In this document: positions 1 through 64,000 of the stretch, piece after piece | Layout of the letters: every line of letters starts with the position of its first letter | Numbering within the stretch: position 1 is the first letter of the stretch | Assembly (NCBI RefSeq): GCF_007752135.1 | Contig: NZ_CP036298.1 | Location: forward strand, 3,162,001 to 3,226,000 | Length of the DNA: 64,000 bases | From: Aureliella helgolandensis | GTDB taxonomy: Bacteria > Planctomycetota > Planctomycetia > Pirellulales > Pirellulaceae | Reading direction: 5' to 3' | Notes under the pieces: model-generated | What the model was told of the DNA's origin: nothing | Database searches by the model: none | Seen by the model: the letters and a program-made list of their open reading frames with translations, nothing else | Position numbers and translations under genes: made by a program

Positions 1-646
1 TGGAAACCGCGTCGAGTGGTTTATGCAGAAGTACGGCCAGGAAAATTCCAAGGCCAGGCAGGATGGCCGCATGTCCATGACTAACGTCGGCGGCAATGCC
101 GCTGGCCATGGCCACACCATCCATCAGGGTATGGAGCCCCAATCCCACGAGGACCGCCATCCAACGCGTGGCTCCTCGGCCTTCTGCTCCCTGGCATCCG
201 TCGTGAGCGTGGGCCTGAGATCCAGTGGACGCGGGGTGGTTGTGGTCGGAGCACAAGTGGGTCGATTCTTCTTCGTCTGGCGGCAAGCCCTCCGCCAGTT
301 CGGCCCGTCGCTCGTCGGCGGTGATCCCAAAATCGGCAGGCCCATGCTGGTGGAAATGGAAGATTCTCAACAGGAAGAAGGTGGCCAGTAGACCCAGCAT
401 CAGGCCCCAGCTCACTTGATTGATCGCGTTGGTGGGCAGTGTAACCAGGGCGTGCGGAATCATGTGGAAGACCGCGATGCCAAGCATGACTCCCCCCACA
501 AAGCTGATCATGAGCTGCATGCGATTGTGGGTCAACCGAATCCATTCGGGCAGCAAGCCCCCCAGCACTGAAGCTAAAATGACCGCGCAGGAGTAAGCGG
601 TCAGCAGCCAGATGGTCGACCACGAATTTATGTCAGCAATGAGCAT
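1..646 (-). CDS. ZIP-family divalent metal transporter (3' end beyond window)
   Basis: Inner-membrane transporter of the ZIP family, which moves Zn2+ or similar metals into the cytoplasm. I read it from an open minus-strand frame starting at the ATG at 646 and running off position 1, so the C-terminus is missing. Visible are an N-terminal membrane segment, a second helix with the motif VGGVMLGIAVFHMIPHAL, a third helix, then a variable loop very rich in His (HFHQH, then several His around the middle). Helix IV carries HTLMDGVAMASG and helix V begins LLHKPLDAV; these H..DG and HK.PD motifs form the metal site in ZIP proteins. It diverges from a Cys/His-rich secreted protein at 980. Family is clear; metal specificity is inferred. 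Overlapping frames on the same strand are shadows. Confidence 0.88.
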   Translation of the reverse strand, partial: MLIADINSWSTIWLLTAYSCAVILASVLGGLLPEWIRLTHNRMQLMISFVGGVMLGIAVFHMIPHALVTLPTNAINQVSWGLMLGLLATFFLLRIFHFHQHGPADFGITADERRAELAEGLPPDEEESTHLCSDHNHPASTGSQAHAHDGCQGAEGRGATRWMAVLVGLGLHTLMDGVAMASGIAADVSHGHAAILPGLGIFLAVLLHKPLDAVS

Positions 647-979
647 CGGGACTTTCTAGCTGCTAAGTAAACTTCTCAAGAGGGAGCCGAAGCAGTGCCG
701 GAGAGCGGCATTCTGCGGGGACGCACCGTTCATGCCGAACGTGCATGCCTGCCGACTTCGGTGGATTTTCAAGGCAAATCTTCGCGGAAAGTGAACTATC
801 CGCCAAGGGATGCGAATCGATTCCTACCCACTTTCCAGTCCATTTCGACGCAAACCCTACTCGAATCCGTATGCGTAAGTCTTGACAGACACGAGGGTAA
901 CGGCGACTATGGATGGAGGTGCTCGCGCTACGATATTGATAGGCGAGCGGGATGGACTAGCGTCTTACGCTGGGAAACT
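647..979. other. Divergent intergenic region between ZIP gene and Cys/His-rich gene
   Basis: About 330 bases between two divergent metal-related genes. It must hold both promoters. I see no clear Zur-type palindrome or riboswitch by eye. The frame of the downstream gene stays open back to 695, but that part has no signal-peptide character and looks non-coding. Confidence 0.4.
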
Positions 980-1489
980 ATGGCAATTCATCGGCAAATA
1001 CTATCGCTCTTCGCTCTGGCACTGCTTTGTGCCGGCCCGATACCGCTATGGTTTCACCACGCCCAGTGCCATGTTTCCGACTGTCACTCGGGACAGTGCC
1101 ATGCTTCTCTGGACGCCCACGGCTCAGCGCACTGTCATGGGACAGGCGACGTTTCCGAAGGGCACACTCATGCTGCCAACAGCTCCTCGAGCTCGCGTGA
1201 GCTAGGTTCCGTCTCAGAAGATTGCCCCCTCGCACTGCCTGGGGATCATCTGGGAGTGGCTGGCACCGCATCCGGGAATCTCTCAAGTGGAGGTGTTCCC
1301 CACTCCCATGACTGCCTCGTTTGTTACCAGCTTTCGCAAGCCGGCTCTGCCAGCTTTTGCGTCCAAGCGGTATCCGCAGAGCATGTCCCTTCTTATGTGC
1401 CCTCGGTAGGGCTCATTCATTCTTTGGCCTGCATTGAGGTCCCACAACCTCCTCGCGGCCCGCCAGCGCCTAGGCCACTTGTCGCCTAG
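980..1489 (+). CDS. Secreted Cys/His-rich protein, DUF2946-like
   Basis: Small exported protein of 169 residues, function unknown. The start is placed at the ATG at 980 because it gives a good signal peptide (MAIHRQILSLFALALLCAG); the frame is open further upstream but that part looks non-coding. The mature part has clusters of Cys and His (HHAQCHVSDCHSGQCH, then more HCH and HTH), a CLVCYQ motif in the middle and a C-terminal PPRGPP stretch. A central CxxC with a terminal Arg/Pro-rich tail resembles DUF2946-type proteins, which often sit beside metal transporters. With the divergent ZIP gene and the His-rich DUF1559 protein downstream, a periplasmic metal-binding role is plausible but inferred. 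Confidence 0.62.
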   Translation: MAIHRQILSLFALALLCAGPIPLWFHHAQCHVSDCHSGQCHASLDAHGSAHCHGTGDVSEGHTHAANSSSSSRELGSVSEDCPLALPGDHLGVAGTASGNLSSGGVPHSHDCLVCYQLSQAGSASFCVQAVSAEHVPSYVPSVGLIHSLACIEVPQPPRGPPAPRPLVA

Positions 1490-1756
1490 AAGCAGGAGAG
1501 TTCGCTGGCCCAACCGCTAGTCGGGCCGCTTCCTGCGTCCAGCACGGTACCACTCCGTTTGCGCGAGAATCATTTCGCAATCGTCTGCAGTCGTTCGTGG
1601 TTATTGCTGGAGCCAGCGTCCAGGGTCGCTGTGACTCTCGCTCGATGCCTCTGGCAAGCTACGGGATGCACGGACCGGATTCCGCCGGCGCGCAATTTCT
1701 TAGACACGAAGAATCATTCTGAAATTATTTGACATATTCATATTTGTGGGAAAATT

Positions 1757-2680
1757 ATGAGACCTATTCATCAGGCAAAGCAATCGCGAGGGTTTACCCT
1801 CGTGGAATTACTCGTCGTTATCGCCATCATTGGAATTCTCGTGGGACTGTTGCTGCCTGCGGTGCAAGCGGCACGCGAGGCCGCGCGCCGCATGCAGTGT
1901 TCCAGCAATGTTCGTCAATTGGGAATTGCCGTTCACAATTTCGAATCAGCCTACAAGAGCATTCCAGCTGGCTGGGTCTCTCACGGCAATTCAGGGGAAC
2001 CTGGCTGGGGCTGGGCAGTTGCACTGCTTCCTTTTATGGAGGGGGGCAATCTTTACAATACGATTGATCGCAATGCCGCTATCGAAGAGGCGGTCAACGC
2101 GCCGGCTCGCACGACGGTCGTATCCACCTTTATTTGTCCGTCGGATCCGTTTGACAATATTTTTGAATTGGCCGAGGGAGACGGTCACAGCCACGATCAC
2201 GGTCTCCATGCAGATTTTTCACTAGCGGCTGCGCTGAGAATTGACGATGGCCCTGACAAGCTCTTCCCGATGTCGAAGAGCAATTATGTGGGAATGTTCG
2301 GTACCTTCGAATTGGAGGATGCTCCCTACGCTGGCAATGGAATGTTTTTCGGGAACAGTCGCATCAAATTTCGCGACGTGACCGATGGGCTGAGCAATAC
2401 GTTGATGGTCGGAGAACGCGGCGGTCGCCTGGGCGGGAGCCTCTGGCAGGGGAACGTGCCGGAAGCTGCGGAGCCCCATGCCCGAATTTTGGGAGTTGCG
2501 GACCATAGTCCCAATCACAAGAGTGCCCATTTCGACGACTTTTCGAGCTACCACACCGGCGGTGTCAATTTTATGCGGGCGGATTGTTCGGTGAGTTTTC
2601 TACCCGATTCGATTGACTTGGGCGTCTACCAGGCCATGGCCACTCGCGGCGGTGGAGAGTATCAGACGTACAACGATTGA
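1757..2680 (+). CDS. DUF1559 prepilin-like protein with His-rich insert
   Basis: Protein of 307 residues with a type IV prepilin/pseudopilin N-terminus: short basic leader, then GFTLVELLVVIAIIGILVG and the AAREAARRMQC continuation typical of planctomycete DUF1559 proteins, a large paralogous family of exported or pilin-like proteins. The C-terminal half has the usual DUF1559 features (DGLSNTLMVGER, and HTGGVNFMRADCSVSFL near the end). Unusual is a short His-rich segment, GHSHDHGLH, around residue 145, fitting the metal theme of the two preceding genes. ATG at 1757 with a GGGA sequence just upstream. Role in metal handling is inferred; the family assignment is firm. Confidence 0.88.
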   Translation: MRPIHQAKQSRGFTLVELLVVIAIIGILVGLLLPAVQAAREAARRMQCSSNVRQLGIAVHNFESAYKSIPAGWVSHGNSGEPGWGWAVALLPFMEGGNLYNTIDRNAAIEEAVNAPARTTVVSTFICPSDPFDNIFELAEGDGHSHDHGLHADFSLAAALRIDDGPDKLFPMSKSNYVGMFGTFELEDAPYAGNGMFFGNSRIKFRDVTDGLSNTLMVGERGGRLGGSLWQGNVPEAAEPHARILGVADHSPNHKSAHFDDFSSYHTGGVNFMRADCSVSFLPDSIDLGVYQAMATRGGGEYQTYND

Positions 2681-2774
2681 TTGGTAGCGCCGTCGCCATT
2701 GGCACCCGCCGATTGGAACCGCTGTCCGTGGATGGGGCTTGGCCCCAAAATCGACTCCGCCCCTCTCGTCCACG

Positions 2775-2813
2775 ACTTGTGGGGAAGACTTGTGGGGAAG
2801 ACTTGTGGGGAAG
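2775..2813. repeat. Three perfect copies of a 13-bp direct repeat
   Basis: The 13-mer ACTTGTGGGGAAG is repeated three times head to tail with no mismatch, between the DUF1559 gene and the tRNA. Looks like slippage or tandem duplication; no coding or regulatory role seen. The rest of the 345-base gap holds no gene I can support. Confidence 0.85.
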
Positions 2814-3025
2814 CTGGGCAGAGGGGAATGAGCCGCAGGCCTAGGTCTCTGCGAAATCCTTCGTTGCACTCCACTTCAGGCGGCGCTGCGGTGGGCAGCG
2901 GTGCACGAAAAACCGACTCAATCCTCTGGCAACATCCTGGGATCGCCAATATAGTAGGCATCCAGGGCGACGCTCCCGCACTGGATAGATGTGGCGGAAG
3001 CACGCCGAACAACACAAGGCATTTT

Positions 3026-3099
3026 GCCCTCGTAGCTCAGCTGGATAGAGCAACGGATTTCTAATCCGTGGGTCGCAGGTTCAAGTCCTGCCGGGGGTG
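3026..3099 (+). tRNA. tRNA-Arg (anticodon TCT)
   Basis: Full cloverleaf visible: acceptor GCCCTCG pairs with CGGGGGT (two G-U pairs), D arm GCTC...GAGC, anticodon stem ACGGA/TCCGT with loop TTTCTAA giving anticodon TCT (reads AGA), T arm GCAGG-TTCAAGT-CCTGC. CCA is not encoded. It is followed by an intrinsic terminator and then by a repeat array and a broken BREX gene, so its 3' side may have served as an integration site (inference). Confidence 0.95.
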
Positions 3100-3109
3100 C
3101 TAAATCGCG

Positions 3110-3159
3110 AATCCCTGAGAATCTCCTGCCCTCAGCAGGCGTGTTTTCAGGGATTTTTT
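3110..3159 (+). terminator. Rho-independent terminator of tRNA-Arg
   Basis: Outer stem AATCCCTGA / TCAGGGATT (3110-3118 with 3147-3155) ending in a T run, with an inner hairpin CCTGC/GCAGG (3125-3139). Correct position 10 bases after the tRNA. Confidence 0.85.
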
Positions 3160-3211
3160 CGTTTTGCGAGGCAGGGGAGGCCGCCTGATGTGCAGGGCGG
3201 TTACCACCGGC

Positions 3212-3437
3212 GCCACTACCACTACCACTACCACTACCACTACCACTACCACTACCACTACCACTACCACTACCACTACCACTACCACTACCACTACCAC
3301 TACCACTACCACTACCGTCACCGTCACCGTCACCGTCACCGTCACCGTCACCGTCACCGTCACCGTCACCATCACCGTCACCATCGCCATCACCATCGCC
3401 ATCGCCATCACCATCGCCATCGCCATCGCCATCGCCA
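3212..3437. repeat. Hexanucleotide microsatellite (CCACTA)n-(CCGTCA)n-(CCATCG/CCATCA)n
   Basis: About 225 bases of 6-bp units in three blocks: roughly 17 copies of CCACTA, then about nine of CCGTCA, then mixed CCATCA/CCGTCA/CCATCG. The three blocks differ by single substitutions, so they look like one array that expanded and diverged. The unit length is a multiple of three, so all frames stay open (His-Tyr/His-Arg dipeptides on plus, Gly-Asp/Ser-Gly on minus), which creates misleading ORFs. It ends directly before the BrxL-like segment. Confidence 0.95.
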
Positions 3438-3441
3438 CTGG

Positions 3442-3957
3442 GGGGGCTCACACCTTGGCTTGTATCGGCTTGAGACGCAAGTGACGCCTGGCAACGGGGC
3501 ACTGAAGATGTCGGGCCTTGGCTCGAACATGAAAGCCAAGGAAGCGATCAAGGTTGGATTCGACTATTTCAAGGCCAATGCCAGCAGCGTGAGTGCGTCT
3601 GTAAAGGTCAGCGATCACGATTACCACCTGCACATCATTGAACTCCACAACACCGGCCCAACGAATTCGATGACGTTGACCACCTTCATCGCTCTCTGTT
3701 CGGCGGTATTGGGAAAACCGATCCAAGGTCAGATGGTCGTCTTGGGCAGTATGAGCCTCGGCGGAAACATCATCCCGGTAGAAAGCCTCGCCGAGTCCCT
3801 CCAAGTGGCTCACGACGCAGGAGCCAAGCGGGACCTGCTTCCAATGGCCAGCGTAACCGACATCCCTACAATTCCAGGCGAGCTCTTTGCCAAGTTCCCA
3901 ACCAGCTTCTACTCAGACCCCCGAGACGCAGCCTTCAAGGCCTTGGGCGTCGAGTAG
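3442..3957 (+). pseudogene. BrxL C-terminal (Lon-like protease) fragment of a BREX system
   Basis: About 165 residues matching the C-terminal part of BrxL, the Lon-like protein of BREX phage defence. Recognisable blocks in order: GLYRLE, VTPGNGALKMSGLGSN, KEAIKVGFDYFKANAS, DHDYHLHIIELHNTGPT, LGSMSLGGNIIPVE (position of the protease-like Ser), DAGAKRDLLPM (Lys of the putative dyad), IPGELFAKFPTSFYSDP, and a natural C-terminus ALGVE with stop TAG. The AAA ATPase part and everything upstream is missing; homology stops at the microsatellite, which is read in the same frame as His-rich dipeptides. No other BREX gene is in the window. I see no start codon with a ribosome site, so I treat it as a 5'-truncated remnant. 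Confidence 0.8.
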
Positions 3958-4046
3958 CCATCAAAGGTGCTTAGTGTTCTCCGCATCGGCTGCGGCGACG
4001 ACAGCCACGCGTAGACGCCAGTTTGGGCAGGACCACAATGACGCAT

Positions 4047-4418
4047 CTAAGAATTTGGCAAGCTGGCCTGATGGGAGGCTACAGACTCCATTCGCTCTAG
4101 TCGGTCTTGAATGCTGGTTAGAGCGGCTTGGATCGCTTGCAGCTCTGGCAGGACCAGTTCGCGGATGGAGCGACGAGTGTTGATCCGGTTGGCGAGGATG
4201 GTTACAGCTTTGTCCCTTTGCACGACATCCCAGTCGTGCCAATAGGTCGGAGAATAGAACGTTTCATCGCAAACTCCATCAGGATCAATATGGATGCCAC
4301 GGTCCTTGATTGGCTTTGCTGTCGGCTTTCTTTTAGGGCCGCACGCAATAACCGAGCCGTCGTGAAAACCCACTGTTTGCGAATCTTCTAGCGGTTCAAA
4401 CGAATCCCTAAGTATCAC
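4047..4418 (-). CDS. Hypothetical protein with C-terminal coiled coil
   Basis: Reading frame of 123 residues on the minus strand. I do not recognise the family. Composition looks protein-like: a mixed N-terminal half containing FYSPTYWHDWDVVQRD, and a C-terminal half (about residues 80-115) with heptad-like spacing, LPELQAIQAALTSIQDRLERM, suggesting a short coiled coil. No signal peptide or membrane helix. It faces the BrxL fragment tail to tail. It may be a small island gene or a piece of a larger one. Confidence 0.45.
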   Translation of the reverse strand: MILRDSFEPLEDSQTVGFHDGSVIACGPKRKPTAKPIKDRGIHIDPDGVCDETFYSPTYWHDWDVVQRDKAVTILANRINTRRSIRELVLPELQAIQAALTSIQDRLERMESVASHQASLPNS

Positions 4419-4914
4419 CGTCTTGGACCATGGTTGTCTTTATTTTGTTGCTTGGAAACTACTTAATGAGTTCTAATCCCGTCGTCACTTTCAAGGCTCA
4501 GTCGGTGGTAATTAACGCTTTTTACGCGTCGCGGTTGCCTACAACGCTGCCCTACGATGGACAACACAACTCAGGAGATCGCTACACTGGTGCGACTTAC
4601 GATCTAACAGAAGCTGTTGAAGTCGTTGATGCATTCCGTGCAGTGGACTGATATAGGAAAGACGCCTGAGTCGAAATAGTCGCGCTGCGATGTGCCAAAG
4701 AACAAGTCTTGCTCGCAGTAACCAGGAAACGACCATAACTGTAGCTGGCGGAGGGATTCCCGGCGGTACTGTTCCTGCTTGATGGGGACCATCGAGATGG
4801 TTCTTGGTCGCCCTGGTGCCCGTAAGCGTCAAGGCGGCGTTTGATCTCACACGTATTGGGGGATCTTTGCTTTACCACCACGAGAAAAATGAGTCCCTAT
4901 TGACGCCTGCAGTG
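4419..4914. other. Non-coding or eroded stretch before the Rrf2 gene
   Basis: No convincing gene. A minus-strand frame at 4604-4792 (62 residues, containing LWSFPGYCEQDLFFGTSQRDYF) has protein-like composition and could be a fragment, but has no family I know and no clear ribosome site. Plus-strand frames look random. Confidence 0.35.
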
Positions 4915-4939
4915 TCATGTAATACCATAAGTTACATGA
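4915..4939. promoter_or_regulatory. Inverted repeat over the rrf2 start, putative self-operator
   Basis: Perfect 8-bp arms TCATGTAA and TTACATGA separated by 9 bases; the right arm contains the start codon of the Rrf2 gene (ATG at 4936). Rrf2 regulators bind dyads of similar size, so self-repression is likely (inference). There is little room for a Shine-Dalgarno sequence. Confidence 0.6.
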
Positions 4940-5400
4940 GACGCGATAGCAAACTTTCCGGCGTGCTTCACATCCTGCTCCACCTCGCTGAGCGTGATGG
5001 GCCTGTTACGTCCGAGGACCTTTCAAAGATGTTGGATACCAATCCGGTGGTGGTGCGTCGCACCATGGCGGGACTTCGGAAGCAAGGCTACGTGCAGTCG
5101 GAGAAGGGGCATGGCGGCGGATGGAAGCTCTCATGTGATCTGGCGAAGGTGACGTTGCGGGACATCTACATAGCAGTCGGCAGTCCTGCACTGCTTGCGA
5201 TGGGGAACCGCACCGAGTCACCAGAGTGCCTCGTTGAACAGGCCGTCAATGCGGCACTGCAGCAAACGTTTGACGAGGCCGAGAAGCTTCTGCTCAGCCG
5301 ACTTGGCGATGTAACACTCGCCAAGTTAAGCGCCGATTGCCATGTGCGAATCGTTGCTCGTGGTCGTAAACGCAAATCCAAAGGGCATACTCATGGATAA
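4936..5400 (+). CDS. Rrf2-family transcriptional regulator
   Basis: Cytoplasmic DNA-binding protein of 154 residues. The winged helix-turn-helix spans about residues 5-75: SGVLHILLHLAER, SEDLSKMLDTNPVVVRRTMAGLRKQGYV, then GHGGGWKLSCD, the Rrf2 wing. The C-terminal half is helical. The three-cysteine cluster that binds Fe-S in IscR/NsrR is absent; only scattered Cys are present, so it is closer to the YwnA type. The start at 4936 is chosen because the Rrf2 fold begins there; the frame is open upstream to 4804 without plausible sequence. It overlaps the methyltransferase gene by 8 bases (ATGGATAA), so the two are translationally coupled, and a dyad covers its start. Confidence 0.88.
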   Translation: MRRDSKLSGVLHILLHLAERDGPVTSEDLSKMLDTNPVVVRRTMAGLRKQGYVQSEKGHGGGWKLSCDLAKVTLRDIYIAVGSPALLAMGNRTESPECLVEQAVNAALQQTFDEAEKLLLSRLGDVTLAKLSADCHVRIVARGRKRKSKGHTHG

Positions 5401-6088
5401 GGATAAATACTTCGCTGAGACTGCGTTCTCCGACACTGATGCAGTCGCACGATACACCGAAGGACCACTACGATTCGTGCCGGGATTTGCAGACATGCAG
5501 CGGATGGCGAGCTTGCTGTTGGCGGAGCGGGTCCCTGAAGATGGTCGCGTCCTCATTGTCGGGGCAGGTGGCGGGTTGGAGCTGAGAGCTTTTGCAGAGG
5601 CTCAGCCGAGCTGGTGCTTCGACGGAGTTGATCCCTCCGCTGAGATGCTTGCGTTAGCCGAACAAACCATGGGGCCGCTCGCATCGCGCGTTCACTTACA
5701 CCACGGCATCATCGACATTGCGCCAGACGGCCCATTCGATGCAGCAACTTGCATCCTGACGATGCACTTTGTCGAACGTGAAGAACGTCGACGAATGGCG
5801 GCCGAGATTCGCACGCGCCTGCAACCTGGCGCACCATTCGTTGCGGCTCATCTGAGCATTCCGCAAAGTGATGGAGAACGGGCTGTGTGGCTGTCGCGAT
5901 ACGCTGCCTTTGCAGTGGGCTCCGGTGTCGAATCTGAGAATGCCAACAAAGCGCGCGAGGCAGTCGATTCGCAGCTATCGATCCTCACGCCGGAAGAGGA
6001 CGAGGCAATCCTGCGAGAGTCAGGATTCTCAAACGTCAGTCTGTTCTACGTCGGCTTCGCCTTTCGTGGCTGGGTGGCTTATGCCTGA
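5393..6088 (+). CDS. Class I SAM-dependent methyltransferase
   Basis: Cytoplasmic methyltransferase of 231 residues, substrate unknown. Motif I is VLIVGAGGGLELRAF (about residues 58-72), motif II ends in GVDPSAEML, and a post-I segment AATCILTMHFV sits at the expected place. No signal peptide. The start at 5393 overlaps the end of the Rrf2 gene; an upstream in-frame ATG at 5342 lies within that gene and is less likely. Pairing of an Rrf2 regulator with a small methyltransferase is common in bacteria and suggests that the regulator controls this enzyme, possibly in a detoxification role (inference). Confidence 0.85.
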   Translation: MDKDKYFAETAFSDTDAVARYTEGPLRFVPGFADMQRMASLLLAERVPEDGRVLIVGAGGGLELRAFAEAQPSWCFDGVDPSAEMLALAEQTMGPLASRVHLHHGIIDIAPDGPFDAATCILTMHFVEREERRRMAAEIRTRLQPGAPFVAAHLSIPQSDGERAVWLSRYAAFAVGSGVESENANKAREAVDSQLSILTPEEDEAILRESGFSNVSLFYVGFAFRGWVAYA

Positions 6089-6215
6089 TCCGAGTCGATG
6101 AGATCAGAATATAGATCCGGGTGAGCAGGGAGTCTCATGAACGCCAGCGGTTTAAACGAGAAATCCACAATCAATTTCAACTCGGGAATACATAGTTCTC
6201 TCAGGTGATATGGCA

Positions 6216-7613
6216 ATGAAGAGGTTTTCAGTTTTGACAATGCTCCTAGCAATTACAGCCAGCATCGCAGGATGCAGCCAGCAAGAGGAATCCACAATGG
6301 CTGACGCCAAGAACAGTACTCAGCTAGGTAGCAAATCAGCGCAGCAAAACAACGCTCAACAAGAGAAACCAGCCCTACATGACGGCGTACATCACCATGC
6401 GTTTGCCAATCCTGCCGAACTTGCAAGGAAATGGAATGACCCGGAACGTGATTCCTGGCAGCGTCCTGATCAGATCATTGAGGCGATGTCCCTTGAACCG
6501 GGAGCGACTGTCGCTGACATCGGCGCAGGAACCGGATACATGGTGTCGCACCTGAGTAATTCAGTTGGCGAATACGGAACTGTCATCGCCATTGATGCAG
6601 AGCCTGCGATGGTCGAGTACCTATCCGCACAAAAGTCGAAACTTGGCCCAGCGACCATCGTGCCGAAAAAAGTTAGCTCGAGCAATCCTGAACTGCCGTC
6701 GGCGAGTGTTGACGGCGTCTTAATACTCGATACGTGGCATCACGTCGCGGGCCGAGAAGCCTATGCAAAAAAGGTGCACGACGGCTTGAAGCATGGAGGG
6801 CGGTTCGTGATTGTCGACTACGAAGTTGGTGCAGACGTTGGTCCGCCAGAGAAAATGCGACTTTCACCAGAACAAGTGAGCAAGCAACTCGAATCAGCAG
6901 GATTTCGAGTCGAGGTAGTGAAGGAATCCATGCCACGGCACTACCTCGTCGTGGGACATAAAGACGAAAATGACGAGCAAAAACTCAATAAATCAATTCC
7001 TTCGCACCGGCAAGGGCTTCCGAGTGCGGAAGATGTCAAACGCTTCTTTGCCGACCCAATGGCGCGGGCGAAAAAGTGGAACGACCCAGAGCGTGACAAG
7101 TGGCAGCAGCCGGGCGAAATTGTTGCGGCACTGAATTTGCGGCCGGGAATGACTGTTGCGGATATCGGTGCGGGAACCGGCTACATGGTGGCTCGATTGA
7201 GTAAGGCAGTCGCCGAGCATGGCACGGTCATCGCAATCGATACTGCAGAGGAAATGGTTGCATACCTGAACGATCGCAGCGCTGATTTAGGGCCGGCGAA
7301 GATCGTAGCGAAGAAAGTTGGTTACAGCGATCCGGAGTTACAAACGGCCAGCGTGGACAGAGTGTTGATGTTGGATACGTGGCTTCATTTACGTGACCAA
7401 GAAGATTATGCCACGAAAGTGTTTGCCGGATTGAAACGCGGCGGCAGGTTCGTGGTGGTGGACTATGCAGTTGACGCGGAGGTCGGCCCGCCCAGCGTGA
7501 TGCGACTGTCAACGGACCAAGTGAGTAAGCAACTCGAATCAGTTGGCTTTCGGGTAGAAGTGGTGCGCGAGTCCATGCCTCATCACTATGTCGTTGTCAG
7601 TATCAAGGATTAG
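6216..7613 (+). CDS. Lipoprotein with two tandem methyltransferase domains
   Basis: Predicted lipoprotein of 465 residues: signal MKRFSVLTMLLAITASIAGC with a lipobox Cys at residue 20. It contains two similar halves, about residues 60-245 and 270-465. Each starts with a KWNDPERD.WQ.P motif, then VADIGAGTGYMV (SAM-binding motif I), GTVIAID (motif II), a LDTWxH segment and a C-terminal block, VSKQLES.GFRVEVV.ESMP.HY. The halves are clearly an internal duplication; both keep the glycine-rich SAM site. The ATG at 6216 is chosen because AGGTGA lies 7 bases upstream; ATG at 6210 is the alternative. It lies 127 bases after the cytoplasmic methyltransferase. An exported SAM enzyme is puzzling, since SAM is cytoplasmic. 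Confidence 0.82.
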   Translation: MKRFSVLTMLLAITASIAGCSQQEESTMADAKNSTQLGSKSAQQNNAQQEKPALHDGVHHHAFANPAELARKWNDPERDSWQRPDQIIEAMSLEPGATVADIGAGTGYMVSHLSNSVGEYGTVIAIDAEPAMVEYLSAQKSKLGPATIVPKKVSSSNPELPSASVDGVLILDTWHHVAGREAYAKKVHDGLKHGGRFVIVDYEVGADVGPPEKMRLSPEQVSKQLESAGFRVEVVKESMPRHYLVVGHKDENDEQKLNKSIPSHRQGLPSAEDVKRFFADPMARAKKWNDPERDKWQQPGEIVAALNLRPGMTVADIGAGTGYMVARLSKAVAEHGTVIAIDTAEEMVAYLNDRSADLGPAKIVAKKVGYSDPELQTASVDRVLMLDTWLHLRDQEDYATKVFAGLKRGGRFVVVDYAVDAEVGPPSVMRLSTDQVSKQLESVGFRVEVVRESMPHHYVVVSIKD

Positions 7614-7673
7614 TGACGTTCGCTGTGCCCAGTGGATTCAATGCCACAACTGGCACGGCATCGCTCAAGGAGA

Positions 7674-8075
7674 TTATTCGCCGAACGTATCTTCCAGCTG
7701 TCGCTGGTAATGATCTTCCGCATCGGACCGGTACTCCGGTTTGAAGTAGAGGCTTGATTTCCCAAAATCAAGAATGAATGGTGGTTTGACGATAGTCATT
7801 TCGATAACCATTAGTTCATCTGACCAGTCGATCAACTGAGGGAAGTTGAATCCACGGATTGCTGTCACACTGTGGTCATCAAGGATTCAGTAGCATCCCA
7901 GCTCATTTTCGAAATTTCTACGTCGTTCAAACACTTTTATCGCAGAAACGCCGCCCTGAATTTGCCAAACATACCCCTCCTGCCCGCAACCGAAGCTAGA
8001 GTTGAACACCGGTTTGCGACCCTGGGATTTTCGGCAATACTCGCTTGCCTTCGCCCTAAATTGAGATTCTGACAA
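7674..8075 (-). pseudogene. Broken kinase-like gene (in-frame TGA, truncated)
   Basis: Minus-strand remnant of a planctomycete protein-kinase-like family that begins with FGCGQEGYVW and AIKVFERRRNFENEL (glycine loop and the Lys of a kinase N-lobe), then LDDHSVTAIRGFNFPQLIDW and ELMVIEMTIVKPPFILDFG. Two lesions are visible: an in-frame TGA after ENELGCY near 7887, where the family normally continues (probably CGA to TGA), and loss of the C-terminal half after LEDTFGE at 7674. The reading begins at a TTG near 8075, overlapping the divergent small gene. Almost certainly non-functional. Confidence 0.72.
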
Positions 8076-8311
8076 TGTCCCACCCCCGAAAACAGCATTC
8101 CGCGAACGTCGATTTACGCATGACGATCGACGGACGCGTTTTCAGTCTAACCCAAGTTGGACCAAACCACGCAATTCTCGAACAAGCTACGTCAATACCG
8201 TCCGATTCGAGTGCTTTAATCGATGTCGTAATCGATGACAAGACCCTGACACGGGAAGTAGTTCTCTATGACGGGGCAAGTGACAAATCGAGACGGGTTG
8301 AGTTTTTCTAG
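8075..8311 (+). CDS. Small conserved hypothetical protein
   Basis: Protein of 78 residues starting MSHPRKQHSANVDLRMTIDG, with a central segment VGPNHAIL and ending RRVEFF. It resembles a small protein family often seen beside tyrosine recombinases and kinase-like genes in planctomycetes, but I know no function. Predicted soluble, mostly beta. It diverges from the broken kinase gene and its stop codon overlaps the stop of the recombinase pseudogene on the other strand. Confidence 0.6.
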   Translation: MSHPRKQHSANVDLRMTIDGRVFSLTQVGPNHAILEQATSIPSDSSALIDVVIDDKTLTREVVLYDGASDKSRRVEFF

Positions 8312-9540
8312 TTAATCCCTTCCTTGGCTCGGATCAGCAATTGCGTTTTCATTAGCTCTGGCAGATTCGGCCATAGACTGATCAGCTCGGTCAAACCGTC
8401 TGAAATGTTACCACCGAGAGATCCAACCTGCGTTTTTCCTCGGTTTTCTGCAGCATGTTCGCTTCCTGCCGGGTGCTAGAGAAACCGTAGGGAAATCAGC
8501 TTTTCTCTCGGTTTTTCTTATGGAATCAACTGACTGGTGTCAGTTCGTAAATTCTACGCTGGCTCGCGTTCGGGGCACTGTCGGTCGCTGGCTCGTGACA
8601 GAAGCGCTGACAATTGTTCGGCTGTATCTTGCTCTGCTCCTGGCATCAAATGGCCATAGGTGTCGAGCGTCAGGGGATGCTCGAGTGACGCATTACCGAT
8701 TGAATCACCTTGATGCTAACTCCCGCGCTGGCGAGCCAGACGCCGCAGGTGTGACGGAGTGCGTGGAAATCAAGGCACCCACCGGACTCCGATCGTGGCC
8801 ACAGGAAGTCAGGCGATGGGGAGGGAGGATCCGTCTCGATTCAAGCAGCCCTTGCAAGCTCCAAATCAGAGTAGAGCATTTTTGCAGACTTTGCGCGCAG
8901 CCTGAAAGGCAGTTCTCCCTCCAGTCTCTTGCGCAAGCCAGCAGACACATACTGCTTCGCCGACCTGCCAAACTTCGTGTGTTGTGCGTCGAGGTGCAAG
9001 TGATCGGTGCGAAGCGACGTGGATGCCAAACTTCGAAGCTCTGATGCGCGTACGCCAGTAGCGATGGCCGTCTCATAAATCAGCCCGTTGGGAGTGCGCG
9101 CCAGCTAGTACCATTCGGCTTGCGTCAAAAAACTTCTGCGTTTCTTTAGGGCTCACTCGAAGTTGGGGCGCTTGATCGCAGCCAGTGGATCGCGAATTAA
9201 AGCGACTCGCAATTGCGTTCGCCATCGCGAAAAGCCCTTGTTGGAAGTCAGGTAATGCCCCTGGGTGCGCAGGCCTATCGAATTTCCTCTTGGGCTAATA
9301 AATGTACGGACCATGTTTTTGACGGCAATGCGGTCGATCTCTCGGGGGGAGGTGTAACCCAGGGCATCCACGACTCGACGAATTTTTACCTCAGTTTCAT
9401 CGCGGTATTGTTGTGTGCTTCCTCCCAGGGTTGTCAGCTTGCCTGCGAAATTGGCTGCTGCAATCGACGGTATCCAGCGCGAGCCGCAACGATTGCAACC
9501 ATCGATTTGTGTTTGGGTTTACCGATGTATGGTGCTTTGG
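8308..9540 (-). pseudogene. Tyrosine recombinase (integrase) pseudogene
   Basis: A complete but broken recombinase can be followed across frames on the minus strand. From 9540 to 9153: a possible zinc-finger start (CNRCGSRW), then DALGYTSPREIDRI and GHYLTSNKGFSRW of the core-binding domain. After a stop and a frame change near 9155: SPKETQKFFDAS. From about 9097, in a further frame: GLIYETAIATGVRASELRSL (the catalytic Arg region). After an in-frame TGA at 8841-8843: DFHALRHTCGVWLASAG and IKVIQSVMRHSS. A one-base deletion follows, then LTLDTYGHLMPG with the catalytic Tyr. The tail DGLTELISLWPNLPELMKTQL ends at 8308. At least four inactivating lesions, so long dead. Confidence 0.8.
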
Positions 9541-9542
9541 AT

Positions 9543-10148
9543 TCAGGCATCCTCGTCGTCTGCATCCAACAGTTTAGCCTTTAGAGCCTCGAGTTCAGCG
9601 AGGTGCGGTAATGCGTACTTTTTGAGTTCGTAGCGCATGCGAAAGTAGCTCGACGTCATCATGATGATGAACAGCGGGATAAAAAACGCGTAAAACCAAA
9701 TGTGTTTGGAGGGTTCAGCTTGGAAGAAGCCAATCAACAAACTGACACCTAGCGGTACGACGCAGAACCATATGTAGCTACGCATCTGAGCGAATTTGTA
9801 GTTGAGTTGTGCTATCGACTTATCAATGACTCCCGACAGGCTGTCATCAAACTGAACTTCTGCTCGCTGTCTTTGTAATCGCCCAAACCAAATGTAGGCC
9901 GCCGCACCCAGGCAAAGGCTGCTGGTTACTATCTGGTATTTATTTTCCCCGACCAGCAGTGGCTCTTTCAGGGCAAGCAGGCCAACACCGATCAAGGCTC
10001 CCATGAGAGCCAGCTCGAAGATGCTGTTTTCACGCCCCACCTTTTGACTTCGCTTGCGAACCGAGTCCAGCACCCGGTCCGTATCTAGAGGTGAATTCGA
10101 TTGGCTATTTTGGCACTTCCAAATAGCTTGGAGATCTTCAAACTTCAT
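9543..10148 (-). CDS. Membrane protein coupled to ECF sigma factor
   Basis: Protein of 201 residues with a cytoplasmic N-terminus (MKFEDLQAIWKCQ) and about four membrane segments in two pairs: residues about 50-70 (LALMGALIGVGLLAL), 78-95, 130-150 (IWFCVVPLGVSLLIGF) and 155-178 (FYAFFIPLFIIMMTSS). It ends with an acidic tail. It overlaps the sigma-factor gene by 11 bases, the layout expected for a sigma factor and its membrane regulator, though no anti-sigma motif is recognisable. The start at 10148 is preferred over the codon at 10166, as MKFEDLQ is typical of such N-termini. Confidence 0.75.
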   Translation of the reverse strand: MKFEDLQAIWKCQNSQSNSPLDTDRVLDSVRKRSQKVGRENSIFELALMGALIGVGLLALKEPLLVGENKYQIVTSSLCLGAAAYIWFGRLQRQRAEVQFDDSLSGVIDKSIAQLNYKFAQMRSYIWFCVVPLGVSLLIGFFQAEPSKHIWFYAFFIPLFIIMMTSSYFRMRYELKKYALPHLAELEALKAKLLDADDEDA

Positions 10149-10650
10149 TTTCAATCTCACTCGCACGTTGCGAAAGGTGCTTTTTAATTCGATTCAATTT
10201 GACGCCTACGTTATTGACGGAGACCCCAAGCGTGTCCGCGATCTCTTGGTAGCTGAAGCCATCTAGCATCATCAGCGTAAGTGATCTGTCGATGTTATTC
10301 AGAAGGCCGATCTGCTCATAGAGCCATTCCAGGCGTGGGTCGGACGGCTCCGAACTGCTGTTTAGCAAGGGGGCTATATGACTCAGTTCGTTGCGCTGTT
10401 TCTGGCGTGTCTTCTCTTTCCGAGACCAACTGATGGCGGTGTTCAATCCAACGCGATAGATCCAAGTTGTCTCGGCTGCCGTTTCACTATTGTAACGCTC
10501 GGCGGAACGCCAAAGCTGAAAGACAATCTCTTGAAAGAGATCTTCGCGATCGTGGGGCGTGAAGGAGAAAGTGCGTACGATCTTCAGCAACAGACCTTGG
10601 TGCTTGGTCAGCCAATCGTGAAGGAGTCGGTCTTTCAGAGTGCTATTCAA
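10138..10650 (-). CDS. ECF-type RNA polymerase sigma factor
   Basis: Sigma-70 family extracytoplasmic-function factor of 170 residues. Region 2 is at about residues 20-85 (FTPHDREDLFQEIVFQLWRSAERYN, then TWIYRVGLNTAISWSR). Region 4 is at about 110-160 (LTLMMLDGFSYQEIADTLGVSVNNVGVKLNRIKKHL), a standard helix-turn-helix for the -35 element. It directs a set of promoters in response to an unknown signal. Its stop lies within the start of a four-helix membrane protein gene, the likely partner. Confidence 0.9.
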   Translation of the reverse strand: MNSTLKDRLLHDWLTKHQGLLLKIVRTFSFTPHDREDLFQEIVFQLWRSAERYNSETAAETTWIYRVGLNTAISWSRKEKTRQKQRNELSHIAPLLNSSSEPSDPRLEWLYEQIGLLNNIDRSLTLMMLDGFSYQEIADTLGVSVNNVGVKLNRIKKHLSQRASEIENEV

Positions 10651-10859
10651 AATGCCTGACTTTAGTTCACGAGATCTGGGACTACCTAACTATTCGCACG
10701 TCCCTACGCCTTTCTTACAGAAACTAACAAATTTTTCTTTTTGCGACCTACCTGTAACTTTTCGCGATTCGCCCGCGAATAGTTGAGTAAACGAGCAAGT
10801 CTGCCAAGAGGTCCGAAAAGACCTTACCCATTTATTACAACGAGTAGTGGAGCAATGAA

Positions 10860-10915
10860 ATGTCAAAATGTCGCCGCCAGATCTTAGTTGCCATTGTTTC
10901 TGGGGATGTCCCTTG
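10860..10915 (+). pseudogene. Possible 5' end of the serine hydrolase gene, cut by IS256 element
   Basis: An ATG at 10860 opens MSKCRRQILVAIVSGDVPC, which looks like the beginning of a signal peptide, and runs straight into the left end of the insertion sequence. The gene on the other side of the element begins in the middle of a hydrophobic leader (LGRFLVSATLTLLSAW). I infer that both were one gene before insertion. No target duplication was found, so this is tentative. Confidence 0.4.
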
Positions 10916-10991
10916 CGTTGTTAAAACTGTTGGTGGTCTCGCTGGCTAAAGGGTACTGGAAAAGGTCTTTAGGATCAAACAGGTGGTGGAA

Positions 10992-12266
10992 CTAAAGTGA
11001 TGGGGCCCGTGCCGTCGCCGGAGCCGTAGGCGACGGCACGGGCCCCGACGGCGGCTTTGTTGGTGTAGCCTCGTGTTCTCTCGCTAGGGCGGCAATCAGC
11101 TTAGGTAGTTCCTTGTGGCCGCTGATTCGATGGAACCCCTTTTCGGCCTCAAGCAGTGCGTAGGACAGCCAGCGACTCGCCTGATCCGTGTCGGCTCGGA
11201 ATCGTGTTACACGCCCCAAGCGGCGACGCGTGTTCAGGAAGGAGTTCTCAATCGCGTTGGTACTTAGCAGTGAACGATGGAGCGTGTTTGGCACTTCGAG
11301 TCGGTGTAGGGCTAGCAGGTCCTCACCGGCCTCATGAAGGCTCTTAAACGCTTCGGCATTGAGAGGCTCAAGGAACGCCTCTAGCTCGCCGACGACCTCT
11401 TGTGCGGCGGTATAGCCCTGCACGCTACGGAGTCGTCTAAACAGTCGAGCGAGTTCGCCCGTATGACGCTTCGATAGCTTGCCACGGATGTTGCGTTCCT
11501 TGTGAACTAAGCAGCGTTGGATGACCGAGTCGGGGAAGTGCTCCTTGACCGCTTTGCGAAGCACATCGCTGCCATCCAGGACTGCCAGTAAGCGCTGCGA
11601 GCAAGTAAAGCCGCGACGGGCCAAGCGAGCAAGCAATTCATTGGATACAACTGCATTTTCACTACTGCCCAGCGCAAAGTCGAGCACATGCTTGCAGCCT
11701 TCAGAATCAATACCGAGAGCAACCACTGCCGTCTGGTCTGAGCTTAGCCGGATACCATCGAGCATCAGAATGCACCACGTATGCCTCGACAGATCACGGC
11801 TGCGTAGCTCGTCGATCAATCGTGTTCCCGCCTCTTGCCATAGACGCGAGACGCTCGAGCGGCTTACGCCTGGCGACTTCGGCTTCACCACGGACATTTG
11901 TCGAGTGCTGACCCCAGACATCAACGCTTGAATTACAGCCTTCTCAAGCTGCTCAGGATCGTTGGCGGAGGCGTAGCTGATCAGCTCCACTTCGCGGCTT
12001 CCACCCGCCTCCTGACGCTCGCGAACTCGCGGACGCGTCACCGACTCCCGTTCCCCTTCGACCAAGATGCGGCCCGCGGCGCTACCAGCTCGATAGGTCC
12101 GACAATCGCTCGGGGCATGCTTTGGGCCGCACAGTTCAGCCACTTCGGCAGCCATTACCTCACAGGCCATCTTCACGATCGAGCCCCGTAAGAATTCGCG
12201 AAACACTTCGCCAACTTCAGCGTTCGAAACTTGCCCAAGCTCGCGCAACAAACTAGATTCAGTCAT
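10992..12266 (-). CDS. IS256-family (mutator type) transposase
   Basis: DDE transposase of 424 residues. Typical IS256 blocks: a C2H-like segment near GPKHAPSDCRTYRAGS, SRSSVSRLWQEAG, then WCILMLDGIRLS with the first catalytic Asp, LLAVLDGSDVLRKAVKEHFPDSVIQRCLVHKERN with the second Asp and the conserved C..H, and TNAIENSFLNTRRRLGRV with the Glu. The start is ATG at 12266, directly behind a sequence that can be buried in a stem. The Pro/Ala-rich C-terminal tail is an extension beyond the family core. No frameshift or stop, so it is likely active or recently active. Confidence 0.93.
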   Translation of the reverse strand: MTESSLLRELGQVSNAEVGEVFREFLRGSIVKMACEVMAAEVAELCGPKHAPSDCRTYRAGSAAGRILVEGERESVTRPRVRERQEAGGSREVELISYASANDPEQLEKAVIQALMSGVSTRQMSVVKPKSPGVSRSSVSRLWQEAGTRLIDELRSRDLSRHTWCILMLDGIRLSSDQTAVVALGIDSEGCKHVLDFALGSSENAVVSNELLARLARRGFTCSQRLLAVLDGSDVLRKAVKEHFPDSVIQRCLVHKERNIRGKLSKRHTGELARLFRRLRSVQGYTAAQEVVGELEAFLEPLNAEAFKSLHEAGEDLLALHRLEVPNTLHRSLLSTNAIENSFLNTRRRLGRVTRFRADTDQASRWLSYALLEAEKGFHRISGHKELPKLIAALAREHEATPTKPPSGPVPSPTAPATARAPSL

Positions 12267-12343
12267 GGTGGTCTCCCCGTCGGCGGTAACCGACGTAAAT
12301 TGGAAAATGCAGAAGGCAATATATTGCCTTCTGGGAGACCACC
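12267..12343 (-). promoter_or_regulatory. Structured transposase leader: ribosome-site-sequestering stem plus 24-bp palindrome
   Basis: In the transposase transcript, 12343-12333 (GGTGGTCTCCC) is perfectly complementary to 12277-12267 (GGGAGACCACC), which touches the start codon and includes the likely ribosome site GGGGAG. Between them lie a perfect 24-bp palindrome (12310-12333) and a small stem (CGTCGG/CCGACG). Transcripts entering from outside would fold and hide the start, as known for IS10 and IS50. The GGTGGTCTC motif also occurs in both terminal repeats. Confidence 0.65.
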
Positions 12344-12362
12344 TTTCAACTTTTAACAACGA

Positions 12363-14543
12363 TTGGGACGCTTCCTTGTTTCTGCCACTCTTACCTTGTT
12401 GTCCGCTTGGATAGTACGAGCTGAGGATACGCAGAACGCGCGCACGCAACCAGTCACGATCAGCGAGCGCGCCCTGCAGCTGCTGAGTGCGGAATTGGCC
12501 CGCTACGTTGAACAAGATAGGACCGTTGGGGCAGAGTTGTTGGTGATTCAAGCTGACAAGGTTTTGCTGCACGAGTCTTTGGGCTACTCCGATCGCGAGT
12601 CCGAGAGGAAGTGGCAAAACAACACCGTTTGCAACATTCGCTCCATGACCAAGTCGCTCACCTCGGCGGCCGCTCAAATACTGATCGATCGCGGTGAGTT
12701 ACAGGTAGACGCACCCGTGGCCAAGTACTTACCCAGCTTTCGAACGGAAGCGACTCGAGCGATCACGGTGCAACATGTACTCACTCATCGATCGGGTCTT
12801 CCTTTGACGATTCTGCAATCTCCGAAGGATTTCTCTTCACTCTCCGAGCAGGTTGCAGCCTCCGCACAAGCTGAGTTGCAGTTCGAGCCCGGCACTAAAT
12901 TCTGGTATAGCGACGCAGGTGCTGATGTAGTCGCCGCTTTGGTGGAGAAGGTCTCGGGAGAGACAATGGATCAATTCGTTCAACGCGAATTAATAAAGCC
13001 TCTCGGAATGCAAAATACCTTTTACGGTATAGATTCAGGGCATCCGCGGTTTCAGGACATCGCAACGCTGTACTTAGGCGGACCGAAGAGTTGGTCGGCC
13101 TTCTGGAAGACAAGCGATGATTTGTTCTATCCCTTCGCCTGGGGATCACAGACGCTCTATTCAACGGCTACCGACTACACCAAGTTCCTTTCCATGTTGC
13201 TGAACCGTGGTCAGATTGGCGAAAGGAGTGTATTAAATACCTCAGCCATCCGCCGCATGGTCGATCCGACTTCGCGATTGACGGGCATGGGAACGGAGAA
13301 GCCCATGCCGACGGGCTTTCGAGGATTGCAGGCTTACTACGGACAAATGTTGGTGACTTACCGAGTCGATGAGAATTCGCCGGTTGTCGCATTCGGACAC
13401 AGTGGGTCTGACGGCACCATCGCTTGGGCGTGGCCTAAACACAATCTGATCATCGCCTACTTCACACAATCACGCGGCGGACAGACGCCGCTTCGCATGG
13501 AGGCCGCCATCGATCGCTTGTTGTTCAGTGGTGCTGACGACGGTCAAGTTGCTGAGCGTTTGAAGCCCTATATGGGCCAATTTACCGCCAACTTCGCACA
13601 GTTTCAAAACGAAGAGTTTACAGTTTCGGCACAAGGCGAGAAGCTCTACTTGGATGTACCCAGTCAGATGACTTTTGAATTGCTCGAACCCGAGCAAGGT
13701 AACCTCTGGGCCTTCGCCATGGCTCCAGACAAGATTCAAGTCGAGTTCGTTCGCGACGCAGAGGACGCCATCGTCGCGTTACGTATGCATCAAGCTGGTC
13801 ATACAACTGAAGTGCCACTCAAAACCACCGAAGGTTCCAAGGAAGAGTCGACGGAGACAAACACTAAGTCTATGCCTAGGAAGGCCGAGTTGCCAACGGC
13901 GGAAGCAATCATCGCGAAGTTTGTGGAAGTCACCGGTGGTCGATTCGCTTACGAGGCGTCTTCCTCGATGTCGAACCAAGGTAGTTTGGTGATTCCTCGG
14001 GCTGGCATCAAGGGAAGCTTTGAACTCATTTATGCGAACGGCGGCAAGTGGTGTATGCAGAGTGATCTGGGCGCTACGGGCATGGAGAAATCAGGTAGCG
14101 ACGGTCAAGTTGCATGGGCACAAGCGGGGGCGGCTCCTGCGCGGAAGTTACAAGGTGCTGAGCTTTTGCAGGCTCAACAAGAAGCTGATCTGCAAGCGCG
14201 GCTTCATCCGAAAAAGTATTACGAGTCCATGAAGACAATCGGAATTGAAAAGATCCAAGATGAAGATTGTTATCGTGTCGAGTTAAAGTCTTCCAGCGGT
14301 GACGTGACGATCGAATATTTCTCAACCGTAACGGGGTTTCTCGTTCGAAGAAGATCCAAGCAATCTCTACCAGTTGGCAAAATCGATGTCATCGAGGAAT
14401 TCGCCGACTATCGCGCTGCCGGTGACCGCATCGCCTGGCACACATCCGTTAAACATTTGCCCGGCGGAATCGATGTTATCATCAAGCTAGAGAAGGTCCA
14501 ATTCAATCAGCCCATTGACGCAGCACGCTTCAAGTTGCCGTAG
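12363..14543 (+). CDS. Class C beta-lactamase-like serine hydrolase with LolA-like C-terminal domain
   Basis: Large exported hydrolase, 726 residues as read. The N-terminal part (about 30-400) is a beta-lactamase/penicillin-binding-protein-like serine hydrolase: nucleophile motif SMTK at 94-97, Tyr motif YSD at 182-184, and FGHSG near 343 as the third motif. Such proteins act as esterases or D-amino peptidases in the periplasm. A middle segment (about 400-490) resembles the usual barrel-like tail. Residues about 505-726 (from LPTAEAIIAKFVEVTGG to the end) resemble lipoprotein-sorting (LolA-like) domains. The reading starts at a TTG two bases after the IS end, inside a hydrophobic leader, so the natural start was probably lost to the IS. 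Expression would need a promoter from the element. Confidence 0.8.
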   Translation: MGRFLVSATLTLLSAWIVRAEDTQNARTQPVTISERALQLLSAELARYVEQDRTVGAELLVIQADKVLLHESLGYSDRESERKWQNNTVCNIRSMTKSLTSAAAQILIDRGELQVDAPVAKYLPSFRTEATRAITVQHVLTHRSGLPLTILQSPKDFSSLSEQVAASAQAELQFEPGTKFWYSDAGADVVAALVEKVSGETMDQFVQRELIKPLGMQNTFYGIDSGHPRFQDIATLYLGGPKSWSAFWKTSDDLFYPFAWGSQTLYSTATDYTKFLSMLLNRGQIGERSVLNTSAIRRMVDPTSRLTGMGTEKPMPTGFRGLQAYYGQMLVTYRVDENSPVVAFGHSGSDGTIAWAWPKHNLIIAYFTQSRGGQTPLRMEAAIDRLLFSGADDGQVAERLKPYMGQFTANFAQFQNEEFTVSAQGEKLYLDVPSQMTFELLEPEQGNLWAFAMAPDKIQVEFVRDAEDAIVALRMHQAGHTTEVPLKTTEGSKEESTETNTKSMPRKAELPTAEAIIAKFVEVTGGRFAYEASSSMSNQGSLVIPRAGIKGSFELIYANGGKWCMQSDLGATGMEKSGSDGQVAWAQAGAAPARKLQGAELLQAQQEADLQARLHPKKYYESMKTIGIEKIQDEDCYRVELKSSSGDVTIEYFSTVTGFLVRRRSKQSLPVGKIDVIEEFADYRAAGDRIAWHTSVKHLPGGIDVIIKLEKVQFNQPIDAARFKLP

Positions 14544-15220
14544 AAGCTTTTTTGCTCACCTCGCCAGAGCGTGCTTGCAAACTAACGGAAGTATCGACCG
14601 TAAGCGAAAGGCACTCGGAATTGTGCGTCATGTTCGTTGACTGGACTGGCGAGGACTTCGGCAAATTACTGGTAGCGTGCCTCCATTGTTAAACCTTGCC
14701 AACCCGGAAGTTAGATAAGCAACCAGCCTGGAGAATTTCGCGGAAATGGTATGGTACTTTTTGTCTTAGCGGCGTTTTTGACCGACTCTTTCTTCGGGCC
14801 GAAATTTCCTACACTGAGAGCGATGCAACCTCCGTAGGGCTGAGAATTCATCGAATCGCGTCCAAGCCGCAAGGATGGAAGTTTCTCCGGCAGATTTAGA
14901 GCGGAAAGTTCCCTTGCCAGGCTGCTCATGAGGGCGTGTCAGGGGCATCGAAGTGCTAGGCGAAATGACGGTTTGACATGAGTCACGAAAGCAGTCGGTC
15001 GCCGACCGTCAGGCTTTGCTCAACTACTCGCCGCGAGGTATGGCGGACCGTCGTCCAAGTGAGCTGTGTCTGCTAAGTCTGCTGCCTCTCGCTCTTTTTC
15101 GATCGTGCGGACCGGTCTCGGTTTGATTTGACTTCCTGCCAGCGGTGTGGACCGACAGGTTTTCCACTACGGCGATTCCCGGCTGCTACAGCCGCCGCTA
15201 TGTCGACATCTGCCTGGCTC
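14544..15220. other. Gene-free stretch with eroded IS256-like sequence at its end
   Basis: About 680 bases without a supportable gene. In the last 200 bases the minus strand shows short pieces (NRRSGKPV, then KPRPVRT) that could be the eroded continuation of the IS256-like transposase fragment at 15221-15418. Nothing else stands out. Confidence 0.4.
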
Positions 15221-15418
15221 TCAACTTCCGAGTGTAGCAGCCGTTCGACTATCCGAACTGCCGCCGCTCAAATGCACATCCAGCTCGCTGTTGAGCATTC
15301 GTTCCAGGACCGACTTCAGCAACGAACGCATGACCACCTGGAGCTCATTTAACGGCGTGGTGTTACCAGCCAGCTCCTTCGCAAACTCCTCTGCCTTCCT
15401 CGTCGACATCACGTCCAT
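15221..15418 (-). pseudogene. N-terminal fragment of a second IS256-family transposase
   Basis: 65 residues beginning MDVMSTRKAEEFAKELA and containing NELQVVMRSLLKSVLERMLNSELDVHL, the characteristic N-terminal DNA-binding stretch of another IS256 subgroup, different from the intact element at 10.9 kb. After SELDVHLSGG the frame degenerates and no catalytic part follows. A relic of an older insertion. Confidence 0.65.
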
Positions 15419-15752
15419 GCTCCAAGCTCCTTAAATAAATGTGGTTTAAAGAACACTCTCATATGCTAGCCAAACACAAATCTAATTATAGGCCTCGTTC
15501 CTGGCGAGTTTCTAATCATCCCCGACGCGGGGCGGCAGAAGGAGTCTTCGCGCGAGCTGTGGGATCAACGTCTATTTTGCCTGCAGCGACGTGCCAGTTA
15601 CCTTCCAACAAGCCGCCAGTCGGCTCGCCACCACCAGAAACGGCCTCGGGGATTCGAATGCTGAAAAGTGGGCGCGCCCGCTATTCGGCACTCGAATCCT
15701 TTGAGTTGAGTAGATTGTCTGGTACACTCCCTGGAAGTCAAATTTCCTATCG

Positions 15753-15832
15753 GTCAGTGTCAGTATCAGTCAGTTATCAGTTTTTTCCTATCAGTTTTTT
15801 CCTATCAGTCAGTATCAGTCAGTATCAGTCAT
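15753..15832. repeat. AT-rich tandem direct repeats (TCAGTATCAG / TTTTTTCCTATCAG units)
   Basis: Interlaced short repeats: several GTCAGTATCA units, and TTTTTTCCTATCAG twice in tandem at 15781-15808. They end just before the ribosome site (AGGAG) of the GC-rich orphan gene and so occupy its promoter region. Unit copy number could affect expression (inference). Confidence 0.8.
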
Positions 15833-15843
15833 AGGAGCCACGC

Positions 15844-16635
15844 ATGCCGGATCCCACGAACCTCGTCGGTACGTACGTCAACTATGTCATCAAGCCGATC
15901 ATGTCCGACTCGCCGGCAATGGCGTTGCTGGTCGTCAACGGCGCGCTGCCCAATCAAGTCGACAACGTCGCCGGCCAGATCTGGACTGATCCGCCACCGC
16001 CGATGCCGCCGCGCCCGGGTGTGATTCCGCAGATGGGCGCACACCGCGCGCCCGCACCGGCACCTGGTATGGGCGGCCACCGCGGCGTCGTCAGCGGCTT
16101 CACCCGCAGCGCATCGACCTGGCCCTTCTTCTTCCTGAAGTACGTGCCCGGACGCACGACCGTCGCGCCGCTAGGCCACGGCGTGCTCACCGGGCCCATC
16201 AGCGGTTGCTACCTGTTCCGCTACATACTGGCGGGCGTGACGTACATGTCCCACGTGGGCACCGCCGACGACCCCGCCGACGACCGCAGCGTCCAGGCCA
16301 AGGCCGACTGGTTGACCCTCGTCGGCCAGCCCACTATCAGCCACGTCTTCGGCGGCACCCCCATCGACTACTTCTCGACGCCCGAGGTCGCCGGCGCCAT
16401 GCTGAGCGGCAACCCGATGGACGTGTCGGTGTGCGCCTACTACACCGCCACCGACGCCTGGGCCGTGATGCTTTCAAAGGTGCCCGGCAACCGCCCGCTT
16501 CCGCCCGGCGGGCTGAGCAAGATCTGCGGCGTGAAGAAAATGACCCTCCAGCCCTGGACGACGCTTTATGCCCTCCGCAAATTCTCTGGCGAATACTCAG
16601 CCGAAAAGAAGAAGGACGCCTTCAAACTGAGCTGA
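15844..16635 (+). CDS. GC-rich orphan protein of unknown function, likely transferred
   Basis: Protein of 263 residues with ATG at 15844 behind ATAGGAGCC. I do not recognise the family. Visible: a short N-terminal part with SPAMALLVVNGALPNQVDNVAGQ, a Pro-rich linker (about 48-72, DPPPPMPPRPG), then FTRSASTWPFFFLKYVPG, a block GCYLFRYILAGVTYMSHVGT, and GNPMDVSVCAYYTATDAW. No signal peptide. The spaced Cys and His residues could belong to an enzyme, but I cannot assign one. Third codon positions are almost all G or C, unlike neighbouring genes, and the gene stands alone between repeats and IS debris, pointing to horizontal acquisition from a high-GC organism. A frame at 16206-16808 is a shadow caused by this composition. 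Confidence 0.62.
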   Translation: MPDPTNLVGTYVNYVIKPIMSDSPAMALLVVNGALPNQVDNVAGQIWTDPPPPMPPRPGVIPQMGAHRAPAPAPGMGGHRGVVSGFTRSASTWPFFFLKYVPGRTTVAPLGHGVLTGPISGCYLFRYILAGVTYMSHVGTADDPADDRSVQAKADWLTLVGQPTISHVFGGTPIDYFSTPEVAGAMLSGNPMDVSVCAYYTATDAWAVMLSKVPGNRPLPPGGLSKICGVKKMTLQPWTTLYALRKFSGEYSAEKKKDAFKLS

Positions 16636-16646
16636 CACATCCACAA

Positions 16647-16790
16647 CTAGTCCGCAAAGTGCGTCAGCCAGCCCAGCTTCAGCCGGACGCTGGTCCACGC
16701 CACGGTGATCCAGAGCATGCCAACCATCGCCGCCGCGCCCCAGTCCCAGTCCCAGTCCGGGCGAATCGTCGCCCGCACTTCAGTCGTCAT
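16647..16790 (-). CDS. Small Trp-rich putative membrane peptide (47 residues)
   Basis: Short frame MTTEVRATIRPDWDWDWG, then AAAMVGMLWITVAWTSV, which could form one membrane helix, ending at TAG 16647. It is convergent with the orphan gene, 11 bases apart, and shares its very GC-rich codon use, so it may have arrived with it. A weak GATGGG lies upstream. No homology known; it could be chance in GC-rich DNA. Confidence 0.35.
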   Translation of the reverse strand: MTTEVRATIRPDWDWDWGAAAMVGMLWITVAWTSVRLKLGWLTHFAD

Positions 16791-17862
16791 CCCATCTATT
16801 TGTCATGACATTCGGGACTTTTCCGCGCGAGTTCTCGCCCATTGACGGCTTATTGGGAACTTTGGCGAAATACTCCATCGCAGATTGAAATCGGCTTGGC
16901 GTCCAGAGGTTTTCTCGTTGGCAAGTTGCCAGCCAAAGGCCACCCTCACATAGTGTGCAGGAGGAATATCGCAGACTGCGTGGAGAGTATCCCTGCCAGA
17001 GAACGTAACAATGGATTTTTAATCAACAGTTCCCGTAACTCATTCGGTTAAGAAAGTGGCGCACATTGCTGCTAGTCCGATCGCATTTAGCGCTCCGGCG
17101 TGGCCCCCAAGCGGTGTGGTTGAGCGATCTGGCAGAATTCGCGTCAGATTGTCCGACTTCGAGTACGACAAGCGGCCGCGATCAGTGCTCAGTCGCTAGG
17201 CGGAATCGAGTTAAAATTGAGCGCATGTGACTCAGGTCGGTTCCTTGAATGGCACGGACGGCAGTCGCTGTCAGAAAAAACTCGACCGTTTCGAGCATTC
17301 GAAATGATATCCTCAAAGGGCGTTTCCTTTGTCGCAACCTGCCTTCGATCTTGCTCCTCACCGCCTGAGTTTATCTCGATGGGAGGTTGACTGGTGGCTA
17401 CTGTGACGTCGATTTGGCAAAATTGCTTCTCAGGCAGCGCGCTGATGTGGGCGTGACCGCAGCTGACCTGCAGGCACAAGTGACTCGCACTGACGGTTCG
17501 ACATAACGATATTACGGAGCCGTTCGTAATCACCGAAAAGATGTCAGTTTGACTTTGGCTTCACCCCGAGCCGCAAGCGCTGTCACACCAACTATCTTGC
17601 CCAAGTCTTGAAGCACTCCCGCCCAATATCCTTTGGCCGCAAGTCGTAATCGCGGAGGGTTTGCCGCTAAACGCGAACAAAAGCGTCAACTATTCGAATT
17701 CACAACGGGGCTCCAATCGGTCACGTTGTGGGATTCAGATGGCTCAGTACCGAGCCCCGCCCAATTTTTCGAGAAAATATAAAAAGGTAGCGGTAATTCT
17801 GCATAGCCGCGGAATATTTACTCGTCGGGACGCCCCAAAACACCAACCACTGGGCACCAAAA
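16791..17862. other. About 1 kb without a supportable gene
   Basis: Spacer between the GC-rich orphan pair and the sigma factor of the polysaccharide locus. A minus-strand frame at 17189-17533 (114 residues, with CRPCHSRNRPESH) is open but has no recognisable domain, signal or ribosome site; I do not call it. The stretch just before 17863 should contain the sigma-factor promoter; I cannot define it. Confidence 0.4.
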
Positions 17863-18423
17863 ATGGACCACGAACCTGAACGCGAGCAGCGATACCGAGA
17901 ATTCGTCGCTTTGTTGACTCGACATGACCTGTCGATCCGGCGATTCGTGCGTTCGTTGTTGCCGTCGCGGGATGGCGTGGATGACGTCGTGCAGGATACC
18001 GCCCTTGAATGCTGGAAAAAGTTCTCAGAGTTCAATCCTGAGCGCTCGGAAGAGTCGGCTGATGGGTTCATTCGCTGGGCTTGCGTGATCGCCCGCTACA
18101 AGGCGATGAGTTGGCAGCGTAACAAAGCGCGAGATCGGCTGGTGTTTCGCGAGACCGTGATTGAGCGGCTGGCTCAGGCGGCGTTGGATAATCTCGATCA
18201 GCAGCAGATGGAGCAATCGGCGATTGAGGTATGTCTTGGAAAGCTGCAGGAAGATCAACGGCGACTTGTCTTGAGCGTTCATTCTCCGGGCGAGTCGATT
18301 GCCAACATCGCGCAGGAAACGGGAGAAGCCGCCCGACGGCTATACAGAAAAGTCAATGTGCTGCGAAAACGCCTTCTCGAATGCGTCGCGCAACGAATCG
18401 CTGCTGAGGTTAGCAATGGATGA
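17863..18423 (+). CDS. ECF sigma factor of planctomycete type
   Basis: Sigma-70 family factor of 186 residues. Region 2 at about 15-85 contains FVRSLLPSRDGVDDVVQDTALECWKKF and FIRWACVIARYKAMSWQR; region 4 at about 115-175 contains LGKLQEDQRRLVLSVHSPGESIANIAQETG and ARRLYRKVNVLRKRLL. The NIAQETG turn and the following YRKVNVLRKRL helix match the Rhodopirellula/Verrucomicrobium-type ECF subfamily that is paired with FecR-like proteins. Its stop overlaps the start of a FecR gene by 8 bases (ATGGATGA), which shows coupling. It heads a co-directional run of six genes and may activate them. Confidence 0.9.
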   Translation: MDHEPEREQRYREFVALLTRHDLSIRRFVRSLLPSRDGVDDVVQDTALECWKKFSEFNPERSEESADGFIRWACVIARYKAMSWQRNKARDRLVFRETVIERLAQAALDNLDQQQMEQSAIEVCLGKLQEDQRRLVLSVHSPGESIANIAQETGEAARRLYRKVNVLRKRLLECVAQRIAAEVSNG

Positions 18424-20098
18424 AATGACGCGAAATCTGATCTTTAAGGCGATCGACCAAACCGCTACTCCGGCAGAGTTTGATCGGTTGCAGGATGCCA
18501 TCGAACAGGATCATGAAGTCCGGGCCGAGTATCTACGGGCCGTCAGGCTCTGTGAGTCCCTCGGTGAAATCGCATCGGGTGCATTCTCAGTGAATTCTTC
18601 CAAGACAGATGTCCCAGTTCGTTTCGCGAAGCAAAACGAATCGACGCATCGGTCCTTGGCTGGAGGTCTCAAGCTTAGTCGGTTTGCGATTGCAGCAACA
18701 ATGCTCATTGCTGTTGGTGTTGCCACCTTTTGGTTTGGACAGCAGGAAAATAGCACGACGAATGTGGCCGATAAGGGCGAGCAAACTGAGACTATCAAGG
18801 AATCGCAGATTGCGGGGCATGCGACACTGCGGCGATCGGTTGATTTGAAATGGACTGCTGGCGGAAACGAATATCGGGACGGCGATGTCCTGACGAACGG
18901 AAGCCTGCAATTTGAAGAAGGCGTCGCCGAGATTGACTTTTTTTGCGGTGCTACGCTGATCGTTGAGGGCCCTGCGGCTTTGAACATTGAGTCGGATTGG
19001 TCAGTCGAAGTGACAAGCGGTCGGCTACGCGCGAATGTCCCTCCCGCGGCCCGCGGTTTTATTGTCAGAGCGGCTGGTTCCGAGATAGTCGATCTGGGGA
19101 CAGAGTTTGCACTGGAAGTGAGAGCGGAAAACGCTCGCGTTGAGGTAATCGACGGTGAAGTCGAGATTCGAGGCGGAGAACATAATGGCAATCACCTGCT
19201 GACCGGACAGCGGCAATGGTTAATTGGAACAGAAACGCCCGAATCGTTGAATGGGCTCAGCACGTTGGATGAACTGAGAATTCGCCAGGAGAACGCCGCA
19301 TCGGAGCGTTTCGATACTTGGCAGGCTCTGTCCCAGAAGTTACGGCAAGACGAGCGTTTGGTCGCCTATTTCCCAATTGCCGAGAATTTGGCTCAACGCT
19401 TTGTTCGCAATGCAGCTGGCACAGGCGACATTCTCGACGGCAAGCTCGTGGGTCCGGTTGAACGTGCCACCGGGCGATTCGGACCGAAGTCAACCGGACT
19501 CGCATTCGGCCATCCCGGTGCGCGTGTTCGTACTCGGATCGACCGCGAGTTCAAGGCATTTACATTTGCATGCTGGGTCAGAATCGACAGCCTCGAACAC
19601 GTTTACAACGCGTTGTTCATGAGCGACGGTTACGAGACCGGCGAGTCGCATTGGCAGATTCGCAACGATGGTCGTCTGATGTTTTCCGTGATGGTCGACG
19701 ACACTCAGAGCGTGCAAACCTTCAGTGAACTGGAACAGCGTGAAGTCGAGACAGCGGGGCTTGCTCGCGTCTATTACTCAGAGCCAATCTGGGACATTTC
19801 GAAGAGTGGGCAATGGTTTCACCTTGCGGCTGTTTATGACCCGGTAGGCCGCCGCGTTGTGCAATACGCCAATGGCATGCAAGTTGGAAGCGAAGAGATC
19901 ATCGACAAATTCTACATCGACACTCTTCGTATCGGTCCCGCGGAAATCGGAAACTGGGGACAGCCGTTTCGTAAAACCCCTTGGTTCTCCGTTCGCAACT
20001 TAAATGGCACTATTGATGAGCTGGCCGTGTTTGACGCGGCTCTGACGACAAAAGAAATCAACACGCTCTTTGAAAATGGAAAACCACTTGGCTACTAA
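18416..20098 (+). CDS. FecR-LamG membrane protein (sigma-factor partner)
   Basis: Protein of 560 residues. N-terminal cytoplasmic part (1-75, MDEMTRNLIFKAIDQTATP) resembles anti-sigma segments. A membrane helix lies near 85-105 (FAIAATMLIAVGVATFWFG). A FecR-type domain follows at about 150-265 (GDVLTNGSLQFEEGVAEIDF, VEGPAALNI, GFIVRAAGSEIVDLGTEFAL). At about 350-555 comes a LamG/concanavalin-like domain (AYFPIAENLAQRF, FTFACWVRI, NGTIDELAVFDAAL), which in other proteins binds polysaccharide. The gene overlaps the sigma gene by 8 bases. The likely scheme is sensing of a glycan outside and release of the sigma factor (inference from architecture). Confidence 0.87.
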   Translation: MDEMTRNLIFKAIDQTATPAEFDRLQDAIEQDHEVRAEYLRAVRLCESLGEIASGAFSVNSSKTDVPVRFAKQNESTHRSLAGGLKLSRFAIAATMLIAVGVATFWFGQQENSTTNVADKGEQTETIKESQIAGHATLRRSVDLKWTAGGNEYRDGDVLTNGSLQFEEGVAEIDFFCGATLIVEGPAALNIESDWSVEVTSGRLRANVPPAARGFIVRAAGSEIVDLGTEFALEVRAENARVEVIDGEVEIRGGEHNGNHLLTGQRQWLIGTETPESLNGLSTLDELRIRQENAASERFDTWQALSQKLRQDERLVAYFPIAENLAQRFVRNAAGTGDILDGKLVGPVERATGRFGPKSTGLAFGHPGARVRTRIDREFKAFTFACWVRIDSLEHVYNALFMSDGYETGESHWQIRNDGRLMFSVMVDDTQSVQTFSELEQREVETAGLARVYYSEPIWDISKSGQWFHLAAVYDPVGRRVVQYANGMQVGSEEIIDKFYIDTLRIGPAEIGNWGQPFRKTPWFSVRNLNGTIDELAVFDAALTTKEINTLFENGKPLGY

Positions 20099-21605
20099 CT
20101 TCCGTGAGCCGACGGCGCGAGCTGCGGGCATAGCCCCGATTGTCGTTTCAACATCCCCCGCAGCGAGCGCTGTCGGCGCAAAGTTGCTTGCCGTCATTTT
20201 AACGATGACGGCGACGTTTACATGCACCGCCCAGGATTCCCCCGCGCGCCCCAACATTCTATTGATCTTGGCTGATGACCTCGGCTATGGCGACGTTGGA
20301 TTCAATGGGGCGACTGACATCCGCACGCCAACATTGGACCAACTGGCAGCAGACGGCATTGTTTTTACCTCCGCCTACGTCGTCCATCCGTTTTGCGGGC
20401 CTAGTCGCATGGCATTGTTGTCGGGGCGATACCCTTATGAATTTGGTGCTCCCTTCAATTTGCCCGATGACAGTTCCGGACAGTACCGCGACCAGGGCAT
20501 CAGTCCCGATGAAACGCTCATCAGCACCGTCCTGCAGGATGCTGGATACCGCACGGGAGTTATGGGGAAATGGCATCTAGGGCAACAGCCGGAGTTTCAT
20601 CCCAACCGGCGAGGGTTTGAAGACTACTTCGGTTTCCTTGGCGGAGGCATCCTGTACTTCGGTCCTTACAAGGCGAACAACGAAAAAGGCAACGTGTGGG
20701 ACTACAAGCGATTTCCTGAACACAACGGAGCGGACGTTACCAGTCTCACAGAAAGTGATTACATGACGGATGTGCTGTCAGGCGAGGGAGTTCGCTTTAT
20801 TAACGGGGCGTCGAGATCCGAACGCCCCTTCTTCCTGTTCATGTCTTACAACGCACCACATACCGTGCTGGCTGCGAAGGAAGAAGATATGGCGCAGTTT
20901 TCGAACTTGCAGGGTAAGCGACGCATTTACGCAGGGATGGTTCACGCGTTGGACCGTGGCATCAACTCGCTGGTCGATGCGCTGAAAGCATCGGGGCAAT
21001 ACGACAATACGCTGATCGTTTTTTTCAGTGATAATGGAGGTCGCGCCGATCAAGGGGCCAGCAATCTTCCGCTCAGGGGTGGCAAGGGCGACACGTACGA
21101 AGGCGGCTACAGAACGCCAATGTTCTTTCACTGGCCGGGCGTCGTGCAAGCTGGACAGCGATACGATCATCCTGTGACAGCACTTGATTTCTATCCGACA
21201 TTGGCACGACTCGCAGAGGCCGACATACCAACGGCCAAACATCTGGACGGCAAAGATATCTGGGAGGCCGTGCTGGCAGGCGAGAACGCACGCGAGGGCG
21301 AATTGATCTACACCGTTCGGCACCAGTCCAGCAGCACGGACGTCGGTGCGAGAAAAGACCAGTGGAAGATTTGCCACAAGAATGAGAAGTGGCAGCTCTT
21401 CAACCTCCACGAAGACATTGGCGAAACCAACGATCTCAGCGCCAAGTACCCTGAACGCCTGAAACAGATGGTTGCGGAGGTGGAGCAGCTCTGCCAAGCG
21501 CATACACGTCCGCTCTGGTTTGATAACGCGAATCAGGCTGAGCAGTGGAAATCCAATCGCCTACCATACTTCGACGGTACGTTCTCGCTGAGAACCGATC
21601 CCTGA
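20070..21605 (+). CDS. Sulfatase (type I, formylglycine-dependent)
   Basis: Exported sulfatase of 511 residues that would remove sulfate esters, probably from a polysaccharide. The metal-site Asp pair is at 69-70 (NILLILADDLGYGD), the active-site motif CGPSR with the Cys to be converted to formylglycine at 109, then MGKWHLG and FFSDNGG. C-terminal part complete. The start is odd: the ATG at 20070 lies inside the end of the FecR-LamG gene, and residues about 12-21 are encoded by a REP-like repeat, so the signal peptide (KLLAVILTMTATFTCTA) begins only near residue 38. No better start codon exists downstream, so the repeat may have displaced the original N-terminus. Located between LamG and GH16 genes. 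Confidence 0.9.
   Translation: MKMENHLATNFREPTARAAGIAPIVVSTSPAASAVGAKLLAVILTMTATFTCTAQDSPARPNILLILADDLGYGDVGFNGATDIRTPTLDQLAADGIVFTSAYVVHPFCGPSRMALLSGRYPYEFGAPFNLPDDSSGQYRDQGISPDETLISTVLQDAGYRTGVMGKWHLGQQPEFHPNRRGFEDYFGFLGGGILYFGPYKANNEKGNVWDYKRFPEHNGADVTSLTESDYMTDVLSGEGVRFINGASRSERPFFLFMSYNAPHTVLAAKEEDMAQFSNLQGKRRIYAGMVHALDRGINSLVDALKASGQYDNTLIVFFSDNGGRADQGASNLPLRGGKGDTYEGGYRTPMFFHWPGVVQAGQRYDHPVTALDFYPTLARLAEADIPTAKHLDGKDIWEAVLAGENAREGELIYTVRHQSSSTDVGARKDQWKICHKNEKWQLFNLHEDIGETNDLSAKYPERLKQMVAEVEQLCQAHTRPLWFDNANQAEQWKSNRLPYFDGTFSLRTDP
20104..20129 (+). repeat. REP-like dispersed repeat, copy 1
   Basis: A 26-bp sequence beginning GTGAGCCGACGGCGC followed by an AGC..GCGGGC ending, in the N-terminal coding part of the sulfatase. 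Copies 2 and 3 are at 23022-23047 (opposite strand) and 25189-25214. Confidence 0.8.
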
Positions 21606-21709
21606 ACGAGTAAGCCGCCCGCGCTCGCCGCCGTCTTGAAAACAACACCAAAATGCCACGACTGCTGCCGTCGGCACACCTACGATAAGCAAAACACTGG
21701 ATAACTACG

Positions 21710-22798
21710 ATGAAGGTCCTGTCGCTCATTTCGATTCTACTTGTGTCTCATGCGATTTCCGCTACGGCGGCCGACCCGGTCCCGACCGGCGACGTCGGAC
21801 TGGCTGCGACGGAGTTGACGTTCGTTGCAGGCCAATCTGATGAATTCGATGGCGACACGATTGACCCTGAAAAATGGAACATCGACTCGCAGGACTTTGG
21901 GCCATGGAGCTGGGAACCCGACAATGTCGCGCAGGAAGGCGGATCGCTGCATCTGCGAATGATGCAGGTAGATCATCAGCGTCGCGGGCAGCAACTGCAC
22001 TACACCTCCGGCATGGCCCGCAACGACAAAACGATCACCTACGGCTACTTCGAGGCGCGCATCAAGGGTTGCTCGCGCTATCCGGGAGCCTGCCCTTCCT
22101 TTTGGCTCTACAGCATCGGACCGCAAAATCGCTACCAAGCCAGTGATGGCGAAACGGTGGCCTACTCGGAAATCGATATCGTTGAGTTACAACAGTGCGA
22201 ATACGATTTCGAGACCAAGAAGCATTTCCCTGTCACACGGATCGACTGCAATCTGCACACGGTGCTGATGAAAGATGGCAATCGAGTTTGGAGCCGTCCC
22301 AATAATAAGCCTGAACTCTGCAAGACACACTTCGATGCGCCGTGGGATCCTCGCGAGGAGTATCATGTCTATGCCGTGAAGAACACGCGAGAGGAGATTG
22401 TTTGGTACATCGATGGCAAGGAAGTCGGACGCAAGCCGAACTTGTACTGGCACTTGCCGATGCACATAACACTTTCGCTCGGGCTTCGCTATCCGTTCGT
22501 CACGTACGCAAATGACCAGATGGCTCCCGTACCAAACGAGACCACTGCCGATGGCTTCCCAACGCACATGTCCGTCGACTACGTGCGAGTCTGGCGATTA
22601 AACAACACTCCAGCAAGCACAGATTGGTCGAAGGATGAATACATGGCCAGTGAGAAGGTGATCTGGGAAAAGAACGGCTGGACATGGAACGCGGCCAAGG
22701 TCGAATCCAACTTCGCCGATATCGACACGAATAACGACGGTATTGCATCCGGCATGGAACGGCAGGCGTGGTACGCGAAGAAGAAAGAAGGAAACTGA
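21710..22798 (+). CDS. GH16-family endo-glycanase
   Basis: Secreted glycoside hydrolase of 362 residues with signal peptide MKVLSLISILLVSHAISATA. The GH16 catalytic signature YSEIDIVEL gives nucleophile Glu154, Asp156 and acid/base Glu159. Other family features are DGDTIDPEKWN at the N-terminus, SGMARNDKTITYGYFEARIK, and the C-terminal VDYVRVWR strand. After residue about 300 a short tail holds DIDTNNDGIASGMERQAW, an EF-hand-like calcium loop. GH16 enzymes cut laminarin, agar, porphyran or carrageenan; the neighbouring sulfatase makes a sulfated galactan more likely, but the substrate is not proven by sequence. It lies 104 bases after the sulfatase on the same strand. Confidence 0.9.
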   Translation: MKVLSLISILLVSHAISATAADPVPTGDVGLAATELTFVAGQSDEFDGDTIDPEKWNIDSQDFGPWSWEPDNVAQEGGSLHLRMMQVDHQRRGQQLHYTSGMARNDKTITYGYFEARIKGCSRYPGACPSFWLYSIGPQNRYQASDGETVAYSEIDIVELQQCEYDFETKKHFPVTRIDCNLHTVLMKDGNRVWSRPNNKPELCKTHFDAPWDPREEYHVYAVKNTREEIVWYIDGKEVGRKPNLYWHLPMHITLSLGLRYPFVTYANDQMAPVPNETTADGFPTHMSVDYVRVWRLNNTPASTDWSKDEYMASEKVIWEKNGWTWNAAKVESNFADIDTNNDGIASGMERQAWYAKKKEGN

Positions 22799-23021
22799 CA
22801 GTGATGAGCTTTATCCGACTTTGCAAAGAACAACTATTTAGTGTCGTCTCCGTGATCCCACGTTGGATCGGCGGAGCGATCCACGCGAAACCCAGAATGT
22901 GGCCCCGCTATTCAAAAACTCGTCAACCAGTTAATCATCTCAGATGAATGAGGGATCGCAGGCAGCCCTCTGAGCCGCATGCGATTACGTCAAGGCCGAC
23001 CAACAAACCGGTATTACTATT

Positions 23022-23047
23022 GCCTGCGGCTGGCGCCGTCGGCTCAC
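23022..23047 (-). repeat. REP-like dispersed repeat, copy 2 (inverted)
   Basis: Inverted copy of the repeat described at 20104, in the gap between the GH16 gene and the cytochrome c/DUF1549 gene, 10 bases before the latter's first ATG. It differs by a few bases from copies 1 and 3. Confidence 0.8.
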
Positions 23048-23057
23048 AATTCGTGAA

Positions 23058-25859
<2,802 letters not shown>

Positions 25860-25950
25860 CCCGACGACACCAGCCGCGAGCCCCATACGATAACTGCCGA
25901 GACAACAGACGCCCGACGCTACAAACGCTTACGACTCACAGGAGATAACT

Positions 25951-27453
25951 ATGAATAACCCCGAACACCTTTCGATTCTCGGTCGGCGTCTGCTGGATCG
26001 CCGCGGCTTTCTTGGAACGGCTGGTCTATCGACTGCTGGACTCGCCCTCGCCAGTCTGCTTGATGCAGATGGTCTGCTAGCCGACGATGTACGAACGGTT
26101 AGCGGCAAGACTCCAATTCGCCCGAATATCGATCCGAATACTCCCTATGCGGCGCGCCCCGCTCACTTTGAGATGCCTGCCAAACAGGTATTGGTTATCT
26201 ACTGCCCAGGAGCCGTCAGTCACGTCGACACGTTCGACTACAAACCCGCCTTGATCAAGCTTCACGGCCAGAAGCCTCCCGGCCTCCCAGCCGTCACCTT
26301 CGAAGGTCCGACCGGCAACATCGCCAAGCCTTTTTGGGAATTCAAACCGCGGGGTGAAACCGGAAAAATGGTCTCGGAACTGCTGCCAAACCTGGCCAAT
26401 CAGGTCGACGACTTCTGCTTCTTCCACGCTCTGACGACCGATACGAGCGCTCATCCGCAGGGTGAGAATTTCATGAACACGGGTTTCACGATGGAAGGCT
26501 TTCCATCATTCGGAGCTTGGGTGACCTACGCATTGGGGACTGAGAATCAGGAATTACCATCTTTCGTCGCCATCAACGATCCGCGAGGTCTCGCGCGCAG
26601 CGGCAAGAACAACTTTGGCAACGGCTTCCTCCCAGCGGCGTTTCAAGCAGCGGACTTCACGGCGAAGAATCCGCCCAATAACTTGCACCGGCCTGCCGGT
26701 CTTACCAGGGGTGCCGATCGAGGTACCGTGCAATTGCTGCAGCGCCTAAACGCGAAACACCTTGAAAAGTACCCTGGTGATGCGAATCTCGCCGGACGGA
26801 TTGCCAGCTACGAGTTGGCGGGTCGCATGCAGACCTCAGTTCCCGAAGTGATGGATCTGTCAGGCGAAACCGAGTCCACATTGAAGGCGTACGGAATCGA
26901 AGGTGGTAGCGAACTACGTGGTCACTACGCCAGGAATTGCATCCTCGCCAGGCGATTGCTGGAGAAGGGTGTTCGGATCGTCCAACTATTCAACGGCAGC
27001 GACCCGGCCGGCGGCAACGGCATCACGAACTGGGACTCCCATTCCGACATTGCCGAAACACACGCCATGCAGGCCGAGATCATGGATCAGCCGACAGCTG
27101 CGCTGCTCGCCGACCTGAAACAACGTGGCATGCTGGAACATACGCTCGTCGTGTGGGCAACCGAATTTGGCCGCATGCCGTTCCTGCAAGCCAATGGCAC
27201 GGGGCGCGACCACAACCCCAGCGCATTCACGTGCTTTCTCGCCGGAGCCGGAGTCAAGAAAGGATTCAGTTACGGCGAAAGCGATGAATTCGGATTCGAG
27301 GCCGCAGTCGACAAGACAACTGTCTACGATTTCAACGCCACGCTGCTACACCTAATGGGACTGGACCACGAACGCCTCACGTTCTACCACAACGGCCTCG
27401 AACGCCGCCTCACCAACGTTCACGGCCAAGTTATCCATGACGTGCTAGCCTAG
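25951..27453 (+). CDS. DUF1501 protein (sulfatase-like fold, Tat signal)
   Basis: Exported protein of 500 residues. The N-terminus LLDRRGFLGTAGLSTAGLALASLL is a twin-arginine type signal. The rest is DUF1501, a family with an alkaline-phosphatase-like fold: VLVIYCPGAVSHVDTFDYKP, FHALTTDTSAHPQGENFMNTGF, GVRIVQLFNGSDP, NWDSHSDI, LVVWATEFGRMPF, RDHNPSAFTCFLAGAGVKKG. A good ribosome site (AGGAG) precedes ATG 25951. It follows the cytochrome/DUF1549/DUF1553 gene by 91 bases, the constant planctomycete pairing. Last gene of the 17.9-27.5 kb run. Confidence 0.92.
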   Translation: MNNPEHLSILGRRLLDRRGFLGTAGLSTAGLALASLLDADGLLADDVRTVSGKTPIRPNIDPNTPYAARPAHFEMPAKQVLVIYCPGAVSHVDTFDYKPALIKLHGQKPPGLPAVTFEGPTGNIAKPFWEFKPRGETGKMVSELLPNLANQVDDFCFFHALTTDTSAHPQGENFMNTGFTMEGFPSFGAWVTYALGTENQELPSFVAINDPRGLARSGKNNFGNGFLPAAFQAADFTAKNPPNNLHRPAGLTRGADRGTVQLLQRLNAKHLEKYPGDANLAGRIASYELAGRMQTSVPEVMDLSGETESTLKAYGIEGGSELRGHYARNCILARRLLEKGVRIVQLFNGSDPAGGNGITNWDSHSDIAETHAMQAEIMDQPTAALLADLKQRGMLEHTLVVWATEFGRMPFLQANGTGRDHNPSAFTCFLAGAGVKKGFSYGESDEFGFEAAVDKTTVYDFNATLLHLMGLDHERLTFYHNGLERRLTNVHGQVIHDVLA

Positions 27454-27741
27454 CTCCGAGCGTATCCCGCTACGCGCTAGGCTTCCGAGTTTCACCCGAC
27501 CAGCAACATGTCGATAAAGCAAAACGTTCTCTGATCAGCAAGGGAGTTAGCCTTCTAGATTCAGCTGAAGTCGCTTTCGCCGACGCGCATTTGGGCGACC
27601 GAACGATTTCTGAAGTTGTACAACCCGACGCGACTTGGCAAGTCACTCGATTGCAAGAAGCTAACTAGACCGCTTCCGCCGCGTTTTCAAAATGCTAACG
27701 GCACGGCTTGCTGACTGCATGCTCCGCACTCGATCCGGTTC
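27454..27741. other. Spacer with a possible eroded reading frame
   Basis: On the plus strand one frame reads protein-like sequence (SPDQQHVDKAKRSLISKG, then SAEVAFADAHLGDRTISEVV) up to a stop near 27667, but has no start codon or known family. Probably the tail of a lost gene. Nothing else seen. Confidence 0.3.
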
Positions 27742-27810
27742 GTGCATAAGGAGGGCGTGACCTTACGCACGAAAACTTGTGCACAATGACGGTTCGTCAT
27801 TGTGCACGAA
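27742..27810. repeat. Fused copy of dispersed element ends, with perfect 13-bp hairpin
   Basis: GTGCATAAGGAGGGCGTGACC (27742-27762) resembles the sequence at 53159-53179 that begins the 135-bp repeat. The following hairpin GTGCACAATGACG-GTT-CGTCATTGTGCAC (27779-27807) resembles the hairpin at 53822-53860. The two ends lie together here as if the interior had been deleted. Confidence 0.6.
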
Positions 27811-28026
27811 AGGCGATGGCTGTTGGGCCTGGATTCAACGCCAGCGCGCAGTCAGATTGACTACACTGCTAATTGCGGTCGGTGTTTTCCACCGCTGCGC
27901 CGAGCCGCAATTCGGTCGTGCCGGAGGGCGATGCAACCTACTGCACGAGGGGTGACTAGGTGCTGCGCTGTTAATGGCCAATCTCGCACCCTTGCCGTTT
28001 TGGTCGATCTCGATCTGATACCAGTG

Positions 28027-28200
28027 CTAGGGGGGCACAGTGAATCGGAGCCCGACCGCCGGTGCGTCACGGAAGATTCCGGATGGGCTCGCGATGTACT
28101 GAATGTCCAACTGAACACAGACAACGTCGGTGACCTGCGCTTTGTAGAACACTTCCACTTTGGCTTCCCCGTTTGTGCCACCGAGGTTGAGTTAACAGCT
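28027..28200 (-). pseudogene. C-terminal remnant of an OprB-type porin
   Basis: About 55 residues on the minus strand ending at TAG 28027: KVEVFYKAQVTDVVCVQLDI, then QYIASPSGIFRDAPAVGLRFTV. This is the conserved C-terminal strand region of carbohydrate-selective (OprB) porins. No upstream part is present. A different, intact OprB-like gene lies at 31731-33068. Confidence 0.7.
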
Positions 28201-28282
28201 ACACCTGTGCAGAGAGGCTTCAGTTGCAACGCTTCGTCAATCTGGAAGCTGTTGACAATCACGGTACGTACTTGCGGCTCCT

Positions 28283-28430
28283 AATAAATCAACCGGTTCC
28301 ACGTCTGCTAGTTTGAAGGTCTTGTCGTCGAAGGCCTCCTTCGGACCGTAGAAGCGGAACATCAGCAGCGGCTTCTTGCCCGCCGTCGGGATTCAGTTAT
28401 TCTCCAGTCCCTCGGGTGAGCGGTGATAAG
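28283..28430 (-). pseudogene. C-terminal remnant of a DUF1214 protein
   Basis: Minus-strand sequence AYHRSPEGLENN, a TGA where the family has Trp, then IPTAGKKPLLMFRFYGPKEA and KTFKLADVEPV. This is the C-terminal block of DUF1254/DUF1214 proteins (compare [20 protein letters not shown] in the channel fusion next to it). It joins without a start to the truncated membrane gene at 28432. Dead by truncation and stop. Confidence 0.68.
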
Positions 28431-28431
28431 C

Positions 28432-28680
28432 TTATTCACTAGGGATCTGCGCATCGACTGTCGCGTTGAGCAACACCTGAAGTTGTTCGGCCAAGTTTGT
28501 CTTGACCGCGTCTTCCACACTTCGTCCCGTCATCCATCCAACGACCACAATCACGATGGCGGTTAACGCCGGGCCGATCCACATTCGCTGCGGCGTGAGA
28601 AGATTGGTGGTCAGCGCCGCACCGGTCGCCGATCGCAACCGCGAAAAACGGGATTGGTTTACTGAGGAATTTTGGCTCAC
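28432..28680 (-). pseudogene. Truncated N-terminus of a membrane signalling protein
   Basis: A GTG-start frame of 82 residues lying 15 bases after the ion-channel gene. It has a basic cytoplasmic leader, one membrane helix (IGPALTAIVIVVVGWMTG), then DAVKTNLAEQLQVLLNATVDAQ, similar to the start of planctomycete membrane-anchored cyclases or kinases that continue into a periplasmic sensor. The frame ends abruptly where DUF1214 debris begins, so the rest has been lost. It suggests that a signalling gene once stood directly downstream of the channel. Confidence 0.5.
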
Positions 28681-28695
28681 GGCGACTCAATATTG

Positions 28696-31116
28696 TCAAA
28701 ACAGGAAGGAATATCCCAGCACTATCGCCAGCAGGATCGGATAGACAAACCGCGACCAGCGGTCGATCCGTTCGGCCCGTGGCAATTTCTTGCCTCGAAT
28801 CAAAACTGTATTGACGACGGTTTGGATCAAGCCGGCAAATACCGTCAGCGTCGAGAGCAAAATGAACCGGTCCATACGCGTGATGTAGGAGACCCGCGGC
28901 AAGAGAACGGTAATCGCGAACAAGTAAGCAACCAGAGTCAGAAATGCGGAAGTGGAAACGCCGATATTCGTTCCAGTTTGCTCCGGGTCAATCCACCGAG
29001 GCAACCAGGACATGATGACAATCAGGCACAAAGGAATGATGACTTTAAGGATATAGAATGTCGACTGACGGTGAATGTTGATCTTCATTTCATACCCCGC
29101 CACGCCGACGTCACCTCCGTCAGGGTGGTAGGGAGACGACATGGCCTCCCAGGATTCGACGGTAAAATCCGGCAGAGAAAATTTGCTCGCGATGCTGGAG
29201 GATCTGCCCGCTTCATTGACAAGCGGCACCATTTTGACGTGTTCTTCCGAAAGTCCCGCCGCGACAAGCTGGATCGACAACGTCTGCTGATCGAACGGAA
29301 AATCCCGGAGCATCAGCGGCTGCGAGAACCGACCCCACACCTTTTGTCGAGAGATCACGATGCCGTCTGGTTGGATGTCAACGGACTCGGGAAACGACCG
29401 CCAGGCCATTTGTTGGCCAATGATCGTTAGTCGAGGAGACCAAACGTCGGAAATATTTCGATGCATCGGCCCGGGGCCTTTGTGACGCAACAACGGGTTC
29501 TTCCATCTCGCTTCGTAATAGACGCTGGCGGCAAAGCTCTGGTCGGCCGAATCGACTTCATCGACGTCGATGACAAAGATCGCCACCTGAACCTCCGTCG
29601 GTTCGCCCCAGACCGTCGGACGCTCCATCTCGGGTTTTGGCTCATCGACCAGCACCGACGGTTTCACTTCTTCAGCCGCCTCGGCGCCGGCAGGCTTTTG
29701 CACGGTCGCCGTCGGCGCCGAATCTGCCTTCCAAACCAGTGGTGGCGTCCACGTGCCGTCGTAGGCTTCCGGTTTCGGCCAATACAAACGCATAACCATG
29801 TAAAATGGGCCGTTCGGTGCCGGCAGCCAGTTGGCCGCCTCTTCTTCCGGCGACTGTAACTGAATGGCGATTGTCAGACCGCCTTTCGCATCGCGGTCAA
29901 GTGAATCAATCATTGATGAACTGATACGATATCGGCTGATCGGATTGGGGGCCAATGTGTTGCTCTGGCTGTCGTAAACCGTGATGGACCAGAACGCGCT
30001 GACCGGTGGCAGTTCTTCTGGTCCGATGTTCAATACATAGTTTGCCGCGCTCCCATCAAGCGGTTTCCCCTCGGCATCCGAGAGATACAACGGATAGAGT
30101 GCCTCTTCTTTGGAATTGGTGTAACGACCAAGCTTCGCAGCCACGGCGCGCTTGATCAGGTAGTCGCTGCCAAGAAATTCGCGGGCGCCAATCACCTCGG
30201 CGACCTTCAACTTGGCAGCCGCCGCCGTGATCGCAGCCTCACCCTCCGCCATACCTTTGGCGAGTGCCTCTTGGATTTCGGGGCTGACCGCGTCAACATT
30301 GAACGGCTCACCGGCAATGACACCCATGCGTGCCAGTCGCGTGATCAGTTCCTGTTCCGATGCATGAGGCGGACAGAATGGCAAAATGAAATTGAGTGTT
30401 GAAAAGAATGCGAGATCCGCGCCAGCATCAGACAACGGGAGTGGAAACTCGGTTTCGATCGCGGGAGCCGGCTTTGGCTCACCAGCAAATTCACTCAAAG
30501 TCTTCGAGGTGTACTGCTTCTGAATGTCCTTGACGTTCTCAAGATCATCGGGCCCGAGCAACTGCGTCCGATAGATGGCTAACGCAAATTCGGTCTCGCA
30601 TCGGATCACTTTGCTAATGCCCGTTGGCGTCTCGCCTGTCCAGTTTGGCCCGGCGATCAGGAATTGCCCCGCGCCATTGCCCGTTACTCTGGAACCGATG
30701 TAATCGAAATTGAACTTGAACAGGTCCGTCATCTGGATCGAATAGTAGCGTCCCTTCTCAATGGCGGGGACACCCAGCACGACAGGTTCATTTCTTAAGT
30801 CCATCCACAAGAATGAATAGGGCGTGTCGGCGTTGGGGGTCACGACCCCTTTGTCAGCCGGAGTGAATAAGTTGGCCTCGTGTTTGAGCGTATTCAGTGG
30901 TGCCTTGAATTCCTTCGCGGTGGTGTCGATGGCTGAGTCATACATCGACCGATAGCTCTCGACGATTGGAAAACCAAAGATGTAGGCTTCACGAGCGATC
31001 GTTTGCGCTTCTACGGACGACAGTTCCTGAGCCTGACTGAAATGCGGCATTATCGTTGCTGCAAACGCAGCACATGCTAGAAACACCGAGTTAATGACCT
31101 GGGGACCAGTGTGCAT
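28696..31116 (-). CDS. DUF1254/DUF1214 - pentameric ligand-gated ion channel fusion
   Basis: Predicted inner-membrane channel of 806 residues with a large periplasmic N-terminus. A signal peptide (about 1-30) is followed by DUF1254 (about 35-180: [34 protein letters not shown]) and DUF1214 (about 330-450: [39 protein letters not shown]), then an Ala/Pro/Glu linker to about 495. Next comes a Cys-loop-receptor-type ligand domain ([26 protein letters not shown], and [15 protein letters not shown], the loop lacking cysteines as in GLIC/ELIC). Four helices follow: [54 protein letters not shown] and [17 protein letters not shown]. The start at ATG 31116 is favoured by TTGAGGT upstream; a TTG at 31131 is the alternative. 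It sits behind a porin and a DUF4136 remnant. Confidence 0.9.
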
Positions 31117-31127
31117 CTGCAGATACC

Positions 31128-31639
31128 TCAAACGTTATGTGGTGGAAACTTTTTCAGCATTTCTGCAATTGCTGTACCGGTGCGACGTTCTTTCTCGGAG
31201 TCGTCGACATCGACCAACACATCTGCGATCGCAGTCGCTCTCCAAAGCACTTCCATCGTCTTTGAATCAAGGATACTGAGCTCGACTTGAGATTGTGACG
31301 GAAGCTATTGAGAGCGAACGTTCCGGTCTGAGGAAACTCAATTGTTGGGTCGAATGCCCAGGCAATCGTCATGCCATCGCTGCGATGCACGTTAACCTTC
31401 TTCAGCCGTGCGTTACCGCTCATGTCCAACTGAAAGTCACCGTAGGCTGTCGCGGTGGCATCGGTGATGAACGAACTCGGCAATAGTTTCGACATGACGT
31501 CGATGACGGCTTGCGGAACCATGTAACGACCGATCGATGTTCCGGACGCTCCCATTGCGAGCATTACGATCACAAAGATGGCGATCGCGATTATGACTCC
31601 GAATTGAGTGAGCGTCTCGACCAGAGTGCTTGCGACCAT
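31128..31639 (-). pseudogene. DUF4136-like membrane protein with internal deletion and frameshift
   Basis: The first about 115 codons (ATG 31639) read VETLTQFGVIIAIAIFVIVML, one membrane helix, a middle part, and then IAWAFDPTIEFPQTGTFAL, which matches the N-terminal block of DUF4136. After NSFRHNL the natural C-terminal block appears in another frame: SQVELSILDSKTMEVLWRAT, then [16 protein letters not shown] with a stop at 31128. The middle of the domain, normally about 80 residues, is missing. The unshifted frame continues to 31154 with meaningless sequence. So it is probably a deletion pseudogene between the porin and the channel genes. Confidence 0.6.
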
Positions 31640-31730
31640 GCTTAAATCCAATCAGTTATTCTTGATCGCGTAGTCGCCTACGACTAATGATTTGATCTCT
31701 TTGTTTTCGGCTTGAAGGAACAGTGCCGAA

Positions 31731-33068
31731 TTAGAGATCGAACTTGGCTCTCAACCCAAACATCACCATTGTATCGACACGCGAGCGCGCCGGTTCGACG
31801 ACTTGCAGGTCTGCCGTGACGTGGCACCAGGGGGGCACGCCGACGTTATAAAACATCTCAACGCCCTGCTCGTCCTGAAGTGGCAACAGTATCGGAGCGA
31901 GCTGTTTCAGTGGTTCGCTAACACCCGCGTAAAAGTAGCCAATTCCGAACGTGTCCTGCGGACGATTGCCGATTGGATTGGAACCACCCACGCCAATGTT
32001 CGCAGCCCAATTGAATGGGTTGGGATTATCGTCTGCGATCCCGACGTTTCCGAAGACACCCCAGGAACGTGTTGGATCATCGGGCGAAACATAGAGAGCT
32101 TGGTCGAATGCGTAGGCCAGCAACCACGAACCCGTCTTGTCAGGATTTGCTAAAACCACTCCCTGGCCTGGGTCAAAATAGGGATTGGGGTCGAGGCTAT
32201 TGTAGGTCCCGCTACTGTACAAACCATAAACCATCTGATGCCCGGGCTTGTTCATAAGCTTAGTCGGCAGGGTCGCCGAAGCGAACAGCGACACTCCATT
32301 ATCGAAGAACGTATCAAAGCCACTCACGGTCGGCGTATTGTTCGCGTCGTAGACGAACGCCGAAAATACAGCTTCCTGGTTTTCATCGAGTACGACCATT
32401 CCGGCACCGAACGATGAGTAGGGAAACGCCGTGACGAGAACTGGATTGAAACACAGGGCAAGGTTTTGAAACCCGTCTTGGCCGTTTGCTCCTCCGGTGA
32501 ATGGCTGAACAAAACCATCGAGTGTGTTGATTTTTCCGGCTTGCACCAAAACGGATTCACTCAGTGCCTGCGTAAAAGTGACGTTTGTGAGCGCCGTGAC
32601 GTCGCGATTTCCGTCGGGTAGTATTTGCGCCACGCTGACTGGCAGAAGCGTTCCAGAAAATTGGTTGATCGAGCTGCCAAACACTGACTCACCGTGCAGG
32701 TTGATCGTCAGACCATCCCATAAGCCAACCTTCTTTCCGTCGATGTTCAGAAACATATCGACCCGGCCGCGATAGCGGGAAGTCTCGTCGAGCCCGCCGG
32801 ATGTGATGTCTGAGTAAAAGTTGGTGTTGGAGATATTCCAGGTGTAACCTTTTTCCTCAAAGCACGACCTCAGGCCACACCAGTCTCCGGACAAAGTGGA
32901 GCGTTCCCAACACGAACTACCACAGACGGGCGCGTTGAACAGTGAATCGCAGGAAGCGTCGCATTGCGCAGCCGCTTGTTGGGGTAAGCATGCGGACAGA
33001 CAGACTTGCACGCCGATGAAAAGTCCGAGAGTCAACAACAGTAGCTTTTTTTGATATGAACCTAGCAC
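31731..33068 (-). CDS. OprB-family carbohydrate-selective outer-membrane porin
   Basis: Outer-membrane beta-barrel of 445 residues read from GTG 33068. Signal peptide KKLLLLTLGLFIGVQVCLSA, then a Cys-rich N-terminal stretch (CDASCDSLFNAPVCGSSCW), which is unusual for porins. OprB motifs follow: SGDWCGLRSCFEEKGYTW, NLHGESVFGSSINQ, SVLVQAGKINTLDGF, GIGYFYAGVS and a C-terminus ending in FDL, fitting a barrel end. It would pass sugars or other small solutes. It is the first gene of the minus-strand group leading to the ion-channel fusion, so it could supply the periplasm with the ligand (inference). Confidence 0.85.
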   Translation of the reverse strand: MLGSYQKKLLLLTLGLFIGVQVCLSACLPQQAAAQCDASCDSLFNAPVCGSSCWERSTLSGDWCGLRSCFEEKGYTWNISNTNFYSDITSGGLDETSRYRGRVDMFLNIDGKKVGLWDGLTINLHGESVFGSSINQFSGTLLPVSVAQILPDGNRDVTALTNVTFTQALSESVLVQAGKINTLDGFVQPFTGGANGQDGFQNLALCFNPVLVTAFPYSSFGAGMVVLDENQEAVFSAFVYDANNTPTVSGFDTFFDNGVSLFASATLPTKLMNKPGHQMVYGLYSSGTYNSLDPNPYFDPGQGVVLANPDKTGSWLLAYAFDQALYVSPDDPTRSWGVFGNVGIADDNPNPFNWAANIGVGGSNPIGNRPQDTFGIGYFYAGVSEPLKQLAPILLPLQDEQGVEMFYNVGVPPWCHVTADLQVVEPARSRVDTMVMFGLRAKFDL

Positions 33069-33427
33069 GACTTCGCTTCCTTGCGATCAAAGTTGATTTC
33101 GACGTGACTGGTAGTGGCTGTGGCTTCCAGCCGCAGATTACTGGGGCAAGATGCTCCGGTCTCTTTCCCAAAAACAAATACCCAGTTACGCGCACGTACT
33201 ATCGCGGAACCCGCCGCTGAGTCGCTATCGTCACAATTGATACGACGATGCAGATTGATGAACGAGCAGCCATCTCAAAGCGATCTGCGGACGCGGTTAT
33301 TCCGACTAGGCAACCGTGTCGGGCGGGAAACGCGAAACCTTTTCATCGAAGGTGCCTAGAAAGAGAGGGAAATAACTGTCGTAGTGCAAGCTGCCAGCCT
33401 GTGCTTCGACTTCACGCTTTGCTCTCT
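33069..33427. other. Intergenic, with a short dispersed repeat
   Basis: No gene. At 33112-33135 the sequence GTGGCTGTGGCTTCCAGCCGC is nearly repeated at 39042-39064 (GTGGCTGTCGCTTCTAGCCGC), another short planctomycete-style dispersed repeat. The porin promoter should lie here. Confidence 0.45.
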
Positions 33428-33508
33428 GTTTTGCTTCGCTGGAACGTTTGGGTCCGGGATACCTAGCTTGATCGGTGGTTTTGCAGCCAGTGGTTGTTCG
33501 GCGTTGAT
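33428..33508 (-). pseudogene. Duplicated C-terminal tail of the neighbouring sulfatase
   Basis: Minus-strand segment EQPLAAKPPIKLGIPDPNVP, then AK, closely resembles the last residues of the adjacent sulfatase (KSLAAEPPITPGTPDPYVP, then AK). Nothing upstream of it is sulfatase-like, so it is a leftover of a lost tandem copy. Confidence 0.6.
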
Positions 33509-33677
33509 TGGATGATGAGAAGGTGTAGGACAGCTTGTCCTGCCATAGGTTTTGCGACGGAGGACGACTCTTTCGCGAAGCGAAAGGTCACTTGATTCGG
33601 GTGGGCGTGGGCAGGTTCCAAGGATTGGAAAACGCGCCGGATGTTCTCTCCGGCGCGGGCTCCCGATCCAGGCGGTC

Positions 33678-35229
33678 TTATTTACTCTTTTTTGCCGGCA
33701 CGTATGGATCAGGAGTACCGGGTGTAATTGGCGGTTCTGCGGCCAGCGACTTCCTATGTTCTGCCAGAATCGGCCCAAGCCCCCAACGTGACCAAAATCT
33801 ACCCGCCAATTCTCCGGTCACTGGATACTGTTCTTTAGGGTCACTATAGAGGTCGTAATAGTGAGGGAACGGGAACACGTTCAGTTTCCCATTACCCAGA
33901 TCTCCTTCAAACTCCATGAGCAGCATCTTATAGTTGTGCCACTTCACGCCGTGAATATCGTTACCGACATAGACGACAAAGCCGTCTCGACCGGACTCCT
34001 CTTGTTTCCCCAGGAAGAAATCCGTCATGTCCTTACTGTCGATGATACGATCTGTCGGCACCTTACCACCGGCAATGTTTGCCAATGTAGCGTACAGATC
34101 AAACTGGTGAACGATCTCGTTAGAGATCTTGCCTGCCGGAACTTTTCCAGGCCAGCGCACAATAAACGGCACCCGTAAGGACCCTTCCTTACCCGTGAAA
34201 TAGGAACCACTCCATGGGCCACTCCATCCCTGGTGATCGGGGGTCATCTCGGCGCCGTTATCCGATGTGAAAATGAAAATGGTATTGTCGGCAATACCCA
34301 ACTCATCCACCTTATCCAGTAATTCACCGGTATAGGCATCGATCTGCATTAGCACATCGCCCCAGCGGCCATTGCCACTCTTGCCTTGAAACTCCTTACT
34401 CGGCAACACCGGCATATGCGTCTGGGTGTAGGGCAGGTACAGGAAGAACGGTTTGCCGGCTTTGGCCTGGCGTGTCATGAAGTCCTTGGCATGGTCGGTG
34501 ACTTCACGGTCGATCTCGAGTCTTGCCGGCACGTCGTAGACTTTCACCACCTTTGCCGGTGAGCCTTTTTTGGCCGAATAAATAAATGTGCTCTTCCTTG
34601 ATCATCGGATTTTCACCGGTCTCCTCCGCCAATTTCCGATACTTCTGGAACATTTCATTCGCGACCCAAAGGCTCTCGTCGGTCGAATTGGGGATGCCAT
34701 ACCACTCATCGAATCCCTGATCTGTGGGATAGCGACCCTCCGCCTGGCCGAGGTGCCACTTGCCGAACATGGCGGTGGCATAACCCACATCGCCCAGCAT
34801 CTCCGGCATGGTGTATTCCCACTGGGTCAAACCATAATCGGCGGTTTCGAGCGGTACAGAACCGTTCCCCGTGCGGATCGCGTAGCGGCCGGTCATCAGC
34901 GCCGCGCGACTGGGAGTACATTGCGCCTCGACATTGTAATTCAACAGCCGCATCCCTTCACTGGCCAGTTTGTCGATGCGCGACGTGGCGCCACCCCGGA
35001 GAATACCCCCGCCGTAACAACCCAGTTCGCCGTAGCCGAAGTTGTCCATATTGATCAGAACAATGTTGGGCTTGGAGGCCTCTTCTTGGGCCACCACTGC
35101 TTTCTGCGACAATGGGACAATGTTCAGGCAGAGCCCGACCAATAAACAGCCACAAATAGTCAACCTCGTGACCTTCATCAATGGAATTGATAAAAACAGA
35201 CTTGGCGCGATTGTTGTTGTCTTGGTCAT
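33678..35229 (-). pseudogene. Arylsulfatase interrupted by a 4-bp duplication frameshift
   Basis: Two adjoining frames form one complete sulfatase of about 515 residues. The N-terminal frame (35229 down to about 34580) has a signal peptide, KPNIVLINMDNFGYGELG, active-site CTPSRAALMTGR with Cys104, and FGKWHLG. At 34577-34587 the sequence AATAAATAAAT contains an extra 4-base unit; removing it restores the path from EEHIY to SAKKGSPAKVVKVYDVPARL. The C-terminal frame (34550-33678) contains FIFTSDNGAEMTPDH, GSLRVPFIVRWPG and the natural end VPAKKSK. As written it makes only the truncated N-terminal half. The repeat is prone to slippage, so switching or a sequencing error is possible. Confidence 0.85.
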
Positions 35230-35423
35230 TTTGATCTCAGTCTTCTGTTAGATTTCGTTTTGTCCTGCCGCAGTGACGATTCGTTTCGTATGCCGGAATC
35301 GATTTCATTCCGTTCTTTTTTTGGTTTCAAGCCCGGTTCATTATTCGAAGACCGCCTGCCGACTCGGTTGGAACGGGTGCACAAGGGGCATGCTCCATGC
35401 CCCTCATGCATCGTTCAAGCTTT

Positions 35424-37805
35424 CTACTTCTTCTTCGCCGGGATGCTAATCGTGACGTCGTTCACACGTCCGGTGAACTCCGAGTCCTCAACATCCTTAA
35501 AGACCTTGTCAGCCACTGGCGTCGATTCATCGATGCCGACATCGGCTGTTTCATCGGCCGAGTAGACCGCCGGCTGAGTTTTTTCGACGCGTCCTTCGGC
35601 GACTTTTTCACCATCAACAAAGAGTTTGGCCAGACCTCCTTTGCCGATTCCGCCTCCGTCATAGTCAAAGACCAATTTGATCTCGGCCTTGTCCTTATCA
35701 ATTGCTTTCGGGGACGTGATGGTGTAACTATCCAGTCCGAACCAGTTGTAGGTGTAAGCGGGTTTGCCTTTGTCCATGTACAAAGCCCAGCCGCCGAACT
35801 TGCCGCCCTGGCAAAGAATCACACCTCGGTCACTGCCTTTTAGATCCACATTGGCAACGATGGTTTTGGACGTGTTCTTCTCGTTGATAAAGGTGTTCTC
35901 GAGAATACCCGTCATGCCATGGCCAAGGGTCAAGCTGGTTCTGTCACCCATCAAGTCCGGACGGCCAGCGATGGCAGCGTTGAAGCGTTCATAAGCTCGG
36001 TCATCCAAAGGATAGACGCTGTTGGCAATGGCCTCCTTCTTGAACAGTTCCTTCATCTCTTTCAGTTTTTCAGGATGCTTGTCGGCCAGATTGTTCGTCA
36101 GGCTAAAATCTTCCGTGGTGTTGTAGAGATCCCAGACGTCAGTCTGCAAAGTGTGGAATGGCTCGTTATTCCATGGAGCGCGATGAACGGCGCGGGCCAG
36201 CCAACCTTGGTGATAGATCGCTCGGTTGGCAAACATCTCAAAGTACTGAGTTGTATGCCGGTCTTTTGCTTTCGCGTCATCTGCCGCGTACAGCATGCTC
36301 ACACCGGACAGTGGCTTTTGTTTGACGCCATTGACGATCGTTGGCTGTGGCAGTTTCGCCGCATCCAGGACGGTCGCCGCAACATCGTTGACGTGGTGCC
36401 ACTGCGAACGAATCTCACCCTTGGACTTAAATCCTTTTGGCCAGTGCATGACCATTCCGTTGCGCGTGCCACCAAAGTCGGCGGCCATTTGCTTGGTCCA
36501 GGTAAACGGTGCATCCGTTGCTACCGCCCATGCAGCTGAAAAGTGAGGAAACGAGTTCGGGCCACCCCAGTCGTCGGCGCGAGCCAGCATGCTGTCAACG
36601 GTCTCCGCATCAAAGATGCCGTTCAGGTGAACGAGCTCGTTGTAAGTCCCTTCCAGGCCGCCTTCGCCACTCGAGCCGTTGTCGCCCATGATGTAGATGA
36701 ACAGCGTATTGTCCAATGCTCCGATATCGTCAATCGCCTCGACCAGTCGCCCGACTTGGTTGTCAGTATGCTCGGTGAAACCGGCAAACGCTTCCATTTG
36801 CAGAGCGAATAGTTCACGTTCCTTGTCGCTTAGCTTTTCCCAATCCTTGATGTCCGTTGGCATCGGTGCGAGCTTGGCATTTGGGGGAACGATGCCCATC
36901 GCTTTTTGGCGAGCAAGCGTCTCTTCGCGATACGTAAGCCAGCCGGAATCAAATTTCCCGTCATACTTCTCGATCCACTCTTTGGGTGCGTGGTGCGGCG
37001 CGTGCACGGCTCCCGGTGCGTAGTAAATAAAGAACGGTTTTTCTGGAGTCATCGCCTGTTGAAACTTCATCCAATTGATGGCTTCGTTGGTCATATCCGC
37101 GGTGAAGTGATAATCTGGATCGTCTTTCTTCTGAACTTTCGTGACCCCGTCAAAAATCACAGGATCCCATTGGTTGGTTTCGCCGCCAATAAAGCCATAG
37201 AACTTGTCAAAACCAGAGTGCGTTGGCCAGCGGAAATACGGTCCGGAAACCGAGACTTCCCATGTCGGTGTTTCGTGCCACTTTCCGAATGCAGCGGTGC
37301 TGTACCCGTTGTGTCGTAGTGTTTCCGCAAAGTATTTCGCGTCGTTCGATCGTTCGCCCTGGTTGCCAGGAAATCCAGTGGCGATTTCCATCACGCAGCC
37401 AACGTTGACTTCGTGATGATTCCGACCGGAAAGCAACGAGGCTCGTGTGGGCGAACATAGAGCGGTCGTGTGGAAATGGTTGAAACGCAATCCGTTGTTT
37501 GCCAGGCGATCAAAGGTCGGTGTTTCGATGGCTCCACCAAACGTACTGGTTGCGCCAAAGCCAATGTCATCAATCATGACGATGACGACGTTGGGAGCGC
37601 CCTCCGGTGGTTTGATCTGAAACATCGGAGGCTTCTTGGCATCTCGGGCGTCCAGCACCTCAATGGGCGCGTATGTTGGTGGCTGAATGGGCAGAACTGT
37701 TCTGTCCATTTTGTACTGTGCACCATCTTGCGCCATCGCAGACTGGTTATTGCAAACCAGCAATACTGCGATGGACAGAATGGGTATGAAGAATTGTTTT
37801 TTCAT
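35424..37805 (-). CDS. Large arylsulfatase
   Basis: Exported sulfatase of 793 residues, signal peptide MKKQFFIPILSIAVLLV...AMA. Metal-site Asp pair at 79-80 (VVIVMIDDIGFGA), active-site motif CSPTR with Cys117 to become formylglycine, SGRNHHEVNVGC, FGKWHETP, and IYIMGDNGSSGEGG. After about residue 600 comes a C-terminal domain (LILGH-like TLGHGMTGILENTFIN, then a jelly-roll-like stretch ending in VTISIPAKKK), as in the long arylsulfatases of marine planctomycetes and proteobacteria. Substrate unknown. It lies upstream of the frameshifted sulfatase, with HAD and DUF1254 genes further upstream on the same strand. Confidence 0.93.
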   Translation of the reverse strand: MKKQFFIPILSIAVLLVCNNQSAMAQDGAQYKMDRTVLPIQPPTYAPIEVLDARDAKKPPMFQIKPPEGAPNVVIVMIDDIGFGATSTFGGAIETPTFDRLANNGLRFNHFHTTALCSPTRASLLSGRNHHEVNVGCVMEIATGFPGNQGERSNDAKYFAETLRHNGYSTAAFGKWHETPTWEVSVSGPYFRWPTHSGFDKFYGFIGGETNQWDPVIFDGVTKVQKKDDPDYHFTADMTNEAINWMKFQQAMTPEKPFFIYYAPGAVHAPHHAPKEWIEKYDGKFDSGWLTYREETLARQKAMGIVPPNAKLAPMPTDIKDWEKLSDKERELFALQMEAFAGFTEHTDNQVGRLVEAIDDIGALDNTLFIYIMGDNGSSGEGGLEGTYNELVHLNGIFDAETVDSMLARADDWGGPNSFPHFSAAWAVATDAPFTWTKQMAADFGGTRNGMVMHWPKGFKSKGEIRSQWHHVNDVAATVLDAAKLPQPTIVNGVKQKPLSGVSMLYAADDAKAKDRHTTQYFEMFANRAIYHQGWLARAVHRAPWNNEPFHTLQTDVWDLYNTTEDFSLTNNLADKHPEKLKEMKELFKKEAIANSVYPLDDRAYERFNAAIAGRPDLMGDRTSLTLGHGMTGILENTFINEKNTSKTIVANVDLKGSDRGVILCQGGKFGGWALYMDKGKPAYTYNWFGLDSYTITSPKAIDKDKAEIKLVFDYDGGGIGKGGLAKLFVDGEKVAEGRVEKTQPAVYSADETADVGIDESTPVADKVFKDVEDSEFTGRVNDVTISIPAKKK

Positions 37806-37981
37806 CTTATTAGTTCCCTGTAAAAAGAAGTGTTATTAGTTGTTGTTATTCGTAGTTGGTGTTGTAGGACGGCGAGCCTCTCTCACGCCTTCTTGACAGT
37901 GGTTTTTCTTGCACGACTTCACCAGATCGATTTCGCCCGGTTGCCAGACGTGGTCGAGCCATGCTTTTTCCGGCCCAGTAC

Positions 37982-39019
37982 TTAATCTTTTGAAAAGATG
38001 GTCTTCCAGTCCGACTTGATGTTGACGACGTTCCAGCCCTGCGCCTTCGCCTGCTTGAGCGAAGCGTTGTCTTTTTCGGCATACGCGTATTCGCGTTTGT
38101 CATCATCGTGATTGACGAGCAATTGGAATGAAGGCAGAGTGTTGCTGTGGCAATACGTCAACATGCCGATGTCGCCTCCAGTGCGTACATTTCCGCCGGC
38201 AAAGATCGGTTTGCGACCAATGTGCAAATCAATTCCCGTGGGCTTGGTCGCCTTGTCATTTAAGAACAGGTGGTCTGCCGTCTTGAACAGTTGCCACTTG
38301 CCATCAACTTGTTTGAACACATTTCGGCCGTTAGTGCCGATTACGTTTTCCGGAACAATCCCATAGGTTTCTTCCGAGGTGGCTCGCATGAAATCGATTC
38401 CGCCGCCGGAACAGATATAGGTCTTGAACCCATTGGCACGCAGATAAGCTAGCAACTCAACCATCGGCGAGTAGGCGAGCTGTGTGTAAGCCACTTTGAG
38501 CTTCGGGTGTTTGGCGGTCGCAAAGAAATCCCTGACGTGGCGATCAAACTCTTCCACCGACATACCGGCATGGGACGTTTCGATTACTTTCAGAAATTCA
38601 TGTCCGCCGTTTGCCAGATCGTCAACGAGACGTTGTACGTCGCCGGCAAGCACAGATTTATACGGTTCCTGTTCCTTCCATTCGGGATGATCGACTGCCA
38701 TCGCCTTAATGCGATATACAGCGAATTCAAACTGCACTACCGGTTGTTCGCACCATAAAGTTCCGTCGTTATCGAAGGTCGCGATCCGCTGTTCCGGCGG
38801 CACAAACTTCGGGCCACCCTCTTTGGTTATATCCTGCACGAACTGAAGGATCGCCGCTTTGGTCGGTCCGTCATTCCATGATCCCAGCGGATCCGTTGGC
38901 CGTGTACTACTGACGCTGCTAGCCAGCGGCTGCTCCTGGGCCATTGCCGATACCGCCAGCATCAGAGTCAGTCCGATACCCATCATTACTTGTTGAACCA
39001 TCTTCATCTCGCTTTTCAT
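37982..39019 (-). CDS. Exported HAD-superfamily phosphatase
   Basis: Protein of 345 residues with a signal peptide (MMGIGLTLMLAVSAMA). HAD motif I is ATFDNDGTLW with Asp83 (nucleophile) and Asp85. Motif II lies in TYICSGGGIDFMRA, and a late motif near PIFAGGNVRTGGDIGML gives the acidic residues for Mg. Similar proteins are annotated as phosphoserine-phosphatase-like; they are often found near arylsulfatases in planctomycetes. Periplasmic location suggests hydrolysis of organic phosphates. A 44-residue ORF precedes it by 35 bases and may be in the same transcript. Confidence 0.85.
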   Translation of the reverse strand: MKSEMKMVQQVMMGIGLTLMLAVSAMAQEQPLASSVSSTRPTDPLGSWNDGPTKAAILQFVQDITKEGGPKFVPPEQRIATFDNDGTLWCEQPVVQFEFAVYRIKAMAVDHPEWKEQEPYKSVLAGDVQRLVDDLANGGHEFLKVIETSHAGMSVEEFDRHVRDFFATAKHPKLKVAYTQLAYSPMVELLAYLRANGFKTYICSGGGIDFMRATSEETYGIVPENVIGTNGRNVFKQVDGKWQLFKTADHLFLNDKATKPTGIDLHIGRKPIFAGGNVRTGGDIGMLTYCHSNTLPSFQLLVNHDDDKREYAYAEKDNASLKQAKAQGWNVVNIKSDWKTIFSKD

Positions 39020-39054
39020 TGTTTGTAGTTTCGCGCCATATGTGGCTGTCGCTT

Positions 39055-39189
39055 CTAGCCGCAGCGCTCGGTCAAGTGAATGATGTTCGAATACATGATG
39101 TGACTTCCTTCCAAATGGATTGAGACGCTAACCGCGCAGGTCATCATGGCAATATCCACGGCAAGTCCGATGATTTGTAAATTCTTCAT
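39055..39189 (-). CDS. Small ORF (44 residues) with strong ribosome site
   Basis: MKNLQIIGLAVDIAMMTCAV, then SVSIHLEGSHIMYSN, ending RCG. AAGGAG lies five bases before the ATG, stronger than at most genes around it. The first 25 residues are hydrophobic enough for one membrane helix. It is directly upstream of the HAD gene. No family known; could be a small membrane protein or a leader peptide. Confidence 0.45.
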   Translation of the reverse strand: MKNLQIIGLAVDIAMMTCAVSVSIHLEGSHIMYSNIIHLTERCG

Positions 39190-39265
39190 GGTGTCTCCTT
39201 AAGACGATCTGTGGTTAACGATTTTGCTGCGGCTTTGCCTGTCAGCACACTGTTTACCCTTCCTG

Positions 39266-39769
39266 TTATTCTTCTGGCCTCTGTGAGGAGGGTGCGGCGT
39301 CACTCGTGAACAGTCCTAGCCTCTGTTTCAACTCGCGGTCGAAGCTGGCGCCGACGGCCGCGAGCGGGTTGGACAATTTCTCGTAGATCCGCTCCGCCTC
39401 CCGTTCGATCTCTACCACCTCGCCCTTGATCCGCTCGGCTTCTCGTTCGACTTCCATCAGCACCAGGATGCCGATGACGAGCGATATTGCCATCACGGAT
39501 GAGATGCTGAGGACGCAGTATTTGATGATCTCTACCGATCTCGCCATGCGGTTCATGGCGGCTTCTGTCTCCTGCTCCTTGCGGGCGACCGCGGCTTCCT
39601 CCTCGCGTTTCTTATCAAGTTCACGCTGCTCCCTCGCTTGCTGCTCGCGCTCCAGCAGCTGGACCACGGCCTCACGAAGTTGCGTGTCTGTCATCGGGGT
39701 TTCTGTCATCTGAGGCTCACTGGTTGTGGTCCTTCTTGTGGGTTTCTTGCCTGTCGTTGTGGCCATCAC
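39266..39769 (-). CDS. Coiled-coil protein with one membrane helix
   Basis: Protein of 167 residues, not recognised. Layout: Thr/Lys-rich N-terminus (1-25), a long charged coiled coil (about 28-75, LREAVVQLLEREQQAREQRE, KKREEEAAVARKEQE), a membrane helix (about 86-108, CVLSISSVMAISLVIGILVLM), a second coiled coil (VEREAERIKGEVVEIEREAE) and a short tail. No signal peptide; probably inner membrane with coils on both sides. It stands in front of the DUF1254 fragment and CsrA on the same strand. Role unknown. Confidence 0.65.
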   Translation of the reverse strand: MMATTTGKKPTRRTTTSEPQMTETPMTDTQLREAVVQLLEREQQAREQRELDKKREEEAAVARKEQETEAAMNRMARSVEIIKYCVLSISSVMAISLVIGILVLMEVEREAERIKGEVVEIEREAERIYEKLSNPLAAVGASFDRELKQRLGLFTSDAAPSSQRPEE

Positions 39770-39826
39770 CGCCGCCTTCTTTGTGGGTTTCAGTGTTCGA
39801 AAACGAAGCTAGCCGCGGGTGCTTGT

Positions 39827-40285
39827 TCATCGCTCAAATCTTGCTTTTACATCTGTAGCCGATGGCGCTGGCACCCAGGCATCACTGTCCTTGTAAGTCA
39901 GGTTGCCGGGATTACGCGGGAAGTAGCTGATGGCGCGGGCGGCACCGTTACCAATCGCGGAGGCGTCGGTCAGGATCTTCTTCATGCGTGCATCCGGAGC
40001 GAAAGGCTTGCCCTTTTCGATCCCGATCGCCGCCATCATTCCCCTGGCTTCCGGGCCGAGATAACTTTCCAGTTCTGTTTGAATCAAGACGTACAGTTTT
40101 TCGAACGCGCTGTAATCATTCGGCAGAATCACGTGCATGTCCTTGCCGGATACGTTGATAAACTCGGTGGCCGGGGGGGCATCCGCGGTCGACAGCGGGT
40201 ACACCGTCAGCGTGCTGCGGATGTTCTTCGACGCGGCCGGGACAGCCTTTTCGATGGGCATGCTCTTGTCGAGATAGCGGTCCAT
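39827..40285 (-). pseudogene. Internal fragment of a DUF1254 protein
   Basis: 152 residues corresponding to the middle of DUF1254 proteins: DRYLDKSMPIEKAV, NIRSTLTVYPLS, ATEFINVSGKDMHVILPNDY, and GIEKGKPFAPDARMKKIL, the last nearly the same as in the full-length gene at 40715-42232. The N-terminal signal and first domain and the whole DUF1214 C-terminus are missing. An ATG at 40285 lies 6 bases after the csrA stop, so it could still be translated by coupling. I regard it as a decayed copy. Confidence 0.65.
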
Positions 40286-40291
40286 GTTGGT

Positions 40292-40546
40292 TCACGATTT
40301 CAAAGAGTTGAACGTCACCGTAGCACCGGCAGATTCATTCCCAACCGGTCTGGAGGTTTTCAGCAAATCGGAATTCGCTGAATTGTGTTGATTGATTTCA
40401 ACAATGATCTCTCGTCGAAGAATGGAAACATCTTTGGGTGCCTCAATACCCAAGCGAACTTTGCTTCCCTGGATTCCAAGGACAACGACCTCAACGTTCT
40501 CGTTAATGAAAATGGATTCCTCTGGTTTTCGTGTTAACACAAGCAT
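40292..40546 (-). CDS. csrA: CsrA post-transcriptional regulator
   Basis: RNA-binding regulator of 84 residues. The N-terminus MLVLTRKPEESIFI, then VVVLGIQGSKVRLGIEAPKDVSILRRE, is the conserved CsrA/RsmA fold, with the RNA-contacting RRE at the expected position. It blocks or stabilises mRNAs at GGA motifs. The C-terminal tail (residues 60-84) is longer than in gamma-proteobacteria, as is common in planctomycetes. It lies among DUF1254 genes, not beside flagellar genes. Start ATG with AGGG-like sequence upstream. Identification is firm. Confidence 0.95.
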   Translation of the reverse strand: MLVLTRKPEESIFINENVEVVVLGIQGSKVRLGIEAPKDVSILRREIIVEINQHNSANSDLLKTSRPVGNESAGATVTFNSLKS

Positions 40547-40714
40547 CTCTGTACTCCCTTACCGAGGTTTTAGGTCAAGTTTCTTCAAAGCCTTGTCGCC
40601 ACACAACGTCGATGCGTTGTCTTGATGACTCGTTTCAGTGAGTGAATAGCCTTCACTTTGCGTTGGCCATCACCGGATTGGGACACGGTTCCCCCGCCAA
40701 AAGATCCAGGTGCG

Positions 40715-42232
40715 TCACTTCACTATTTCGATCTCACTTGGACGCCAACCTTTGTCGTACCAGACTTGCGTCGGACCATAGATCCGCCACAACATGTTCC
40801 AACCCTTGGATGGATCCGTTTGAATCCAGTTCACGTTTCCATCAGGCTTCGTTGGGCCGATGTAGACGTCGTAAGATTCATCCGCGTTCTGGACAGTGGC
40901 CTTGTCGATACTGGTGACGCCCGGGTAAGGATTGTCAGTTTGCAACAGCGAACGCGTCTGGTTGTCGTAAACGGTGATATCCCAGAATTGCTCGGCCGGA
41001 ACGTTTGGCGGAATGTGGATTCGATAGGTCTTGCTGCCGTCGAGTGCCTTCCCCTCGGCATCACGCATACCGATTACATACTGTGATCCCGCGCCAACAG
41101 GCGGTTTGACCATCGCCGGCGTGATGCCGGTAGCGTAGAAGTGGAAGCGGACACGCGAATTGATCAGGCTGACACCGTCGTTGAGGAACTCGTGGCTGCC
41201 ACCAGCGAAGCCTAACTCCCAGCTTTTGCTGCCCGGCCAGATCGCGGTGTCCTCCGTGTCGCGGTTGCGGAAGAGGATAGTGCGTTGGGCGGCGGTGCCG
41301 ACTGCGGCGGCCTCAGCGAGGATCTTCTTCATGCGGGCGTTCGGTTTGAAAGGCTTGCCCTTCTGGATGCCGATCGAGGCCAGCAATCCGAGGATCTCGG
41401 AAGTCTCGGCCGAGTTCGGCTCTTCCTGGACCGTGATGTTGACCTCGTCGAAGAAGGTCTCATCCTGGGCGTGCAGGGTGTTGAAGTCCTTCATCGCTGT
41501 GTTGACCCAGTTGACTTCCTTGGGCTCACTACCCAGCGGATAGAGAAGGAAATGCTCCTTCATGTTCTTGACCACAGGAACCGGATCGAAGTCCGTCATG
41601 AAACCGCGCATCGCCAGCCAGTGGCCGTAGGTCTTTGACTTCTTCACGAAGTAGCCGTCGGTGGGCAAATCGCCCTTGTAGCCAGGCGGCACCAACAGGA
41701 ACTTTCCGCCATTGCCCTTGTCATCGCCCGCGTTACCGAAATCGCAGACATAGTGGAACCACGCATCGTTGACGATGCCCAACACGTTGGGTGGGGTCTC
41801 CATGACCATGGGGCCATCCTTGAGGTCGATCCACATGAATGTGTAGACCACGGTGGTATTGCCCGTCAGAAGCAAGCCTTTGGAATCCAGACGTCCGCCC
41901 CAATAGATCATGGTCTCGTTGTCCGGGCCCCACTTTTGGATGCCTTTGCGAAATCCCTGCAGCGAAGCCGCGGGCGTGGTCATGATCATGGACTCCACAG
42001 CACGCGAGAAGTCCAAGTGATCCCAGACCTTCTCCGCTGTCGCTTCGGTGGGGAATCCGTCAACGAACTCCAGTGTCCCAAGACGCGTTTCCGTGCGATC
42101 GGGAGTGACAACATTCGCCGGAATTTCGGTGGAGTATTTCATTGCGGGTGGCTGTGCTTGAACGCCGGTCGTCAGACAGTAGAAGGCCAGCGCTGCCAGA
42201 GTTAGCAGGTGGTGGTTTCGTCGCGTGGTCAT
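40715..42232 (-). CDS. Full-length DUF1254/DUF1214 exported protein
   Basis: Protein of 505 residues with signal peptide (LLTLAALAFYCLTTGVQA). DUF1254 block at about 70-220 (TTVVYTFMWIDLKDGPMVME, GGKFLLVPPGYKGDLPTDGY), a spacer with GIQKGKPFKPNARMKKIL, and DUF1214 at about 370-500 (YRIHIPPNVPAEQFWDITVY, NWIQTDPSKGWNMLWRIYGP). These periplasmic proteins are widespread in bacteria, yet their ligand or reaction is unknown. The start at ATG 42232 is chosen because AGGA precedes it; an earlier in-frame ATG at 42265 lacks one. It shares its domain pair with the ion-channel fusion and with two fragments in this block. Confidence 0.88.
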   Translation of the reverse strand: MTTRRNHHLLTLAALAFYCLTTGVQAQPPAMKYSTEIPANVVTPDRTETRLGTLEFVDGFPTEATAEKVWDHLDFSRAVESMIMTTPAASLQGFRKGIQKWGPDNETMIYWGGRLDSKGLLLTGNTTVVYTFMWIDLKDGPMVMETPPNVLGIVNDAWFHYVCDFGNAGDDKGNGGKFLLVPPGYKGDLPTDGYFVKKSKTYGHWLAMRGFMTDFDPVPVVKNMKEHFLLYPLGSEPKEVNWVNTAMKDFNTLHAQDETFFDEVNITVQEEPNSAETSEILGLLASIGIQKGKPFKPNARMKKILAEAAAVGTAAQRTILFRNRDTEDTAIWPGSKSWELGFAGGSHEFLNDGVSLINSRVRFHFYATGITPAMVKPPVGAGSQYVIGMRDAEGKALDGSKTYRIHIPPNVPAEQFWDITVYDNQTRSLLQTDNPYPGVTSIDKATVQNADESYDVYIGPTKPDGNVNWIQTDPSKGWNMLWRIYGPTQVWYDKGWRPSEIEIVK

Positions 42233-42292
42233 CGTATTGTTCCTACTTTCGGGAAGAATGTTCATGTCGATGGTTAAGGGGTGAACCGCTAG

Positions 42293-43609
42293 TTAGGACG
42301 GCATGATGTAGTTCATGAAAGTCTCCATGCGAATCATCACACGGCGTATCAGATGCGTTGCCTTCACTGAATCGGTGTAGATCGCTGCCGTTCCGGTCGC
42401 GCCACCGGGCAACTCGTGAATGTCAATATCCGGCCCCGCGTCATCAAGCGTGAGCACGACACCGAAGGGCATTGTTTTCTGGCTGCTTGACGGTGCAGCG
42501 GCTACTGTTCCCGTCGGTTGAAGTTGTCCCTGTGGTGTGATGTAGGCAATCCGATCCACCGTTGCAGAAAACGTTCGGCCCGGGTGAAGCTCCAACACGA
42601 CGTCTGCTTTCTGTCCCGGCTTCACATGGCGCAACCTGTTTTGATCGATGCCAACCGCGATTTGTGCACTGGACGAATCGACGAAAGCCATCCACGTGCG
42701 GACGGGGAACGCGGCCACGCGCTGACCGGGCTGCAGTGTCATCCCGATCACAGAACCGTCCGATGGAGCAACGACGGTGGTTTGTGCAAGGTTGAATTGA
42801 GCGGTCGCTAATTGAGCTCGCAGTTGGGCCACTTGCGTGTTTTCGCCTTTGATCGTGGACGAAACCGCAAGCTCCGCTTTCTGCTTTGCTGCTTGAGACG
42901 CCTTCAATCGCTCTTGGGCTTCGATGACACTGGTGTTGACGCCGTCAATGGTGGACTCCAACGCAAGTTGTGCCTGTTGACGCGAAGCCTCGGCTGCTTG
43001 GGCGGACGCTTTGGCCAATTCGACGTTCCGCTCCTTGGTTTCGGCGTCTTCTTTGGAGGTCGCGTTGCTGGAGAGCAGCTTTTGAGCACGCTCGTTTTCC
43101 GATCGAGCCAATTCAAGCTGTGCCTGAGACTTCGCAACGCTGGCGTTCGCCGCGACGAGCACGGATTCCAGGGAGGCGGCTTGCTGCTTCGCGGCGACGA
43201 TCGCTGCTTCGGCCTGACCGACGCTCGCATCCGCTTCCGCGAGGCCTGCGGGCAGCATTCTGGCTGCCTGCTCAGCTTCCTTGACGGCCGCCATCAATCG
43301 ATCCACTTCGATTTGGTACGGCTGTGGGTCAAGCCGAAACAACACGTCACCTTTACTGATCGGCTTGCTGCCCTGCGCGTTGACTTCAATCACTTCGCCG
43401 CTGACGTTGGGAACGATTTCGACCACCATGCGATAGACATTGACCGCGCCCGAGGGTGCACCCCATTGCATCGGAATGAACAGCACCACCAGTAGCATCA
43501 ACATCCAAAGGATCGGCGAGAGTTTCCAGAACAAGTGGAAACTGACAACTTTTAACTTGACCAGAATGGCCAAGAACGCCACGTAAATCAGGGTCAGGAA
43601 AAGAATCAC
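42293..43609 (-). CDS. HlyD-family membrane fusion protein (YiaV/YibH-like)
   Basis: Protein of 438 residues from GTG 43609 (ribosome site GGAGAC 5 bases upstream). Two N-terminal membrane helices (ILFLTLIYVAFLAILV and LFWKLSPILWMLMLLVVLFI), a lipoyl-like half (NVSGEVIEVNAQGSKPISKGD), a long alpha-hairpin coiled coil rich in Ala/Glu/Gln (about 95-265), the second lipoyl half (TVVAPSDGSVIGMTLQPGQ) and a beta-barrel. The pattern fits the YiaV/YibH branch of HlyD proteins, thought to act in drug or membrane-stress export without an own ABC pump. It overlaps the DUF3302 gene by 4 bases (GTGA), the same pairing as yiaW-yiaV in E. coli. Confidence 0.88.
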   Translation of the reverse strand: MILFLTLIYVAFLAILVKLKVVSFHLFWKLSPILWMLMLLVVLFIPMQWGAPSGAVNVYRMVVEIVPNVSGEVIEVNAQGSKPISKGDVLFRLDPQPYQIEVDRLMAAVKEAEQAARMLPAGLAEADASVGQAEAAIVAAKQQAASLESVLVAANASVAKSQAQLELARSENERAQKLLSSNATSKEDAETKERNVELAKASAQAAEASRQQAQLALESTIDGVNTSVIEAQERLKASQAAKQKAELAVSSTIKGENTQVAQLRAQLATAQFNLAQTTVVAPSDGSVIGMTLQPGQRVAAFPVRTWMAFVDSSSAQIAVGIDQNRLRHVKPGQKADVVLELHPGRTFSATVDRIAYITPQGQLQPTGTVAAAPSSSQKTMPFGVVLTLDDAGPDIDIHELPGGATGTAAIYTDSVKATHLIRRVMIRMETFMNYIMPS

Positions 43610-43881
43610 GCTGTGTCTCCTTTGGTTGAGGTTGCGACATCGGAAGCTTCGGTGTCTAGGGCGACCACCGGTTTGTAATAGGCCCAGATGAACGCGACTG
43701 GCAGCAGCAGCCCCATGGTGATGACGCCCCACCATCCGCAAACGCTGACGGCATCGGCTTGCGGGTGGTTGCGCCCGCGGGCAATCCGACCGGGCATCAT
43801 CCCCAGCAGGACCCAAACACCAACCAACGCAAAGCCCAGAACCAAGAGAATGATGATCGCGAAGACATCAAGAAATTCCAT
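43606..43881 (-). CDS. DUF3302 inner-membrane protein (YiaW/YibI-like)
   Basis: Protein of 91 residues with ATG at 43881 behind GGGAGG. Two membrane helices: VFAIIILLVLGFALVGVWVL and WWGVITMGLLLPVAFIWAYY, with GRIARGRNHPQADAV between them, typical of DUF3302. It forms a two-gene unit with the HlyD-type protein, translated by overlap. Probably a small partner of that protein in the membrane. An upstream extension of the frame to 43965 belongs to the overlapping gene's region and is not expected to be translated. Confidence 0.85.
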   Translation of the reverse strand: MEFLDVFAIIILLVLGFALVGVWVLLGMMPGRIARGRNHPQADAVSVCGWWGVITMGLLLPVAFIWAYYKPVVALDTEASDVATSTKGDTA

Positions 43882-44170
43882 GGTTGCATTCCTCCCATTC
43901 TTGTTGTCTACCACTTTCAAGCCACTGTTGCACCTCATCGAGCTTGATGGGATCTCTGAAGCCACTGCTGGAGGTTTGCCACCAAGGTATCGCGGATCGC
44001 TTCGCCGGTAGACACAATTCCATCAGTACGCAAACGCGTCCAGATTCCTGGACCTGGCGATCGATCGCTTGCGCGTAGACCAGCGGAGCGGCTTGCCGAG
44101 AATCGTCGTGGACTCTCACATGGATCAGTGGCCCGATGGAGATGATTTCAAAATCATCGCAGATGTTCAT
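43868..44170 (-). CDS. Hypothetical protein upstream of DUF3302
   Basis: Protein of 100 residues from ATG 44170 (AAGGAA 6 bases upstream): MNICDDFEIISIGPLIHVRV, HDDSRQAAPLVYAQAIDRQV, and a C-terminal KLDEVQQWLESGRQQEW. No known family; predicted soluble. It overlaps the start of the DUF3302 gene by 14 bases, so the two are probably coupled. Confidence 0.55.
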   Translation of the reverse strand: MNICDDFEIISIGPLIHVRVHDDSRQAAPLVYAQAIDRQVQESGRVCVLMELCLPAKRSAIPWWQTSSSGFRDPIKLDEVQQWLESGRQQEWEECNHGIS

Positions 44171-44397
44171 GAGTTGTTCCTTGTCTGCTTGTTTCGTTTC
44201 CCAAAGGCATGCACGCGTGGCCGCATGCGGCGCTTGAGGTGTCCGCATCTTCAATGGCTTCACCAACTCGAACTCGCTGGGCCGCTATGGCTTGTGGAGC
44301 CCTCATTCGCTTTGCCATTCTTCTTTTCACTTTCTTCTTATCTGCACGCCTCTTCCATTTTCTTGGTCGACGCTGCCTCGGAAATCGGTGACGTTGG

Positions 44398-44673
44398 TCA
44401 AGATGTCTCTTCGGTTTCGTCGCAATTTGTGCAATTGACTGACAGAATTTGCATGTGCATTTGGTAGAGGCTGTTGAGCACACCCATCAGCGCGGCTTGG
44501 TCACGAACCGTGCCTGTCAGGGTGGTGACCGGTTTCTGGTCGACTCGCGACGTGGTGCCGATTTGCATCCCGCCCAATCGCCCTGACCACGTCTCATCCA
44601 ACAAGCCTTCGACCTCAATGCGATAGCTAGCCGGCTCCCTTGGGGTAAGCTGTGGCCAGTTGCTTTTTGACAT
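44398..44673 (-). CDS. Small conserved hypothetical protein
   Basis: Protein of 91 residues from ATG 44673 (GGAGAA upstream). The sequence YRIEVEGLLDETWSGRLGGM, then VTTLTGTVRDQAALMGVLNS, and LYQMHMQILSV is a pattern I know from small bacterial proteins of unknown function, usually single-domain and cytoplasmic. It ends in CTNCDETEETS. It stands at the head of the HlyD/DUF3302 group on the same strand and may be part of it. Confidence 0.65.
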   Translation of the reverse strand: MSKSNWPQLTPREPASYRIEVEGLLDETWSGRLGGMQIGTTSRVDQKPVTTLTGTVRDQAALMGVLNSLYQMHMQILSVNCTNCDETEETS

Positions 44674-45002
44674 GGCAAGATTCTCCGTTCGCCGAGCTGT
44701 GGTTCCGCCAAACAACCCACTCATTGTCCAGAGGTTTTGAACGAGAGGCATCACTAACGATTAGGGATTAGTTAGGGATGCCAGACGGCCAAGGATGAAG
44801 CGTTTGGGTAGACCGTCGGACGGCTCCAGCGTGAACGGGCTCGGATCCGAATTCGCGTGGCTCGCGTGAAAGATTGCAAAGGCTGTGCTGTCGCTCGGCA
44901 GTATCCGTCCTGATTCGCCGAAGCCCGTTGATCTGACGCTTGCTGGCAAGACCCACTCGCATGTTGGTTTTTCGGTGACTCTCAATGCGACCTGCTGGTA
45001 GC
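44674..45002. other. Gene-free spacer
   Basis: About 330 bases between the small protein and the truncated MscS-like gene. Frames are open on the minus strand but look like shadows. If the MscS-like protein once continued, its channel part should lie here; I find no membrane-helix coding sequence. Confidence 0.4.
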
Positions 45003-45674
45003 TTAGGTATCGACAACGCTCGCCAACGCGGGATACCCCGGTGCGGATAGATACCACCGATAGAAGTCTTTGCTGATCGGCGTTCCCTCGGTGCGATACG
45101 GATTGGCTGCAATACTCTGAAAATAGCCTGGTGCGCGATCCAGGGTGCCGGGCGAGAAGAGGTACTCCAGTCGCCTTGGTCCCTGTTCCACTAAGGCAAT
45201 TGTGATTCTGGTGTCAGGAATTCGATAAACTGGCAATTTCTCGCGTCCACCGGCGGCGACAATCTCCGCGATATCGGGAATCTGATCCCAGGGTGGCAAC
45301 TCGACTCGGTCCAAGATCTCTTTGAGGCATACGGCTGCCTCGCCGGCGCGGTCCGTGCGAGCAAATGCTGGGAGTTCACTATCGTCAATGCAATCCAGGA
45401 CCCGTTCGGCAATGGCGACATGCTCCGGGTTAGCTCGATCGTAGTACCCCGGGGCGCTTGTAATATGCTCGTGTAAGTCGTTGCAGGCTTCGATGAAGCT
45501 CCGCAACGTATCACGCGGACTTGAGGTATCGGCCGCCTTGATGTCGCCCGGCCCTTGTGCCGCCAAGTGAGGTGATGCCCAACCCAGGCAAATGACTAAT
45601 GTGAGGAACGTAAGGGGAAGGAGCAAGTCCGCCAAGCGCCTGATCGTTCTCCGGCAAAAACTTCTACTTGGCAT
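45003..45674 (-). CDS. N-terminal periplasmic domain of an MscS-type channel, channel part absent
   Basis: Protein of 223 residues from ATG 45674 (GGAAGA upstream): signal or anchor helix (LLLPLTFLTLVICLGWA), then a domain with SPRDTLRSFIEACNDLHEHI, NPEHVAIAERVLDCIDDSELP, AAVCLKEILDRVELPPWDQI, YRIPDTRITIALVEQGPRRL and YLFSPGTLDRAPGYFQSI. I recognise this as the region that precedes the channel in large planctomycete MscS-family proteins. Here it ends with LASVVDT and a stop before any channel helix. It may be a stand-alone periplasmic sensor or a 3'-truncated gene. Medium certainty on the family. Confidence 0.6.
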   Translation of the reverse strand: MPSRSFCRRTIRRLADLLLPLTFLTLVICLGWASPHLAAQGPGDIKAADTSSPRDTLRSFIEACNDLHEHITSAPGYYDRANPEHVAIAERVLDCIDDSELPAFARTDRAGEAAVCLKEILDRVELPPWDQIPDIAEIVAAGGREKLPVYRIPDTRITIALVEQGPRRLEYLFSPGTLDRAPGYFQSIAANPYRTEGTPISKDFYRWYLSAPGYPALASVVDT

Positions 45675-46268
45675 GTCGTTCTTCTTCCAAAGGCGTTTCA
45701 CGGTGAGTGCATGGTGCTTCGCTGTTGGCAGCTGAGCAGCAAGAGGTGCTGCAGCACCTAGCAGTCGGCAGCAAGCAGGATTCTCGCGAGGCATGTCCAT
45801 ATTTGGCCCCTACATCCAGTGTCGTGGTCCGGGACGACAGCCACATCACTAACAATGAGCGATAAGTTAGGGAGCGGAGGAGCCTGGGACAAAAGCAGTG
45901 TCGCTGGGCGGGGCGGATCGGCGGCAGCCTGCCCGTCACAGCTGCCCGCAGCCTGAGGGCTACTTGTATCGACTGCCCGCGCGTCTCAACACTCAATCCG
46001 TATTTCAATTTAAGTGTTTTCGGGGCCTTGAAGACTGACGTGATCTTCAACACAACACGTCCGATTTCTCCAGGAACGCCTTATTTGCTCCTACCCAAGT
46101 CGCCTCGAGGATTGGATGAGACGACCTTCGACACGCACGCTCGGCAGAGTACGTTGGGAGCCCTGGTCACGGGACCGCAAATCGGTCATTTGCAAACGGG
46201 CGATACACTATTGGCAATGTTTTACAACGACAACGTATTGGCCGACCAATACGGTTTCAGTGGTCTTT
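45675..46268. other. Gene-free spacer
   Basis: About 590 bases. Frames at 45664-46053 (minus) and 46028-46306 (plus) are open but lack family signals and ribosome sites. No repeats or strong hairpins seen. It should carry the promoter of the MscS-like gene and the terminator of the LuxR gene. Confidence 0.4.
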
Positions 46269-49133
46269 CTAGCCCTTCTCCAACAGACCAAGCTCCTCGG
46301 CCTTGAGCACGGCTTGACGTCGGCCAGTGACATGCAGCTTCTCGAAAATGTGCTTCACGTGCGTCCGAACGGTCCAAACCGAGATGGAGAGGGCTTTTGC
46401 TATTTCTTTGTCGTAAAGCCGCAGGGCCAGCATTTGCAGGGTTTCGAGTTCCCGTTGGGTCAACGTCTCCACATAGGGCTCAGCGCTTGAGGTCCCGTCC
46501 GAGACGGTAGGCCCCGATTCAGCAACGATGGGAATGCTCGTCTTCGCCTGCCCCGATGACTCATGCGCCGGTGCACTCGGGGTTTCCGCAAAGGCCTCCA
46601 ACAGGCGATCGACGAATTCAATTGAAACATTTTCTAATGGTGCTCGTTGGAGCAGGCTGGTCATCGGTGGACCCAACTCCAAAAATGGCCGGACCCATCC
46701 CCCTGACTCGGCGAGTGCCAGCGCCTCGTCAAGTGAGTTAAACGCATCATCCGTAGAGCCTTGCCTGTCAAACGCGACGGATTGCAGGGCGGCAGCTTCA
46801 ATCGTCTGGCAAGTGAATCGGCAAGACTCACTCGCCTCGCGAATTGCTTTGAGAGATTTGGTCGCAGTTGCCAAATCTCGCTTCGAACCAGCTGTGATCA
46901 AAACTCTCGCCTGAGTGATCGCTGGGGCTTCCAACCAGAGGAACAACGATGATGGCACTGCTTGTTCGTTCACAGAGCGAGCCCACTGCAAGGCTCGCCT
47001 CGAGTCGCCTCGCAACAAAGCGATTCGAGCCTGCAACGAATCAGCCAAGTCCAGGTATTGACGTTCGTTCAAGTCCTGGGCGAATCGCTGCAACAGGTTC
47101 GTCGTCTCGTCGGCTTCGTTCTCCCGTTGACGGAGTTGTTGGCAGAGTGCTAAGCCCGCGAGCGTGTCCACAGCCGCCCTGGGGTCCAGAACATATCTAA
47201 ACTCCGCGGCATCCGCAAACAGACCGGTCGCAGCCTCAAGCTCGCCGGCATGCAAGTGACCCCACGCCTGCAAGTAGTAAGCCCAGGCCTCGGTATTGCG
47301 GATGCGGAGTTTATTAGCCACAAGCTTTAGACGTTGCGCGTCGAGGCGAGAGCGATGCAGATCACCCGAGATCGAGTGTACAAAGGCCAAGCCGGCCGTA
47401 AGCCTCGAGAAAAGCTGATTCTCCGAAACGCCGAAACGATCGATCCGGTCTTCCAATCCTCGAACAGCCATTTTCTCATGCCCGCCCATGCAAAGCGCTA
47501 GTGCGAGCATTAATTCAGCCTCACCCTCGATCGGATTCTTCTCGCCCGAAATCTTCGAGATCGCCTCTTCCAAGTACTGCTGACTGCTCTGAGCATTGCC
47601 TTCCCAGTATTCTAGGAATCCCCGAAGGTAGGCCAGTTCTCCCCGAACCGCTGGCTCTACGGTCTGCTCGCGTAACAAGTTTTCCACCTGCTCGATGATT
47701 GTCGGGATTCGCGCGACCTGAAATCGGCAAATCGCGATCGAAGCCTCGGCCAACAGCAACTTTGGCCGCTGCTGCTTGACGCCGTCCGGAAGCATCGACA
47801 GCCAACGCTCAACCACGTACCAGCGATCTGCTGCGAACTCGTCGCGGCGGCACCTCTCGATGATTTCGGCCGCTCGTACTACGTCTTCCGCCGCCAGGGC
47901 ATGTTCGATCGATTCCGTGATCAACCCCTGGCTTTCATACCAAACACTGCCCCGAGAATGCACGCCGGCAATGTCCTTGGGCGAATAGCACTGTTGCAGT
48001 TGCCTTCTTAGAAGGTCTTGGAACAGATGATGGTAGCGAAACCACTGGCCTTGGGAATCCAACGGAACAACGAACAGATTGGCAAGCTGGGCGTCTTCAA
48101 TGAATTTCTCGCCGCTCGTGTTCTTGTCAGTGGAATCGTTTGGCGAGACGCAAACCGCTTCGACAAGCGAGGGGCAAAAACGACTCAATACAGAGGTCTG
48201 CAGTAAGCAATCACGCATCGCTGCCGGTTGCCCGGTCAGAACTTGTTCAGATAGGTAGTCGTAGACTTGCTGAAAGCCACCCTTCAACCCATACAAGAAC
48301 GCTTCTGGGACAGACTGGTTGCGAATGACAAGACCGACCAGGTGCAGGCCAACAATCCACCCCTCTACCTGCTGCTCGAGGTGCTCGAGTGTCGCTTGAC
48401 TGACGGACACTCCCGCCATCTCGCCAAGCACTGCGTTGACTTCCGCATTCGTGAAGCGGAGATCGTCCTGGTGAATTTCTGTCAACCAGCCCCGTGCCCG
48501 CAGTGATGCCATTGAGATCGGCGGATCGTGCCGCGTCACCAATACCAGGTGCAGCGGACGTGGTGGATGAAGCAACAGTTTGTCGAGTAATTCGTGGATA
48601 CCGGAATTCGAAATCAGATGGTAGTCATCCAAAACGACAACCAGAGGCTCGGCAATGGAATCCAAATCGTTACTCAAGGTTTCTGCGAGCAGTAACGACG
48701 GCGGCAACTGTGCCGCCTCAAGCAGAACAGCGGTGTCAGAACATGCTGTTGGGAAGCGGACTTGAACTGCGGCGACCAGATAGCTCAAGAAGGTCCTGAG
48801 TTCACTATTCTCATCGCCTAATTGGACCCAGGCAGGTTTGACTTCGGCATCCTGTAGCCACTGCGAAACCAACGTTGTTTTTCCATAGCCAGCCGGCGCC
48901 GACACGACGGTCAACGGCCGGCGCGGATTCCGCTGCAGCAATTCGACTAATCGCGGACGAGAGATGAGACGCTGCACCGCCGCGGGCGGTCGCAGCTTGG
49001 TCCGCAGAATCATCGTCGCAGAGGGCTGGCCCATCCCTGTACTGGCGTTCGAATCGTTCGTCACTGACTTTCGCAACTTTTCCTGCCTGTTCTGAGTACA
49101 AAATGCATTCGTGGTCGGGCCGCATAAGATCAT
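46269..49133 (-). CDS. MalT-like (LAL) LuxR-family ATP-dependent regulator
   Basis: Transcription factor of up to 954 residues. The N-terminal segment MILRTKLRPPAAVQRLISRP is typical of MalT-like proteins. Walker A is SAPAGYGKTTLVSQW (about residues 78-92), and the Walker B region is VVVLDDYHLI. A long helical TPR-like sensor region follows (about 400-830). The C-terminal LuxR HTH is at about 875-940 (LTQRELETLQMLALRLYDKE, SISVWTVRTHVKHIFEKL). ATP and an inducer normally control such proteins. The true start may be the ATG at 49034 (MGQPSAT), since nothing before it is conserved. Target unknown; no obvious sugar operon next to it. Confidence 0.9.
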   Translation of the reverse strand: MILCGPTTNAFCTQNRQEKLRKSVTNDSNASTGMGQPSATMILRTKLRPPAAVQRLISRPRLVELLQRNPRRPLTVVSAPAGYGKTTLVSQWLQDAEVKPAWVQLGDENSELRTFLSYLVAAVQVRFPTACSDTAVLLEAAQLPPSLLLAETLSNDLDSIAEPLVVVLDDYHLISNSGIHELLDKLLLHPPRPLHLVLVTRHDPPISMASLRARGWLTEIHQDDLRFTNAEVNAVLGEMAGVSVSQATLEHLEQQVEGWIVGLHLVGLVIRNQSVPEAFLYGLKGGFQQVYDYLSEQVLTGQPAAMRDCLLQTSVLSRFCPSLVEAVCVSPNDSTDKNTSGEKFIEDAQLANLFVVPLDSQGQWFRYHHLFQDLLRRQLQQCYSPKDIAGVHSRGSVWYESQGLITESIEHALAAEDVVRAAEIIERCRRDEFAADRWYVVERWLSMLPDGVKQQRPKLLLAEASIAICRFQVARIPTIIEQVENLLREQTVEPAVRGELAYLRGFLEYWEGNAQSSQQYLEEAISKISGEKNPIEGEAELMLALALCMGGHEKMAVRGLEDRIDRFGVSENQLFSRLTAGLAFVHSISGDLHRSRLDAQRLKLVANKLRIRNTEAWAYYLQAWGHLHAGELEAATGLFADAAEFRYVLDPRAAVDTLAGLALCQQLRQRENEADETTNLLQRFAQDLNERQYLDLADSLQARIALLRGDSRRALQWARSVNEQAVPSSLFLWLEAPAITQARVLITAGSKRDLATATKSLKAIREASESCRFTCQTIEAAALQSVAFDRQGSTDDAFNSLDEALALAESGGWVRPFLELGPPMTSLLQRAPLENVSIEFVDRLLEAFAETPSAPAHESSGQAKTSIPIVAESGPTVSDGTSSAEPYVETLTQRELETLQMLALRLYDKEIAKALSISVWTVRTHVKHIFEKLHVTGRRQAVLKAEELGLLEKG

Positions 49134-49882
49134 ACGCGAATCGTATTACGGAGATAGGAAACGCAAGGCGTGATTTAGGAACCTGTTGTTAATCGCAGGA
49201 TAAGCTCCAGCTCGCCATCCAACCTGTGCAAAACACCAGTGATATTTGACAGTTAGATTGCCTACCGAATCAACGCGGGCCTAAAGGCACAGGAGACGCC
49301 CTAAAGCAATCTCGCTCAACCACTCTAAACTGCGTTCGTTGGACCAACCGACTTGGCTAAGCCAGTTGCTCATTTTTCGTCGGCGAACGAGACCGCACCA
49401 GCAATACGCTGTCAAACTGACAGCAGTGTCGCAATCTCGTCCAAGTACCACTCCAAAGACACTTCGCGACCAAGGTGGTCGTGACATTTGTCACCAACGC
49501 GAGTTTTCGAACGGCACAATGACGGTTCGACCTGGGGCACGAACTGAGCCGGTCGCGCGCTGTCGTGATTTGTCCTATTGCCCGCGATTTGCACGGTCTC
49601 CGGCCGCGTCCAAGTAGGCTCGTAACGAGTGGAGCGAGTTGCGGCATGCTTGGTGAAGGAAGCCAATCGCGCTCGATTCGATCGAATAACGAGAGCCAGT
49701 CAGCAGCTTGGAAACTTGCCAGGCGGTCAAATTGCAACACAACGCTTGTGCACTGCGGGTGCCGTAACTCGTGGTACTCGTTACAAGCCTACAGAAATGA
49801 CGAACATGACAGCGCCGCTTCGTGCTCAATGCGCCGACGACACGCCCGTCGGCGCCGCGCTGCCGGGACTGTAGAAGCCACT
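49134..49882. other. Intergenic region with dispersed element fragments
   Basis: About 750 bases with no gene. At 49515-49544 CACAATGACGGTTCG and CCTGGGGCACGAAC match the hairpin element at 53837-53864. At 49787-49806 TTACAAGCCTACAGAAATG nearly matches 53031-53049 (TTACGAGCCTACAGAAATG). The pieces look like decayed copies of one mobile or repeat family. Confidence 0.55.
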
Positions 49883-52861
49883 TCATTTGTCGTCAATTGC
49901 AGCGATTATGGATTGCACATCCGCTTTGCTCATACGCTGGCGGGTAGCGTTGAGCATGTGGGCAAAGTGAACTCGACCGCTGGCTTCGGAGGGGTAGCCA
50001 ATGTTGCTACCACTCTCCGGGGAGTTGGACGTGGCAAGCTTTTTGCCATCAGCGCCCATAATTGCAAACCACGGTATGCCCCCTTCGGCACCGTCGCGAA
50101 TTTCGGCCATGATCTCCTTGGCTCCCGTCCAACGATGATCCATTTTGACCCAGATATAGTCTTGCTCCCATACTCGATTGGCATCCAGCAATCGAGAAAG
50201 CATATGACATGGGCCACACCAGGTGGCGGTTTCTTGAACGATCAAGCGCTTGTTCTCCTGGGCTGCGCGACGAAAAGCATCGTCCAGCAATTGTCGGGCG
50301 TCGAGCGGCTCAGTGAGATGCTGACGCAATAAATCGAAGAATTTATCTTGGGAGAATTTACCCTCCGAGAATAGCTGCTCGACTCCCGCGCTGGCGACCT
50401 TCGTTCCTGCCGCGTCACAGATGACTAGCCGAAACACTTGCCCGTCTCCGGGGAGAGCCTCCTCAAGGTTTTCGGCAAGCGCCAGCGCGGCTGCCAAGCT
50501 AGGAGCATCCGTGGGTATGGGCAAGAAACGAAACTCGTCGCTGAAAGGCCGAAAGCCTGGGTCCTCGAATCGCAACTTCATCAAGCTCACGATCGACGGA
50601 TCGTCGGGAACACCAAACACAATTAGCTGATGTTGATTGACTAGTTTGATTGTCTCCAAACTGCGCTGGTGACGCTCCAGTGGTGTTCCCGAGACTTCAA
50701 ATGACGATTGAATGCGTTCTTCAAGTGTAGGTGGCTTGTAGGGCTTACGTGGAGCCGGGGTCTTCAGATCACCCAACTCCCGCTGCTCGCCCGCAGTGAT
50801 GGTGAGTTTTGTCAACTGCGGTATTGAGCCTTCCGGCGTGGGGGGGAAATGGACTTTGTATTCCCAACCTGGGGCGAGCCCGGGCAGCTCAAAATCTCCG
50901 TGCTCATCCGTTACGGTAGCACCACCAAAGCGAGTGCTCCAAGTGTTGTTGTCGAGGTCAGGGACATCTACACCATACTGCAACTTCTGTCCAACGACGG
51001 GTTCCAGCGCATCGTTGACCAATCGTCCACGAGCGGATCCGACTGGTTCCAGTAGAATGACGAAAGTCTTTTTGGTATCGCCAACCTCCACAATCGCCGC
51101 CAGGCTGCGATCGCCATTATGGGCATGCACGTAAGTTGCTTCCTCGCGGCGACGAACTTGGAACTTGCCATCCCCCCCTGTCTCCGCCTGCCAATCCCGT
51201 CCGGAAAATGTGCGTGGCACCCCGTGAACCATCGCTCCCGCAATGGGCTGAGTAGATTCCTTCCCGATAACCAAACCCAACAGTTCGACTTCGGGTTGAA
51301 TCTTGGTGGTTAGGTCCATTTCAATCTCAGGCTGATGGGCAATCGTGAACTTCTCTGCCTTTTCCTGTTGCGGTGGTCGAAGATCAAACTCACCATCGCC
51401 CAGTAGAAACTCGAACTGGCCCACTTCATTGGTGGTGGCGTAGTACTGCTGGATTGGCTGCAGCACGTAACGTTCGTTCTCTGGATTGGGGAGTTCCACG
51501 TCTGGCATGTCGTGCAAACCGGTGCCGTATTGATAGACGATAACGCGTTCATTCGGAATCGGTTCTTGCGTCCGTTCGTTGAGCAGTCGCCCGTGCACCC
51601 GCGTGGGGCGGCGGAGCTGGAAATTGCGATTCTCCAGTGGAGTGTCCGGGTAGACCGCGAATCCAGTTTGCGGAGCCGCAGCCCATTGATCGCTCGCAAC
51701 AGTCAACAGATAAATCTGGTGAGGCGCAAGTTCCATTTTGTACCGCCCCTCGCTATCGGTTCGCGTCATATTCCGAAACTGATTGTGAGACCTGCCTCGC
51801 CCCATGGCTTTAATCTCGATGTCATTAGCCGGCTTACCTTCCGCATCAACCACTTGACCACTGATGGGTACAAGTCGATTCAGCGTGGCGCGCACCGGTT
51901 GTAGTTCTTTAGCGGGGTCATAGTGGACGCGAATATGTTCGTAGCCCTCCGCCTGTGGCCAAAGTGTGACGATTTGTTGTTGCCATTTCGGTAGCCACGC
52001 GAACGTTGTTTCACCTTGTCGGTCAGAAACTTGAGTAACACTGGCCGCCAAGTAGCTCAGATTCAAACTATCGGGGGCATTGGGTTTTTTCAGCAACCAC
52101 GGATAAATACTTACATTTTCCAATGGGCGTCCGTCGGCATCGACGAATTGCACTGTCAACGGGCGAGCACCTTCTAGCACTAAATGTTCTGGTTGATCGC
52201 GTGGGAATTCTGGTGGGACCGCTTTAACATCGGCGATTTGATCGCGCGGCAGTGAATAGAGACGGTAATCAAGTCCAGCCTGATCTTTCCATGCCATGAC
52301 GGCCTCTATGCGCTCTGACTCAGGTAAGTGGGCGGTTGCCATGCCCGAGGCATCGGTCGCGATGCCACTTAGTATGTGAGGCCAGCCGATTTGAAAGGCC
52401 ACATGTGCGTTTTCCACCGGTGCTCCCTGCTGGTCAGTTACTTCGACAGCGACTGGGCGGTGTGACTCAAGCTGGATCTGGAATCCCTCAGTGGCGCGTT
52501 GGCTATCCTTCCAAGCGAAGCGATGAAAGGCGATCTGCTGGCCATCTTGGCTGGACGCGATAATCTGCAATTGCGCCAACGCGTCGGATGGGTAGCGAAC
52601 CACAAATTCAAAGTGAGCCTGGTCGTCGGCGGTGATGTGTGCATCAATTCCACTCTGCGCGTGGCCGCGGACATGAATGGTCGCCCGTTCGGCAGGTTCG
52701 CCATTGGCCAGTATTACCTGACCACTGAGGCGATTAGGCTGAGCATCAAGTTTTCCCAAACCGTCTGCTATTGGATCACTGGCACGCAGTGACGAAACGC
52801 AGCACAATGCGGTAATCGCCCAACAGCACCAATTGGCTTGTGTGGATCGCGGTTTGCTCAT
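49883..52861 (-). CDS. Large exported protein: carboxypeptidase-regulatory-like segments plus thioredoxin domain
   Basis: Protein of 992 residues with signal peptide (WAITALCCVSSLRA). Residues about 40-720 form several beta-sandwich segments of the carboxypeptidase-regulatory type (SGQVILANGEPAERATIHV, VEVTDQQGAPVENAHVAF, SGQVVDAEGKPANDIEIK, HGRLLNERTQEPIPNERV, ARGRLVNDALEPVVGQ). A middle part follows, then a thioredoxin-like domain from about 850 with ETATWCGPCHML (WCGPC at about 881-885) and a cis-Pro loop GIPWFAIM. So it is probably a periplasmic or surface thiol-disulfide protein with a binding stalk. ATG 52861 has AGGTC upstream. Transcribed alone. Substrate unknown. Confidence 0.85.
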   Translation of the reverse strand: MSKPRSTQANWCCWAITALCCVSSLRASDPIADGLGKLDAQPNRLSGQVILANGEPAERATIHVRGHAQSGIDAHITADDQAHFEFVVRYPSDALAQLQIIASSQDGQQIAFHRFAWKDSQRATEGFQIQLESHRPVAVEVTDQQGAPVENAHVAFQIGWPHILSGIATDASGMATAHLPESERIEAVMAWKDQAGLDYRLYSLPRDQIADVKAVPPEFPRDQPEHLVLEGARPLTVQFVDADGRPLENVSIYPWLLKKPNAPDSLNLSYLAASVTQVSDRQGETTFAWLPKWQQQIVTLWPQAEGYEHIRVHYDPAKELQPVRATLNRLVPISGQVVDAEGKPANDIEIKAMGRGRSHNQFRNMTRTDSEGRYKMELAPHQIYLLTVASDQWAAAPQTGFAVYPDTPLENRNFQLRRPTRVHGRLLNERTQEPIPNERVIVYQYGTGLHDMPDVELPNPENERYVLQPIQQYYATTNEVGQFEFLLGDGEFDLRPPQQEKAEKFTIAHQPEIEMDLTTKIQPEVELLGLVIGKESTQPIAGAMVHGVPRTFSGRDWQAETGGDGKFQVRRREEATYVHAHNGDRSLAAIVEVGDTKKTFVILLEPVGSARGRLVNDALEPVVGQKLQYGVDVPDLDNNTWSTRFGGATVTDEHGDFELPGLAPGWEYKVHFPPTPEGSIPQLTKLTITAGEQRELGDLKTPAPRKPYKPPTLEERIQSSFEVSGTPLERHQRSLETIKLVNQHQLIVFGVPDDPSIVSLMKLRFEDPGFRPFSDEFRFLPIPTDAPSLAAALALAENLEEALPGDGQVFRLVICDAAGTKVASAGVEQLFSEGKFSQDKFFDLLRQHLTEPLDARQLLDDAFRRAAQENKRLIVQETATWCGPCHMLSRLLDANRVWEQDYIWVKMDHRWTGAKEIMAEIRDGAEGGIPWFAIMGADGKKLATSNSPESGSNIGYPSEASGRVHFAHMLNATRQRMSKADVQSIIAAIDDK

Positions 52862-53164
52862 GACAAGACCTGCTTATACATCGATTGCGGTGACCACTTG
52901 AATATAGCGTTTTTCGTGAACCGATTTGCGACACATCCCGCCGCTTTTTATTTCAGATAACAATGCCAATTCCGCCATTGGTCATTATGCACGATTCACA
53001 CCGAGGACGTTAGCTTTCGCGAAGCAATCGTTACGAGCCTACAGAAATGGCGAAAGTGAAAACGGTGAGTAGATGCGAAAAGGGAATCAACGACAACACT
53101 CCCCCGGTGCGCACGCCCAAACGCACGCTATATAGGGGCCGAACGGCCGGTCGCCGCAGTGCAT
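52862..53164. other. Intergenic region before the 135-bp repeat
   Basis: Contains a fragment similar to 49787-49806 at 53031-53049 and the motif GTGCATAAGGTGGGCGTGACC (53159-53179), also at 27742. The promoter of the minus-strand thioredoxin-domain gene should lie in the first 100 bases. No gene seen. Confidence 0.4.
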
Positions 53165-53299
53165 AAGGTGGGCGTGACCGAGGACGTCCTGAGCGACGTA
53201 GAGATAAGCATTGGCCTGGCGCGCGAACTATTATGAGTGTTGGCCTATAAGCAACCGAGCTGACAATTGGCCGCAATTTCACTCAACTGGCAGGACGCA
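53165..53299 (+). repeat. 135-bp direct repeat, copy A
   Basis: Matches 59462-59596 base for base with six substitutions by eye. It contains the short palindrome AGGACGTCCT. Its last about 30 bases read in frame as ISLNWQDA and continue into the recombinase C-terminus; in copy B the same bases run into unrelated sequence. It marks one edge of the sigma/kinase module. Confidence 0.9.
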
Positions 53300-53806
53300 C
53301 AGTCGCCTGACCGGGAGCTCAAAGAGTCATCACCTTGGGGATGGCTCTATTATCGGCGCGTGAAAACAGGCAAGGCCTTCTGGCGTCCGATGAATCGCAC
53401 AGTTCGGCTCCACTTGAAGAGCCTTTGCCCCGACGAGCCAGATCCCGATGCCCCAGTCTTTCTCGGTGGCGGTACTCGTCCGAATATTCGATTCCGCCAA
53501 CTCTGTAAGTTGGCCGGCATATTTCCAAAACGCGATATTGAATCCGGCGACGAGCGTCTCTGGGTTTTGAAAGACCTCAGAAAAACATGCGCGACTTACT
53601 ATGACGAGCATGTGCCCGAATCATCGGTCGAGATCCTAGGGCACTCGGCAGGTGGAATTACCTACCGCCATTATGCACATCGAGCTCCACTCGCATTCCG
53701 GGCGATATTGGGCCTACCGCAGCCGTCATCGTTCAAGACGCTCGCTCGGGGGTTTGAAGGACAATGCCCATGTTGCAGAAGAAAATTCGAGGAAGCGGAT
53801 TCTTGA
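53273..53806 (+). pseudogene. C-terminal half of a planctomycete tyrosine recombinase
   Basis: About 175 residues of the catalytic domain: AQSPDRELKESSPWGWLYYR, VKTGKAFWRPMNRTVRLHL, DAPVFLGGGTRPNIRFRQL, VLKDLRKTCATYYDEHVPES (second catalytic Arg), and EILGHSAGGITYRHYAHRAP (His/Arg motif and Tyr nucleophile). It ends in CPCCRRKFEEADS. The N-terminal DNA-binding half and the first catalytic Arg are missing; the sequence starts inside the 135-bp repeat. A matching N-terminal half lies at 59663, after the kinase gene. Cannot be active alone. Confidence 0.8.
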
Positions 53807-53821
53807 GCAGCGAAGTGCTAT

Positions 53822-53860
53822 GTGCCCAAGGACGGGCACTGACGGTTCGTCCTGGGGCAC
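53822..53860. repeat. Imperfect hairpin after the recombinase, dispersed family
   Basis: Arms GTGCCCAAGGACG (53822-53834) and CGTCCTGGGGCAC (53848-53860) pair with one mismatch. The hairpin at 27779-27807 has the same layout with other bases in both arms, so pairing is kept while sequence changes. It lies 16 bases after the recombinase stop and could be its terminator or an element end. Confidence 0.65.
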
Positions 53861-53864
53861 GAAC

Positions 53865-54453
53865 GCCTGACTTCTTAGGCCGCCTAACCGCAAACTGAGA
53901 CAATTTATGTCGGACGAATCCATCAGGGCGGGGGCAGGATGCCGTCCAATAACCTCGATCTGACTATTGCCCTAATGGCGTTGAAAAATCCGTAGGGGAA
54001 ATATGCCTAGTCGCGATTCACACCGATGCCAACTTGCACTAAACTGCTTGGTTAGGACAGCCCAATGTCACTTGGCGGTTCACCGTTCCGAGCAGTTTCC
54101 ACACTTGGGCAAAGACACCGCTGCGCGCTACGCGGACAAAAAACCTGGCCAATTTGCTGCTGAAGTCGATGCAACTTCAGCGCCCGAGCGTATCACGCAA
54201 CTCGCATCGGCCTGTGACCAATTGCCCATGCTCCTCTGTGAATTAACATCGTGGTACGAGTCTTATTCGGGGAGCTTCTGGTCGGCTACCCGAACCGTCC
54301 TCTTCATTGAGCCTCGGTCACAACAATCATTGTGGCTGTTGTTTTTTTAATTAGTCGACTTGCCCAGTCGAAAAGCAAAGTTTCGCTCTGAAGCCAAGAA
54401 AACGCTGAAAGATTATCCTTGTATCTGTGTTGAGTTACATAGAGAGGACCTTG
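53865..54453. other. Spacer upstream of the sigma/kinase module
   Basis: About 590 bases without a supportable gene; a plus frame at 54003-54350 looks random. The sigma-factor promoter should be in the last 150 bases; I cannot define it. Confidence 0.4.
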
Positions 54454-55059
54454 ATGGATAAATGGCCGGACACGAGCGAAAGTCTGATTCAGCGGTTGAA
54501 CGACCCGCAGGATGCGGCTGCGTGGACCGAGTTTCTGGCGATTTATCGACCTGTTGTCATTCGCATGACGCTGCGACGTGGGTTACAACACGCCGACGCG
54601 GATGACCTTGCTCAACGGGTTTTCCTCTCAGTGGCGAAGAAGGTCAGCGAGTGGGAACCCTACAACTCGGAAACTCGGTTTCGCAATTGGCTCGGTCGGA
54701 TCGCTCGCAATGCGATCCTGAATGCGTTGACACGAGCGAAACCGGATCGGGCAACGGGTGCTGGCGGGCATGATGCGATCCTGGATCAAGTGCATGATGC
54801 GAGTGATCTTTCGTCGGCACTGATGATCGAAGCGCGTCGGCAAGCCGTTCTGGTCTCAGCACACGCGGTCCAGGCGGAGTTCTCGGCGTCGACATGGTCG
54901 ATGTTTTATCAAACGACCATCGAAGAGATTCCCATCAAAGATGTGGCCCAGCAGTTGGGTCGATCTGCCGGAGCTGTCTATATCGCTCGCTGCCGAGTGA
55001 TGCAGCGGATCAAAGAACGCGTTCAAAGTCTTTCGAGCTTTTGGAGTGATGAATCATGA
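54454..55059 (+). CDS. ECF sigma factor coupled to giant kinase
   Basis: Sigma-70 family factor of 201 residues from ATG 54454 (GAGAGGACC upstream). Region 2 at about 20-90: FLAIYRPVVIRMTLRRGLQH, ADDLAQRVFLSVAKKVSEW, FRNWLGRIARNAILNAL. Region 4 at about 135-190: IPIKDVAQQLGRSAGAVYIA, RCRVMQRIKERV. This is the planctomycete ECF type that is encoded with a Ser/Thr kinase. Its stop overlaps the kinase start (ATGA), so both proteins are made together. In this group the kinase is thought to control the sigma factor by phosphorylation or binding. Confidence 0.9.
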   Translation: MDKWPDTSESLIQRLNDPQDAAAWTEFLAIYRPVVIRMTLRRGLQHADADDLAQRVFLSVAKKVSEWEPYNSETRFRNWLGRIARNAILNALTRAKPDRATGAGGHDAILDQVHDASDLSSALMIEARRQAVLVSAHAVQAEFSASTWSMFYQTTIEEIPIKDVAQQLGRSAGAVYIARCRVMQRIKERVQSLSSFWSDES

Positions 55060-58000
55060 ACCAGTCTGCCTTGTGTCTCGATGATGCTGAAGTGGAAGAA
55101 TTGCTCAGCGGTGAAATGGCGTTGGAAAGAACCTCCGAGTTGGAACAACATCTCACAGCTTGCATCGACTGCCGCGAAAAGCTTGAGCATCAAGTGGGCG
55201 ATGAAGGATGGTGGTGTGATACTCAATCTTCACTACGAACGGGAATGCTTTCGGAGCGACCGAGCGGAACCGATGAAGATTCGCCCGAGCGGTTGCTGGA
55301 ACTGCTCGGCCCCACTGACGACCCGAATATGCTGGGCCGGATCGGTGCCTATGAAATCATCGGGCTGCTGGGGCAAGGCGGCATGGGCGCGGTGTTCAAA
55401 GGATTCGATCGATCGCTCAATAGGTTCGTGGCCATCAAAATGTTGCTGCCTCATTTGGCGGCCTCTGGCGCGGCGCGAAAGCGTTTCGCTCGCGAAGGCC
55501 AGGCGGTGGCCGCAGTTGTCGACGATCACGTGATGGCGATACACTGTGTCGACGAGTGGCAAGGCGTTCCGTATCTGGTGATGACGTATTCGCGAGGCGT
55601 CTCGTTGCAGCGGCGGCTTCAGGAGAACGGGCCGCTGGAGGTTCGTGAGATCTTGCGAATCGGGATGCAAGCCGCCAAGGGACTCGCTGCAGCCCATTCC
55701 CAAGGGATCGTGCATCGCGACATCAAACCAGCCAACTTCTTTCTCGATGACAATGTTGAACGAGTGCAGTTGATGGATTTCGGATTGGCTCGCGCCGTCG
55801 ACGACGCCAGCTTGACCCGGTCCGGCACGCTCGCAGGCACACCACAGTACATGTCGCCCGAACAAGCCCGCGCCGAAACGGTGGATCATCGCAGCGACTT
55901 GTTCAGTTTGGGCAGTGTTCTGTACGCAATGTGCGTCGGGCACGCCCCGTTCCGAGCCGACACCAGCTATGGCGTGCTGCGGCTGATCACTGACACGGAA
56001 CCACGTCCAATTCGCGAGAGCAACGCCGAAATCCCCGAATGGCTTTGCATGACTATCGAAAAGCTAATGTCGAAACAACCGAGTGAGCGATTCGCTTCAG
56101 CAGCAGAAGTTGCTGAAGTGCTAGAGGATTGCCTCGCGCACACGCAGCACCCAACAACAACGCCGTTGCCTAAATCTGTCGTCGCCCTTTCGCCCCAGCG
56201 AGCAAGCCGTCCGCCGTGGCTGAAGTTCATTGCAGCCGCAGCCGCAGCCGCGTTCATTTTCATCGGCTTCGCTGGTGTCATCCTCTTAGAGATGGAAAAA
56301 GGCACCATTCGTATCGAAAGCAATTCAACAGTGGATGTCCCGATTCGGATCATTCAAGGCGAGACGATCGCTCGAGAAATGACGGTCTCGCAGGAAGGAG
56401 CTACGACGCGATTGCGTGCAGGCACTTACAGAATCGAGGTCGATGGCAAGAGCACCCATTTGGAAATCTCAGGCGATCGCGTGACACTGAAGCGACGCGA
56501 AACGTGGCTAGCGAAGATTGATGTCCGATCGGAGCGTGAACGATCTGCCACTGAGGCATCGCGTCCATCAGATGAACAGACTGCTACCGCAATAGAAGCC
56601 GAAACGGTGTCCGACACCCTAGTTCCGGACGTGGAATTGCCCAGCGACACACAAGTTCACGTTGTCGGTTGCTATGGACCCGTCAACCACCAGCCCATTG
56701 AGGTGTTCGTGAAATCAACCGGGAAGCCGATGGTCGTGGTGCTCTGTTGTTATAGCGTGGCAAATTGGAATTGGAGCGTGGATCCAGAAGCGGATGTGCG
56801 TGGCGTGATTCTGTCCGGTTACAACATTCAGCAGTTTTCGCATACGGCTCCAAAGAAGAGCGTTCCAACGATCATCAATACCTATTCTCCTGTTTGGAAA
56901 GACATCACAAACTCTGAAAAAGAAGAACGTTCCAAGAAGTGTTTTTACGTCGATTCGCCTCTCGAGGAGAAGGACTTCCAACGGATGCTTGACCGTGTAG
57001 CCGAGGTGACTGGACGAAACGTGACTTCTTTCCAAACAATTCCAGAGGCTAAAGAGTTCGTCATCGACGGAAAGCGTGGACTAGAAGAACTGGAGATTGC
57101 GAAACGTTGGCTCGCGTTTGCAACAGGCCAAGACAAGAATTCTGAACGGTTTCGCATTATCGATTACAAGCTGCGGGAACTACTAGTCGAAAGAGAACTC
57201 CCGACTCCAACGAGGCAGCTTGCCGAAAAAATGGACGCCTTGAACATTCCGCGGCTTGTCGACGGGACAGGTGGAATCGCCGGGGACTCTACAAAGATCT
57301 CTGCGCGCCGAGGTCCAGATGCACACCCGCCAAAGCCAAACACGCCAACGCCGTGGGCTGATTTTTGCACTGAAGATCCCAGCTTCGATGGTAGTGCGGA
57401 AGTCGCGGCACTATCAAGCCTGAACGCAGAATTCCGTGTAATGGAAGCGGCGTATCGCAAGGCTCGCGACGAGGCTGAAGACGATTCCGAGGTCAATCGT
57501 ATCAGAAAGGAGCTGGACCCTCGCGCGATCATGCCCGCGAAATATCTGGCCTTTGAAGAAAAACAACGCGGCACCCATTCCGGTTTGAAGGCACTCAGGA
57601 CAGTCGCTAGGATGGCCAAGGGTGAGTTCGACCCGGCTACCAATGCCCACAAAGCACTTGTCGAAGCCCGTCGCCGACTGACCACGCATTATCTCGACCA
57701 TCATGGCTTGGAATCGATCGCTGAATTGTTTGACAGACTGCCATTCTACATCGTAGAAGCAGACGGGTTCCGGCAAACGCTCGCTGACAAGAGCCCTCAT
57801 CGCGAAACGAGGGCCAAAGCCATGCTTGCTCAGATTGTCCAGGGCAAGGATCTGCTAATTTATGAATCTGAGCTGCCAGGCGTGCTAGGAAAGATGGTGA
57901 TCGATGAGGAGGATTCACCTCAGTTCAACGAGAGATTGCGGAATTTCCGGAAGAAGCTTGAGAACATGGACTTCAAGCAGTTGCGTGCCGATCTGAATGA

Positions 58001-59309
58001 AAAACTGAAGCGATTGGCGGATTCGTATTCCGATGTCATCGTCGAAAACTACGGCACCGCGGGTGTGGCGGCACAAAGATTGGGGCACGCGATCAACAAA
58101 GTCATCGTTGGTGCCGACGCTCCGGAAATAACGGCAACCGATATCAACGGAAAAGGATTTCGACTCAGCAAACTGCGTGGAAAGGTCGTCGTATTGCTCT
58201 TTGCCGAACATGAGGACGACTACAAAGAAATGTATGGTCCACTCCGGCAGCTCGTCGCGAAGTACGATTGGGCTCCCGTCGAGTTCGTCGGCATCATGAG
58301 CAACTCCGACCCTGCGAATCTACTCGCCGCATCCGAACGCGGCGATTTGCCCTGGAGAGTAATCGCGCAGCCGCTGCACAACGCCCCACTGCAACTCGAC
58401 TGGGGCATTGAACGGGATTGCCCTGTCTATATCGTCGACAAACAGGGCATCCTGCAACGGCAACTGCACATGCCGTATTACGGTGACGGCGGATACGACG
58501 CTCACGAAGTCGACGACAAAATCGCGGAACTGCTGAAGAATCCCTACTATGGCCCCTCCGCCGCGCCCGCGATTAACGCATCGCCGAGTCCGGCACTCTC
58601 TCCCGCACCCTTCAAGCGATCCGACACAAAACGACTCGATCAAAGTCACGCGACACCCGAGACGCTCATGAAACGCTATGCGGAATGTCAAATGAAAGGC
58701 GATGTTGTTGGATGCCTTGACTGCTACTCCGACGAAGTCATCAATGGGTTTGCGGCTTCCTATTTGATGACCGCCATGATCATGCACGGGGCTATCTTTC
58801 CGGGAAGCCCGAACGATGAAGATCGAAAGCTTGCCCCCGAGCAGCAAAGGTTCCGAGATGAATTGGAGAAACTGTTGAAAGAAGCAACGATCGAGAATCC
58901 GCCAGCGATCGCATCGACGGCCCTATTGCAAGCAGCCGAGGCCTATTTCAGTGACAATGATTCAGTGAAACGCGGTGCGATCACGAATGATCAAGCGACG
59001 CTCATCGCCACTTCACCAACCATGCTGAAGGACCCGCGTCAATTTGTGAAAGACTTTGCATTGTGGTCAGAGGCGAGTGAAGACGAGCAAAGCAAGAAGC
59101 CGCTTCCGAAGAACCGAAAATACCGTATCCAGTACGACGGCGACTCGGTTTGGTCTGTCAGAGTCGATGATAACAGCAGGATGGGACTGAAACGCATCGG
59201 CGATACTTGGTTGATACATGAGCCGTGGAGTGAAGCGCCAAAAGCTGGCGATCCAGTCGGTGGATCGGTCCGCAATAGGGATCTTAACTTGCCGGCCAAA
59301 GAAAATTGA
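55056..59309 (+). CDS. Giant Ser/Thr kinase with zinc-finger N-terminus and redoxin-like C-terminus
   Basis: Protein of 1417 residues. N-terminal anti-sigma-type zinc finger (H32-C36-C39 in QHLTACIDC). Kinase domain at about 100-365: glycine loop LLGQGGMGAVFKG, VAIK with Lys128, IVHRDIKPANF, DFGLA, GTPQYMSPEQA. One membrane helix near 390-410 (AAAAAAAFIFIGFAGVILL). Outside part: a beta-rich domain (EMEKGTIRIESNSTVDVPI), a domain starting VHVVGCYGPVNHQPIEVFV, a helical middle, and a redoxin-like domain at about 1020-1160 (APEITATDINGKGFRLSKLR, GKVVVLLFAEHEDDY) without a CxxC. The final part is a SnoaL-like or unknown region. Co-translated with the sigma factor. A membrane sensor kinase fused to its extracellular sensor is the likely reading. 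Confidence 0.88.
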   Translation: MNQSALCLDDAEVEELLSGEMALERTSELEQHLTACIDCREKLEHQVGDEGWWCDTQSSLRTGMLSERPSGTDEDSPERLLELLGPTDDPNMLGRIGAYEIIGLLGQGGMGAVFKGFDRSLNRFVAIKMLLPHLAASGAARKRFAREGQAVAAVVDDHVMAIHCVDEWQGVPYLVMTYSRGVSLQRRLQENGPLEVREILRIGMQAAKGLAAAHSQGIVHRDIKPANFFLDDNVERVQLMDFGLARAVDDASLTRSGTLAGTPQYMSPEQARAETVDHRSDLFSLGSVLYAMCVGHAPFRADTSYGVLRLITDTEPRPIRESNAEIPEWLCMTIEKLMSKQPSERFASAAEVAEVLEDCLAHTQHPTTTPLPKSVVALSPQRASRPPWLKFIAAAAAAAFIFIGFAGVILLEMEKGTIRIESNSTVDVPIRIIQGETIAREMTVSQEGATTRLRAGTYRIEVDGKSTHLEISGDRVTLKRRETWLAKIDVRSERERSATEASRPSDEQTATAIEAETVSDTLVPDVELPSDTQVHVVGCYGPVNHQPIEVFVKSTGKPMVVVLCCYSVANWNWSVDPEADVRGVILSGYNIQQFSHTAPKKSVPTIINTYSPVWKDITNSEKEERSKKCFYVDSPLEEKDFQRMLDRVAEVTGRNVTSFQTIPEAKEFVIDGKRGLEELEIAKRWLAFATGQDKNSERFRIIDYKLRELLVERELPTPTRQLAEKMDALNIPRLVDGTGGIAGDSTKISARRGPDAHPPKPNTPTPWADFCTEDPSFDGSAEVAALSSLNAEFRVMEAAYRKARDEAEDDSEVNRIRKELDPRAIMPAKYLAFEEKQRGTHSGLKALRTVARMAKGEFDPATNAHKALVEARRRLTTHYLDHHGLESIAELFDRLPFYIVEADGFRQTLADKSPHRETRAKAMLAQIVQGKDLLIYESELPGVLGKMVIDEEDSPQFNERLRNFRKKLENMDFKQLRADLNEKLKRLADSYSDVIVENYGTAGVAAQRLGHAINKVIVGADAPEITATDINGKGFRLSKLRGKVVVLLFAEHEDDYKEMYGPLRQLVAKYDWAPVEFVGIMSNSDPANLLAASERGDLPWRVIAQPLHNAPLQLDWGIERDCPVYIVDKQGILQRQLHMPYYGDGGYDAHEVDDKIAELLKNPYYGPSAAPAINASPSPALSPAPFKRSDTKRLDQSHATPETLMKRYAECQMKGDVVGCLDCYSDEVINGFAASYLMTAMIMHGAIFPGSPNDEDRKLAPEQQRFRDELEKLLKEATIENPPAIASTALLQAAEAYFSDNDSVKRGAITNDQATLIATSPTMLKDPRQFVKDFALWSEASEDEQSKKPLPKNRKYRIQYDGDSVWSVRVDDNSRMGLKRIGDTWLIHEPWSEAPKAGDPVGGSVRNRDLNLPAKEN

Positions 59310-59461
59310 TGAACACACAAATCACAAGGCGGAAGGTAACCCCAGAGATGTTAATTCGCCGCGGTAAGCATGGATTTGCGATCCCGTCACAACCAGTCAT
59401 GGGATCTGTAAGTCCAGCTGAGCCACCTTTTCGATGCTTGCAGCGATCTGGCCAACTCACA

Positions 59462-59596
59462 AAGGAGGGCGTGTCCGAGGACGTCCTAAGCGACGAAGAG
59501 ATAAACATTGGCCTGGCGCGCGAACTATTATGAGTGTTGGCCTATAAGCAACCGAGCTGACAAGTGGCCGCAATTTCACTCAACTGGCAGGACGCA
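59462..59596 (+). repeat. 135-bp direct repeat, copy B
   Basis: Near-identical partner of 53165-53299, 6.3 kb away in the same orientation. It ends at GGACGCA like copy A and then runs into a different sequence (TAACCGCGC). It lies between the kinase gene and a recombinase N-terminal fragment. Confidence 0.9.
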
Positions 59597-59662
59597 TAAC
59601 CGCGCTGCCGGTCAGAACGGATTGGTCAATAAAGCGATCGCCAGCGGTGTTGGAGACCAACG

Positions 59663-59856
59663 ATGCCGACGACACTTGAATCTGTAGTAACGAAGTGCCT
59701 TCGCACGGGTAGACCGGCACAACGAACCCGCGAGGAATACAGCACGACCCTCCGCAAGTGGTCACGGTGGAGCGGAGTGGTGCCGCTTGAACGTCTTGGT
59801 AGGAAGGAGATCCGAGAGTTTCTTGATTGGGTTCACCAAGACGCTGCATCGCGTGA
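59663..59856 (+). pseudogene. N-terminal (core-binding) fragment of a tyrosine recombinase
   Basis: MPTTLESVVTKCLRTGRPAQ, then RTREEYSTTLRKWSRWSG, VPLERLGRKEIREFLDWVHQ is the SAM-like DNA-binding domain of the same planctomycete recombinase family whose catalytic half lies at 53273. Family sequence stops near codon 62; beyond that the frame only mirrors the opposite kinase gene, whose 3' end it overlaps. ATG at 59663. Truncated. Confidence 0.75.
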
Positions 59857-62800
59857 GGAGGTTCGGGAAAGTCTTTTCAGATGCGCGGCTGCGTCCACCA
59901 AATCCGGCGTTCCAAAGCCCTCCGTGAACGTACCGTAAATGGTGGAGAGTGCAGCTTGGCCATCGGCGAAGCGCCCCTGTCGTTCGTAGAAGCGAGCGAG
60001 GCTCAGCGTGGCCCTCAGCTCGAGGGTCTTTGCCTGTTGTCGGCGGGCGATCGCGATGGCCTCACCATAGCAAGCTTCTGCCTCAGCCGACTTCTGTATA
60101 TCTTGTGATAGTAGGAATTCGCCCTTGAGCCGATATATTTCTGGTTCGAAAATACAGATACCAGTCGCCGCAACGACAGTCATCGCATCTTCGAGCGCGA
60201 CAAGTCCTTCTGTTAGGTTTTGACACTTGCCATGCGCGTCGGCCAGTAAGGTTAGGGAGTAAGAACGCCAGTGAGCCCGCGTGCTGCCCCCGGTAGCGAA
60301 TCCCTTCTGGATGAGTGCGATTCCTTCCTCGCCATGTCCGAGTTCAGCGATCGCCCAGCCTTGCAGAACCAATCCCCCCGCCAAATAGTACGGCAGGCCC
60401 TGATCGGCGGCCAACTTCTGGAGCGCTTCTGCTAGTGCGAGAGTCTCGGATGCATTCCGAAGGTATTGGTGGACCATTGCGACCGACAGCTGAGTGTGGG
60501 CCAAGCTCGTCGGATGCCCCAAGTCACTGGCAAGCGCGATGGCCTGCTGCCCAAGCTGTAAAGCCTGTTCAGGATACCCAAGCATCCAGCGAGCTTTGGC
60601 ACTGTAGCTCAGACAGCATACGCACGGGTCATGACCGCCGTAAAAAAAAGCTTGTTTATGATGGATTTGGCGGTCATAACCAGCGATGGCCTGCTCCAAA
60701 TGGGTCTGTGCCGCTTCCCAATTCCCGACCAAACCGTAGGTCGGCCCGAGTGCGTGATGCGCCTGCAGAAGTAACCCTGGGTCTCTTATGCGTTGGGCCA
60801 AGTTGAGCAAGTGCGCTCCTTGCTCTATTCCCGTCCATATCTCTCCACGAGCGATGTGGAAGAGGAAGAGTCCCCACAAAGCCGGGAATAGCTCGGACGA
60901 CTCTCCCAACTCACGGCAAAGTTCTTGCGCGCGGGTGTATGCCAACTCGACCTCAGACGCCGTCCAGTCGTTGGTCGCGAACAATGCGGAGCCTAAAGTG
61001 ATCTGCAGCGCGAGCTCTTGGTGAGCCCGCTCGGGCGTATCGGGCAATGCCGAAAGCACTTCGATCCCACGGCGCGCGAGGATGACGGTTTCGTGGTTGG
61101 CGTAGACGCGGGCCGCGTTCTGTGCCGCTATCAAGAAATACTTCGCAGCGCCTTTGATGTCGCGAGCCTCCTTCAGCAGCATTGCTAGGACCCCGGCCAA
61201 CTCGACACTATTATCGCCGTAATACGCACAAAGCGCTTGCGCCACCGCGCCATTGAGAGATGCACGGCGGGTTGGTTGTAACGAGTCATACAACACGTTC
61301 TGATAGAGCACATGAACGAAGCAGTATTGAACTGTCAACGTCCGATCGGGAAACTCCAGTTCGCCAACTCTCCGTACGAAAGCATGAACTCGATTGAGTT
61401 CGCCTAATCTGTCCTCCACCTCTGCCGGATCTCGCCCCAGGACCTTTGCAACTACCGCCGAATCGAACTCGTAACCTTGTACGCTGGCTGCCACCAACAG
61501 GCGACGATCGTCGCCACCCAGTTGATCAATCTTTCGCTGAATCATACCTCGCACCGATTCGGGAAGTTCTCGACGGAGGTCGGGGACCGATTGCCGCAGT
61601 ATCCAACGCTCTTGCTCCTGAGCGAGCACCTGCCGGTCGCGTAGGTAGCGCAAAAGGTCGACCATGAACAGAGGACTCCCTTCGGTCCGGGCGTGAACCA
61701 TGTCCGCAAATTCGTTCGGGAAGTCGTGATTGGGAAACTCGAGCGATAGATACTGATCCAGGTCGGATCGCGGCAAAAACTCCAATGCCAGTTCTCGGCA
61801 AACGCCGCGTGCTTGCAAGTCCAACTTAACGGGACCAAACAGGTGCTTAGTGAGCGCCAAATCCGTTGGGCGGTAGGTAAGCACAAACAAAATGCTCATG
61901 GCATCGCACTTGCCGGCCAAGTACGCAAGTAGATCGACAGTCGAGGGATCGGCCCAATGCAGATCGTCAATGAATATGAGCAGCGGTCGTTGTCGCGCCA
62001 TTTCTCGTAAACAGGTCGCTAGTTCACGCTTCAGACGTTGCTGGGAAGCAGCTCTCGACTCAGCAATGCGTTGCTCCAGTGGCAGTTCGTTCGCGGCGGT
62101 AGATGCCACTTGCTCGTACCAGTTGGGCGCGGCCGATTTCATCAGCTGGGCCGCCGTCTCGGCGTATTCGCCATGTAGCAAGCTCTCCAAGGCTTCTAGA
62201 AATGGCAGGTATGCCTCTGTACCGGCGAGTCGCTCGGAACAGCGCCCTCGAGCCAAAGCATAGGGATAGTTCGTGGCTGACAGCTCACTCAGAAAGTCGT
62301 CGATCAAGGTAGTCTTTCCAATGCCTGGCTCGCCGGTCACACATAAAACGCATCCTTGACCGGACGCCGCCTCCACGAATGCTCGCTCCATTTCCTGAAG
62401 CTCTTTCTGTCGACCCACGGTACGACGTTTGAGGCCGGGCAATGGCGGACTGGTGTTCCAATGCAGTCGCAGTGTAGCCTGATCCTCCTGTATACTATTC
62501 GAAAGTATACGGCGCAGTTCCGCAGCAAAGTCAGCGGCGGAAGTTTGACGGTCGTGCTGTCGTTTCGCCAGTGCTTTGAGACACACCCGTTCCAGTTCGG
62601 GCGGGATGTCGTCAATTAACTGTCTGGGAGGCTGCGGCTCGTCATCACGCACTTGACGTAATAGTTCATAAGTGTTCCTCGCCCTGAACGGAAGTTGGCC
62701 GGTGAGCATCTCATATAGCACCACTCCCAGACTATAGATGTCAGTGCGGCCGTCGATACGGTGAGCAGCGCCCGATGCCTGCTCAGGGGACATGTACGAC

Positions 62801-63510
62801 GGCGTTCCGGCTACAACGCCTCTCGAGCTGCTACTATCCTGTGATTCATCGAGGGCAAGCCCAAAGTCTACAAGGACCGGCGTGGTGTCGCTATTGAGTA
62901 GGATGTTAGCAGGCTTTATGTCTCGGTGGACGATGAGCCGAGCATGTGCGTGAGCTAGCGCATCCGCTACGGCGGCTGCGATGGCAGCTGCATCCGACCA
63001 GGTCGGACGCCTGACTCCAAGCCACTGACCTAGGTCAGAACCCTCGATATAGTCGGAGACAATAAAGAGTTGTCCTTGATGAACACCAACGTCGTGGACC
63101 GCCACTATGCCAGGGTGACGCAGTTGGGCCAGCCGCCTCGCTTCCTGTAAAGCAAAATTGTGTTGGACTTCAATCGGTCGGGCTTGGGCATGCAACAGTT
63201 TAATGGCGACGTGCCGGTCAAGCTCAGTATCGTGCCCGAGATAGACAACCCCGAAGCCGCCAACACCCAAGCGAGAGCGGAGCTGATAACGGCCAAAGGC
63301 CGCAGGAAGAACTAAACTAGGCTGTGGAGGTGCAGTTGAGTAGACCGTAGGAAACGTGCCAACTCCCGGAAGCAGAGCTCTTATCTGTTCATCGACCAGC
63401 TGAAACTCCTGCCATCGCTGCCGGACTTCCGGCAGCAGCTCGGGGCAATCGCGGCAAACCACCTCCGGCGTGTTCCCCGAGTTGAGCAGCTCTTCGAGCA
63501 GTCGATGCAC
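59833..63510 (-). CDS. Ser/Thr kinase - AAA ATPase - TPR regulator (PknK-like layout)
   Basis: Protein of 1225 residues, soluble. Kinase domain at about 73-340: RLGVGGFGVVYLGHD, VAIK with Lys104, LIVHRDIKPANILL, VDFGLA, GTPSYMSPEQA. An AAA-type NTPase follows at about 365-620: VGRQKELQEMERAF, Walker A CVTGEPGIGKTTLID, Walker B PLLIFIDDLHWADPS. A long TPR-like helical region fills about 780-1190. The layout resembles PknK and AAA_16 signalling kinases. The last residues overlap the recombinase fragment on the other strand. The first called codon is GTG 63510, but a strong AAGGAGG lies 21 bases upstream, so the true start is uncertain. It follows a sigma gene with a 14-base gap. Confidence 0.9.
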   Translation of the reverse strand: MHRLLEELLNSGNTPEVVCRDCPELLPEVRQRWQEFQLVDEQIRALLPGVGTFPTVYSTAPPQPSLVLPAAFGRYQLRSRLGVGGFGVVYLGHDTELDRHVAIKLLHAQARPIEVQHNFALQEARRLAQLRHPGIVAVHDVGVHQGQLFIVSDYIEGSDLGQWLGVRRPTWSDAAAIAAAVADALAHAHARLIVHRDIKPANILLNSDTTPVLVDFGLALDESQDSSSSRGVVAGTPSYMSPEQASGAAHRIDGRTDIYSLGVVLYEMLTGQLPFRARNTYELLRQVRDDEPQPPRQLIDDIPPELERVCLKALAKRQHDRQTSAADFAAELRRILSNSIQEDQATLRLHWNTSPPLPGLKRRTVGRQKELQEMERAFVEAASGQGCVLCVTGEPGIGKTTLIDDFLSELSATNYPYALARGRCSERLAGTEAYLPFLEALESLLHGEYAETAAQLMKSAAPNWYEQVASTAANELPLEQRIAESRAASQQRLKRELATCLREMARQRPLLIFIDDLHWADPSTVDLLAYLAGKCDAMSILFVLTYRPTDLALTKHLFGPVKLDLQARGVCRELALEFLPRSDLDQYLSLEFPNHDFPNEFADMVHARTEGSPLFMVDLLRYLRDRQVLAQEQERWILRQSVPDLRRELPESVRGMIQRKIDQLGGDDRRLLVAASVQGYEFDSAVVAKVLGRDPAEVEDRLGELNRVHAFVRRVGELEFPDRTLTVQYCFVHVLYQNVLYDSLQPTRRASLNGAVAQALCAYYGDNSVELAGVLAMLLKEARDIKGAAKYFLIAAQNAARVYANHETVILARRGIEVLSALPDTPERAHQELALQITLGSALFATNDWTASEVELAYTRAQELCRELGESSELFPALWGLFLFHIARGEIWTGIEQGAHLLNLAQRIRDPGLLLQAHHALGPTYGLVGNWEAAQTHLEQAIAGYDRQIHHKQAFFYGGHDPCVCCLSYSAKARWMLGYPEQALQLGQQAIALASDLGHPTSLAHTQLSVAMVHQYLRNASETLALAEALQKLAADQGLPYYLAGGLVLQGWAIAELGHGEEGIALIQKGFATGGSTRAHWRSYSLTLLADAHGKCQNLTEGLVALEDAMTVVAATGICIFEPEIYRLKGEFLLSQDIQKSAEAEACYGEAIAIARRQQAKTLELRATLSLARFYERQGRFADGQAALSTIYGTFTEGFGTPDLVDAAAHLKRLSRTSSRDAASW

Positions 63511-63524
63511 ATGGGGGTCGATGG

Positions 63525-64000
63525 TTACGAACCTCCTTGTAGAAAAGAGGGCGTATCTCCCGACGCTGGAAGTTCTTCAGTTTGATCGGGCGGAGCGAGG
63601 TCCATGAGCCGCTCAGCAAGTAGAATCCGGGCTCGATTCAATCGACGCTGCACCGTTTTCTCGGATACTCCTATCAGCATTGCCGTCTCGGCATGGGTCA
63701 GTGCTTGAATACCGACGAGCTCGAACACCTCCCGCTCATTTTCGGGGAGCCCTTCAATTGCCGCCAAGATACGCAGTCCATCAGGGCTGAGGCCGGACGC
63801 GGAACTGGCAGGGACGGCCACAATGCCAGCGTCCGATAGGCCTACGGCTCTCGGGCTTTCATCCAGTCTGCGCGCCAGGTCATTGAGTTGCCAGCGAATG
63901 TGTTGGTTCGCCAGAGCAAAAAATCGCCGAACGGTTGGGGGGCGGGTCTTTTGCAAGGCGTCGATCAGCCCGGCAGTGACACCTCCCAGCAGCTCATCTG
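63525..64000 (-). CDS. ECF sigma factor (5' end beyond window)
   Basis: Open minus-strand frame entering from the window edge: DELLGGVTAGLIDALQKTRP, VRRFFALANQHIRWQLNDLA (region 2), and region 4 with LPENEREVFELVGIQALTHA, ETAMLIGVSEKTVQRRLNRA. The C-terminus is EELPASGDTPSFLQGGS. About 158 residues are visible; the start is outside. Its stop lies 14 bases before the kinase-AAA-TPR gene, again a sigma/kinase pair like that at 54-59 kb, but on the opposite strand. Confidence 0.88.
   Translation of the reverse strand, partial: DELLGGVTAGLIDALQKTRPPTVRRFFALANQHIRWQLNDLARRLDESPRAVGLSDAGIVAVPASSASGLSPDGLRILAAIEGLPENEREVFELVGIQALTHAETAMLIGVSEKTVQRRLNRARILLAERLMDLAPPDQTEELPASGDTPSFLQGGS

Follow-up and report, generated by a model that had tools for sequence, protein, structure and literature searches.

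A conserved fusion of a DUF1254-DUF1214 module to a pentameric ligand-gated ion channel in Aureliella helgolandensis and other planctomycetes

A single gene of Aureliella helgolandensis (Planctomycetota, Pirellulaceae) encodes a DUF1254-DUF1214 pair followed by the ligand-binding domain (LBD) and membrane part of a pentameric ligand-gated ion channel (pLGIC). Comparison with relatives indicates that this fusion is real, conserved and probably moving horizontally. The gene lies in the window analysed here, a stretch of 64,000 nucleotides (positions 3,162,001 to 3,226,000 of contig NZ_CP036298.1) from a genome assembled in one contig and 99.8% complete. We lean slightly towards a product that forms a subunit of an inner-membrane pLGIC, whose periplasmic DUF1254-DUF1214 accessory domain would capture or process a small molecule and modulate the channel.

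The gene, on the minus strand at 28696-31116, comprises 806 codons with zero internal stops, which bears out the earlier note's claim that one uninterrupted frame joins DUF1254-DUF1214 to the LBD and four membrane helices; the plus strand of the same interval contains many stops in the frame shown. A GAGG upstream of the ATG ends 9 bases before it, and predicted promoters and terminators near the gene were in no excess over shuffled sequence. The chain runs from a signal-peptide-like start through DUF1254, DUF1214, a linker and the LBD to the four membrane helices (Table 1). Four Pfam families were detected in the 806-aa protein at E 0.01 and all four pass their curated cut-offs, including Neur_chan_memb at 38 bits vs 28. 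Similarly, phmmer against PDB sequences matched residues 39-459 to VPA0106 (3u07; E 2e-43) and residues 500-798 to a GLIC-glycine receptor chimaera (E 7.5e-29), with many GLIC and glycine/GABA-A receptor chains coming next among the best 60 of 267 matches. Judged by eye, no signal-peptide-like stretch precedes the LBD, so the signal of the module would have to export both halves, and an internal start giving a separate channel was thought unlikely on the same ground. The interval that separates the OprB gene from the fusion (31117-31731, minus strand) has no apparent intact gene with a Pfam match; it contains a 165-aa frame without a match and coding-like fragments in two frames.

Table 1. Parts of the fusion gene and neighbouring features, in window coordinates.
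Feature	Position	Strand	Basis or remark
Fusion gene DUF1254-DUF1214-pLGIC	28696..31116	-	ATG at 31116, TGA at 28696-28698
Signal-peptide-like N-terminus, residues 1-30, hydrophobic, ending in SQAQ	31027..31116	-	translation judged by eye
DUF1254, residues 75-203	30508..30894	-	Pfam PF06863, E 6e-45, 153 bits vs cut-off 22
DUF1214, residues 338-448	29773..30105	-	Pfam PF06742, E 6.5e-32, 111 bits vs cut-off 25
Linker, 32 aa, residues 466-497, Ala/Pro/Glu rich	29626..29721	-	in frame
pLGIC ligand-binding domain, residues 497-659	29140..29628	-	Pfam PF02931 Neur_chan_LBD, E 2e-12, 47 bits vs cut-off 26
Membrane part, four helices, residues 685-805 in low-confidence model	28702..29064	-	Pfam PF02932 Neur_chan_memb, residues 692-771
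Remnant of DUF1254/DUF1214 gene, 42 aa	28291..28416	-	76% to residues 447-488 of 489, gene after G759 fusion
OprB-type porin, nearest intact upstream neighbour of fusion	31731..33068	-	Pfam OprB, 7e-42
Large sulfatase, signal-like N-terminus, CSPTR motif	35424..37805	-	Pfam Sulfatase, 7e-58
HAD-type phosphatase, hydrophobic N-terminus	37982..39019	-	Pfam HAD, 5e-8
Remnant of second DUF1254/DUF1214 gene	39830..40285	-	67% to residues 208-357, gene before G759 fusion
Intact stand-alone DUF1254/DUF1214 protein, 516 aa	40715..42265	-	both Pfam domains; 51-53% to G759-cluster gene

The C-terminal half has the domain order of a pLGIC, with Neur_chan_LBD and then Neur_chan_memb in one chain, both above the Pfam cut-offs. 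An alignment of the fused and close stand-alone channel rows contains the pLGIC hallmarks: an FP(F/M)D pro-loop, the M1 proline, leucine at M2 9' and an LPR(V/I)SY M2-M3 loop. No Cys-loop cysteines occur in the signature-loop stretch of 19 aligned rows. The label Cys-loop-type used in the earlier note is loose, as the loop here is a cysteine-free pro-loop (FPFD) and not that of an animal-type Cys-loop receptor. Charged pore-mouth rings at M2 distinguish cation from anion channels. Read by hand from an alignment with the glycine receptor, M2 -2'/-1'/0' is G-T-N, neither the P-A-R of that receptor nor an acidic ring; among the stand-alone rows, a single one (L029) carries Asp at -2'. Since M2 is without the usual charged ring, ion selectivity and even conduction are uncertain. 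The NCBIfam models LGIC_1 and TIGR00860, both typed as subfamily models, scored below their curated cut-offs (115 bits vs 500 and 108 bits vs 280, respectively). A full-length model was poor (pLDDT 50), too poor for placing the module on the channel; with low confidence it predicts a beta-rich region with strands at 508-683 and membrane-length helices within 685-805, and its Foldseek matches include GABA-A, glycine receptor, GLIC and DeCLIC chains.

The N-terminal half belongs to the DUF1254/DUF1214 family by both Pfam domains, each above its cut-off, and by the VPA0106/VPA0735 fold. AlphaFold2 modelling of the module (residues 29-465, six sequences) gave a mean pLDDT of 69 and a pTM of 0.65, and the model matches 3u07 at TM 0.73-0.75 (by query length), as well as 2p3y/3vb9 and, weakly, 6ans. 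Beyond VPA0106, VPA0735 and 6ans, whose entry titles name no function, the model had no fold match at E 0.001, and no characterised enzyme was among the matches. The accessible portions of papers naming these domains or their structures gave no ligand or tested activity; VPA0735 appears there as a fold in one paper and as a gene-cluster member in another. The family is well represented in the host, with 11 DUF1254/DUF1214 matches in eight open frames, fusion included. Other arrangements of the module were also seen by phmmer, namely two copies of a DUF1254/DUF1214-type module in one 1031-aa chain (G130 L100:1568-4663) and four DUF1254/DUF1214-type genes in a row, one apparently two-module (G021 L106:1408-8723). 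At four further loci (L102:1070-3430, L103:1652-4240, L104:2-3133 and L105:908-3184) the module halves are separated by a long, charged, low-complexity insert.

A search for the architecture in other planctomycetes, as proposed in the earlier note, found it in six further genomes, three of them with complete genes, and so ruled out its absence from relatives; the seven genomes, the window's own included, cover at least three families. The complete genes are those of Blastopirellula sp. NORP48 (G034, L063; 806 aa, 70% identical), of G759 (85% identical, start codon uncertain), a single-contig genome of another family, and of G699 (802 aa, 65% identical), a single-contig genome of the same other family as G759. 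In CS4-C045 (G683) both halves are present, with the frame interrupted where the record has an N, the fusion of Planctomicrobium CSMAG_88 meets a contig end after 120 channel residues, and Ww544 (G154), also at a contig end, has the last 33 aligned module residues and the whole channel. The linker frame is intact in the window gene and in the six relatives with a readable linker, which ruled out the linker frameshift (29.6-29.75 kb) that the earlier note had named as a danger. A scan of named genomes gave 11 loci, comprising four fusions (L063, L064, L069 and L070), five stand-alone channels (L065-L068 and L071), one stand-alone start at a contig end (L072) and one channel piece near, but separate from, a DUF1254 gene (L073). 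There are close channels without a module (63-71% identical), and no DUF1254 gene was found near them in nine loci (L052-L055, L065, L068, L087-L089); in G239 a broken channel piece lies about 2.3 kb from a DUF1254 gene. Conversely, G176 and G178 contain remnants of fused-type modules without a channel.

Own genome counted, the fusion was found in at least three of the family's 241 genomes (in one of them truncated by a contig end), in at least four of 396 genomes sampled in the order and in at least one of 392 sampled in the phylum; these are lower bounds, because the samples overlap, few places were scored per genome and one of the surveys counted listed matches only. No independent fusion was seen elsewhere with up to four places scored per genome in the family and two in the order and phylum, at strict E-values, and for this reason distant independent fusions could be missed. 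Such rarity, together with the DUF1254 remnants that flank the fusion and the channel-less remnants of G176 and G178, is what might be expected of a recent neutral fusion, or of an assembly or frameshift artefact, without a function. We regard this as highly improbable, as the conserved orthologues in seven genomes of at least three families mostly refute it, complete frames are present in three single-contig genomes (the window's, G759 and G699) and dN/dS is 0.09-0.23 across the module, linker, LBD and membrane part. Frameshift or assembly artefact was rejected outright as an explanation, given a frame that is open and conserved in relatives and a dN/dS indicative of purifying selection.

These ratios come from a custom Nei-Gojobori script and from comparison with G759; comparisons with G034 and G699 were mostly saturated at synonymous sites. 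The module has a ratio of 0.23, the linker (32 codons) 0.12, the LBD 0.09 and the membrane part 0.15, and the signal region (23 codons) has 0.23 at a dS of 2.75. On this comparison, purifying selection is acting on module, linker and channel alike. The synonymous difference from G759 is uneven (module 0.27, LBD 0.53, membrane part 0.37), which may reflect recombination inside the fusion gene.

The linker bears on a reading in which the chain is a polyprotein, whose cleavage in the linker would release the DUF1254 part as a soluble protein and leave an ordinary channel. Relatives have both halves unfused and the linker appears flexible, but by eye it contains no hydrophobic, signal-peptidase-like stretch, and its dN/dS is unlike that of a discarded spacer; we consider such cleavage quite improbable. 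A better, though still minority, chance is given to the module being an enzyme or carrier merely held beside the channel at the inner membrane, with no allosteric coupling. The 43 stand-alone modules share 59 positions conserved at 95% or more; six fused rows (one partial, gaps passed over) are identical at 47 of these, and the other 12 differ in at least one row, most often in G699. This retention suits an independent activity. The length and composition of the linker, the existence of close channels without a module and a glycosyl-hydrolase-like jelly roll predicted for PF06742 (PMC4634964, in excerpt) point the same way. Against mere tethering, the linker itself is under purifying selection, though over 32 codons only, and the fold matches listed above lack a characterised enzyme.

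The history of the fusion can be outlined from two sets of trees. In a module tree of 33 rows, hand-picked from 77 collected after removal of duplicate records, the six fused modules and the remnants of G176 and G178 form one clade (94/98) with the stand-alone modules outside, so a single fusion is likely. In the channel tree, stand-alone channels are interspersed among fused ones. Constraining the fused channels together was disfavoured, with AU p values of 0.024 (far outgroups), 0.018 (near outgroups) and 0.020 (no outgroup), as was constraining the stand-alone channels together (0.021). The first channel tree used 21 of 26 rows, five being left out, and the second was built without the two most distant outgroup rows and two partial ones. 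Rooting is weak, the outgroup branch being very long and the inner branches mostly unstarred. In a control with shuffled labels the state "fused" showed no clustering in the channel trees, as 319 of 500 shuffles, then 363 and 381 of 500, were as low. This control, the scatter and the weak rooting count against our overall reading. The scatter is best read as one old fusion followed by repeated loss of the module, which is its simplest explanation. End branches in the second channel tree are 0.06-0.15 for five of the six fused rows and 0.48 for Ww544, and every stand-alone lineage sits on a long branch (0.45-0.52) or on a long common stem (0.25). Faster change after module loss would fit these long branches; equally, since they exceed those of five of the six fused rows, the scatter may partly be long-branch error. 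Horizontal transfer is likely, because the fusion genes of the window and of G759 agree at 86% of 2,428 aligned DNA positions, whereas two further proteins encoded at the G759 locus, provisionally termed FliM-like and dihydropteroate-synthase-like, match the host genome at 58%.

The gene neighbourhood offers candidate partners for the module, among them the porin, sulfatase, phosphatase and intact DUF1254 protein of Table 1. The NORP48 fusion is flanked by relatives of the sulfatase (47.5%), phosphatase (47%) and porin (36%), which are encoded on the other strand. In G176 a 92% sulfatase relative adjoins the module remnant, and in G236 one of two stand-alone channels, a close one, lies directly after a large CSPTR sulfatase (38%) in operon-like fashion (L054:6678-10200, minus strand). 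At the threshold used, no sulfatase, phosphatase or porin relative was present in the loci of G759, G699, CSMAG_88 and Ww544 (17, 16, 5.6 and 8.8 kb, respectively; the 3.3-kb CS4-C045 contig was excluded), and of seven loci with a stand-alone channel that were compared, six likewise had none. The association is therefore partial, as these genes stand beside a fusion only here and in NORP48. At the G759 locus the fusion is in a row with three further module-matching genes and a TetR-type regulator, all on the same strand. Elsewhere in the window, a second sulfatase (33678-35229, minus strand) is spread over two overlapping frames (33678-34550 and 34504-35229) and, because each matches Pfam Sulfatase, the gene is probably broken. 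A large MalT-like LuxR-type regulator of 954 aa (46269-49133, minus strand) lies upstream of the DUF1254 gene. At 3213-3437 there is a 6-base array of CCACTA (17 perfect copies) and then ACCGTC/ACCATC (about 20 copies), which lies inside an open frame with the translation HYHYHY.

Taken together, a periplasmic accessory domain that modulates the channel remains our preferred reading. The export signal of the module would carry the ligand domain of the channel into the periplasm, and an inner-membrane homopentamer with periplasmic ligand domains would result, crowned by five modules on flexible linkers. The module may capture or process a small molecule that either crosses the outer membrane or is set free by enzymes encoded nearby, presumably of a kind admitted or made by the porin, the sulfatase, the phosphatase and the DUF1254 proteins of the neighbourhood. 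Occupancy of the module, or its product, would then modulate channel opening by way of the ligand domain of the channel itself. As close relatives lack the module, the channel core probably works without it; these module-less channels and the repeated loss suggested by the tree count against obligate gating by the module. A bolder and rather doubtful proposal is that the module acts as an enzyme, or as a sensor of the product of the neighbouring sulfatase and phosphatase, that makes or hands over the agonist of its own channel. If this ligand-making channel were true, each subunit would bring its own agonist supply, and lineages that lost the module would depend on free DUF1254 proteins for the ligand or respond to a different one. 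DUF1254/DUF1214 proteins are common and have solved structures, and fusion to a channel offers a direct current assay for candidate ligands. The channel may thus help to reveal what the module binds or makes.

How far the architecture has been described was assessed through PMC term searches, which found no paper naming both DUF1254 and "ligand-gated ion channel". A term search of Jaiteh 2016 (PMC4795631) found none of "N-terminal", "fused" and "periplasmic", and broad literature searches and a 9FTG search did not show the architecture among the matches listed. Within these searches, and as far as they reach, the combination is undescribed, though an automatic domain-architecture listing may exist. 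The earlier note's suggestion of an undescribed system holds for this combination in that no paper was found, but not for the principle, since periplasmic sensor-domain fusions of pLGICs are already on record: bacterial pLGICs fused N-terminally to PBP-I or MCP-N/Cache domains have been known since 2005 (Tasneem et al., PMC549065). These share with the present protein an N-terminal periplasmic module and stand-alone modules in gene neighbourhoods. They differ in that PBP-I and MCP-N/Cache are known small-molecule binders, whereas for DUF1254/DUF1214 no known ligand was found in the sources available; PBP-I, MCP-N and Cache domains are absent from the 806-aa protein (Pfam, E 0.01).

Among characterised channels, DeCLIC of Desulfofustis (PDB 6v4s, 7q3g and 9ftg) is similar in having a prokaryotic pLGIC core and a large extra periplasmic N-terminal domain before the LBD. 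That domain consists of two beta-rich lobes, NTD1 and NTD2, with calcium sites reported in NTD1 (PMC9897478 and PMC12664993, in excerpt), and it influences gating kinetics (PMC9897478, same excerpt); a 2025 paper describes it, in the part available, as the only partly characterised pLGIC N-terminal domain (PMC12664993). In the window's fusion, by contrast, DUF1254 and DUF1214 account for the N-terminal domain, the model of which matches VPA0106 and VPA0735, and DeCLIC is not among the best 50 of 410 structural matches of the module model. VPA0106 and VPA0735 (PDB 3u07, 2p3y and 3vb9) share the fold of the N-terminal half, 3u07 also by sequence, but are stand-alone DUF1254-DUF1214 proteins without a channel. 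Conversely, the proton-gated GLIC and the glycine and GABA-A receptors resemble the ligand domain and four-helix core, while their matched chains are without such an N-terminal module, and the pore-mouth residues of the glycine receptor differ from those of the fusion. Because N-terminal sensor-domain fusions of pLGICs are a known theme, the DUF1254/DUF1214-pLGIC is a variant and no new kind of system, one that widens the range of N-terminal domains seen in pLGICs.
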